DNA of 40,256 nt. Source: an uncultured Eisenbergiella sp. (GTDB lineage Bacteria > Bacillota > Clostridia > Lachnospirales > Lachnospiraceae). The stretch lies in the NCBI GenBank assembly GCA_947598825.1, contig CANQFM010000026.1, forward strand, positions 1 through 40,256, in the 5' to 3' direction. The notes beneath the pieces are model-generated. The model did not search any database, had not been told where the DNA came from, and saw nothing but the letters and a program-made list of their open reading frames with translations. Positions 1 to 40,256 of the stretch are shown here, one piece after another. A program made the translations under genes and the position numbers. How positions within the stretch are numbered: position 1 is the stretch's first letter; every line of letters starts with the position of its first letter.

Positions 1-111
1 CCCAAAGCGCCTTTGCTTTACGATTCGTAGTATACACTCCTGAAAAGAAAAGTCAAGAGGTTTTTTTGTATTTTTAGTCGTACATTCTGGGAGAGACAAA
101 ATGAAAATTTC

Positions 112-207
112 GGGTAATTATACCCAAAATATCTTCCAGACCCTTGAAAAAAGATAAAAATATGGTATTCTGAAAGAAATTATGGGAATAATAACCTAAA
201 ATATCTT
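112..207. repeat. Imperfect direct repeat flanking the first ATPase promoter
   Basis: Two related 24-bp elements begin at 112 and 184. Each reads GGG, eight A/T bases, ACC(C/T), then AAAATATCTT. The first also contains a GGGTA/TACCC inverted repeat (112-116 and 121-125). They bracket the candidate promoter at 144-171, the second lying just before the ribosome binding site. This arrangement resembles a pair of operators. What binds there is unknown. The remaining DNA from 1 to 111 shows no gene. Confidence 0.45.
144..171 (+). promoter_or_regulatory. Candidate sigma-A promoter for the AAA_14 ATPase
   Basis: TTGAAA (144-149), a 16-bp spacer, then TATTCT (166-171). The -35 is good and the -10 moderate. 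It lies 51 bp before the ATG, between the two copies of the direct repeat. Confidence 0.4.
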
Positions 208-222
208 TTGGGAGGAACCGCT

Positions 223-1482
223 ATGGAAAGGGAAATCAAAAGGGACAGATATCTCGATCAACTGGTGAAGCGCAAGGGCAACGGACTGATCAAAGTGATA
301 ACGGGGATCAGGAGATGCGGGAAATCCTATTTGCTGCGGACGTTGTTTAAAAATCATCTGCTGGAGGAAGGCGTAGAAGAGAACCATATTATTGAAATGG
401 CTTTCGATCTGTTTGACAACATCGACTACAGGGATCCCCGGGTTTTTTACCCGTGGGCAAAGGAACAGATCCGGGATAACGGAAGATATTATTTTTTGCT
501 GGACGAAGTTCAGCTTTTGGGAGAATTTGTCAGCGTCCTAAACGGCCTTGCGGATAAAAAGAACTGTGATGTGTATGTCACCGGAAGCAACGCCCGGTTC
601 CTTTCCAGGGATATTGCGACGGAATTTGGCGGCAGAGGGGACGAAATACACATGTATCCGCTCAGCTTTTCGGAGTTTATGACCGTATCCTCCAAAAACC
701 GCTATGACGGCTGGAATGAGTATATTACCTACGGCGGGATCCCGATGGTGGTTCTGGCGGATACCGACGATCAGAAAGAGGCCCTTTTAAAAAGCCTGTT
801 TCAGGAAACCTATATCCGTGATATTGCGGCAAGAAATAAGGTCAGGAATGTGGGCGAGATGGAGACGCTTTTGGATATCCTTTCCTCTGCAATCGGTTCC
901 CTGACCAATCCGCACAAGCTGCAGAAAGTTTTCCAGAGTGTGAATCATTCCAAAATAACGGCGTCAACCGTCACAAAGTATATCGAATATCTCAAGGACG
1001 CCTTTCTGATCGAGGAAGCGAAGCGCTATGACATAAAAGGAAACGCCTATATCGGTACGCCTGTGAAGTATTACTATATGGATTTAGGCCTTCGGAATGT
1101 ACGGATCAATTTCAGGCAAATGGAAATCTCCCACGCGATGGAAAATGCGATCTACAATGAACTGAGAATGCGCGGTTACAGTGTGGACGTGGGAAATCTT
1201 GGGATCGTGGAGCGAAAAAAGGACGCAGCTCCCATAAAAAAACAGTTGGAGGTCGATTTTATCTGCCGGAAGGGTTCCGGGCGCTGTTATGTGCAGTCCG
1301 CCTATTTGCTGGAATCGGAAGAAAAGATAACCCAGGAGATCAGGCCCTTTTTAAAGATCAGGGATTCTTTCCGAAAGATGATCATCACCTCGAATACGCC
1401 CAGACCGTTTTACAATGAGCAGGGGATCCTGATCATGAACGTATATGATTTCCTCATGGATCCGGATTCTGTGGAATTTTGA
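223..1482 (+). CDS. AAA_14/DUF4143-type ATP-binding protein
   Basis: A 419-residue cytoplasmic P-loop ATPase of the AAA_14 plus DUF4143 type, a family common in gut bacteria whose role is not established. The Walker A motif is GIRRCGKS (28-35) and the Walker B motif ends in D94-E95, followed by a TGSNA sensor-like motif near 120. The C-terminal domain has the restriction-endonuclease-like pattern ExDF at 343-346, but the position where an ExK triad would sit reads QSA (358-360), so nuclease activity is unlikely. ATG 223 is chosen because GGGAGGA lies six bases upstream; an in-frame TTG at 208 falls before that site. The gene appears monocistronic, with its own promoter. The family call is from visible motifs and overall layout. 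Confidence 0.85.
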
Positions 1483-1500
1483 TTGTCCGTCAAAATGTAC

Positions 1501-1529
1501 TTTACAAATTCCGTCGAATAGGGTACACT
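1501..1529 (+). promoter_or_regulatory. Candidate promoter of the pyrG-glt-gln operon
   Basis: TTTACA (1501-1506), a 17-bp spacer and TACACT (1524-1529) place transcription start near 1534-1537, ahead of the leader hairpin at 1571-1615. A second, weaker set, TTGGGT (1532-1537) with TATTAT (1556-1561), also precedes the hairpin. Either would make the hairpin part of the pyrG leader. Confidence 0.45.
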
Positions 1530-1570
1530 GTTTGGGTAAAAGGTTGGAAAGCGCATATTATGGAATTGAC

Positions 1571-1625
1571 AAGGGCGTCAAATGGCCTGCAAAAGCAGGC
1601 TTATTTGACGCCCTTCGCTGTTTTT
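1571..1625 (+). terminator. Strong leader hairpin before pyrG: attenuator or upstream terminator
   Basis: A perfect 13-bp outer stem (1571-1583 with 1603-1615) encloses a 6-bp inner stem (GCCTGC/GCAGGC, 1585-1590 with 1595-1600) closed by an AAAA loop. T5 follows at 1621-1625 after a short CGCTG gap. It could end transcription of the upstream ATPase gene. Because candidate promoters lie upstream of it, it could also attenuate the downstream operon. The short, displaced T tract suggests incomplete termination. Confidence 0.65.
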
Positions 1626-1679
1626 GGGAGCGCTTTTTACAGGGGAAGCGGCCCGAAGGAAAAAGCAGGGAGGGAGAGT

Positions 1680-3302
1680 ATGGCGGTTAAATATGTGTTT
1701 GTGACAGGCGGCGTGGTGTCCGGGTTGGGAAAAGGGATCACCGCCGCGTCGCTGGGGCGGCTGTTAAAGGCCAGAGGCTACCATGTGACGATGCAGAAGT
1801 TCGATCCTTATATTAACGTGGATCCGGGAACCATGAATCCCATCCAGCACGGGGAAGTCTATGTGACCGACGACGGCACCGAAACCGATCTGGATCTGGG
1901 GCATTATGAGAGGTTCATCGACGAAAGCCTGGATTTTAACTCCAACGTCACCACCGGAAAGATTTACTGGTCGGTATTGAATAAGGAAAGGCACGGCGAT
2001 TACGGCGGCGGCACGGTGCAGGTGATCCCCCACATCACCAACGAGATCAAATCCCGCTTCCATCGAGCAAAGACGCCGGAAGAGGAGACGATCTCCATCA
2101 TCGAGGTGGGCGGCACTGTGGGCGACATCGAAAGCCAGCCCTTTTTGGAAGCCATCCGGCAGTTTCAGGCGGAGATGGGACGGGAAAACGCGATCCTGAT
2201 CCAGGTGACCCTGATCCCCTATCTGAAAGCGTCCGGCGAGATGAAGACAAAGCCCACGCAGATGAGCGTCAAGTCCTTACAGAGCATGGGGATCTGGCCC
2301 GACATTCTGGTGTGCCGTTCCGATTATCCCATAGATGAAAAAATGCGGGAGAAGATCGCGCTTTTCTGTAATGTCAAAAAAGAGCATGTGCTGCAGAACC
2401 TGGATGCGGATTCCCTCTATGAAGTGCCGCTGATGCTGGAGGAGGAAAAGCTGGCCCAGGCGGTTTGCGAATGTCTGCATCTGCCCTGCCCCGAACCGGA
2501 TCTAAGCGACTGGCGGCAGTTGGTGGAGGATCTGCACCACCCGCTTACCAGTGTGACCATTGCGCTGGTGGGCAAATATGTGGCGCTGCACGACGCTTAT
2601 TTGAGCGTGGCGGAGGCCTTAAAGCACGGCGGCATCGCCAACCGGGCCGAGGTACATATCCGCTGGATCGACGCGGAGGAGCTGACGCCGGAAAATCTGG
2701 AGGAATATCTGCACGATGTGGACGGCATCCTGGTGCCCGGCGGGTTCGGGCAGCGGGGCACCGAGGGGAAGATCCTGGCGGTGGGATATGCCAGAAAAAA
2801 CAAGATCCCCTATCTGGGGCTCTGCCTGGGGATGCAGTTGGCCATTGTGGAGTTCGCCCGGAACGTGGTGGGGCTTCCGGAAGCGGCCAGCATCGAGCTT
2901 TCTCCCGATACGCCGGATCCGGTCATCGCCCTGATGCCGGAGCAAAACGGCGTGGAGAACCTCGGAGGTACGCTGCGGCTGGGCGCCTATCCCTGTGTGT
3001 TAAAGGAAGGGACGCTGGCCCACCGGCTTTACGGAAAGACGCAGATCTCGGAAAGGCACCGCCACCGCTATGAGGTGAACAACGATTACCGCGCCTGCCT
3101 GACCGAAAACGGGATGGTGCTTTCGGGCCTTTCCCCGGACGGCAGGATCGTGGAAATGATAGAGCTTGTAGATCATCCGTTTTTTGTGGCGACCCAGGCG
3201 CATCCGGAATTTAAGTCCCGTCCCAATCTGCCCCATCCGCTGTTTCAGGGGCTGATCGCGGCGGCGCTGCGGTATGCCGGTTGTGCAGAGCCGCTTATGT
3301 AA
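1680..3302 (+). CDS. pyrG: CTP synthase
   Basis: CTP synthase (540 residues, normal length) makes CTP from UTP with ATP and glutamine-derived ammonia, the last step of pyrimidine nucleotide synthesis. The N-terminal synthetase domain opens [19 protein letters not shown], the family's P-loop signature. The C-terminal class I glutamine amidotransferase domain shows the nucleophile motif GLCLGMQ and the His-Glu pair in QAHPEF. ATG 1680 is preceded by GGGAGGGAG. The reading frame stays open far upstream, but that extension has no family counterpart and crosses the leader hairpin, so it is rejected. gltB follows after 20 bp, so the two are probably co-transcribed. Confidence 0.97.
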
Positions 3303-3322
3303 GCAGGCAAGAGGAGGAAAAA

Positions 3323-6300
3323 ATGGATCAATTCTGTATCAGACAACAGAAGGAAGAAGCGCAGCGGGGGCTTTACAGCCCATCCTTTGAACACGATAAC
3401 TGCGGTATCGGCGCGATCGTCAACATAGAGGGCAGAAAAAGCCATCAGATCGTGGCCGACGCGTTAAAGATCGTAGAAAATCTGGAACACCGGGCGGGAA
3501 AGGACGCGGAGGGCAAGACCGGGGACGGCGTGGGCATTCTCACGCAGGTCTCCCACAGTTTTTTCGCAAAAGCCTGTAAGGAGGCAGGGATTGCCATCGG
3601 CGGAGAAAGAGAATACGGCGTCGGCATGTTCTTCTTCCCCCAGAACGAGCTGAAGCGCAGCCGTGCCAAAAAGATGTTTGAGATCATCGTACAGAAAGAG
3701 GGCATGGAATTTCTGGGCTGGCGCGATGTGCCCACGGCCCCGGAGGTGCTGGGCCATAAGGCGAGGGAGTGTATGCCCGTGATCTGCCAGGGGTTTGTGA
3801 AAAAGCCCGCGAATCTGGAGAAGGGACTGGAATTTGACCGCAAGCTCTATGTGGTGCGGCGGGTTTTCGAGCAGAGCAACGACAACACCTATGTGCCTTC
3901 CCTGTCCAGCAGGACCATCGTCTATAAAGGCATGTTCCTGGTGGGACAGCTCCGCACGTTCTTTTTAGACCTGCAGGATGCAGATTATGATTCCGCCATC
4001 GCCATCGTACATTCCCGCTTTTCCACCAATACGAATCCCAGTTGGGAGCGGGCCCATCCGAACCGGTTCATCGTTCATAACGGCGAGATCAATACCATCA
4101 AGGGCAACGTGGATAAGATGCTGGCCCGGGAGGAGACCATGTCCGCCCATAAATTTTCCGCGGACGATCTGACCAAGGTGCTGCCGGTGATCAACGCCAC
4201 CGGATCCGATTCCGCCATGCTGGACAATACGCTGGAATTTCTGGTCATGAGCGGCATGGATCTGCCTCTGGCGGTGATGATCACGATCCCGGAGCCCTGG
4301 ACCCACAACGATACGATCTCCCAGGAGGGACGGGATTTCTATCAATATTACGCTACCATGATGGAGCCCTGGGACGGCCCTGCCTCCATCCTGTTCTCCG
4401 ACGGCGATCTGATGGGGGCGGTGCTGGATCGAAACGGCCTGCGCCCTTCCCGTTATTATATCATGGACGACGGGCGGCTGATCCTTTCTTCCGAGGTGGG
4501 CGTACTGGAGCTGGCTCCGGAGCATATCCTCAAAAAAGAACGGCTGCATCCCGGCAAAATGCTGCTGGTGGACACCAGGCGCGGCCAGGTGCTTTCCGAC
4601 GAGCAGATCAAGGAATCCTATGCCTTAAAGGAGCCCTACGGGGAATGGCTGGACAGCAACCTGGTGACGCTGGCGGAATTGAAGATCCCCAACGAGAAGA
4701 TCCCTTCTTATACGAAAGAAGAGAGGGCGCGGCTGCAGAAAGCCTTCGGGTATACCTATGAGGAATACCGGGGCAGCATTTGCGCCATGGCCTTAAACGG
4801 TTCGGAGCAGATCGGCGCCATGGGCGTGGATACGCCGCTGGCGGTGCTTTCCAAAGAATATCAGCCGTTGTTCTTCTACTTTAAACAGCTTTTCGCCCAG
4901 GTGACCAATCCGCCCATCGACGCCACCCGGGAGAAGATCGTGACCTCCACCACCGTCTATGTGGGCAAGAACGGCAATCTCCTGGAAGAAAAGCCGGAGA
5001 ACTGCCAGGTATTAAAGATCAACAATCCGATTCTGACGGATCTGGATCTGTTGAAGATCCGTACTATGAAAAAACCGGGCTTTCAGGTAGCCTATGTGCC
5101 CATCATTTTCTATAAGAGTACGCCCATGGACAGGGTGCTGGAGCATCTGTTCGTGGAGGTGGACAAAGCCTATCGGGAAGGGGCCAATATCCTGATCCTC
5201 ACCGACCGGGGCGTGGATGAAAACCATGTGGCGATCCCGTCTTTGCTGGCGGTTTCCGCGGTACATAAGCATCTGGTCAAAACCAAAAAATGTACGGCCC
5301 TGTCCCTGATCCTGGAGTCCGGAGAACCCAGGGAGGTGCATCATTTCGCCGCCCTGCTGGGGTATGGCGCCAGCGCCGTGAACCCCTATCTGGCCCATGC
5401 CACCATCGCCGAGCTGGTGGAAGCGGGGCTGGTAAACAAGGATTATTACGCGGCGGTCAACGACTATGATAACGCGATCCTGCAGGGCATTGTGAAGATC
5501 GCATCCAAGATGGGCATTTCCACGATCCAGTCCTATCAGGGCAGCCAGATCTTCGAGGCGGTGGGCATTTCCCAGGAGGTGATCGACCGGTATTTCACCG
5601 GTACGGTCAGCCGGGTGGGCGGCATCACGCTGGAGGATATCGCGGCCCAGACCGACGCCCAACATTCCAGGGCTTTCGATCCCCTGGGGCTGGAAACGGA
5701 TCTGACCCTTTCTTCCCTGGGACGGCACAAAATGCGCAGCCAGGGGGAGGAACACCGCTACAATCCCCGCACCATCCATTTGCTGCAGCAGTCCACGCGG
5801 GAAGGAAACTATGATAAATTTGTAGAATATACGAAGATGGTGGACGCCGAGGAGACCGGCTATTTGCGCAGCTTGATGGATTTTAACTATCCGAAAGAGG
5901 GCGTGCCCATCGAGGAAGTGGAGAGCGTGGAGGAGATCGTAAAGCGCTTTAAGACCGGCGCCATGTCCTACGGTTCGATTTCCGAAGAGGCCCACGAAGC
6001 GCTGGCTATTGCCATGAACCATCTGCACGGCAAGTCCAACAGCGGCGAGGGCGGGGAAAGCGACGAACGTCTGGAATCCGCCGGGACGGATCACGACCGG
6101 AGTTCCGCCATCAAGCAGGTGGCCAGCGGCCGTTTCGGCGTTACCAGCCGGTATCTGGTGAGCGCAAAGGAGATCCAGATCAAGATGGCCCAGGGCGCCA
6201 AGCCCGGCGAAGGCGGCCATCTGCCCGCCCGCAAGGTCTATCCCTGGATCGCCAAGACCCGGCATTCCACGCCGGGGGTGAGCCTGATCTCCCCGCCGCC

Positions 6301-7891
6301 GCATCACGATATTTACTCCATCGAGGATCTGGCGCAACTAATCTACGATCTGAAAAATGCCAATAAATACGCGCGCATCTCCGTCAAGCTGGTTTCTGAG
6401 GCAGGCGTTGGGACGGTGGCCGCGGGCGTGGCCAAGGCCGGCGCCCAGGTGGTCCTCATTTCGGGCTATGACGGCGGTACCGGCGCAGCCCCCATCAGCT
6501 CCATCCACAACGCGGGGCTGCCCTGGGAGCTGGGGCTGGCAGAGACCCATCAGACCCTTTTGGCCAACGGCCTGCGCAACCGCGTGATGATCGAGACGGA
6601 CGGCAAGCTGATGAGCGGCCGGGACGTGGCCATCGCCGCGCTGCTGGGCGCGGAGGAATTTGGGTTCGCCACGGCTCCGCTGGTGACGCTGGGGTGCGTG
6701 ATGATGCGCGTCTGTAATCTGGACACCTGCCCCATGGGCGTAGCCACTCAGAATCCGGAGTTGCGGAAACGCTTCATCGGCAAGCCGGAATATGTGGAGA
6801 ATTTCATGCGCTTTATCGCGCAGCAGCTTAGGGAATACATGGCGAAGCTGGGCGTGCGTACCGTCAACGAGATGGTGGGGCGCACGGATCTGCTGAAGAA
6901 AAAGGAAAATCTCACCGGGCGGGAGGCGAAGGTGGATTTAAGCCGCATCTTAAACGCAGCGCCGGAGACGGATCGGAGCCTGTGCGTGTTCGATCCGGCC
7001 TGCGCCTACGATTTTGAACTGGAAAAGACCAAGGACGAGGCTCTTTTGTTAAAGAAAAAGGAACTGCAAAAGGCCATTGCCGACGGGGAGAAAAAGGAAT
7101 ACAGCGTGAAGCTGACCAATGTGGACCGCACCTTCGGAACTTTGCTGGGAGCCCAGATCACCCGGCTGCATCCGGAGGGGCTGCCGGCGGATACCATTAC
7201 GATCCGCTGTACTGGCGCGGGAGGCCAGAGCTTCGGTGCTTTTCTGCCCAAAGGGCTGACTCTGAGCCTGTGCGGCGACAGCAATGACTATTTCGGGAAA
7301 GGGCTTTCCGGCGGCAAGCTGGTGGTATATGCGCCTCAAAAGGCGAAATTCATCCCGCATGAAAACATCATCATCGGAAACGTGGCGCTTTACGGCGCTA
7401 CCAGCGGCGAGGCCTATATCGCCGGCGTGGCGGGAGAACGGTTCTGCGTCCGCAATTCCGGCGCTACCGCCGTAGTGGAAGGCGTGGGAGAGCATGGCTG
7501 CGAGTATATGACCGGAGGCCGGGCGGTGATCCTGGGCCCCACCGGAAAGAATTTTGCGGCCGGTATGAGCGGCGGCATCGCCTATGTGCTGGATGAAAAG
7601 AACTGTCTGTACCGGAATCTGAATAAGGAAATGGTGCTGATGGAGAAGGTGGAGACCAAGTTTGACAAGGAAGAACTGCGGGCCATGATCGAGGCCCATG
7701 TAGCGCATACGGGATCGGAGAAGGGCAAGGAGGTGCTGGCGCACTTTTCCGAGTACCTGCCGAAATTTAAGAAGGTCATACCCGGCGACTATAAACGGCT
7801 GATCCAGCTCTCCTCCCAGTTCGAGGAACAGGGCATGAGCAGGGAAGAAGCGCAGATCGAGGCATTTTACGCCAGCCTCGGCACCAAATAA
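3323..7891 (+). CDS. gltB: Glutamate synthase, large (alpha) subunit
   Basis: The large subunit of NADPH-dependent glutamate synthase (1522 residues). It hydrolyses glutamine and passes ammonia to 2-oxoglutarate, giving glutamate. Domain order is the family's: N-terminal class II amidotransferase, with Cys27 in HDNCGIGAI as the expected nucleophile after removal of a short propeptide; a central domain; the FMN-binding synthase domain (GEGGE and GGTGAAP segments); the 3Fe-4S cysteines in CVMMRVCNLDTC (Cx5Cx4C); and a C-terminal glycine-rich beta-helix domain. AGGAGGA stands just before ATG 3323; an in-frame upstream ATG at 3281 lies inside pyrG and is rejected. The small subunit gene follows after 12 bp. 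Confidence 0.97.
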   Translation: MDQFCIRQQKEEAQRGLYSPSFEHDNCGIGAIVNIEGRKSHQIVADALKIVENLEHRAGKDAEGKTGDGVGILTQVSHSFFAKACKEAGIAIGGEREYGVGMFFFPQNELKRSRAKKMFEIIVQKEGMEFLGWRDVPTAPEVLGHKARECMPVICQGFVKKPANLEKGLEFDRKLYVVRRVFEQSNDNTYVPSLSSRTIVYKGMFLVGQLRTFFLDLQDADYDSAIAIVHSRFSTNTNPSWERAHPNRFIVHNGEINTIKGNVDKMLAREETMSAHKFSADDLTKVLPVINATGSDSAMLDNTLEFLVMSGMDLPLAVMITIPEPWTHNDTISQEGRDFYQYYATMMEPWDGPASILFSDGDLMGAVLDRNGLRPSRYYIMDDGRLILSSEVGVLELAPEHILKKERLHPGKMLLVDTRRGQVLSDEQIKESYALKEPYGEWLDSNLVTLAELKIPNEKIPSYTKEERARLQKAFGYTYEEYRGSICAMALNGSEQIGAMGVDTPLAVLSKEYQPLFFYFKQLFAQVTNPPIDATREKIVTSTTVYVGKNGNLLEEKPENCQVLKINNPILTDLDLLKIRTMKKPGFQVAYVPIIFYKSTPMDRVLEHLFVEVDKAYREGANILILTDRGVDENHVAIPSLLAVSAVHKHLVKTKKCTALSLILESGEPREVHHFAALLGYGASAVNPYLAHATIAELVEAGLVNKDYYAAVNDYDNAILQGIVKIASKMGISTIQSYQGSQIFEAVGISQEVIDRYFTGTVSRVGGITLEDIAAQTDAQHSRAFDPLGLETDLTLSSLGRHKMRSQGEEHRYNPRTIHLLQQSTREGNYDKFVEYTKMVDAEETGYLRSLMDFNYPKEGVPIEEVESVEEIVKRFKTGAMSYGSISEEAHEALAIAMNHLHGKSNSGEGGESDERLESAGTDHDRSSAIKQVASGRFGVTSRYLVSAKEIQIKMAQGAKPGEGGHLPARKVYPWIAKTRHSTPGVSLISPPPHHDIYSIEDLAQLIYDLKNANKYARISVKLVSEAGVGTVAAGVAKAGAQVVLISGYDGGTGAAPISSIHNAGLPWELGLAETHQTLLANGLRNRVMIETDGKLMSGRDVAIAALLGAEEFGFATAPLVTLGCVMMRVCNLDTCPMGVATQNPELRKRFIGKPEYVENFMRFIAQQLREYMAKLGVRTVNEMVGRTDLLKKKENLTGREAKVDLSRILNAAPETDRSLCVFDPACAYDFELEKTKDEALLLKKKELQKAIADGEKKEYSVKLTNVDRTFGTLLGAQITRLHPEGLPADTITIRCTGAGGQSFGAFLPKGLTLSLCGDSNDYFGKGLSGGKLVVYAPQKAKFIPHENIIIGNVALYGATSGEAYIAGVAGERFCVRNSGATAVVEGVGEHGCEYMTGGRAVILGPTGKNFAAGMSGGIAYVLDEKNCLYRNLNKEMVLMEKVETKFDKEELRAMIEAHVAHTGSEKGKEVLAHFSEYLPKFKKVIPGDYKRLIQLSSQFEEQGMSREEAQIEAFYASLGTK

Positions 7892-7903
7892 GGAGATGAA
7901 AAA

Positions 7904-9388
7904 ATGGGAAAACCCACAGGATTTCTGGAATATGAGCGTAAAGACGGCCCGGTGACAGCGCCGCAGGAGAGGATCGGAAATTTCCGGGAGTTTCACGGGT
8001 CGCTTTCGGAGGAGGAACAGCGGCTGCAGGGCGCCCGCTGTATGGAGTGCGGCGTGCCCTTCTGCCAGGCGGGCATGATGATCGCCGGTATGGCCTCCGG
8101 CTGTCCGCTGCATAATCTGGTGCCGGAGATCAACGACCTGGTCTATCACGGCAACTGGGAGCAGGCCTATGTACGGCTTACAAAAACCCATTGCTTTCCG
8201 GAGTTCACTTCCCGGGTCTGCCCGGCGCTGTGCGAGGCGGCCTGTACCTGCGGCCTGCACGCAAGGCCCGTAAGCACTAAGGAAAATGAGAGGGCGGTCA
8301 TCGAATATGCCTTTGCCAACGGCCTGGTGGACGCCCAGCCGCCGAAGGTGCGCACCGGCAAGACCGTGGCTGTGGTGGGCAGCGGCCCCGCAGGGCTGGC
8401 GGCGGCCTGGCAGCTCAATAGAAGAGGGCATCTGGTGACGGTCTATGAAAGGAGCGACAGGCCCGGCGGCCTGCTGCGCTACGGCATTCCCAACATGAAG
8501 CTGGAAAAGCGCATCATCGACCGGCGCATCCGTCTGATGGAGCAGTCCGGTATCGTTTTCAAATGCAGCGTGAATGTGGGAAAGGATATTTCGGGCAAAG
8601 AACTGGCGGCGCAGTATGACCGGGTGGTTCTGGCCTGCGGCGCCTCCAATCCCAGGGACATCAAGGTGCCCGGCAGGGAAGCTCAGGGGATCTATTTCGC
8701 GGTGGATTTTTTGTCCCGCGTGACAAAGGCGCTTCTGGACAGCGATTTTGAGAATGTGCCCTATGAGCTGGCGAAGGGGAAGCAGGTTCTGGTCATCGGC
8801 GGCGGCGATACCGGCAACGACTGTGTGGGCACCGCCATCCGCCTGGGAGCGAAGAACGTGATCCAGTTGGAAATGATGCCCAAACCGCCCCTGGAGCGGA
8901 CGGACAGCAATCCCTGGCCCGAATGGCCCAAGGTGCTAAAGACCGATTACGGCCAGGAAGAGGCCATCGACAGGTTCGGCCAGGATCCCCGCATTTATCA
9001 GACCACAGTAACGGAATTTCAGAAAAACGAGGCCGGACAGGTGTGCAGCGCTACCGTTGTCAGCTTAAAGCCCCAGTATGATGAAAAGACAAAACGGACG
9101 GCCATGGTGCCCATAGAAGGGACACAGAGACAGATCCCGGCAGATCTTGTTCTGATCGCGGCAGGTTTTTTGGGAAGCGAGGGTTACGTTTCCGAGAGTT
9201 TTGGTGTAAAATGTAATGCAAGGACCAATGTGGACACCGCCCCCGGCCAGTATCAGACCAGTGAAGAGAAGATCTTTACGGCCGGCGATATGCACAGGGG
9301 GCAGTCCCTGGTGGTATGGGCCATCGCGGAGGGCAGGGAAGCGGCCCGGGCGGTGGACGAATCCCTGATGGGATATACAGACCGGTAA
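7904..9388 (+). CDS. gltD: Glutamate synthase, small (beta) subunit
   Basis: The NADPH-oxidising subunit of glutamate synthase (494 residues), which feeds electrons through FAD and iron-sulfur clusters to GltB. The N terminus carries two cysteine groups typical of the two 4Fe-4S clusters (Cys46, 49, 54, 67 and Cys106, 110, 114, 116). An FAD-binding GSGPAG follows at 159-164, and a second nucleotide-binding GGGDTGND lies in the C-terminal half. The ribosome binding site AAGGAG overlaps the end of gltB. It sits between gltB and glnA, so the complete GS/GOGAT cycle is encoded in one run. Confidence 0.96.
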   Translation: MGKPTGFLEYERKDGPVTAPQERIGNFREFHGSLSEEEQRLQGARCMECGVPFCQAGMMIAGMASGCPLHNLVPEINDLVYHGNWEQAYVRLTKTHCFPEFTSRVCPALCEAACTCGLHARPVSTKENERAVIEYAFANGLVDAQPPKVRTGKTVAVVGSGPAGLAAAWQLNRRGHLVTVYERSDRPGGLLRYGIPNMKLEKRIIDRRIRLMEQSGIVFKCSVNVGKDISGKELAAQYDRVVLACGASNPRDIKVPGREAQGIYFAVDFLSRVTKALLDSDFENVPYELAKGKQVLVIGGGDTGNDCVGTAIRLGAKNVIQLEMMPKPPLERTDSNPWPEWPKVLKTDYGQEEAIDRFGQDPRIYQTTVTEFQKNEAGQVCSATVVSLKPQYDEKTKRTAMVPIEGTQRQIPADLVLIAAGFLGSEGYVSESFGVKCNARTNVDTAPGQYQTSEEKIFTAGDMHRGQSLVVWAIAEGREAARAVDESLMGYTDR

Positions 9389-9403
9389 AAGGAGAAAGAG
9401 GAT

Positions 9404-10726
9404 ATGACGAAAGCCGAAATCTTGCGTTTGGTGGAAGAGGAAGATGTGGAGTTTATCCGGCTCCAGTTTACGGATATGTTCGGGGTACTTAAGAATGTAG
9501 CGGTGCCTGCCAGCCAGTTGGAAAGCGCCTTGAACAACGAATGTGTCTTTGACGGATATGGGATGGACGGCATCTGGAACAGAAGCGAGGGCGATCTGTT
9601 TTTGCATCCGGATCCGGATACGTTCGTGATCCTGCCCTGGCGTCCCCAGCAGGGGAAGGTGGCCAGGTTTTTGTGCGATGTGCGCAGGGCCGACGGATCG
9701 GCGCTGCCGGTCAGCACCCGCGCCATGTTAAAGCGCACGCTGCAGAAGGCGAAGGAGATGGGCTATGAGGTCTTTGCCCATCCGGAATGCGAGTTTTTCC
9801 TGTTTCATACGGATGAAAACGGGATCCCCACGGCCATGAGCCATGAGCGCGCGGGATTTCTGGACGTAAGCCCTCTGGATCTGGGGGAAAACGCCAGGCG
9901 CGAGATGGTGTTGACCCTGGAGAACATGGGATTTGAGATCGAATCTTCTTTCCATGAAAGCGCGCGCGCCCAGCATGAGATCGATTTTAAACAGGCGGAG
10001 GCGCTGGAAACTGCGGATAAGATCGTGACCTTTAAAAACGCGGTGCGTTCGACGGCCAAACGGTTTGGCCTGCACGCCACCTTTATGCCCAAGCCTACGG
10101 CGGGTTCCGCAGGCTCGGGGATGCATATCAGTTTTTCTTTGTACCGGGACGGGAAAAACGTCTTTTTCGATCCGGAGGACAAGGACGGCATCAGCGACGA
10201 AGCCCGCTGGTTCATGGGCGGCATTTTGGCCCATGTAAAAGGGATGTGCGCCCTGACCAATCCGCTGGTCAACTCCTATAAGCGGCTGATGTCGGGCTTT
10301 GAGGCGCCCCGGGACATCATCTGGACGACCCGCAACCAGAATACTCTGATCCGGGTCCACAATCAGAGGGGGACCGATGCGGTGATCGAGCTTCGCTTCC
10401 CCGACCCTTCCGCCAACCCGTATCTGACCCTGACGGCCTGCATTGCGGCGGGGCTGGACGGCATTGAAAAGAAGACGGATCCCGGCGCGGCGGCCGCCTA
10501 CCGCTTCGAGGAGCGCACGGACGCCGAGAAGGCGGCGGCAGGAGTGGAGCATCTTCCGGAAACGCTGCATGAGGCGGTGGCCTGTCTGGAGCAGGACGCT
10601 TTCATGAAGACCGTATTGGGCGGCGAGTTCGTACAGCTTTATACGGATTACAAAAAAGAGGAATGGAATGAATATATGTCTCAGGTATCCGAGTGGGAAA
10701 TTGAAAGATATCTGTATCGGATATGA
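9404..10726 (+). CDS. glnA: Glutamine synthetase, type I
   Basis: Glutamine synthetase (440 residues) forms glutamine from glutamate, ammonia and ATP. Length and motifs fit the shorter GSI-alpha group of Firmicutes: the N-terminal region containing FTDMFG, the active-site stretch KPTAGSAGSGMH, and NPLVNSYKRL followed by an arginine-rich loop. I do not see the adenylylation-site motif of the GSI-beta enzymes, so control by an adenylyltransferase is not expected. AAAGGAG precedes ATG 9404. Gaps of 15 bp to gltD and 13 bp to the ANTAR gene indicate one transcript. Activity is probably set by feedback and by the neighbouring ANTAR protein, which is an inference from position. Confidence 0.96.
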   Translation: MTKAEILRLVEEEDVEFIRLQFTDMFGVLKNVAVPASQLESALNNECVFDGYGMDGIWNRSEGDLFLHPDPDTFVILPWRPQQGKVARFLCDVRRADGSALPVSTRAMLKRTLQKAKEMGYEVFAHPECEFFLFHTDENGIPTAMSHERAGFLDVSPLDLGENARREMVLTLENMGFEIESSFHESARAQHEIDFKQAEALETADKIVTFKNAVRSTAKRFGLHATFMPKPTAGSAGSGMHISFSLYRDGKNVFFDPEDKDGISDEARWFMGGILAHVKGMCALTNPLVNSYKRLMSGFEAPRDIIWTTRNQNTLIRVHNQRGTDAVIELRFPDPSANPYLTLTACIAAGLDGIEKKTDPGAAAAYRFEERTDAEKAAAGVEHLPETLHEAVACLEQDAFMKTVLGGEFVQLYTDYKKEEWNEYMSQVSEWEIERYLYRI

Positions 10727-10739
10727 GGCGGTGTAGCGG

Positions 10740-11288
10740 ATGAGCGGCATAATCGTTGTTTTGCCCAAACTGGAGGATGCGAAGCAGATCCGCAGCATCT
10801 TAAGCCGCCACGGTTTTGAGACTGCGGCAGTCTGTACCACAGGGGCAGATGTTCTGTCGAGGGTTCCGCAACTGGGGAGCGGCGTGGTGATCTGCAGCTA
10901 CCGGCTGCGGGATATGCACTATACCCAACTGGCGGAATATCTGCCGGATTATTTTGAAATGCTGCTTTTAAACTCCGCCCAGGAGCGGGACAACTGTCCT
11001 GCGGGCATTGTTTCTTTGACTTATCCCATCCGGCCCAACGACCTGGCGGGCACGGTGGGCATGATGCTGGCCCAGTTGGAACGGCGCATCCGGTACCGGA
11101 GGGCGGGCGTAAAAAAGCGGTCGGACCGGGAGCAGAACTATATCAACAACGCAAAAATGATCCTGATGGAACGCAACAACATGACGGAGCAGGAGGCTTA
11201 CCGGTACATCCAGAAAAGCAGTATGGATTCCGGCACCAATATGGTGGAAACGGCGCAGATGATCCTGCTGCTTTTGTTCGACAGTTGA
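10740..11288 (+). CDS. ANTAR-domain RNA-binding regulator with degenerate receiver (NitR-like)
   Basis: A 182-residue cytoplasmic regulator. Residues 1-115 resemble a response-regulator receiver, but the phosphoacceptor aspartate expected after the third strand is Ser53 ([11 protein letters not shown]), so phosphorylation is unlikely. Residues about 127-178 form an ANTAR domain ([21 protein letters not shown] and a helical tail), which in relatives binds paired hairpins in nascent RNA and prevents termination. Comparable ANTAR genes beside glnA/glt genes are known in solvent-forming clostridia under the name nitR, as I recall. Here it follows glnA by 13 bp. Its RNA target is probably in nitrogen-gene leaders, but I found no classical twin hexaloop site in this window. 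Confidence 0.88.
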
Positions 11289-11328
11289 CGGCATATCGGC
11301 CGGCCTGCGCCGGCGCATGGAGGAAAAG

Positions 11329-12543
11329 ATGTATACGATCAATGAGAATTATCTGAAGCTGCAGGGCAGCTACCTGTTTTCCGAGATCGCAAAAAGGGTG
11401 GCGGCCTATAAGGAAGCCCATCCCGAAGCGGATGTGATCCGGCTGGGCATCGGCGATGTGACGCAGCCTATCGCCCCGGCCATCATTGAAGCGCTGCACA
11501 AGGCGGTGGACGAGATGGGGACTCCGGAAGGGTTCAGGGGCTACGGCCCGGAGCAGGGCTACGAGTTTCTGCGGCAGGCCATCGTAAAGAACGACTACCT
11601 GGCCAGAGGGTGTGACATCAGCCCGGAGGAGATCTTCGTATCGGACGGCGCGAAGTGCGACGTGGGCAATATCCAGGAGATCTTCGGGACGGACAATACG
11701 GTGGCGGTCTGCGACCCGGTCTATCCGGTCTATGTGGACACCAACGTGATGGCGGGGCGCACCGGACAGTTCAATCCTGTCACGGGCGGTTTTGATAAAC
11801 TGATCTATATGCCCTGCACGGCGGAAAACGGTTTTTCGCCGAAGTTGCCCGAACAGGCGCCGGATCTGATCTATCTTTGCTTTCCCAACAACCCCACCGG
11901 CGCTGCCATCCGAAAGGACGCGCTGCAGGCCTGGGTGGACTATGCCAACAAAAACGGCTCCGTCATCCTCTATGACGCGGCCTATGAAGCCTATATTTCC
12001 GAGGAAGGGGTTCCGCACAGCATCTATGAGTGTGAGGGGGCCAGAGGCTGCGCCATCGAGATGCACAGCTTTTCCAAAAACGCGGGCTTTACGGGGCTGC
12101 GGCTGGGCTATACCGTGATCCCGAAGGATCTGGTCTGCAACGGCACCAGCCTGCACAGCCTTTGGGAGAGAAGGCACGGCACCCGTTATAACGGCGCTCC
12201 CTATATCGTGCAGCGGGCCGGCGAGGCGGTGTATTCCGAAGCAGGAAAGGCGCAGCTTCGTAAGCAGGTGGCCTATTATATGGAAAACGCCCGGATGATC
12301 CGGGACGGGCTGGCCCAGGCGGGCTTTACCGCCTACGGCGGCGTCAACGCCCCCTATATCTGGCTGAAAACGCCGGAGGGGATGACGAGCTGGGACTTTT
12401 TTGACCGGCTGCTCAACGAAGTGCAGGTGGTGGGGACCCCCGGATCCGGCTTTGGCGCCAGCGGGGAAGGGTATTTCAGGCTGACGGCTTTCGGCACCCA
12501 TGAGAATACCCGGGAAGCGATCAAAAGGATCGGGAGATTATAA
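11329..12543 (+). CDS. dapL: LL-diaminopimelate aminotransferase
   Basis: A PLP enzyme (404 residues) that converts tetrahydrodipicolinate directly to LL-2,6-diaminopimelate with glutamate as amino donor, bypassing the succinyl/acetyl route to lysine and peptidoglycan. The fold-type I features are clear: YGPEQGY, the NNPTGA motif, and the PLP lysine K250 in [10 protein letters not shown]. The N-terminal [13 protein letters not shown] is characteristic of the family. ATG 11329 is preferred over 11317 because GGAGG sits five bases before it and overlaps the earlier ATG. It is the last gene of the operon, 40 bp after the ANTAR gene and 32 bp before a terminator. A small GCCGGC inverted repeat (11299-11314) lies in the gap. 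Confidence 0.95.
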
Positions 12544-12575
12544 AACGTTTCTTATATGGGAACAGGCCTTTTTAC

Positions 12576-12606
12576 GGGGCGCTCTGACCGACAGGGCGCC
12601 TCTTTT
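12576..12606 (+). terminator. Rho-independent terminator of the pyrG-dapL operon
   Basis: Stem 12578-12586 with 12592-12600 (GGCGCTCTG/CAGGGCGCC, one G-U pair), loop ACCGA, followed by TCTTTT. It ends the long operon. Confidence 0.8.
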
Positions 12607-12639
12607 GGCGTGCGCACCGGGAGTTTCTTTCGGATGTGG

Positions 12640-12668
12640 TTGAAAGCGGAAACGTTTTTTGCTATATT
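12640..12668 (+). promoter_or_regulatory. Sigma-A promoter of the MBL hydrolase/MATE pair
   Basis: TTGAAA (12640-12645), exactly 17 bp, then TATATT (12663-12668), 28 bp before the ATG at 12697. Confidence 0.7.
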
Positions 12669-12696
12669 GAAAGCAAAACGGCGGGAGGCGGACGCG

Positions 12697-13575
12697 ATGT
12701 ACGAACTGATACCGATTACCGATAAAAGCTATTATATTCAAAGCCCTGCCAGGATCGGGCTGGTGAAGATAAGCGACAGGGAGGTTTGCCTGATAGACAG
12801 CGGCAGCGATAAGGATGCTGGGCGTAAGGCCCGGCAGATTTTAGACGCCAACGGATGGAAGCTTACCGCCATTTTCAACACCCATTCCCATGCCGACCAC
12901 ATCGGCGGCAACAAGTACCTGCAGGGGCAGACGGGATGTAAGATCTACGCGCCGGGGATCGACTGCGATTTTACCAGGCATCCGATCCTGGAGCCTTCTT
13001 TTTTGTACGGCGGGTATCCCTGCAGGGAGTTGCGGCACAAATTCCTGCTGGCGCAGGAAAGCCAGGCAGAATATCTGACCGAAGAGGTTTTGCCCGAGGG
13101 CTTTGAAATGATCGCGCTGCCGGGGCATTTTTTTGACATGACGGGTTTTCGGACGCCGGACGATGTCGTCTATCTCGCCGACTGCCTGTCGAGCCGCGAG
13201 ACGCTGGAAAAATACCGGATCGGGTTTCTGTACGATGTGGCCGCTTACCTGCGGACGCTGGAAATGGTAAAGACGCTGAAAGCGAAAATGTTTGTGCCCG
13301 CTCATGCGCAGCCGACGGCAGACATTTTTGCCCTGGCGCAGTATAATCTCGAAATGGTGCAGGAGGTTGCCGAAAGGATCGTCGAGCTGTGCAGGGAACC
13401 CCTCTGTTTTGAAACGATCCTGCAAAGGCTGTTTGCCGGTTACGGCCTGACGATGGATTTCGAGCAGTACGTTCTGGTCGGGAGTACCGTCCGTTCGTAC
13501 CTTTCCTGGCTGAAGGATACAGGCAGACTGAGCGCGCGGTTTGAGGATCATCAGCTCCTGTGGGAGCGGATTTAG
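12697..13575 (+). CDS. Metallo-beta-lactamase-fold hydrolase
   Basis: A 292-residue cytoplasmic metallo-hydrolase. The zinc-binding signature HSHADH lies at 63-68, followed by downstream fold elements LPGHFFDMTG, a YLADCLS segment supplying the bridging aspartate, and a later VPAHAQP histidine. The last 75 residues look like a winged-helix tail, as in the glyoxalase II-like and MBL/BLACT-type families. The substrate cannot be told. GGGAGG stands eight bases before ATG 12697; the frame is open 141 bases further upstream but that stretch contains the promoter. The MATE exporter gene follows after 54 bp and may share the transcript. Confidence 0.85.
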   Translation: MYELIPITDKSYYIQSPARIGLVKISDREVCLIDSGSDKDAGRKARQILDANGWKLTAIFNTHSHADHIGGNKYLQGQTGCKIYAPGIDCDFTRHPILEPSFLYGGYPCRELRHKFLLAQESQAEYLTEEVLPEGFEMIALPGHFFDMTGFRTPDDVVYLADCLSSRETLEKYRIGFLYDVAAYLRTLEMVKTLKAKMFVPAHAQPTADIFALAQYNLEMVQEVAERIVELCREPLCFETILQRLFAGYGLTMDFEQYVLVGSTVRSYLSWLKDTGRLSARFEDHQLLWERI

Positions 13576-13629
13576 GGAGCAGGAAAGGCGTCCGCAATTT
13601 TCTAAGGGAAAAGGAGAAAACGAAATTTT

Positions 13630-15042
13630 ATGCATTTTCATACGGGAAAAAATACCTTCCCCTGGAGAAGCTTTCTGAAAAGCCTGGCGTCCATCGCGAT
13701 CCCCATCGCGCTGCAGAATCTTCTGACCACCACGGCCAGCATGGTGGATACGATGATGGTGGCCCCGCTGGGGGAGCTGTCGGTGGGGGCGCTGGGACTG
13801 TGCGCCCAGTTTTCGTCCCTGATGTTCTCCGGCTATTGGGGCTTTGTGGGCGGCGGGATGCTGTTCATCTCCCAGTATTGGGGGTCGAAGGAGGACGACG
13901 GCATCGAGCGTTCCTATGGGATGACGCTGGCGTGCATGATGACGGTGGCGGCGGTATTCGGCTGTCTTGCCATTTTTGCGCCGGATCTGGTCATGCGGAT
14001 CTATACCGATAAGGAAGCGATCCGGCAAATCGGCGTCCAATATTTGCATATTGTGGGCGTCGCCTACTTTATGCAGGTGTTCTCCATGGCCATGAGCTGC
14101 CTGCTGCGGGGGACGGAACGGGTGCGCATTCCCATGATCGCTTCGATGGCGTCGGTGGCGGCGAACCTGTTTTTAAACTGGGTGTTCATCTACGGCAATT
14201 TGGGCGCGCCGGCCATGGGGATCCGGGGCGCGGCTCTGGCCACGACCTGTGCGGCGGCGGTGAACGTACTCACGATCTATCTGCTGGCGTATCTGGGGAA
14301 ATATCCGTATCTGTTCCGACTGCGGGGGCATTTCCGGTGGAACAGAGAGAAACTGAAGGAATATTTTGTGAAGTGCTTTCCGATCCTCTGCAACGAAGTG
14401 CTGGTGGGCGTGGGCAACATGGTGATCAATATCACGCTGGGCCGTCAGACGGAGCAGGTCATCGCGGCTTTGGCGGTATTTCGCACGCTGGAAGGGCTGA
14501 TCATCGGCTTTTTCGCGGGCTTTTCCAACGCTGCCTCTATTCTGGTGGGCAAATGCGTGGGCGCCGGGGAACTGGATACCGCCTTCGCGCGGGCCAAACG
14601 GCTGGTCTATCTGTGCAGCGGCGTGATCCTGTGCGCGAATCTGTGCGTGCTTGCCCTGCACAGGCCGCTTCTGACAGGGATGAGCCTGTCCGGGCCGTCC
14701 TACGAGGCGGGGCTTCGGATGCTTTTGATCTATGCGGTGATCTCCGTGATCCGGATGGGCAACTGGATCCAGAACGATACCTACCGGGCGTCTGGGGACG
14801 CGGTATACGGCACTGTGCTGGAGATCGTTTTTATGTACGTCATGGTGATCCCCAGCGTACTGCTGACCGGCTTTGCGCTTCATGCGCCCTACTGGGTCGT
14901 GTTCCTATGCTGCTATATCGACGAGCCTATCCGGTATGCGCTCATGCAGATCCACCTTTATTCCGGCAAATGGGTCAGGCCGGTGACTGATCTGGGGAAG
15001 GCAGCGCTGCCGACGTTTTTGGAAAAGAGGAAAAAAGGCTGA
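13630..15042 (+). CDS. MATE-family multidrug/metabolite exporter
   Basis: An integral membrane protein of 470 residues, the usual length for MATE transporters with twelve helices. They expel cationic drugs or metabolites using sodium or proton gradients. The N-terminal segment IAIPIALQNLLTTTASMVDT is the family's first-helix signature and recurs in degenerate form after the midpoint (about residue 245), reflecting the two-lobed fold. The substrate is unknown. AAGGAG lies 13 bases before the ATG, rather far, but no better start is seen. The protein ends in a lysine-rich tail. No clear terminator follows. Confidence 0.93.
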   Translation: MHFHTGKNTFPWRSFLKSLASIAIPIALQNLLTTTASMVDTMMVAPLGELSVGALGLCAQFSSLMFSGYWGFVGGGMLFISQYWGSKEDDGIERSYGMTLACMMTVAAVFGCLAIFAPDLVMRIYTDKEAIRQIGVQYLHIVGVAYFMQVFSMAMSCLLRGTERVRIPMIASMASVAANLFLNWVFIYGNLGAPAMGIRGAALATTCAAAVNVLTIYLLAYLGKYPYLFRLRGHFRWNREKLKEYFVKCFPILCNEVLVGVGNMVINITLGRQTEQVIAALAVFRTLEGLIIGFFAGFSNAASILVGKCVGAGELDTAFARAKRLVYLCSGVILCANLCVLALHRPLLTGMSLSGPSYEAGLRMLLIYAVISVIRMGNWIQNDTYRASGDAVYGTVLEIVFMYVMVIPSVLLTGFALHAPYWVVFLCCYIDEPIRYALMQIHLYSGKWVRPVTDLGKAALPTFLEKRKKG

Positions 15043-15078
15043 GCAAAAAACGGCGGACAAAATTTCTTTCTTTGCGGA

Positions 15079-15107
15079 TGGAAAAGTGCGCATGGATGTG
15101 GTAAAAT
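15079..15107 (+). promoter_or_regulatory. Weak candidate promoter of the PfkB kinase
   Basis: TGGAAA (15079-15084), a 17-bp spacer and TAAAAT (15102-15107). The -35 is poor. Nothing else recognisable lies between 15043 and 15193. Confidence 0.3.
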
Positions 15108-15193
15108 ATGATCTGTCGGAAGAAGTGGAAAAATAAGCAGGACGGTTTATTTTACAATCTGCGTTTTGCGCTGTTTACGGCATGGAGGGAAAG

Positions 15194-16150
15194 ATGAGCG
15201 GATACGATGTGACGGCTCTTGGAGAACTTTTAATCGATTTTACGGAAAATGGGAAGAGCGCCCAGGGAAATTCCCTGTTTGAAGCCAATCCCGGCGGCGC
15301 GCCCTGCAACGTGCTTTCGATGCTGACCAGGCTGGGAAAGAAAACCGCCTTTATCGGAAAGGTGGGCAGGGACTTTTTCGGGACGCAGTTAAAAGAGGCC
15401 CTGGAGGAGACGGGGATCGATGCCTCGGCCCTGCGGATGGACGAACAGGTGCATACGACGCTGGCGCTGGTCCATACATATCCGGACGGGGACCGGGATT
15501 TTTCCTTTTACCGCGATCCGGGCGCGGATATGAGGCTGACCGCGGACGAGATTCCGGAAGAGATGATCGCAGGATCGCGGATCTTTCATTTTGGCACGCT
15601 GTCCATGACCCACGAGGGCGTGCGCAGGGCGACGCTCAAGGCCCTGGATGTTGCGAAGAAAAACGGCGTTCTGATCTCCTTTGACCCCAATCTGCGGCCG
15701 CCGCTGTGGCCGTCTCTGGACGCTGCGAAAGAGCAGGTGCTTTGCGGGTTGGGTTACTGCGACATACTTAAGATTTCGGATAATGAGATCCAGTGGCTCA
15801 CCGGGTTGGACGATTACAGCGAGGGCGCGGCGTGGATCCACAAGCGGTATCCGGAGATTTCTCTGATCCTGGTTTCTTTGGGGAAAGAGGGAAGCCGGGC
15901 CTATTACGGAAAAGAAACGGTGGAGGTGCCCGCCTTTGTGCAGAAAAATACCGTGGAGACCACGGGAGCGGGGGATACTTTCTGCGGCTGCGTACTCAAT
16001 TACATTCTGGAGCATGGCCTGAAAGGGCTAAGCAGGTCAGATCTGACGGAAATGCTGCGGTTTGCCAATGCCGCCGCCTCTCTGATTACCACCCGGAAAG
16101 GGGCGCTGCGCGTGATGCCCACGAAACAGGAAGTGGAAGCGCTGTTGTAA
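15194..16150 (+). CDS. PfkB-family carbohydrate kinase, probable fructokinase
   Basis: A ribokinase-family sugar kinase of 318 residues, acting in the cytoplasm with ATP. The N-terminal glycine-rich sugar-binding motif (NPGGAPCNV) and the C-terminal catalytic motif GAGD (258-261, with Asp261 as the base) are intact. Overall spacing and the start ALGELLIDF resemble fructokinases (ScrK type), but neighbouring genes give no sugar pathway, so the substrate is an inference. GGAGGG lies four bases before ATG 15194; an ATG at 15182 overlaps that site and is rejected. Followed by a strong terminator. Confidence 0.88.
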   Translation: MSGYDVTALGELLIDFTENGKSAQGNSLFEANPGGAPCNVLSMLTRLGKKTAFIGKVGRDFFGTQLKEALEETGIDASALRMDEQVHTTLALVHTYPDGDRDFSFYRDPGADMRLTADEIPEEMIAGSRIFHFGTLSMTHEGVRRATLKALDVAKKNGVLISFDPNLRPPLWPSLDAAKEQVLCGLGYCDILKISDNEIQWLTGLDDYSEGAAWIHKRYPEISLILVSLGKEGSRAYYGKETVEVPAFVQKNTVETTGAGDTFCGCVLNYILEHGLKGLSRSDLTEMLRFANAAASLITTRKGALRVMPTKQEVEALL

Positions 16151-16208
16151 TGATTTTATTATGATTATTTTATATTGAATTTTATATTGAATAAAGAAGA
16201 AACAGGTG

Positions 16209-16238
16209 AAAAACAGGCCGCCGGATTTTTCGGCGGCC
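16209..16238 (-). terminator. Terminator of purC (minus strand)
   Basis: Perfect 8-bp stem GGCCGCCG/CGGCGGCC (16216-16223 with 16231-16238). Read on the minus strand it is followed by TGTTTTT. Confidence 0.75.
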
Positions 16239-16246
16239 TCGCTGCG

Positions 16247-16271
16247 TGTGCGCCTGGCGGCGCACATTTTT
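16247..16271 (+). terminator. Terminator of the PfkB kinase gene
   Basis: Stem GTGCGCC/GGCGCAC (16248-16254 with 16259-16265, extended by one T-A pair), loop TGGC, then T5 at 16267-16271 on the plus strand. It stands beside the purC terminator, so each of the converging genes has its own stop. Confidence 0.8.
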
Positions 16272-16312
16272 ATGTCTTTGCACGGTTTACTTTGCCTTGC
16301 AGCGCGCCGGTT

Positions 16313-17188
16313 TTATAACCGGGTGCCGGTCAGCAGTTCGTAAGCCTGCAGGTACTTTTCAATGGTCTGATCCACGATGTCCTGGGGCAGCGTCCAGTCG
16401 TTGCCGGGATGGGATTTCAGCCAGTCGCGGGCAAACTGTTTGTCAAAAGAGGGCTGGCTGTGTCCCGGTTCATAACTGTCGGCGGGCCAGAAACGGGAAC
16501 TGTCGGGGGTCAACATTTCGTCCCCCAGCACGATCTGGCCGTTTTCGTCCAGGCCGAACTCGAATTTGGTATCTGCGATGATGATTCCTTTCTCTGCGGC
16601 GTAGTCCGCACATTTCTGATAGAGGGCGATGGTGTAGTCCCGCAGCTTGGAAGCATATTCCTCTCCTTTACCCGGAAAACGCTTTTCCAGATAGGCTACG
16701 CTCTGCTCATAGGAAATGTTCTCATCGTGGTCGCCGATCTCCGCCTTGGTGGAGGGAGTGTAGATGGGCTGGGGCAGCTTATCGGATTCCTTCAGCCCTT
16801 CCGGCAGCCGGATGCCGCAGACCGTGCCGTCCTTGACATAGCTGGCCCAGCCGCTGCCCGTGATATAGCCGCGGACAATGCATTCGATGGGCAGCATATT
16901 CAGCTTCTTGCACAGCATGCTGTTGCCGGTAAACCGGGGCTGTTGGAAAAAGGCCGGCATATCGTTTACATCCGTGGAGATCATATGGTTTGGCAGGATG
17001 TCCCGCGTCATCTCGAACCAGAATCTGGACATCTGGGTCAGTACCGTTCCTTTTTTGGTAACGGTGTTGTGCAGGATCACATCGAAACAACTGATGCGGT
17101 CGGTGGCCACCATGATCAGGCTGTCGCCGTTGTCGTAGATCTCCCGAACCTTTCCTTCTTTTATGGGTTTTCTTGTCTCTGCGTTCAT
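16313..17188 (-). CDS. purC: SAICAR synthetase
   Basis: Phosphoribosylaminoimidazole-succinocarboxamide synthase (291 residues) joins aspartate to CAIR with ATP in purine synthesis. Recognisable motifs are the N-terminal EGKVREIYD (ATP loop), [12 protein letters not shown], and the family signature [15 protein letters not shown] at 17188 gives the expected N terminus [18 protein letters not shown], with GAGGT ten bases upstream. The frame is open to 17431, but that part is AT-rich and unlike the family. It stands alone, without other purine genes. I found no purine riboswitch in its upstream region. Confidence 0.95.
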
Positions 17189-17270
17189 ATTCTTTTTTAC
17201 CTCGCTTGTGCGGATTTTGCCGGAACGTAACCGGAAAAACGCCTTTCGCCATGCGAACGGCTGATATCCA

Positions 17271-17300
17271 TAGTTAAACAGATTTTGGGGGAAAATGCAA
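17271..17300 (-). promoter_or_regulatory. Weak candidate promoter of purC
   Basis: On the minus strand, TTGCAT (complement of 17295-17300), an 18-bp spacer and TAACTA (complement of 17271-17276). It is plausible only. The rest of 17189-17480 shows no gene. Confidence 0.25.
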
Positions 17301-17552
17301 GGGGTTTTCAGGGAAAGATGCTGATAAAAAGGAATGACTATTGATTGAGGGAAAAATTGATGATACAACTGCATTACTAAAAAGCGGTGGCGTGTTGTCC
17401 ATGGAATAGACAAATAGATAAAATACATCAACTTAATTGATTAAATTTACCTCTTGCGGAATAGCGATGGCTATGGTAAGCTGTGTATCGATGCAGCCGC
17501 ATGGCAGGAATAAGGACGGCAGCGCAGCCATCGAGCCGTATGCGGGTGCAGA

Positions 17553-17914
17553 GAAACGCGAGGATGAGGAATAGTAGCTTTCTGTTGGCAATCAGAGAAC
17601 TGCCGGGCGGTGCGAGGCAGTCAGGTGCAGAGAGGGAACTGACCTCGGAGCGGCTGTCTGAAGGCCGGCAGGAGAAGCAGCAAGGCGGTTACGGGGAAAC
17701 CAATTCCGCAGACTGGATCCCATATCCTGCAGCACGGTTGTGTAAGCGCAGACGGAATTCCCGCCGTGAAAAGGGGAAAGGCATCGCGCTTTGCTTTGAA
17801 GAAGCCTGTGCCGGCGAGTGCATGGCAAGTCCATGAAATAGAGTGGTACCGCGCAAGAGGGTTTTGCGTCTCTATGAAAACGTCTCCGAGGGGAGTTTTC
17901 ATGGAGACGTTTTC
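17553..17914 (+). promoter_or_regulatory. T-box leader, predicted tRNA-Leu (CUG specifier), controlling leuA
   Basis: A complete T-box riboswitch. Stem I holds the AGTA element (17573-17576), a distal AGAGA..GGTGCGA region near 17594-17618, and GAA followed by the specifier CTG at 17639-17641 (leucine). The T-box sequence AGAGTGGTACCGCG lies at 17840-17853 inside an antiterminator (17838-17843 with 17870-17875; 17851-17856 with 17864-17869). Its TGGT bulge would pair with a tRNA 3' end having discriminator A, as tRNA-Leu has. The terminator is a perfect 12-bp stem, 17876-17887 with 17903-17914, with its T tract inside the 3' arm. Uncharged tRNA-Leu should allow transcription into leuA. No convincing promoter is visible at 17432-17552. 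Confidence 0.9.
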
Positions 17915-17981
17915 GCGTAAAGGAATGAAAAATCGGATCTTGAGGAAAGAAAAATCGGATCAGAGGAAAAGGAGAAATCCC

Positions 17982-19976
17982 ATGAATGTGAAAGAAAAAT
18001 ACGGAAAATCTTATTTTATGCCCCCGGTGGTCACCTACGATTGGGTGAAGAAGGATACCATCACGAAAGCGCCCCTCTGGTGCAGCGTGGATCTGCGGGA
18101 CGGCAATCAGGCGCTGATCGAACCCATGAGCCTGGAGGAAAAACTGGAGTTTTTTAACCTTTTGATCGAAGTGGGTTTTAAGGAGATTGAAGTGGGATTC
18201 CCGGCGGCTTCCGATACGGAGTATCAGTTTGTCCGGGCGCTGATCGAGCGGGATATGATTCCGGAGGATGTGACCATCCAGGTATTGACCCAGGCCCGGG
18301 ACCACATTATCCGCAAAACCTTTGAGGCGGTGAAAGGCGCGCCCAGGGCCATTATCCATCTTTATAATTCCACTTCTGTGGCCCAGCGGGAACAGGTATT
18401 TAAGAAGAGCCGGGAAGAGGTGAAGAAGCTGGCCGTGGACGGCGCAAAGCTGTTGGCGAAGATTGCATCGGAGATGGAGGGCAATTTCGCCTTTGAATAC
18501 AGCCCGGAGAGTTTCCCGGGTACGGAAGTGGATTATGCGCTGGAAGTATGCAACGCGGTGCTGGACGTCTGGAAACCGACGCCGGATCATAAGGTTATCA
18601 TCAACATCCCCACCACTGTGCAGATCGCGATGCCCCATGTGTTTGCCTGTCAGGTGGAATATCTGCATAAGAACCTGAAATACCGGGATGCGGTGGTCTT
18701 GAGCGTCCATCCCCACAACGACCGTGGCTGCGGCGTCAGCGACGCGGAGTTTGGCGTGCTGGCGGGCGCGGACCGCATCGAGGGCACCCTGTTTGGCAAC
18801 GGCGAACGCACAGGCAACGTGGATCTGGTGACGGTAGCCATGAATATGGTCTGCCACGGCGTGGAGCCGGGGCTGGATTTTCATGATGTGAACCGGATCC
18901 GCCAGGTGTATGAGCGGCTCACCGGGATGCGCGTACATGAGCGCACGCCCTATGCGGGAGATCTGGTTTTCACGGCTTTTTCCGGTTCCCATCAGGACGC
19001 GATCTCCAAGGGTATGGCCTGGCGGAAAGAGGGAAAGAGCGGAGAGCGCTGGGATGTGCCATATCTGCCCATTGATCCCAGAGATGTGGGGCGCGAGTAC
19101 GAGTCGGATGTCATCCGCATCAACAGCCAGTCCGGCAAGGGCGGCGTCGCCTTTATCTTAAAGCAGAACTTCGGCATCAATCTGCCGGATAAGATGAAAG
19201 AAGAAGTGGGATATCTGGTCAAAGGTGTGTCCGATCAGCGCCACCAGGAGCTGTCTCCGGCGGAGATCCATCAGATCTTTGAAGATAAGTACATCAACCG
19301 CAGCGATGTGTTCGCCGTGCCGGAATGTCATTTCAAGCAGATCGACGGCATCCAGGCGGAAGTGACGATCGAGCAGAACGGCGTCCGCCGCGTGGTGAAC
19401 GCCGGCGGCAACGGCCGCCTGGACGCGGTAAGCAATGCGATCAAGGCGTATTTTGGGATCAGCTACGAGCTTTCCGTCTATGAAGAACATGCTATTTCCC
19501 GCGGTTCTTCCTCCAAAGCCGCGGCCTATGTAGGCATTTCCCATCAGGGAAAGCTTTACTGGGGCGTGGGGATCGACGAAGATATCATAAAGAGTTCCAT
19601 TGCGGCGCTGGTTTCCGCAGCCAACCGGCTGGCCCAGACGGAAAACTGCATGGAGGGCCGGGAGGAGCGCATCATGGAGATCATGAACTATATCCAGAAC
19701 CACTATGTGGATGTGACGCTGGAAGGGCTGGCGGAGACATTCCACCTGTCCGCGCCTTATCTGTCCAAATATATCCGGCAGAAAACCGGCGAGACTTTCC
19801 AGGAGGCTGTGAAGCGGGCGCGGATGAAAAAAGCCCGTACCCTGTTAAAGGATTCCGGGCTGAAGGTGGAAACGGTGGCCGCAAACGTGGGCTATGAAAA
19901 TGTGGAACATTTTAACCGTCTGTTTAAGAAGACTTACGGTATGACGCCCCTGCAGTTTAGGAGTCAGAACCGGTAA
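17982..19976 (+). CDS. leuA: 2-isopropylmalate synthase fused to an AraC-type DNA-binding domain
   Basis: The first 550-odd residues are a type 2 2-isopropylmalate synthase, which condenses acetyl-CoA with 2-oxoisovalerate at the start of leucine synthesis. The metal/substrate motif DLRDGNQAL (37-45), the HPHND metal site and the C-terminal regulatory domain ([10 protein letters not shown]) are present. The family normally stops near 550-560. This protein has 664 residues, and from about residue 565 carries a full AraC/XylS helix-turn-helix domain: first helix pair [20 protein letters not shown], then [20 protein letters not shown] and the closing GMTPLQFR. No stop codon or frame change separates them. 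A ribosome binding site and ATG within the linker (19661-19676) could also yield the DNA-binding domain alone. ATG 17982 follows AAAGGAG. Expression is under the T-box. Confidence 0.95.
19661..19676 (+). promoter_or_regulatory. Possible internal translation start within leuA
   Basis: GGAGGAG (19661-19667), six bases, then an in-frame ATG (19674-19676, Met565). Strength and spacing match the window's genuine starts. Initiation here would give a 100-residue protein consisting only of the AraC-type domain. The Shine-Dalgarno bases also encode Glu-Glu, so chance is possible. Confidence 0.45.
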
Positions 19977-20020
19977 GCACGATACGGGCAGAAAACGGCG
20001 GCAGCTATTTCCGGGAAATT

Positions 20021-20055
20021 CGGCATAGCCGTGAAATGCGGTTGTGCCGTTTTTT
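20021..20055 (+). terminator. Terminator of leuA
   Basis: Eleven-pair stem 20021-20031 with 20039-20049 (two G-U pairs), seven-base loop, then T6 at 20050-20055. Confidence 0.85.
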
Positions 20056-20110
20056 CTTGTCTTTTTCCCAATTCTTTGTTATTTTTTCGATGTTTAAAAG
20101 CCTAAAAAAT

Positions 20111-20145
20111 TAGTCAATTATGATTTGCCGAATCATACTTGACTA
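20111..20145. repeat. 15-bp inverted repeat overlapping the ATPase promoter (operator-like)
   Basis: Arms TAGTCAATTATGATT (20111-20125) and AATCATACTTGACTA (20131-20145) match at 14 of 15 positions around a 5-bp centre. The right arm contains the -35 hexamer. This is the geometry of a repressor operator. Confidence 0.6.
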
Positions 20146-20167
20146 AAATGCCTTTATGTTCTATACT
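20139..20167 (+). promoter_or_regulatory. Sigma-A promoter of the ATPase-nuclease gene
   Basis: TTGACT (20139-20144), a 17-bp spacer, TATACT (20162-20167). Near consensus. The -35 lies in the right arm of the palindrome at 20111-20145. Confidence 0.8.
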
Positions 20168-20195
20168 TTTTCTATCTTAAGGTGGAGGTAACGCG

Positions 20196-21590
20196 ATGTT
20201 TATTGGCAGAGAGCGCGAGCTTACGGCTCTGGACAAGCTGTATGCGTCAGGTCGATTTGAATTTGCAGTCATATACGGGCGGCGGCGTGTCGGAAAAACG
20301 GCGCTGATCAATCAGTTTATCAGAGATAAGAATGCCATCTATTTTATGGGCGTTGAAAGTAACGCCAGGCAAAATCTCGAAAATTTCAGCAGGAGCATTT
20401 TGGAATTTCATACCGGGATCGAGACGGGAAGCTCCTTTCTTTCCTTTCAGGCGGCTTTGGAGTATGTGTTCAGGCTGTCCGAAAAAGAGCGGCTCATACT
20501 CGCTGTCGATGAATACCCTTATGTCGCCCGGTCCTCGAAAAGCCTCGCCTCCACGCTCCAACTGCTCATTGATAGGTACAAAGAAAGCTCGAAGCTGATG
20601 CTGATCCTCTGCGGATCGTCCATGTCCTATATGGAGGATCACGTTCTCGCCTATAAAGCGCCACTTTACGGCAGGCGGACAGCGCAGATGAAGATCGTTC
20701 CCTTTGACTTCGAGGAGACCTGCCGTTATTTCCGGCATTTTTCCGCTGAGGATAAGGCGCTGGTCTATGGGATCGTCGGCGGGACTCCGCAATATCTGCA
20801 GCAAATGGACGACGCGCTGAGCGTCGAGGACAACATTAAAAACACCTATTTAAATCCAGCCTCCGCCCTGTTTGAAGAGCCGGAAAACCTGCTCAAGCAG
20901 GAGGTGCGGGAGCCGGCACTTTATAATGCTGTCATCACGGCGATCGCCACCGGCTCCACCCGGATGTCGGAAATCTCCGGCAAAGTCGGGGAGGACACCA
21001 ATGTGTGTTCCACATATGTGAAAAACCTTGTTTCCCTTGGGATCATCCGAAAAGAGACGCCCTATGGGGAAAAGGCATCCCGGAAAGCGGTTTATTCCAT
21101 TGAGGACAATCTGTTTCGCTTCTGGTATCGCTTCGTGCCGGAGAACAATTCCATCATCGCCCGCGGCGCGGCCGACCTTGCCTACAAGCGCATTGAGCCG
21201 TTCCTGCCCGACTATATGGGCAAGGTGTTTGAGGAGATCTGCAAACAGTATCTTTGGAAGCTGCTGCTTGCCGGAAGGTGCCCGGTACAATTTTCCTCCC
21301 TCGGCCGTTGGTGGGGTAATGACCCGACAGAAAAGTGTCAGGCGGAGATTGACATTCTCGCTCAGCAGGACAAAACCACCGCTCTTTTCGGCGAATGCAA
21401 ATGGACGAAGGAGAAGATCGGCCTTGACGTCCTGGACACGCTGGTCAAGCGCAGCGGCCTGTTCCCGTATCGAAAGAAGTACTTCTACCTCTTTGCCAGG
21501 TCCGGTTTTACAAAAGGGTGTATCGACAAGGCGAAGGCGATGGGGAATGTGACGCTGATAAGGTATGGGGATGTGTTAAAAAACCTATGA
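20196..21590 (+). CDS. ATPase (PF01637-like) with C-terminal DUF234/PD-(D/E)XK-like domain
   Basis: A 464-residue protein of the archaeal-type ATPase plus DUF234 family, whose function is unresolved. Residues 1-200 form the P-loop ATPase: Walker A GRRRVGKT (28-35) and Walker B ending in D105-E106. A winged-helix-like region follows (about 240-310), then a conserved RFWYRFV segment and FEEICKQYL. The last hundred residues contain EID (384-386) and ECK (400-402), the spacing of a PD-(D/E)XK nuclease core, and both halves look intact. GGAGG precedes ATG 20196. It has its own promoter beneath a palindrome, follows the leuA terminator, and is trailed by a lipoprotein gene 56 bp on. Nuclease activity is an inference. 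Confidence 0.85.
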   Translation: MFIGRERELTALDKLYASGRFEFAVIYGRRRVGKTALINQFIRDKNAIYFMGVESNARQNLENFSRSILEFHTGIETGSSFLSFQAALEYVFRLSEKERLILAVDEYPYVARSSKSLASTLQLLIDRYKESSKLMLILCGSSMSYMEDHVLAYKAPLYGRRTAQMKIVPFDFEETCRYFRHFSAEDKALVYGIVGGTPQYLQQMDDALSVEDNIKNTYLNPASALFEEPENLLKQEVREPALYNAVITAIATGSTRMSEISGKVGEDTNVCSTYVKNLVSLGIIRKETPYGEKASRKAVYSIEDNLFRFWYRFVPENNSIIARGAADLAYKRIEPFLPDYMGKVFEEICKQYLWKLLLAGRCPVQFSSLGRWWGNDPTEKCQAEIDILAQQDKTTALFGECKWTKEKIGLDVLDTLVKRSGLFPYRKKYFYLFARSGFTKGCIDKAKAMGNVTLIRYGDVLKNL

Positions 21591-21646
21591 TCTGAAATTT
21601 GGGCACAAAAGACCATACGGCAGATCCTTTTCATTGGAGGATGGGA

Positions 21647-22225
21647 ATGTTGAAAAGATGGATACCGTTTCTGGCAGGACTATGCCTTATGCTGTCCGCC
21701 TGTGAGAATGACGGAAATAACGTAACACCGATCGGCCCGTCGGAGACAGTGCGAGAATATGAAACGCTGTCCTATGGAGAGTTTAAGGAACGGACGGGAA
21801 AAGAAGCGGAATTTTACCACGCGGATAGATTTATGGGAGAAATTCCCGGCTCTTCGCTTTGCATCATATACGAGGGGGAATATGATGAGGATCTGGCGGG
21901 TCCTGTGCTGTCGGATAACGATAGGCCTATTCGTCTGCAGGGCGCTCTTGGCGCGTTGATGGATGGGATCGACGGAGAAATGCCCGTCACAGAGTTGACC
22001 GCAGCTTTGTCGGAAGGCGGCGCGGCTAAGGCGGTTTGTGAACTGCTGGATGGAGCCGACAGCGCCTACTATGTAGGCGACAGATACGCGGATATTCCGT
22101 TTGACAGCGACCGGGATGGCGAATATGACAGCCGGCTTTTGATCTCTTTAGACGATGATGCGGAGGAAAAAGTCAATTCGGAAAGTACTGCGTGGCTTGA
22201 GCTTATAGAGCCTGAGGAACGGTAA
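21647..22225 (+). CDS. Small predicted lipoprotein, unknown function
   Basis: A 192-residue protein I cannot assign. The N terminus is a lipoprotein signal: positive MLKR, hydrophobic core, and lipobox LSAC with the acylated cysteine at 19, so it should be anchored on the outer face of the membrane. The mature part is acidic, rich in Asp and Glu, with a DSDRDGEYDS stretch near residue 163 that resembles a calcium-binding loop but is too isolated to call. ATG 21647 lies six bases after GGAGG; an ATG directly abutting that site (21641) is less likely. The last 23 bases overlap the LysR remnant on the other strand. Confidence 0.7.
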   Translation: MLKRWIPFLAGLCLMLSACENDGNNVTPIGPSETVREYETLSYGEFKERTGKEAEFYHADRFMGEIPGSSLCIIYEGEYDEDLAGPVLSDNDRPIRLQGALGALMDGIDGEMPVTELTAALSEGGAAKAVCELLDGADSAYYVGDRYADIPFDSDRDGEYDSRLLISLDDDAEEKVNSESTAWLELIEPEER

Positions 22226-22367
22226 CGCTATACAAACTGTCCCTCAGCTCTGTCAGCAACCGCTCCGCAATAGGTGTGAAAACCTGATATTTTCTCCGGA
22301 TCAGATACATTTTCGTCTCCAGCCTTGGCGCCAGGGGGCGGAATACTAGACAGGTATCATACGGGTA
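22203..22367 (-). pseudogene. C-terminal remnant of a LysR-type regulator
   Basis: The minus-strand frame here translates to 54 residues matching the end of a LysR substrate-binding domain: CLVFRPLAPRLETKMY, then RRKYQVFTPIAERLLTEL, and a natural stop. A stop codon lies directly upstream in frame and nothing of the N-terminal helix-turn-helix or remaining effector domain is found, so it is a decayed fragment. Its 3' end overlaps the lipoprotein gene. It marks the site of an old deletion or rearrangement. Confidence 0.7.
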
Positions 22368-22416
22368 TTACGATCTTTCCCCTTAATTTTTCTAAATTTG
22401 TCTGTCCTCATTAAAG

Positions 22417-22442
22417 AAAAATCCTCCGCCTTACGGCGAAGG
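22417..22442 (-). terminator. Terminator of the carAB operon
   Basis: On the minus strand an 8-pair stem (22423-22430 with 22435-22442, one G-U), tetraloop, followed by ATTTTT. It stands 130 bp after carB. Apart from this and the LysR remnant, 22226-22572 holds nothing recognisable. Confidence 0.75.
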
Positions 22443-22572
22443 ACTATACTTTCAACCCAACCACTTATATACTGCATATTGATCAGCGGTAAACTTTCCT
22501 TGTGTTCCTATTCTAGCAGGCACAAGGCAGGAAGTCAATACAACTTTCCCTTAAAATTGACCAAAAGTATTT

Positions 22573-25500
22573 TTATTTCTGCAGCGTGCAGATATCCACC
22601 AGCGACGCGGTTTCAGCGGTAAATCCGCTCTTTAGGATATCCGCCAGCGCCACCGCCGTGTCCAGGCTGGTGAGGCAGGGGATGCCCAGTTCCACGCTCT
22701 TGCGGCGGACTTTTACGCTGTCTCTGGCGGGAGTGCGCCCTTTGGCGGAGGTGGAGATGATATAATTGACCTTCCCGCTCTCCAGCAGGGAGATGGTGTT
22801 GTGTTCGGACTCGCTGATCTTATGTACCATGGTGGCCTGCATCCCGTGGCTTCGAAGCACTTTTGCCGTTCCTTCCGTAGCGTAGAGATGGAAGCCCAGA
22901 TCCGCGAAGTGACGCGCCACTTCCGGGATCTCCTCTTTATCGGTATCCCGGACGGTGATGAAAACGCCGCCATTTCGCTTCATGGTATAGCCTGCGCCCA
23001 ACAGCCCTTTATAGAGGGCCTCCGTCATCGTGGGGCCGATGCCCAGCACTTCGCCGGTGGACTTCATCTCCGGCCCGAGCTGGGTGTCCAGACCGGACAG
23101 TTTTTCAAAGGAAAAGACCGGCACTTTGATGGCGGTATAGGCGGAGGCCGGATAGAGGCCGGTGCCGTAGGGCATATCTTTCAGCTTTTCGCCCAGCATC
23201 ACGCGGGTGGCGATATCCACCATGGGGACGCCGGTGACTTTGCTCAAATAGGGCACGGTGCGGGAGGAACGGGGATTGACCTCGATCACATACACCTGAT
23301 CCTGGCTGATCACATATTGGATGTTGATCAGTCCCTTTGTGTGCAAAGACAGGGCCAGCCGCGTGGAATAATCCACCAGCTTCTGCGTCTTGGCGGGACT
23401 CAGATTCCAGGCCGGATAGACGGCGATGGAGTCGCCGGAATGGATACCGGCCCGGTCAATATGCTCCATAATGCCGGGCAGCAGCACGTCTTCGCCGTCA
23501 CAGATGGCGTCTACTTCCAGTTCCGTTCCCATCATATATTTGTCGATCAGCACCAGGTTGCCTTCCATATGGGAGAGGATGATCTGCATATATTCTTCCA
23601 CATCGGCGTCGGAAAAGGCGATGATCATGTTCTGGCCGCCCAGCACATAGCTGGGACGCAGCAGAACGGGATAGCCTAAGCGGTTTGCTACTTCCAGCGC
23701 CTCTTTTGCGGTGCGCACGGTATCGCCCTTGGGCTGGCGGATATGCAGTTCTTTTAACAGGGCTTCAAAACGCCCTCTGTCCTCTGCGGCGTCGATGCTG
23801 TCTGCCGGGGTGCCCAGGATCGGGATATGGTTTTCGGAAAGCCATTTGGTCAGGCGGATGGCGGTCTGGCCGCCGAAGGCCACCACCGTTCCCACGGGTT
23901 TTTCGATGCGGATGATGTCCGCCACGTCCTCCGGCGTGAGGGGCTCAAAATAAAGCCGGTCGGCAGTGTTGAAATCGGTGGAGACCGTTTCGGGGTTATT
24001 GTTGACGATGACTACCTCATATCCTGCGTCCTTCAAGGCCCAGACGCAGTGGACGGACGCATAGTCAAATTCGATGCCCTGACCGATGCGGATCGGGCCG
24101 GAACCAAAGACGATGACCACCGGTTTGCCGGAGGTATGTTCCCCGATAAAGGCGGCCGCCTCGTCCTCTTCGTCCACAGTGGAATAGAAGTAGGGCGTTT
24201 CCGCGGAAAACTCCGCGCCGCAGGTGTCCACCATTTTATAGGAGAAGGGAAGGTGGGAAAAGTCCGTTCTGCCGGACAGCCGTGCGATGGTCTTGTCCAA
24301 AAAGCCGCAGCGTTTGGCCTCCCGCAGAAGTTCCGGCGTCAGTTCCTCTGCAGAGAGCTGTTTTTCCAGTTCGCACAAATGCAGGATCTTGGCCAGGAAC
24401 CATTCGTCCACCATGGTCAGTTCATGCAGCCGTTCGATGGAAAAGCCCCGGTACAAAGCTTCGTAGAGAGCAAAAATGCGTTCGTCGTCCTCCGCCATCA
24501 GCTTCCAGGTCAGGGCGTCGCCGTCCAGCGCTCGCATGGCGGCGTCCGCCAGGCAGTCGTGAGAGATCTCTGCGCCCCGGACGGCTTTCATCAGCGCCGT
24601 CTCAAAGTTGCGGCCGATGGCCATGACTTCGCCGGTGGCCTTCATCTGAGTGCCCAGTCTGCGGGTCGCGTAGACGAATTTATCGAAGGGCCATTTGGGG
24701 AATTTTACCACCACATAATCCAGCGCCGGTTCAAAGCAGGCTTTGGTCCTGCCGGTGACTTCGTTTTTGATCTCGTCCATCCGGTAGCCGATGGCGATCT
24801 TGGCGGCCACCCGCGCGATGGGATAGCCGGTGGCCTTGCTGGCCAGGGCGGAGGAACGGGATACCCGGGGATTGACCTCGATGACCGCGTATTCAAAGCT
24901 TTCCGGATGCAGGGCGAACTGGACGTTGCAGCCGCCCTCGATGCCCATGGCCTCTATGATATGCAGGGCTGCGGTGCGCAGCATCTGATATTCCTTATCC
25001 GCCAGGGTGACCGCAGGCGCGATCACGATGGAGTCGCCGGTGTGGATGCCTACGGGATCCAGATTTTCCATGGAACAGATGGTGATGACGTTGCCGTCGC
25101 TGTCGCGCATCACCTCAAATTCGATTTCTTTCCAGCCCGCGATACATTTTTCCACCAGAATCTGGGTGATGGGGGAAAGGCGCAGGCCGTTGGAGGCGAT
25201 TTCGCGCAGCTCTTCCTCGTCCTTTGCAATGCCGCCGCCCGTGCCGCCCAGGGTATAGGCGGGACGCACGATCACCGGATAACCGGCCCGGTGGGCGAAG
25301 GACAGAGCGCCCTCTAAAGTATCCACCACCTGGGAGGGAATGACGGGTTCCCCGATGGCGTCCATGGTATCCTTAAAAACCTGACGGTCCTCGGCCCTGG
25401 CGATGGTGTCGGGATTGGCGCCCAGCAGCGTGACGCCCTCTTTGTCCAGAAAGCCTTCTTTTGCAAGCTGCATGGAGAGGGTCAGCCCGGTCTGGCCGCC

Positions 25501-25770
25501 CAGGGTGGAAAGGATGCTGTCGGGTTTTTCCTTTTGGATGATCTTTTTTAAAAATTCCAGCGTCAGCGGTTCCACATAAACGTGATCCGCCATGGCCGCG
25601 TCGGTCATGATGGTGGCCGGATTGGAGTTTACCAGCACGACCTCCAGCCCTTCTTCTTTCAGGGCGCGGCAGGCCTGGGTGCCCGCGTAGTCAAATTCCG
25701 CTGCCTGGCCGATGACGATAGGGCCGGAGCCGATGACCATGACTTTTTTGAGGTTGGGATTTAACGGCAT
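22573..25770 (-). CDS. carB: Carbamoyl-phosphate synthase, large subunit
   Basis: The large subunit (1065 residues, normal length), which makes carbamoyl phosphate from bicarbonate, ATP and ammonia channelled from CarA, for pyrimidine and arginine synthesis. It shows the internal duplication of the family: two ATP-grasp halves, each beginning with a GSGPI(V/R)IGQ motif (near residues 13 and 556), and a C-terminal allosteric MGS-like domain (DTDKEEIPEVARHFADLGF and the closing STSAKGRTPARDS). ATG at 25770 follows GGAGG by eight to ten bases and overlaps the carA stop by 10 bp, implying translational coupling. It is the last gene of the operon. Confidence 0.97.
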   Translation of the reverse strand: MPLNPNLKKVMVIGSGPIVIGQAAEFDYAGTQACRALKEEGLEVVLVNSNPATIMTDAAMADHVYVEPLTLEFLKKIIQKEKPDSILSTLGGQTGLTLSMQLAKEGFLDKEGVTLLGANPDTIARAEDRQVFKDTMDAIGEPVIPSQVVDTLEGALSFAHRAGYPVIVRPAYTLGGTGGGIAKDEEELREIASNGLRLSPITQILVEKCIAGWKEIEFEVMRDSDGNVITICSMENLDPVGIHTGDSIVIAPAVTLADKEYQMLRTAALHIIEAMGIEGGCNVQFALHPESFEYAVIEVNPRVSRSSALASKATGYPIARVAAKIAIGYRMDEIKNEVTGRTKACFEPALDYVVVKFPKWPFDKFVYATRRLGTQMKATGEVMAIGRNFETALMKAVRGAEISHDCLADAAMRALDGDALTWKLMAEDDERIFALYEALYRGFSIERLHELTMVDEWFLAKILHLCELEKQLSAEELTPELLREAKRCGFLDKTIARLSGRTDFSHLPFSYKMVDTCGAEFSAETPYFYSTVDEEDEAAAFIGEHTSGKPVVIVFGSGPIRIGQGIEFDYASVHCVWALKDAGYEVVIVNNNPETVSTDFNTADRLYFEPLTPEDVADIIRIEKPVGTVVAFGGQTAIRLTKWLSENHIPILGTPADSIDAAEDRGRFEALLKELHIRQPKGDTVRTAKEALEVANRLGYPVLLRPSYVLGGQNMIIAFSDADVEEYMQIILSHMEGNLVLIDKYMMGTELEVDAICDGEDVLLPGIMEHIDRAGIHSGDSIAVYPAWNLSPAKTQKLVDYSTRLALSLHTKGLINIQYVISQDQVYVIEVNPRSSRTVPYLSKVTGVPMVDIATRVMLGEKLKDMPYGTGLYPASAYTAIKVPVFSFEKLSGLDTQLGPEMKSTGEVLGIGPTMTEALYKGLLGAGYTMKRNGGVFITVRDTDKEEIPEVARHFADLGFHLYATEGTAKVLRSHGMQATMVHKISESEHNTISLLESGKVNYIISTSAKGRTPARDSVKVRRKSVELGIPCLTSLDTAVALADILKSGFTAETASLVDICTLQK

Positions 25771-26855
25771 TCTTTTGCCCTCCTTTCCATCAGCGCTGAA
25801 AATTCTTCAAACAGAAAGCTGGTGTCCTGCGGCCCGCCGCAGGCTTCCGGATGGAACTGGACGGAAAAGCCGGGAAACGAGGTGTAGCGGATCCCTTCGC
25901 AGGTATCGTCGTTTAAGTTTAAAAAGCTTAAAACGGCGTGGGAGGGGAGGGTATCGTTTTTGACCGCGTAGCCGTGGTTCTGGCTGGTGATGTAGGTGCG
26001 GCCCGTGTCCATATCCTTTACGGGCTGGTTGGCGCCCCGGTGGCCGTATTTGAGCTTCTCCGTGTCCGCCCCGTTGGCCAGCGCCAGGAGCTGGTGGCCC
26101 AGGCAGATGCCGAAAATGGGGATGCCGGTCTGACACAGCTTTTCCAGTTCCTTTACAATAGAAAGGTTATCCTTGGGGTTGCCAGGGCCGTTGGAGAGCA
26201 TAACGCCGTCGGGGGAAAGGGCCAGGATCTTCTCGCAGGAGGTGTCTGCGGGAACCACGGTCAGCCGACAGTTTAGGGCGTGAAGCTTTCGGGCGATGTT
26301 TTTCTTGGCGCCGAAATCCCAAAGCACTACATGGAACCGCGGCAGGCCCGCAGGAATCTCGAAGGTTTCTTTACAGGTCACCCGGCTTACCGTGTCTGCG
26401 GCGCGCCAGCCAGACAGCGACCGGGCATCGGCCTCCGAGGGCTTCTGCAGGGTGAGGCGTCCGTTCATGACCCCTTTTTCCCGGATCCGCTTTGTCAGAA
26501 AACGGGTGTCCACATCGTAGATGCCGGGCACATTTTGTTGCTTTAAAAAAGCGTCCAGATCCAACTGACTTCGGAAATTGGAAGGCTGTGCGCACCATTC
26601 TCTCGTGATGTATGCGCTCATATGGATGCCTTCGCTTTCAAAATCTGTTGGATTGACGCCGTAGTTCCCGATCAGGGGAAAGGTCTGTACCACCATCTGT
26701 CCGTAATAGCTGGGATCTGTGAGGGTTTCCACATATCCCGTCATCGCCGTGGTAAAAACGACTTCTGCGGTAACGTCCCCCGACAGGGGCGCTCCGAAAG
26801 GTTTCCCGGCGAGACAGGTTCCGTCTTCCAACTGCAGGTACACAGTCTGTTCCAT
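25761..26855 (-). CDS. carA: Carbamoyl-phosphate synthase, small subunit
   Basis: The glutaminase subunit (364 residues), supplying ammonia to CarB. The N-terminal domain (LQLEDGTCLAGKPFGA) is followed by a class I amidotransferase domain with nucleophile motif GICLGHQ and the His-Glu pair in VQFHPEACGGP. GAGGTGG lies just before ATG 26855. It is preceded by a 135-base leader carrying a long hairpin and a strong promoter, so carAB is separately transcribed from pcp. Confidence 0.97.
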   Translation of the reverse strand: MEQTVYLQLEDGTCLAGKPFGAPLSGDVTAEVVFTTAMTGYVETLTDPSYYGQMVVQTFPLIGNYGVNPTDFESEGIHMSAYITREWCAQPSNFRSQLDLDAFLKQQNVPGIYDVDTRFLTKRIREKGVMNGRLTLQKPSEADARSLSGWRAADTVSRVTCKETFEIPAGLPRFHVVLWDFGAKKNIARKLHALNCRLTVVPADTSCEKILALSPDGVMLSNGPGNPKDNLSIVKELEKLCQTGIPIFGICLGHQLLALANGADTEKLKYGHRGANQPVKDMDTGRTYITSQNHGYAVKNDTLPSHAVLSFLNLNDDTCEGIRYTSFPGFSVQFHPEACGGPQDTSFLFEEFSALMERRAKECR

Positions 26856-26910
26856 AATCCACCTCGTCTTTTTTTGATGCCGTGCCCATGCTGCCGCACA
26901 GTGCCGTCAA

Positions 26911-26990
26911 ACGAAAAGGCGCCCATGAAGGAAACGTCCTGCCCATAACGGATCAAAAGACACGATTTCTTCATGGACGCCTTTGTCCAT
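26911..26990 (-). promoter_or_regulatory. carAB leader with two competing hairpins (candidate attenuator)
   Basis: On the minus strand, AAAGGCGTCCATGAAG (26984-26969) pairs over 16 positions (one G-U) with CTTCATGGGCGCCTTT (26930-26915), which is followed by TTTTCG, a terminator-like design with a 38-base loop. The first eight or so bases of this region also form another hairpin, ATGGAC (26990-26985) with GTCCAT (26978-26973), which uses part of the same arm. The two cannot form together. I do not see the PyrR-binding consensus, so the signal is unknown. Confidence 0.5.
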
Positions 26991-26997
26991 CTGTGGT

Positions 26998-27026
26998 ATT
27001 ATAGCATCCACAGCAGGGCAGGTCAA
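26998..27026 (-). promoter_or_regulatory. Sigma-A promoter of carAB
   Basis: Minus strand TTGACC (27026-27021), 17 bp, TATAAT (27003-26998). Near perfect. Start of transcription is expected near 26991, at the foot of the leader hairpin. Confidence 0.85.
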
Positions 27027-27054
27027 GGCTCAAATCTGATTTTTCCTGACGGAA

Positions 27055-27076
27055 TTTGCAAAGATTTTGCAAAGAT
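27055..27076. repeat. Tandem 11-bp repeat upstream of the carAB promoter
   Basis: TTTGCAAAGAT occurs twice head to tail (27055-27065 and 27066-27076), 29 bp upstream of the carAB -35. One-turn spacing would place both copies on the same DNA face, as for an activator or repressor. Function is unknown. Confidence 0.45.
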
Positions 27077-27124
27077 TTATGACAGGATCTCTTCCGGCCT
27101 GGCTGCTTTCGGTCTATCTGTGGA

Positions 27125-27733
27125 CTACCATGCCGCCGCAATGGTTTCCACCGCGGCCGTCAGCGCTGCGACCAGCATATCCTGGGACATGGAGGGCTCC
27201 TGCGGCCTGTCTGCGACCTGGGACGGCAGATAGGGAATATGAAGAAAGCCACTCTGTTTTTTGGGGAACCGGGTGGCGAGCAGATGACAGACCCCGTAAG
27301 TCACCTGATTGCAGACAAAAGTGCCCGCCGAATAGGAGAGAACGGCAGGGATCCCGTCCCGGCGGAGCCGTTCTACGATCCTGCGGGCGGGTATGGTTGT
27401 AAAATAGGCGGCCGGCCCATCGGCGGCTATCGGCTCGTCCATAGGCTGGAAACCATCATTGTCCGGGATCCGTGCATCCGAAAGATTAATGCCAACCCGC
27501 TCTACGGCGATGGCGGCATTGCCTCCGGCCTGTCCCACCGACAGAACGACGTCAGGATCATATTTTTCTATGGCTTTCTCGATGGCCGGGAGGGCGCGCT
27601 GAAAGGAAGTCGGGATCTCAAGCTTTATCAGGTCGGCGCCAGCGATCTTTTCCGGCAGCAGGCGAACCGTTTCGATGGAAGGATTCACGGCCTCGCCGCC
27701 GAAAGGGTCGAATCCTGTGATCAGTATTTTCAT
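27125..27733 (-). CDS. pcp: Pyroglutamyl-peptidase I
   Basis: A cytoplasmic cysteine peptidase (202 residues) that removes N-terminal pyroglutamate from peptides. The start MKILITGFDPFGGEAVNPS is the family signature. The catalytic Glu lies in GGNAAIAVERVGIN, the Cys in SYSAGTFVCNQ, and the His in FLHIPYLP. It is slightly shorter than the usual 210-215. GGAGG stands eight bases before ATG 27733; an upstream in-frame ATG at 27781 falls in the promoter. It lies upstream of carAB on the same strand but has its own promoter. Confidence 0.94.
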   Translation of the reverse strand: MKILITGFDPFGGEAVNPSIETVRLLPEKIAGADLIKLEIPTSFQRALPAIEKAIEKYDPDVVLSVGQAGGNAAIAVERVGINLSDARIPDNDGFQPMDEPIAADGPAAYFTTIPARRIVERLRRDGIPAVLSYSAGTFVCNQVTYGVCHLLATRFPKKQSGFLHIPYLPSQVADRPQEPSMSQDMLVAALTAAVETIAAAW

Positions 27734-27739
27734 AGAGGG

Positions 27740-27793
27740 ATCCTCCTTTGCATGTGTTTGCCCGTGTTTATTATAATCCATGCAAAGGAGGAT
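27740..27793. repeat. 15-bp perfect inverted repeat across the pcp promoter and ribosome binding site
   Basis: ATCCTCCTTTGCATG (27740-27754) and CATGCAAAGGAGGAT (27779-27793) are exact reverse complements, 24 bp apart. The first arm is the pcp ribosome binding site; the second fills the spacer between -35 and -10 and puts an AAGGAGG on the plus strand with no gene behind it. It may be an operator or a rearrangement scar. Confidence 0.65.
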
Positions 27794-27798
27794 GTAAA
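27770..27798 (-). promoter_or_regulatory. Sigma-A promoter of pcp
   Basis: Minus strand TTTACA (27798-27793), 17 bp, TATAAT (27775-27770). Confidence 0.75.
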
Positions 27799-27837
27799 TT
27801 TGAATTTCCGGCTGCGTCCGACTCTGCTCAGAGGACG

Positions 27838-28149
27838 TCAGTGTTTACATTCCCGGATCGCCAGATGCAGACGGGTAAATAATTCGTCGTATTTGATCTG
27901 GGGCATATTAAGCTGCGTCACGGTGGTATGCAGGCTGAGAGGGATCTGCCGCCCCTCGAAGGAAATAGGATCTCCGTTGTGCCGGATGATCTCGTCTGCA
28001 ATGCGCTGCGCGCGGTCGAGGGATCTTTCGTTCGTCAGCATGCAGAATTCATCTCCGCCGATGCGGAATACCAGGTCCTCGTCCCCGGCGGCTTCCATCC
28101 GACGCATGGACTCCAGGATCGCGATATCCCCGGCTTTCCTCCCGCTACG
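27838..28149 (-). pseudogene. Truncated GGDEF-domain fragment
   Basis: The frame encodes the second half of a diguanylate cyclase domain: KAGDIAILES, then FRIGGDEFCML with the full GGDEF signature, and about 55 further residues to a natural stop. An ATG at 28107 would give an 89-residue product, but homology continues about 14 codons further upstream without a start, and the first half of the domain (the DxLTGxxNR region) is missing. The nucleotide-binding half being lost, cyclase activity is not expected. It is read as a remnant. A candidate -10 TATAAT lies just upstream but its -35 is poor. Confidence 0.7.
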
Positions 28150-28169
28150 ATATCGTGATCTTATTATAG

Positions 28170-28235
28170 CATTCCCGGTGGGGCATGTTTTGATTTTTTG
28201 AAGAAAGCGGCGCAGCCGAACCGCCGCCGGGAATG
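28170..28235. repeat. Nested inverted repeats between the GGDEF remnant and hflX
   Basis: CATTCCCGG (28170-28178) and CCGGGAATG (28227-28235) form outer arms. A GCGGCG/CGCCGC stem (28207-28212 with 28222-28227) lies inside, followed on the minus strand by TTTCTT. It may be an orphaned terminator or a rearrangement scar. Nothing else is seen in 28150-28285. Confidence 0.35.
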
Positions 28236-28285
28236 TGGGGATCGGAAATCTTACAGTGCGGAAACGGAAATATTACGGACGCCGC

Positions 28286-28314
28286 TTGTTTTTTTGGCCT
28301 CTTCCAGATACAAT
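28286..28314 (+). promoter_or_regulatory. Candidate promoter of the hflX operon
   Basis: TTGTTT (28286-28291), 17 bp, TACAAT (28309-28314), 41 bp before the hflX ATG. Confidence 0.55.
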
Positions 28315-28355
28315 AGTGGGTATAGGCAGCGGAGCGTTTGTTAAAGGAGAGATGC

Positions 28356-29639
28356 ATGCAAAAAGTGATACTGGCCGGAGTCAACGTCAGGGACGATCCG
28401 GATTTTGAACGTTCCATGGAGGAACTGGAAAGTTTGGCGCAGGCCTGCGATATGGAAGTGGCAGCACGGGCAGTACAAAATCTTCCGGCTGTCCATAACG
28501 CGCTTTATATCGGGAGCGGAAAGGTGAAGGAAGTCAGGGATCTGGCGTCTATGACAGGGGCGGACTGCGTTGTGTTCGACAATTCGCTGTCGCCCTCGCA
28601 GCAGCGCAATCTACAGGAGGAACTGGGGGTTGCGGTGCTGGACCGCACGAATTTGATCCTGGAGATCTTCAACCGGCGGGCCCGGACCAAAGAGGCGCGG
28701 CTGCAGGTGGAAAGCGCCAGCCTGCAGTATATGCTGCCCCGGCTGGTGGGGATGCGTCAGGCGCTGTCCCGGCAGGGCGGCGGCGCAGGCGCGGGCGGAG
28801 GCGCCGGTGCGGGAGGCGGACTGGCAAACCGCGGCGCGGGCGAGACGAAGCTGGAACTGGATCGCCGTCGCATCGAAAAGCGCATTAGCGAGCTTCGGCG
28901 GGAACTGGCGGCCATCGAGCAGGACCGGATGACCCAGCAGAAAATGCGCCGGGCCAGCAGCCTGCCCTCCGTCGCTCTGGTAGGGTATACCAATGCGGGC
29001 AAGTCCACGCTGCTCAACCGGATGCTGGATGTATATATGGAAGAGAACGACAAAAAGGTTCTGGAAAAGGACATGCTTTTTGCCACCCTCGATACGACCG
29101 TGCGCAGGATCAGTCCAGGCGACAACCGGGATTTTTTGCTTTCCGATACGGTGGGCTTTATTGACAAGCTGCCCCATACGCTCATCCAGGCGTTTCGCAG
29201 CACGCTGGCCGAAGCCTGCAGCGCGGACCTGCTTTTGCAGGTGGTGGATTTTTCCGATCCGCATCACAGGGAACAGATGCAGGTCACCCAGAAGACGCTG
29301 CAGGAGCTGGGGGCCCAGCAGATCCCCTGTCTGTACGTCATGAACAAAGCCGATCTGGTAATGGAAAGAAGCAGGCTTCCCCGGGTGTCGCAGGATCATA
29401 TTTATCTGTCGGCAAAGGAAGGGATCGGCGTGGAAAAACTGGTGGAGCTGATCCAGGAAAAGCTGTATGCCGGACTGGTGGACTGCGAAATGAAGATCCC
29501 CTATACCGACGGGTCGGCCGTTTCCTATCTGCAGCAAAACGCGGTGATCCTGCAGTTGGAGTATGAAGCGGACGGCGTTTATATGCGCCTGCGGTGCCGG
29601 CGAAACGACGCCGGACGCTACAGCAAGTACAAAATTTGA
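28356..29639 (+). CDS. hflX: Ribosome-associated GTPase HflX
   Basis: HflX (427 residues) is a GTPase that binds the 50S subunit and splits stalled ribosomes. The N-terminal HflX domain and coiled helical linker (ending GAGETKLELDRRRI) precede the GTPase domain with G1 GYTNAGKS (210-217), G3 DTVG (264-267) and G4 NKAD (330-333). Between the two, residues 141-155 are almost only Gly and Ala, from an imperfect GGC/GCx-rich DNA repeat; such a glycine-rich linker is common in the family. AAGGAG lies six bases before ATG 28356. Three small genes follow closely. Confidence 0.95.
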   Translation: MQKVILAGVNVRDDPDFERSMEELESLAQACDMEVAARAVQNLPAVHNALYIGSGKVKEVRDLASMTGADCVVFDNSLSPSQQRNLQEELGVAVLDRTNLILEIFNRRARTKEARLQVESASLQYMLPRLVGMRQALSRQGGGAGAGGGAGAGGGLANRGAGETKLELDRRRIEKRISELRRELAAIEQDRMTQQKMRRASSLPSVALVGYTNAGKSTLLNRMLDVYMEENDKKVLEKDMLFATLDTTVRRISPGDNRDFLLSDTVGFIDKLPHTLIQAFRSTLAEACSADLLLQVVDFSDPHHREQMQVTQKTLQELGAQQIPCLYVMNKADLVMERSRLPRVSQDHIYLSAKEGIGVEKLVELIQEKLYAGLVDCEMKIPYTDGSAVSYLQQNAVILQLEYEADGVYMRLRCRRNDAGRYSKYKI

Positions 29640-29651
29640 GGAGGCAGCCCT

Positions 29652-29882
29652 ATGCGGAAAATGGAATTTAAGATGGAACGCCCTGGTCTGCTGGCGGAGG
29701 GGGATCATGTGACGGTGACGGAAGGGGTGCTGCCCAGCAATTATTATTACACCATCGATCCGTCCCTGGCCATGTCGGGAAATTACCCGTTTCGGGAGAG
29801 ATTGCTGGCCCGGGAGGGGGATGTGGTGAAGATCGTGGAAAACGAACGGGGATTTTATGTGACAGTAGCTTTTGACGAATAA
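29652..29882 (+). CDS. Conserved-looking small protein, function unknown
   Basis: A 76-residue acidic soluble protein with no signal peptide or membrane segment. I do not recognise the family. GGAGG overlaps the hflX stop codon and stands seven bases before ATG 29652, so translation is credible and coupled to hflX; an internal ATG at 29661 is less well placed. The sequence has a beta-rich look (GDHVTVTEGV, GDVVKIVENERGFYVTVAF), suggesting a small barrel-like fold. It lies between hflX and ridA. Confidence 0.65.
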   Translation: MRKMEFKMERPGLLAEGDHVTVTEGVLPSNYYYTIDPSLAMSGNYPFRERLLAREGDVVKIVENERGFYVTVAFDE

Positions 29883-29900
29883 AGAACGGAGGAAAGAACA

Positions 29901-30281
29901 ATGTTAAAAAAAGTGGAGACAAAGAAAGCGCCGGCGGCCATCGGCCCCTATTCCCAGGGGATCATTGCGGGGGATTTTCTGTTCGCGTCCGGACAGATCC
30001 CGATCAACCCTGCCACCGGGCAGATCGAGGCCCAGGGCATTGAAGCCCAGACAGAGCAGGTCATGAAAAACATCGGCGGGCTTTTAGAGGCGGCCGGGGC
30101 GGACTATTCCCAGGTGGTCAAGACCAGTTGCTTTTTGGCGGATATGGGGGATTTCGGCGCATTTAACGCCGTGTATGAAAAATACTTTACCGAGAAACCG
30201 GCCAGAAGCTGCGTGGCGGTCAGACAGCTTCCCAAAAATGTGCTGTGCGAGGTAGAAGTGATCGCTTATCTGGGCGCGTAA
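29901..30281 (+). CDS. ridA: RidA-family enamine/imine deaminase
   Basis: A 126-residue member of the RidA (YjgF/YER057c) family, which hydrolyses reactive 2-aminoacrylate and related imines released by PLP enzymes. The family signature is complete: GPYSQG near residue 16, FASGQIP, and PARSCVAV with the arginine that contacts the substrate carboxylate. GGAGG precedes ATG 29901. In a genome that makes branched amino acids and uses many PLP enzymes (dapL here), the role fits. Confidence 0.95.
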   Translation: MLKKVETKKAPAAIGPYSQGIIAGDFLFASGQIPINPATGQIEAQGIEAQTEQVMKNIGGLLEAAGADYSQVVKTSCFLADMGDFGAFNAVYEKYFTEKPARSCVAVRQLPKNVLCEVEVIAYLGA

Positions 30282-30307
30282 ACGGCGGCGGGAAAAGGAG
30301 GAAAGAC

Positions 30308-30421
30308 ATGTTCGTGATTCTGGCAGGAGGATTACTGGTAATCATCATAGCGGTGGTGGTGGCTGTGGTATCTTCGGTATCCGCTGCGGTAGCTGCGGAT
30401 TCGGATGAACAGGAAGACTGA
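30308..30421 (+). CDS. 37-residue single-span membrane protein
   Basis: A very short gene with an excellent ribosome binding site: AAGGAGG at 30295-30301, six bases, ATG 30308. The product has a hydrophobic stretch from residue 2 to about 30, rich in Val, Ile and Ala, and an acidic tail (DSDEQED), so it should be a single transmembrane helix with a negatively charged end. No family is recognised. It lies 26 bp after ridA and probably shares its transcript. The short length leaves some risk that it is not translated. Confidence 0.6.
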   Translation: MFVILAGGLLVIIIAVVVAVVSSVSAAVAADSDEQED

Positions 30422-30607
30422 ACCTATGGCGGCGCATCTTTCGGGTGGAAACATTTGCCGTCAGGCAGTAAAATAACAACAGATTGATATGAAAAAGGGA
30501 ACTTTTAGTTTTCCTTTGCGTTAAAAACAGGAACTCCTGGTTACTCTTAATGTGACCCTGACAAAAGTATGATTGGTATACAGGCTTTTTCAGAAAAGGG
30601 AGTTCGC

Positions 30608-30925
30608 ATGAAAGATTCATTATTTATTGAGATTGGGGAGAGAATACGCATTCAGCGGCGCAGGATGGGGCTGACACAGGAAAAGGTGGCCGAGATCCTG
30701 GGCATTTCAGTGACTTATTATGGGGAGATCGAGCGGGGAAACCGAAAGATTTCGGTAGAACGCGTGATCACCCTTTGTGAAAAACTGGATATGGAGCCGA
30801 ATTATCTGCTGCTCGGTGAAAAGGAAAAAGGCAGGAAGCTGCTTTCCGTTTTCAAGGACTGTCCCGAAGAAAAGGAACCGGCGCTGGATCAGATCATCCG
30901 ATGTCTGGCGCAGTTATATCGTTAG
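30608..30925 (+). CDS. XRE-family transcriptional regulator
   Basis: A 105-residue DNA-binding protein. A helix-turn-helix of the Cro/CI type fills residues about 8-62 (IGERIRIQRRRMGLTQ, then KVAEILGISVTYYGEIERG), and the rest is a short helical tail. AAGGGAG lies five bases before ATG 30608; an upstream in-frame start at 30569 lacks such a site. It is followed 44 bp later by an ECF sigma factor gene. A similar pair in reverse order lies at 33897-34967. A CAGGAACTCCTG palindrome at 30528-30539 in the upstream gap is a possible operator. Confidence 0.88.
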   Translation: MKDSLFIEIGERIRIQRRRMGLTQEKVAEILGISVTYYGEIERGNRKISVERVITLCEKLDMEPNYLLLGEKEKGRKLLSVFKDCPEEKEPALDQIIRCLAQLYR

Positions 30926-30969
30926 GTTCTTGCAGAGGACTGAAATACAAAGGAAAGTGGCTGAAAGAC

Positions 30970-31542
30970 ATGGGCAGGACTGCTGATTTGGAAGAAAGTT
31001 ATTCGGATCTTTATCTACGCTACCGCGATCGGGTGTTTCGGTATGTCAGAAGGGTCATTCGCGATGAATTTGAGGCGGAGGATCTGACACAGGACGTCTT
31101 TTTCCTGGCTTATGAAAAATGGGATCTGGTGGAGATCCATCCCAATGTTGCCGGGTTTTTGATGATGTCCGCCAGTTTTATGATAAAGAAATGGTTCCGC
31201 CAGCAGAGCCGCACGGTAGTGGATGAGGACGAACTGGTCGCTTTTATTTCCAAAGAAGAAGAGGAACCGGCATGGCTCAGCGATTTTGACATGGTGGATT
31301 TTTACCGCTCGGTGGAGACGGTCCTGTCCGCCGAGGAACTGCGCATACTGCGCTATTATTACGAATATGGCTATACCGCTGCGGAGATGGCGCAGAAGCT
31401 GGGTATTACGGTATCCTGCTTCAAAGTGCGCGTCGCAAGGATGAAGGAAAAGCTGAAACGGCATTTACAGGTAATCTGGATCATGGGCATCCTGACAGGA
31501 AGATGCCGGGTCGTTTGGGTCGTGCTTTCAAGACGGCAATGA
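30970..31542 (+). CDS. ECF-type RNA polymerase sigma factor
   Basis: About 190 residues with sigma region 2 (YRDRVFRYVRRVIRDEFEAE followed by DLTQDVFFLAY) and region 4 (LSAEELRILRYYYEYGYTAA and a helix-turn-helix ending FKVRVARMKEKL). These replace the housekeeping sigma factor in response to an outside signal. It is clearly paralogous to the factor at 33897-34394. After region 4 there is an unusual tail of about 25 hydrophobic and basic residues (IWIMGILTGRCRVVWVV), which may reflect a shifted 3' end. The start is uncertain: ATG 30970 has only a weak GGAAAG upstream. The adjacent membrane protein is the likely anti-sigma partner. Confidence 0.85.
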   Translation: MGRTADLEESYSDLYLRYRDRVFRYVRRVIRDEFEAEDLTQDVFFLAYEKWDLVEIHPNVAGFLMMSASFMIKKWFRQQSRTVVDEDELVAFISKEEEEPAWLSDFDMVDFYRSVETVLSAEELRILRYYYEYGYTAAEMAQKLGITVSCFKVRVARMKEKLKRHLQVIWIMGILTGRCRVVWVVLSRRQ

Positions 31543-31565
31543 GGGCTTGAAGGAAAGGAAAGGGA

Positions 31566-32657
31566 ATGTCAAAAAGGAAAGCTCCGGGGGATGAGAAACT
31601 GATAGAGAGCCTCAGGGAAAAGCTGGATTGGTATACCTTTGAGGCGACGGAGGACGAATATGACGATAAACAGGTCCAGGCCATCACGGATCTTTTGGAT
31701 GCGCTGGATCCCCTTCCGAATGTGAAGATCCGGGAGGACGGTACGCCTGCCGGAACATCCTCTGCGGCTGCGGGTAAGCTGTCCGCAGCGGGAGAGCGGG
31801 ACGCCGAGGATGCGGTTTCAATCCTCGACGCAGAGGCCGCTCTCAAACGTTTTCAGAAGAAATATCAGATCAGCGACGAAGATCTGGCCAAAAAGACCAG
31901 AAAGATCGTGCCGTTTACGGATGCAGAGTTCTCTGAGGAATTTGCTTTTGGGGATAAAAGAAAATTTGGCGATGTGAGGTGGGCGGATCCTGCGGCAGTT
32001 CCCTCTGTGTCCGGGACTGTGCAGGACAGCGCAAAAAAGCGCGGGCGGTTCGGCCGTTTTATCGCCGGCCCGTTTGGCAAGATCGCGGTGGCCGCCTGTG
32101 CCGCTATCGTAGTGATGGCGGTTGGCGTCGGATTTTCGGGGTTTGGCAGTAATGCGTTGTCCCAGAGGTCTTTTTTTGAGTTTGTACGGGATGGAGTGAA
32201 CAGCCTTAAGATAACCGTGACGGGGGATGAGAGGGAGACAGAGGGAGAGAAAGTGGGATTCGATCAGAAAGGAAGAGTGTATTATGATTCCTGGGAGGAA
32301 GTGAAGAGAGAAAGAGAGGATATTCTGGTCCCGGGATATCTGCCGGAAGGGGTCGGATTGCAGGAATTATATAGCGAGAAAGCTGATAATTACACATATT
32401 ATGCAGCAAGATATGCAGAAGAAGGAAATGGCAGCCCCCTTTTTTTACGAATAAAATGTTATGAAGATCGTTATAGTAAATTAATAAACACGATAAAAGA
32501 GGATTGGGAATTGGTCGATTCGGATACTGTTAGAGGCATTTATCTATATAAAAAGGATGGACTTTTTATGATAAAAAAAGTGGTGAATACAAATGTTTAT
32601 AGCCTGATAGGGGATAATATAGAAGAATTAAAAAAGATCGATGATGGGTTAGAGTGA
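31566..32657 (+). CDS. Membrane-anchored sensor/anti-sigma-like protein with DUF4367-like outer domain
   Basis: A 363-residue protein. Residues 1-170 are charged and cytoplasmic, with a helical N-terminal module (LIESLREKLDWYTFEA). One transmembrane helix spans about 172-194. The outer part (about 255-363) resembles DUF4367: VPGYLPEGV, alternating aromatic strands, and a closing NIEELKKIDDGLE. This layout, directly after a sigma gene (23 bp), is typical of anti-sigma or signal-reading partners, which is an inference. From about 32340 the DNA becomes markedly AT-rich, with AGA, ATA and AAT codons, unlike the GC-rich first half. A terminator follows at once. Confidence 0.75.
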   Translation: MSKRKAPGDEKLIESLREKLDWYTFEATEDEYDDKQVQAITDLLDALDPLPNVKIREDGTPAGTSSAAAGKLSAAGERDAEDAVSILDAEAALKRFQKKYQISDEDLAKKTRKIVPFTDAEFSEEFAFGDKRKFGDVRWADPAAVPSVSGTVQDSAKKRGRFGRFIAGPFGKIAVAACAAIVVMAVGVGFSGFGSNALSQRSFFEFVRDGVNSLKITVTGDERETEGEKVGFDQKGRVYYDSWEEVKREREDILVPGYLPEGVGLQELYSEKADNYTYYAARYAEEGNGSPLFLRIKCYEDRYSKLINTIKEDWELVDSDTVRGIYLYKKDGLFMIKKVVNTNVYSLIGDNIEELKKIDDGLE

Positions 32658-32668
32658 TTATAATAGAG

Positions 32669-32699
32669 GTGGGATCATAAATTTGATCCCACTTTTTTT
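32669..32699 (+). terminator. Terminator of the XRE/sigma/sensor operon
   Basis: Perfect 9-bp stem GTGGGATCA/TGATCCCAC (32669-32677 with 32684-32692), loop TAAATT, T7 at 32693-32699. Confidence 0.92.
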
Positions 32700-32774
32700 G
32701 TAACCAAGTGGAGCAGTCAGGGAATAAATAAGTGAAGACACGTTTTGATCCCTATTGCGAACTTGTGTTACAAG

Positions 32775-33170
32775 ATGAAAAGAAAGATCGCTCTATTGTT
32801 ATCTGTCATCATGATATGCGGAATGGCATTGCAGGCATCAGCCGCAGAAAATGACAATTCTTTGGTAGACTGTGAGTTGGGGATTTCCTGCGGATCGGAT
32901 GGCATTATTCTTTCTGCGGATGCTTTTACTACTAGCTATGCCGATGAGATCGGTTGTCGGGATGTTGTGCTGACTGAGACTTATAATGGCGTAACAACGC
33001 ACATTAATATCCCGGGAACAAGTGGTTCCGGATATGATTTTGTCGCATCCGGGACTTATAGGGAAGCTATCAAGGGAGCGACCTATAGCGCTTCCTGCAC
33101 TTTCTATGCGCGGTGGGGCAATACAGAGGATACGATAAGTGTCAGCACCGATTCTTTAGTCTACAACTAA
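32775..33170 (+). CDS. Small secreted protein, unknown function
   Basis: A 131-residue protein with a textbook signal peptide (MKRKIALLLSVIMICGMALQ, cleavage likely after ASA near residue 23). The mature part has four cysteines, enough for two disulfides, and looks beta-rich with many Thr, Ser, Tyr and Gly. No family is recognised. No Shine-Dalgarno sequence precedes ATG 32775, nor is there a better start, which is odd for this window. It lies between two terminators, and I could not find a convincing promoter in 32700-32774. Base composition is lower in GC than its flanks, like the outer domain of the preceding gene. Confidence 0.6.
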   Translation: MKRKIALLLSVIMICGMALQASAAENDNSLVDCELGISCGSDGIILSADAFTTSYADEIGCRDVVLTETYNGVTTHINIPGTSGSGYDFVASGTYREAIKGATYSASCTFYARWGNTEDTISVSTDSLVYN

Positions 33171-33237
33171 ATCTTAAAAAAACATGTCTTCAAAACTAAT
33201 TGAAAGGGGAAAGTTCCATAGGGATATCGAAGAAGAG

Positions 33238-33260
33238 GCCGGCCACGCTGCCGGCTTTTT
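33238..33260 (+). terminator. Terminator after the secreted protein gene
   Basis: GCCGGC arms (33238-33243 with 33250-33255), six-base loop, then T5 at 33256-33260. Confidence 0.8.
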
Positions 33261-33295
33261 CTTATGGAAACCGTCCTGGGATCGATCCGCACACT

Positions 33296-33324
33296 TTGAC
33301 GAAATCGCAGTCCTGTGGTACGAT
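33296..33324 (+). promoter_or_regulatory. Sigma-A promoter of the cupin gene
   Basis: TTGACG (33296-33301), 17 bp, TACGAT (33319-33324). Confidence 0.75.
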
Positions 33325-33380
33325 AAAACTGAAAGAGAAAACAGGATCATAATGGTTTGGGCCAGAAGGAGGAAAAAGGA

Positions 33381-33704
33381 ATGTTTGTTTTTAACGCAGA
33401 TCGCGTCCCTACAAACTGTGAGCCGGGCGTTACCAGAAAGGTCTTATGCTATTCGGAGGAACTGATGATGTGTGAGATCACCTTTGAAAAGGGGGCGCAG
33501 GGGAATTTCCATTCGCACCCGCACAGGCAGATCACCTACATTGCAGAGGGCAGCTTTTCCTTTACGATCGGCGGGGAGACAAAGGTGGTAAAAAAGGGAG
33601 ACAGCGTATTTATGCCCGGCGATGTAGATCATGGCGTCACCTGCCTGGAGGCCGGAAAGCTGGTAGATGTATTTTGCCCGATGCGGGCGGATTTTTTGAA
33701 GTGA
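33381..33704 (+). CDS. Single-domain cupin protein
   Basis: A 107-residue cupin with the metal-binding first motif H44-S-H46-P-H48, then Glu56, and a second-motif histidine in DVDHGVTC. Small stand-alone cupins of this type often bind metals or small ligands or act on sugars or quercetin-like compounds; which applies here cannot be seen. AAGGAGG lies eight bases before ATG 33381. An in-frame TTG at 33357 lies before the ribosome binding site. It forms a single-gene unit with its own promoter and terminator. Confidence 0.88.
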   Translation: MFVFNADRVPTNCEPGVTRKVLCYSEELMMCEITFEKGAQGNFHSHPHRQITYIAEGSFSFTIGGETKVVKKGDSVFMPGDVDHGVTCLEAGKLVDVFCPMRADFLK

Positions 33705-33732
33705 AACGGTAAAAAGGGAATTGTCATTTGCG

Positions 33733-33763
33733 GGACGGCCGGATGCTTTGGCCGTCCTGTTTT
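33733..33763 (+). terminator. Terminator of the cupin gene
   Basis: Stem GGACGGCC/GGCCGTCC (33733-33740 with 33750-33757), nine-base loop, then TGTTTT. Confidence 0.85.
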
Positions 33764-33808
33764 ATGCCTGAACAGGATATATTTTCGGTTATTTTTTTAC
33801 TATTTATC

Positions 33809-33837
33809 TTGAACTCCTGAATTTTCCATTATAAAAT
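33809..33837 (+). promoter_or_regulatory. Candidate promoter of the second sigma factor gene
   Basis: TTGAAC (33809-33814), 17 bp, TAAAAT (33832-33837). The -35 region includes GAACTCCTG, a 9-mer also found upstream of the first XRE gene (30531-30539). Confidence 0.55.
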
Positions 33838-33896
33838 AAACCGATGGAAGAATAAGCGGGTTAGACCGTAGATACGAAAGGAGAAAAGGATGGATC

Positions 33897-34394
33897 ATGT
33901 CAGACGAAAATAAAGATTTCGCCGAAATCTATCTTCGATGTTATGGCAAGGTTTATTCCTATATCAGCAGAATGCTCGGCCTCGATTCATGCGAGGCGGA
34001 AGATCTGACGCAGCAGGTGTTTTTGATCGCCTACAGGAAATGGGATACGTTGCAGGAACACCCAAATGTGCCGGCTTTCCTGATGCGGGTCGCCAAAAAT
34101 CTGATCTTAAAGCACAGCGTTACGCGGCGGCCGTTGTGTTTCAATCAACTGGAGATCCTGGAGACGGCGGTTGCGGACAGCCGAGAGGACAGAACCTATG
34201 AAATGGCAGAGTTATACATGGACATCGCGCATGTTCTGCCAAAGGAGCAGATGACTCAGTTCTGCCAGTATTATGTGAACGGTTTCACAGCGGAAGAGAT
34301 CGCCTCAAGACTGGGGATACAAACGAGCTGTTTCAAACGGCGTATTGCCAGGATGAAGGAAAGGCTGCGGAACGAACTGACCGGGATTTTCTGA
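33897..34394 (+). CDS. ECF-type RNA polymerase sigma factor (paralogue of the first)
   Basis: A 165-residue sigma factor with region 2 (CEAEDLTQQVFLIAYRKWDT) and region 4 (EEIASRLGIQTSCFKRRIARM). The stretch xEAEDLTQxVFxxAYxKWD followed by EHPNVPAFLM matches the factor at 30970 residue by residue, so the two arose by duplication. AAGGA is six bases before ATG 33897. Unlike the first, it ends cleanly after region 4 and no membrane sensor gene follows. An XRE regulator comes next, 177 bp on. Confidence 0.9.
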   Translation: MSDENKDFAEIYLRCYGKVYSYISRMLGLDSCEAEDLTQQVFLIAYRKWDTLQEHPNVPAFLMRVAKNLILKHSVTRRPLCFNQLEILETAVADSREDRTYEMAELYMDIAHVLPKEQMTQFCQYYVNGFTAEEIASRLGIQTSCFKRRIARMKERLRNELTGIF

Positions 34395-34571
34395 CTTCTC
34401 ATCTTTAACCAAATCTTTTAAAAAACAGATCTTAGTCATCGGTTAAGAATATTTCGACAAAAAATACCATTGTCAATAGTATAAAAACAATCATCAGTGC
34501 CTTTTAGAAACCTGCCGTATCGTCCATATTTATACTGAAAAGGATTATTTTTGCATCAAAGAGGACGGAAC

Positions 34572-34967
34572 ATGAAAAAAGAAGGGGAAGAGATCCGGCT
34601 GGCACAGGGAAACCGTCTGCGTCAGATCCGCGGACAGTACAATATGACCCAGGAACAGTTTGCAGAATGGCTGGGGATGCAGACAGGAACCTATCAGGCA
34701 GTGGAATCCGGCAAAAACAATATTTCCACAAAGGTGCAGGAAAAGCTGAACGCGAGGGATATCTCCGTAGAATTTGTCATGTATGGCAAGCGCGGACATC
34801 TGGAGGCCGTCTGGCAGGAATTGTGCAAGTGTAACGACATGGACAAGCTGCAGATTCTTTGGAGGCTTTTGGATCATTTTTGCAGGGATGGCTCTCAGCC
34901 TGCCGGGGATGTGGATTTTGCGAAACTCTTAAAAGCGCTGGAACGGATAGAAGTGCAGAAAAGATAG
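34572..34967 (+). CDS. XRE-family transcriptional regulator (second copy)
   Basis: A 131-residue regulator with a Cro/CI-type helix-turn-helix at about residues 11-60 (NRLRQIRGQYNMTQEQFAEW and GTYQAVESGKNNIS) and a helical C-terminal half. GAGGACGG precedes ATG 34572. Its pairing with an ECF sigma gene mirrors the first module, in inverted gene order. The 177-bp gap before it is AT-rich and contains TTAACC/GGTTAA inverted arms (34406-34411 and 34441-34446) and a possible promoter (TCGACA at 34454, TAGTAT at 34477). Confidence 0.85.
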   Translation: MKKEGEEIRLAQGNRLRQIRGQYNMTQEQFAEWLGMQTGTYQAVESGKNNISTKVQEKLNARDISVEFVMYGKRGHLEAVWQELCKCNDMDKLQILWRLLDHFCRDGSQPAGDVDFAKLLKALERIEVQKR

Positions 34968-34993
34968 GCGGCTATGGGTGAGGAATAATAAAG

Positions 34994-35046
34994 CAGGAGT
35001 ATCCTGTTTTCAGAGTGCGGCGTGATTTCGGTCATGCCGTATTTTA
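34994..35046 (+). terminator. Two tandem hairpins ending the second XRE gene
   Basis: First CAGGA/TCCTG with loop GTA and T4 (34994-35010). Then CGGCGTGA/TCATGCCG with one G-U pair (35018-35025 with 35032-35039) followed by TATTTT. Confidence 0.65.
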
Positions 35047-35087
35047 CGTTTCAAAGATCGTTGGATAGCGTATAGGGAAGGATTTCC

Positions 35088-35115
35088 TTGAAAAATGTCA
35101 GATCATAATTATAAT
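35088..35115 (+). promoter_or_regulatory. Sigma-A promoter of the ABC exporter
   Basis: TTGAAA (35088-35093), 16 bp, TATAAT (35110-35115), 45 bp before the ATG. Confidence 0.75.
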
Positions 35116-35160
35116 AATTATTAGACGGTTTCTACTTCACGAGCAAAAGGCAGGTAACAC

Positions 35161-36921
35161 ATGGAAAGCAGACAATACCGGACCAAAGAACTGTTTCAAC
35201 GGTTTATTCCTTACTTTAAGCCATACTGGAAGACGATGGCCTTTGACCTGTTCTGCGCGGGGCTGACGACCCTGTGCGAACTGGTCTTGCCGATGATCAT
35301 GCGCTATATCACCAATGAAGCCCTGCGGGACGTGGTAAGTCTGTCCATGCGCACCGTGGGGATCCTGGTGGCGCTGTATCTTGCGCTGCGCGTGGTGGAC
35401 TGTGTGGCGACCTACTATATGGCGGGTACCGGCCATATCATGGGGGCGAAGATCGAAACGGATATGAGGAGGGACGCCTACCGGCATCTGCAGCAGCTTT
35501 CCAATACCTATTATAATAATACGAAGGTGGGACAGATCATGGGACGCATTACCAACGATCTGTTCGATGTGACAGAGTTTTCCCATCACTGCCCGGAGGA
35601 GTTCTTTATCGCGGGCGTGAAGCTGGTCATTTCCTTTGTCATCCTGGCCCGGATCAATGTGCTGCTGACGCTGATCATTTTCATCATCATTCCGGTGATG
35701 GCGGTGGTATGTATGCGGCTGAATTTCCGGATGCGGGCTGTTTTCAGACGGCAGCGCCACCACATCGGCGAACTGAACGCCCGAATTGAGGACAGCCTGC
35801 TGGGGCAGAAGGTGGTCAAGGCATTCACCAACGAAGAAATGGAGAACCGCAAGTTTGAAGCGGACAACGGGCGGTTTTTGGAGATCAAACGGGATTCCTA
35901 CCGGCTGATGGCGCAGTTCAACGCCACTACCCGCGCTTTTGACGGCGTGATGTATGTGTCCGTGCTTTTATTCGGCAGCCTGTTCATGATCAAAGGGCTG
36001 GTGGAACCGGGGGATCTGGTGGCTTTTCTTTTATATGTGACGACGCTGATCGCCACGATCCGGCGGATCATCGAGTTTGCGGAACAGTTTCAGCGGGGCA
36101 TGACCGGCATCGAGCGCTTTTTGCAGATCATGGACGCGGATATCGAGATCTTCGACGAGCCCGGGGCGAAGGAAATGGGCGTGCCCAGGGGCGAGATCGC
36201 GTTTCACGATGTGAGTTTTGAATATCCGGACGATCACAATCAGGTGTTCCAAAACCTGAACCTGACGATCCATCCCGGCGAAAAGGTAGCCATTGTGGGG
36301 CCTTCCGGCGGAGGCAAGACGACGCTGTGCAACCTGATCCCCCGTTTTTACGATGTGACGGGCGGCGTGATCACCATAGACGGCATGGATATCCACGGTT
36401 TTACCTTAAAAAGCCTGCGCCGCAGCATCGGGATCGTGCAGCAGGACGTCTATCTTTTCTCCGGCACGGTGTACGATAATATCGCATACGGCAGGCCGGG
36501 GGCGACCCGGGAGGAAGTGGAGGAGGCCGCCAGGAGGGCCGGCGCCCACGGATTTATAAATCTGCTGAAGGATGGGTATGATACCTATGTGGGAGAGCGG
36601 GGCGTGAAGCTTTCCGGCGGACAGAAGCAGCGCATCAGTATCGCAAGGGTCTTTTTGAAAAATCCGCCCATCATCATTCTGGACGAGGCGACCAGCGCTC
36701 TGGATAACGAGAGCGAATTTGCGGTGGCGCAGTCTTTGGCCAAGCTGTCGGAAGGCAGGACGACGCTGACTATCGCTCACCGGCTTTCTACGATCCGCAA
36801 TTCCGACCGGATTCTGGTGCTGACGGAGGAAGGGATCGTGGAGGAAGGGAGCCACGACGCGCTTCTGGCGAAAAAGGGCGTTTATTATCAGTTATATCAT
36901 CTTGCCAACCAGTTGAAATGA
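35161..36921 (+). CDS. ABC transporter, fused membrane and ATPase domains (exporter type)
   Basis: A 586-residue half-transporter of the type I exporter fold: six membrane helices (about residues 15-310) followed by the ATPase domain with Walker A GPSGGGKTT, signature LSGGQKQR, Walker B IIILDEATSALD and H-loop TIAHRLST. Such proteins dimerise and export lipids, peptides or drugs. It is encoded singly, so a homodimer is likely. The substrate is unknown. A modest AGGCAGG precedes ATG 35161, the first codon after a strong promoter. Confidence 0.94.
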   Translation: MESRQYRTKELFQRFIPYFKPYWKTMAFDLFCAGLTTLCELVLPMIMRYITNEALRDVVSLSMRTVGILVALYLALRVVDCVATYYMAGTGHIMGAKIETDMRRDAYRHLQQLSNTYYNNTKVGQIMGRITNDLFDVTEFSHHCPEEFFIAGVKLVISFVILARINVLLTLIIFIIIPVMAVVCMRLNFRMRAVFRRQRHHIGELNARIEDSLLGQKVVKAFTNEEMENRKFEADNGRFLEIKRDSYRLMAQFNATTRAFDGVMYVSVLLFGSLFMIKGLVEPGDLVAFLLYVTTLIATIRRIIEFAEQFQRGMTGIERFLQIMDADIEIFDEPGAKEMGVPRGEIAFHDVSFEYPDDHNQVFQNLNLTIHPGEKVAIVGPSGGGKTTLCNLIPRFYDVTGGVITIDGMDIHGFTLKSLRRSIGIVQQDVYLFSGTVYDNIAYGRPGATREEVEEAARRAGAHGFINLLKDGYDTYVGERGVKLSGGQKQRISIARVFLKNPPIIILDEATSALDNESEFAVAQSLAKLSEGRTTLTIAHRLSTIRNSDRILVLTEEGIVEEGSHDALLAKKGVYYQLYHLANQLK

Positions 36922-36942
36922 AGTCGGGATGTGATAGAGGCC

Positions 36943-37003
36943 GTGTTTTTGGGGGATTGACGGGACGGATCCGGTTTTTGGGGGTCCCCGGACGGTTTTT
37001 GAG
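36943..37003. repeat. Degenerate tandem CGG-TTTTT-G-run repeats
   Basis: Three similar units occur in a row: GTGTTTTTGGGGG (from 36943), CGGTTTTTGGGGG (from 36972) and CGGTTTTTGAG (from 36993), with a fainter fourth at 37024. They give alternate T and G runs on one strand and a weak TCCGG/CCGGA stem followed by T5 that may end the ABC transporter transcript. Confidence 0.4.
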
Positions 37004-37034
37004 AAAGGGGATACAAAAAAGGGCCGTTTTGTAC

Positions 37035-37040
37035 TATAAT
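37035..37040 (+). promoter_or_regulatory. Candidate -10 element before the metallo-ribonuclease gene
   Basis: A perfect TATAAT without a convincing -35 (TACAAA at 37012-37017 with 17-bp spacing). It is 53 bp before the ATG and would serve the nuclease-thyA-folA run. Confidence 0.4.
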
Positions 37041-37092
37041 AAATACGGAAGAGTTCGTGTTGCACCGGACCAAAGGACGAAAGGAAACGGGT

Positions 37093-38694
37093 ATGAGACT
37101 GGAATTTATCGGCGCCGCCCATGAGGTGACGGGAAGCTGCCATTATCTGGAAGTGGGAGATGTGCGCCTGTTGGTGGACTGCGGCATGGAGCAGGGCGTC
37201 AACGTCTTTGAGAACTGCGCGCTGCCGGTGGAGGAGGCGCTGATCGATTATGTGCTGGTCACCCACGCCCATGTGGATCATACGGGAATGCTGCCCTGGC
37301 TTTATGCCAAAGGGTTTCGGGGGAAGATCTTTGCGACGGAGGCGACGGCGGATCTGTGCAGCATTATGCTGCGGGACTGCGCGCACATCCAGATGCAGGA
37401 GGCGGAGTGGAAGAACCGTAAGGCGAAGCGTCATGCGGGAGCCGAGACGCAGGAGCCTGTCTATACCATGGAGGATGCGGAGGAGACGATCCGGCGCATC
37501 GTTCCCTGCGATTATGACGAGAGGATCCATATCTGCGACTGCATCGATATCCGTTTCACCGACATCGGCCATCTGTTGGGTTCCGCCAGCATTGAGGTCT
37601 GGGCCCAGGAGGGGGATATCTGTAAGAAACTGGTCTTTTCCGGCGACATCGGCAATGTAGACCAGCCTCTTTTACGGGATCCCCGGACGACCCGCCAGGC
37701 GGATTATGTGATCATGGAATCCACCTACGGGGACCGGATCCACAGCGATGTGCGGCCGGATTATGTGGGCGAACTCGCGGGCATCTTGCAGGAGACTTTC
37801 GACAGGGGCGGCAATGTGGTCATTCCTTCCTTCGCGGTGGGCAGGACTCAGGAAATGCTGTATTTTATCCGCATCATCAAGGAGCAGGGGTTGGTTCATG
37901 GCCATGAAGGTTTTCCGGTCTATGTGGACAGTCCTATGGCGGTGGAAGCCACGGGGATCTTTACCCGCAATGAAAAGAGCTGTTTTGACGAAGAGGCCCT
38001 GTCTTTGGTGAAACAGGGAGTCAATCCCATTTCCTTTAAGGGGCTGCGGCTGGCGATCACCAGCGAGGAGTCCAAAGCCATCAACTTTGACGAGACGCCC
38101 AAGGTCATCCTTTCCGCCTCCGGCATGTGCGACGCGGGCCGCATCCGCCATCATTTAAAGCACAACCTCTGGCGGCCGGAGTGTACCGTCCTGTTCGTCG
38201 GATATCAGTCGGTGGGCACTACGGGCCGGGCGCTGGTGGAAGGAGCGAAGGAGTTAAAGCTGTTCGGGGAGACCATAGATGTGCGCGCGCAGATCCGGAC
38301 GCTGGCCGGCATGTCGGGACATGCGGATAAAAACGGCCTGATCCGCTGGATCTGCGGGTTTGAGAAGAAGCCCAGACGGGTGTTTATCGTCCATGGGGAG
38401 GATGCGGTGACAATGTCCTTTGCAAACTGCCTGCATGACGAATACGGATTTTCGGCTTACGCGCCTTACAGCGGCACCATTTTCGATCCTGTGGGGGATC
38501 GCTTTGTCTACGAGGCGCAGCCCGTCCTCGTCAAAAAGAAGGCCAAAAGCCAGACCCCTGTGGGCGTTTACGCGCGGCTGGTGGCGGCCGGACAGCGGCT
38601 GGCAGCGGTCATTAAGCGCTGTGAGGGAATGGCCAATAAGGATCTGGCGAAATTCGCGGATCAGATCAACGCTCTCTGCGATAAATGGAACTAA
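37093..38694 (+). CDS. Beta-CASP metallo-beta-lactamase ribonuclease (CPSF-like)
   Basis: A 533-residue metallo-hydrolase with the complete beta-CASP plan: zinc motif HAHVDH (58-63), SGDIGN, the ESTYGD motif, VVIPSFAVGRTQEML, SASGMCDAGRIRHHL, and SGHADKNGL, ending with a VHGE segment. Family members are RNA endo- or exonucleases; this one lacks the KH domains of archaeal CPSF proteins and has an extra C-terminal helical tail of about 60 residues. ATG 37093 (MRLEFIGAAHEVTGSC) gives the usual N terminus; a TTG at 37057 is not preceded by a binding site. thyA follows after 30 bp. Confidence 0.9.
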   Translation: MRLEFIGAAHEVTGSCHYLEVGDVRLLVDCGMEQGVNVFENCALPVEEALIDYVLVTHAHVDHTGMLPWLYAKGFRGKIFATEATADLCSIMLRDCAHIQMQEAEWKNRKAKRHAGAETQEPVYTMEDAEETIRRIVPCDYDERIHICDCIDIRFTDIGHLLGSASIEVWAQEGDICKKLVFSGDIGNVDQPLLRDPRTTRQADYVIMESTYGDRIHSDVRPDYVGELAGILQETFDRGGNVVIPSFAVGRTQEMLYFIRIIKEQGLVHGHEGFPVYVDSPMAVEATGIFTRNEKSCFDEEALSLVKQGVNPISFKGLRLAITSEESKAINFDETPKVILSASGMCDAGRIRHHLKHNLWRPECTVLFVGYQSVGTTGRALVEGAKELKLFGETIDVRAQIRTLAGMSGHADKNGLIRWICGFEKKPRRVFIVHGEDAVTMSFANCLHDEYGFSAYAPYSGTIFDPVGDRFVYEAQPVLVKKKAKSQTPVGVYARLVAAGQRLAAVIKRCEGMANKDLAKFADQINALCDKWN

Positions 38695-38724
38695 CCGAAC
38701 AAGGCCAAAGAGGAGGAGCCTGTT

Positions 38725-39573
38725 ATGAGTATGGCGGATACGATCTTTATCAATATGTGCCGGGATATTCTGGAGAACGGGACCAGTACGGAAGGGGAAA
38801 AAGTGCGGCCCCACTGGCCCGACGGCGCGCCGGCCTATACGATCAAAAAATTCGGCGTGGTCAACCGCTATGATCTGTCTCAGGAATTTCCGCTTTTGAC
38901 CCTGCGGCGCACCGCCTTAAAGAGCGCCACGGACGAGATGCTCTGGATCTGGCAGCAGAAATCCAACAATATTCACGATCTGCACAGCCATATCTGGGAC
39001 GAATGGGCGGACGCAGACGGCAGCATCGGTAAGGCTTACGGCTATCAACTGGGCGTAAAGCATCAATATAAGGAAGGCCTGTTTGATCAGGTGGACCGGG
39101 TGATCTATGACCTGAAGCACAATCCCTTTTCCCGGCGCATCATGACAAATCTCTATGTGCATCAGGATCTGCACGAGATGAACCTGTATCCCTGCGCCTA
39201 CAGCATGACCTTTAACGTGACGCAGAAAAAAGGGCAGGATAAGCTGGTCCTCAACGCGATCCTAAATCAGCGTTCCCAGGATGTGCTGGCCGCCAACAAC
39301 TGGAATGTGGTGCAGTATGCGGTGCTTTTACATATGCTGGCCCAGGTGTGTGATATGCAGGCGGGGGAACTGGTCCATGTGATCGCGGACGCCCATATCT
39401 ATGACCGTCATGTGCCCATCATCCGGGAGCTGATCGCAAGGAAGCCCTATCCGGCTCCGAAGTTCTGGCTCAATCCCCAGGTGCATGATTTTTATCAGTT
39501 CACCAGGAACGATGTCAGGGTGGAAGACTATGTGACGGGAGAGCAGATCGCAGATATCCCCATTGCGGTCTGA
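38725..39573 (+). CDS. thyA: Thymidylate synthase
   Basis: Thymidylate synthase (282 residues) methylates dUMP to dTMP using methylene-tetrahydrofolate, producing dihydrofolate. The catalytic Cys157 sits in LYPCAYSMTF and is followed by the phosphate-binding QRSQD and the nucleotide-binding NNWNVVQYA; the end IPIAV is family-typical. The cysteine neighbourhood (YPCAYS rather than PPCH) marks the divergent variant I associate with Clostridia. AGGAGGAG lies six bases before ATG 38725. folA follows after 25 bp and regenerates the folate used here. Confidence 0.95.
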   Translation: MSMADTIFINMCRDILENGTSTEGEKVRPHWPDGAPAYTIKKFGVVNRYDLSQEFPLLTLRRTALKSATDEMLWIWQQKSNNIHDLHSHIWDEWADADGSIGKAYGYQLGVKHQYKEGLFDQVDRVIYDLKHNPFSRRIMTNLYVHQDLHEMNLYPCAYSMTFNVTQKKGQDKLVLNAILNQRSQDVLAANNWNVVQYAVLLHMLAQVCDMQAGELVHVIADAHIYDRHVPIIRELIARKPYPAPKFWLNPQVHDFYQFTRNDVRVEDYVTGEQIADIPIAV

Positions 39574-39598
39574 CGGGACAAAAAAGGAGGCGCGCGCG

Positions 39599-40102
39599 AT
39601 GAATATGATCGTTGCAGTAGACCAGAACTGGGCCATCGGCAACAAGGGAGATCTGTTGGTGCGCATACCGGCGGATCATAAGATGTTCCGGCAGGAGACA
39701 AGCGGCAAGGTGGTGGTTTTGGGGCGTAAGACCATGGATACTTTTCCCGGCGCTCAGCCGTTAAAGAACCGGATCAACGTGGTGCTGACCCGCAATACAG
39801 CGTACAGGGCTTTGGGCTGCGTCATAGTCCACGATCTGGAAGAACTGGCCGAAGAACTGAAAAAATATGACAGCCGGGACGTCTATATCATCGGCGGCAG
39901 CAGCGTCTACGAACAGCTTTTGCCCTGGTGCGATACGGTGCATGTCACCCGGATCGACCACGCTTATGAGGCCGACGCCTATTTCCCGAACCTGGACAAA
40001 GATCCCGCCTGGAGGATCACAGCGGACAGCGAAGAGCAGTATTATTTTGACCTGACTTACCATTTTTTGAAATATGAGAGAATCCAGCCGGTTTCCGGTT
40101 GA
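39599..40102 (+). CDS. folA: Dihydrofolate reductase
   Basis: Dihydrofolate reductase (167 residues) reduces dihydrofolate to tetrahydrofolate with NADPH. The start IVAVDQNWAIGNKGDLLVRI is the family signature, with the catalytic acidic residue in PADHKMF (Asp), the NADPH-binding VVLGRKTMDTF, and YIIGGSSVYE later. It is a standard single-domain enzyme. AAAAAAGGAGG stands nine bases before ATG 39599. The -35 box of the tmRNA promoter overlaps its stop codon (40099-40104). Confidence 0.95.
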   Translation: MNMIVAVDQNWAIGNKGDLLVRIPADHKMFRQETSGKVVVLGRKTMDTFPGAQPLKNRINVVLTRNTAYRALGCVIVHDLEELAEELKKYDSRDVYIIGGSSVYEQLLPWCDTVHVTRIDHAYEADAYFPNLDKDPAWRITADSEEQYYFDLTYHFLKYERIQPVSG

Positions 40103-40127
40103 CAAAGGGATTTTTCAAAGGTATAAT
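40099..40127 (+). promoter_or_regulatory. Consensus sigma-A promoter of ssrA
   Basis: TTGACA (40099-40104), exactly 17 bp, TATAAT (40122-40127). Both hexamers are perfect matches. The -35 overlaps the folA stop codon. Confidence 0.92.
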
Positions 40128-40141
40128 GAATTCCACAAAAC

Positions 40142-40168
40142 GGCTGGCGTCCCTGTGGGATGCCGGCC
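40142..40168 (+). other. Hairpin in the 5' precursor part of tmRNA
   Basis: Twelve-pair stem 40142-40153 with 40157-40168 (two G-U pairs), three-base loop. It lies between the expected start of transcription (about 40134) and the mature tmRNA 5' end, so it would be removed by 5' processing. Confidence 0.5.
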
Positions 40169-40174
40169 GCATAC

Positions 40175-40256
40175 GGGCTAGTCAAGGTTTCGACAGGGGT
40201 CTTGCAGCTGGAGAAGCTATCCGCAGGTGGTGCGTCAAACCACAAACCTAAATATA
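40175..40256 (+). ncRNA. ssrA: tmRNA (5' part; runs off the window)
   Basis: Transfer-messenger RNA, which frees stalled ribosomes and tags their products. The 5' tRNA-like region GGGCTAGTC, then GGTTTCGACAGGGG, is the conserved tmRNA signature. It is followed by pseudoknot-forming sequence (GGTGGTGCGTC and ACCAC) and CTAAATATA, which in tmRNAs leads into the tag reading frame. The 5' end is set by analogy with other tmRNAs (40174-40175). The tag and 3' half lie outside the window. Confidence 0.88.

Follow-up and report, generated by a model that had tools for sequence, protein, structure and literature searches.

A 2-isopropylmalate synthase fused to an AraC-type DNA-binding domain in Lachnospiraceae, and a predicted operator upstream of its gene

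The window (the whole stretch of 40,256 nucleotides of an uncultured Eisenbergiella sp. analysed here) contains an uninterrupted 664-codon frame at 17982-19976 on the + strand, encoding a type 2 2-isopropylmalate synthase (LeuA) followed by an AraC/XylS double helix-turn-helix (HTH). The features of the gene and its upstream region are as follows.

17417..17455, + strand: predicted operator, TTAAAATAAATCAATAAAANTGATTAAATTT (upstream alignment, matrix and genome scans).
17419-17445, + strand: core of the predicted operator, TAAAATACATCAACTTAATTGATTAAA, quasi-palindromic (alignment and matrix).
17454..17482, + strand: predicted leuA promoter, with a weak -35 (TTGCGG, 17454-17459), a 17-bp spacer and an extended -10, TGGTAAGCT (hexamer at 17477-17482).
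17552..17876, + strand: T-box-like leader (Rfam), specifier CUG (Leu) at 17639-17641 as read by eye.
17982..19976, + strand: leuA-HTH, type 2 2-isopropylmalate synthase fused to an AraC-type DNA-binding domain (664 aa; frame and domain searches).
17982..19637, + strand: LeuA part, residues 1-552, made up of TIM barrel, IPMS_D2 and the leucine-binding regulatory LeuA_dimer domain (Pfam and alignment).
19638..19667, + strand: linker of variable sequence, residues 553-562 (over residues 553-565 pairs of proteins are on average about 30% identical).
19668..19973, + strand: AraC/XylS double helix-turn-helix domain, residues 563-664 (Pfam, conservation and dN/dS).

The purC gene is divergent (16313-17431, - strand), and the other neighbour, at 20196-21590 (+ strand), is an ATPase-like ORF for which NCBIfam gives no match at E<=1e-20. 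No leu or ilv gene is seen adjoining leuA in the window, and among 69 loci the neighbours vary, none being common widely enough to serve as a clue.

A first-pass annotation had described a complete type 2 LeuA and a full AraC/XylS HTH domain within this single frame, and profile searches bear this out with exact coordinates. The Pfam models HMGL-like (residues 32-308), IPMS_D2 (327-394) and LeuA_dimer (423-550) match in order, all above their cut-offs, and the C-terminus matches HTH_18 (583-661) with 81.8 bits against a cut-off of 33.6 and HTH_AraC (622-660) with 55.6 bits against 26.6; HMGL-like, LeuA_dimer and HTH_18 are the three domains for which that annotation had proposed a search. The NCBIfam model of the type 2 LeuA subfamily, PRK03739, gives 805.5 bits against a cut-off of 455, and NCBIfam AraC-like regulators match the C-terminal part with scores below their cut-offs. 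Since the LeuA chains of known structure (1sr9 and 3fig) stop within one residue of the position aligned with residue 551, the HTH domain is a true C-terminal addition.

Residues R39, D40, E176, H243, H245, H337 and Y361 align with catalytic residues of the Mycobacterium tuberculosis enzyme and are invariant in 32 rows. Among the residues used for this comparison are D81, H285, H287 and H379 of M. tuberculosis LeuA, which we take to be catalytic. R80, E218 and Y410 are described as catalytic in PMC10464499, which also places leucine binding in the C-terminal regulatory domain. This domain, LeuA_dimer, directly precedes the HTH in the fused protein, and catalytic and nucleic-acid-binding parts are, by sequence, combined in one polypeptide. 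A protein search of the window's genome found the fused protein as its sole LeuA and no second one; the 15 other matches comprise 14 to the HTH part, the genome being rich in other AraC-type domains, and one weak partial match to the barrel.

The window derives from a draft genome of 110 contigs, and an assembly or sequencing artefact joining leuA to a neighbouring AraC gene was therefore considered. We give this reading a negligible probability: the 119 fused proteins that were fetched (repeats between collections included) all measure 660-676 aa, and some come from named isolates, namely Butyrivibrio hungatei DSM 14810, Eisenbergiella porci, Roseburia porci and Falcatimonas sp. MSJ-15. An artefact or a chance fusion is refuted by the recurrence of the same architecture in independent assemblies and by its wide spread. 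Within Eisenbergiella the full-length fusion is present in 10 of 13 genomes; two of the others are incomplete (58 and 68% complete) and give no match, and the third, G005, has only an unfused paralogue. Such unfused type 2 LeuA paralogues (about 50% identity; 49% for that of G005) occur in six genomes of the genus (L018-L023), five of which also carry the fusion.

In a sample of 250 Lachnospiraceae genomes, one per genus, a type 2 LeuA match at E<=1e-100 is found in 230, and at least 60 have a full fusion among the matches listed (about 615 bits and above), counting as full those that extend to query residue 655 or beyond. Elsewhere in the order, 52 genomes of other families match at E<=1e-150 and none of them is fused. 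Fusions are found in three of 70 matching genomes from other families of the class (G576, G442 and G578) and in one of 19 in the phylum sample (G1013), both at E<=1e-203, a threshold that would miss very diverged fusions. A scan of GTDB species genomes, limited to the closest relatives (at most 80) and including named isolates and MAGs, contributed 79 loci, and in 68 the alignment covers the LeuA part and the HTH alike. Absence of the extension from all close relatives had been named in the first-pass annotation as grounds for rejecting it; the extension is in fact widespread and conserved among them. Many loci are repeated between collections (e.g. L009 and L024, or G049 and L101), and separate dereplicated counts were made. 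L041 was excluded for an in-frame stop in a poor contig, and the unfused state of G085, G161 and G234 rests on scores (E about 1e-178 to 1e-181).

The added domain is conserved to about the same degree as the regulatory domain that it follows. Among 81 fused proteins of less than 93% identity, mean pair identity is 62% for the HTH, 63% for LeuA_dimer and 30% for the linker. For nine sequences of the genus dN/dS is about 0.06 over residues 1-420, 0.12 in LeuA_dimer, 0.39 in the linker and about 0.08 in the HTH, with saturated pairs left out (6 of 36; 17 for the linker) and values that are rough because dS is near saturation; they indicate that the HTH is under purifying selection. Residues Y593, S595, K596, Y597 and I598 of the first HTH and E642, H643, F644 and R646 of the second are each kept in at least 78 of the 81 proteins and, on our reading of the AraC fold, fall in the recognition helices. 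An appendage that served only for structure or oligomerisation and did not bind DNA would not be expected to keep nearly invariant residues in both helix-turn-helix stretches, nor to co-occur with a predicted operator as described below, and we consider this explanation very improbable.

Alignment of the leuA upstream regions of the genus revealed a single conserved element outside the T-box, and a seed built from it matched 5' of most fused genes and not of unfused ones. The refined matrix, from 90 distinct sites, has the consensus TTAAAATAAATCAATAAAANTGATTAAATTTANCCCTT, followed at a fixed distance by TGnTAnnAT. With a score threshold of 14, set by eye after the separation was seen, the operator is present in 110 of the 114 fused loci whose upstream sequence reaches 600 nt or more, the four lacking it being L036, L084, L107 and L195. 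Two loci, L014 and L016, have too little upstream DNA, and two others that were set aside because the contig ends before the HTH (L085 and L088) both carry the operator. In the dereplicated rows of the tree described below, 40 of 43 with an HTH (two of the 43 being split genes) and none of 53 without one have the operator, three of the 99 rows having been left out for upstream sequence shorter than 400 nt.

In cross-validation between divergent halves, the best score among the 62 loci counted as unfused was exceeded by 36 of 38 and by 63 of 76 fused loci; the 62 include L150, where a contig end at residue 503 hides the state. A held-out set of 21 fused genomes was reduced to 20 by dropping one identical to a training locus (G049, L101), and 16 of these 20 score above 14; the exceptions are G229, G182, G257 and G207. 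At L048 the best operator is about 1340 nt 5' of leuA, with T-box-like sequence after it, which points to an extended leader or to an insertion; the best operator is more than 1300 nt away in three fused loci in all.

In a quick maximum-likelihood tree of the LeuA part only (99 rows) the fused rows lie in one region. The fewest state changes on this tree number seven, at least three of which are forced by well-supported branches. L132 and L133 lack both HTH and operator and are nested in a group of 15 rows with 98% support, 13 of which are fused. We read the history as one gain of the HTH and several losses, which the tree fits but does not prove. Independent contrasts between HTH and operator number two on well-supported branches (seven on all), and on average 1.9 of the two are concordant; this agreement, found in nearly all pairings, is suggestive and not significant alone. 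The independence of the co-occurrence is limited because the fused genes belong mostly to one clade.

Intermediate arrangements are also found. In 68 non-fused loci the DNA downstream of leuA (up to 2.5 kb) was available, and an HTH is present there in L134, L142 and the defective L041, besides one chance-level match. In L134 (G062:C54) it is a separate short ORF in another frame, with its own ATG just after leuA, and apparently represents a split gene. In L142 (G075:C6) it follows directly on an A8 run, in the -1 frame, and helix 1 is not preceded by any usual start codon; this junction may reflect frameshifting or slippage, giving both forms of LeuA, or a one-base assembly error, and searches returned no relative of its own genus with which to compare it. 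Both loci have kept the operator. Genomes outside the family (f30, f213 and f89) contain four fused leuA genes with an operator (L157, L158, L168 and L169), in which transfer may have carried HTH and operator along together.

The distribution of sites across genomes was examined with a model of 64 sites; many of the genomes scanned also supplied sites, and the held-out test of 20 genomes is the fairer one. In 44 genomes (30 fused, two split and 12 taken as unfused) all 23 matches with E<1e-4 are upstream of leuA; 22 of the 30 fused genomes have one, as does the split G062, and looser filters on 12 of the 30 gave the same picture. The best match in the 12 genomes taken as unfused reaches only E 0.016. 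At this cut-off leuA is missed in eight of the 30 fused genomes (G003, G007, G028, G063, G144, G181, G185 and G193), G003 and G007 having contigs with little DNA upstream of leuA. A scan of 39 further fused genomes again placed all matches with E<1e-4 (22 of 22) upstream of leuA, which was missed in 17 of the 39.

Nine matches with E<=0.01 lie elsewhere. Two of them are at leuC (G185 and G313) and one is at ilvN-ilvC (G039), and six are at non-leucine places: a PspA-like gene (G049), 5' of a secreted-type ORF (G182), and inside or at the end of ORFs (G016, G025, G185 and G313). The first of these six (L326, G049:C11, from 1480) is an operator-like site (E 3.0e-4), also with an extended -10, that precedes the PspA-like ORF by about 460 bp, which makes this gene a possible extra target. 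The ilvN-ilvC site is partial, spanning 25 of the 39 positions of the model; it is reversed in orientation and, with a score of 11.3, stays below the threshold of 14.

At leuC, four genomes of the genus of G185 (scores 29.0-35.4) and the distant G193 (24.2) have a site, and a fifth genome of that genus has it with an inserted base and a score of 7.0 (shuffles: 99th percentile 2.4, maximum 13.4). In the other 24 of the 30 leuC loci, that of the window's genome included, there is no site (score at most 2.3), which rules leuC out as a general target in most lineages; the 30 are the best of 39 match places, the nine left out being the weakest (41-48% identity). Upstream regions of leuB have no site in 19 loci (best score 5.2), and leuB-ilvD is ruled out as a target; in the genus its promoter reads as sigma-A-like in the alignment. 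About 7 kb from leuB on its upstream side, G028 has a TwoAYGGAY RNA (L228, 11562-11724; RF01731, 78.1 bits). Predicted own-pathway sites are thus found broadly at leuA, in two lineages at leuC and, more weakly, in one genome at ilvN-ilvC. Since leuB is siteless in 19 loci and leuC in 24 of 30, control in trans would be lineage-specific, and since the scans put strong sites at leuA and few elsewhere, the shared regulon would consist of leuA itself with lineage-specific additions.

The conserved element could instead be the site of another, stand-alone regulator of leucine genes, with the HTH of LeuA doing something else or competing for it. The many other AraC-type domains in the window's genome provide candidates for such a regulator, and the co-occurrence of HTH and element rests largely on one clade. 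However, the element is present in none of the 53 dereplicated HTH-less rows and none of the 62 loci counted as unfused (one of unknown state), it is missing from L132 and L133 although these are nested in the fused clade, and it accompanies the fused genes outside the family, though these helped to train the matrix. Moreover leuA is the only consistent target, as expected of an autoregulator. We regard a separate regulator as rather improbable; most likely LeuA-HTH binds the conserved element and regulates its own gene. Carrying a DNA-binding domain, and with a matching conserved site ahead of its gene, the enzyme probably governs its own production, and the earlier proposal that it could double as a transcription factor gains computational support from the conserved HTH and the co-occurring promoter-proximal element.

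The promoter architecture bears on the sign of this control. An extended -10 follows the operator in 86 of the 90 distinct sites, and the -35 matches TTGACA in only two to four of six bases in 87 of the 89 sites with a clear -10; promoters with an exact TTGACA are found in 27 of 55 unfused genes versus five of 114 fused ones. The operator spans about -70 to -40 relative to the predicted transcription start, the region around which AraC-type activators bind. Given the poor -35, the extended -10 and this position, we prefer a model in which the upstream site would activate when leucine is low.

The leader at 17552-17876 scores 84.9 bits against RF00230, below the gathering cut-off of 93, in a match to the full-length model with E 5.6e-19; it looks like a leucine T-box in spite of the Rfam cut-off. 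The first-pass annotation had proposed control on top of the T-box; the T-box motif is missing from 70 of 114 fused loci (present in 44), so that the HTH may be a substitute for the T-box instead of an added layer of control. The motif occurs in 38 of 54 unfused loci (one of them L150, of unknown state); it was scored as a short pattern in the last 700 nt, and a few T-boxes may be missed. Two leader types can be distinguished among the fused genes: one with the operator 242-825 nt from the start codon and a T-box motif, the other with the operator mostly 90-254 nt from the start codon and no T-box motif.

Where the main site lies no more than 330 nt from the start (70 loci, among them two truncated and two split ones), 35 loci have a second, weaker copy of the operator 40-106 bp downstream (mostly 63-76); many loci that lack the T-box motif carry such a copy, and loci with the main site farther from the start have no second site above the score used. 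The second copy is near or past the predicted transcription start (e.g. L127, L113, L081 and L121). Its offset is 73-76 bp in 19 of 32 distinct cases versus 0.7 expected from shuffles, which ignore shared ancestry. The offsets cluster at 63, 73-76 and 106 bp, and helical phasing is not claimed because it is weak on unique offsets (R about 0.3, n=12) and the clustering is inflated by shared ancestry.

These observations lead us to regard as likely, on sequence evidence, that leuA encodes a bifunctional protein: a leucine-inhibited synthase whose AraC-type domain binds the operator and controls transcription, with leucine in LeuA_dimer switching the binding. LeuA-HTH would be an active synthase inhibited by leucine, its C-terminal domain would bind the operator beside its own promoter and, in some lineages, further sites at leuC and perhaps ilvN-ilvC, and leucine bound in LeuA_dimer would probably switch DNA binding, such that one pocket would govern both the activity and the synthesis of the enzyme. 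The downstream second site of many loci may repress or loop, and LeuA-HTH may act beside or instead of the leucine T-box. A more elaborate two-operator switch, in which a LeuA dimer activates from the upstream site at low leucine and represses through the second site, perhaps by looping, at high leucine, with the T-box replaced in many fused lineages, is put forward tentatively, as a possibility of somewhat less than even chance.

The same protein and site could also respond to something other than leucine, namely a substrate (2-ketoisovalerate or acetyl-CoA) or the turnover state, or act as an unliganded, constitutive autorepressor. PutA offers a precedent in sensing through its catalytic domain, by redox state, and fused and unfused proteins tend to have different loops following EHA, the commonest forms being a 15-letter form and EHALQVGSNSQACAY, with the caveat that the pattern matched only 74 of 119 and 39 of 58 proteins and that some forms are common to both groups. 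Against this, the HTH directly follows the leucine-binding regulatory domain and a GNGRLDA-type motif is kept in all 119 fused proteins. We judge a signal other than leucine to be unlikely, and continue to favour leucine.

Enzymes that act on gene expression are called trigger enzymes, a term reportedly from Commichau and Stulke, and those with their own DNA-binding domain include NadR, Ada and MocR-type proteins. AraC/XylS regulators such as AraC, RhaS and YesN-type proteins share with LeuA-HTH the double HTH domain and a site, predicted in the case of LeuA-HTH, adjoining the -35, and the second downstream site of many fused loci recalls the paired operators of AraC; in these regulators, however, the sensor part is a cupin or receiver domain, whereas in LeuA-HTH its place is taken by an entire biosynthetic enzyme. 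Type 2 LeuA in its unfused form, with a leucine T-box, is the same enzyme without HTH and operator. Trifunctional PutA is likewise an enzyme with its own DNA-binding domain, by which it represses its own regulon (PMC5293562); this domain is an N-terminal ribbon-helix-helix on a catabolic enzyme, in contrast to the C-terminal AraC-type domain on a biosynthetic, allosteric one. Group II biotin protein ligases (BirA) have an HTH and regulate biosynthesis genes, and group I ligases lack the HTH (PMC4016012), in parallel to unfused LeuA; in BirA the DNA-binding domain is N-terminal and the enzyme a ligase, whereas LeuA-HTH is the committed enzyme of the regulated pathway. BzdR likewise combines a domain of enzymatic origin with a DNA-binding one (PMC3602430), but it has turned into a dedicated regulator, whereas LeuA-HTH keeps its catalytic residues in a genome where no second LeuA was found. 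The first-pass annotation knew of no described leucine-pathway enzyme with its own DNA-binding domain, and this agrees with our search of the open-licence PMC literature (subscription papers being mostly outside its scope), which found no description of a LeuA-AraC fusion or other LeuA with a DNA-binding domain.

LeuA is a textbook case of end-product inhibition, and transcription of its gene is usually left to separate devices such as attenuation, T-box, CodY or Lrp. In the fused proteins, which are found in a large family of gut bacteria, the role of regulator appears to fall to the inhibited enzyme itself, for which a likely operator is in hand, and the question is raised whether a single leucine site sets gene expression as well as enzyme activity. 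Loci in the unfused, fused, split and lost states, with the T-box kept or gone, form a natural series for the passage from enzyme to transcription factor and for the way in which RNA control may be swapped for protein control.
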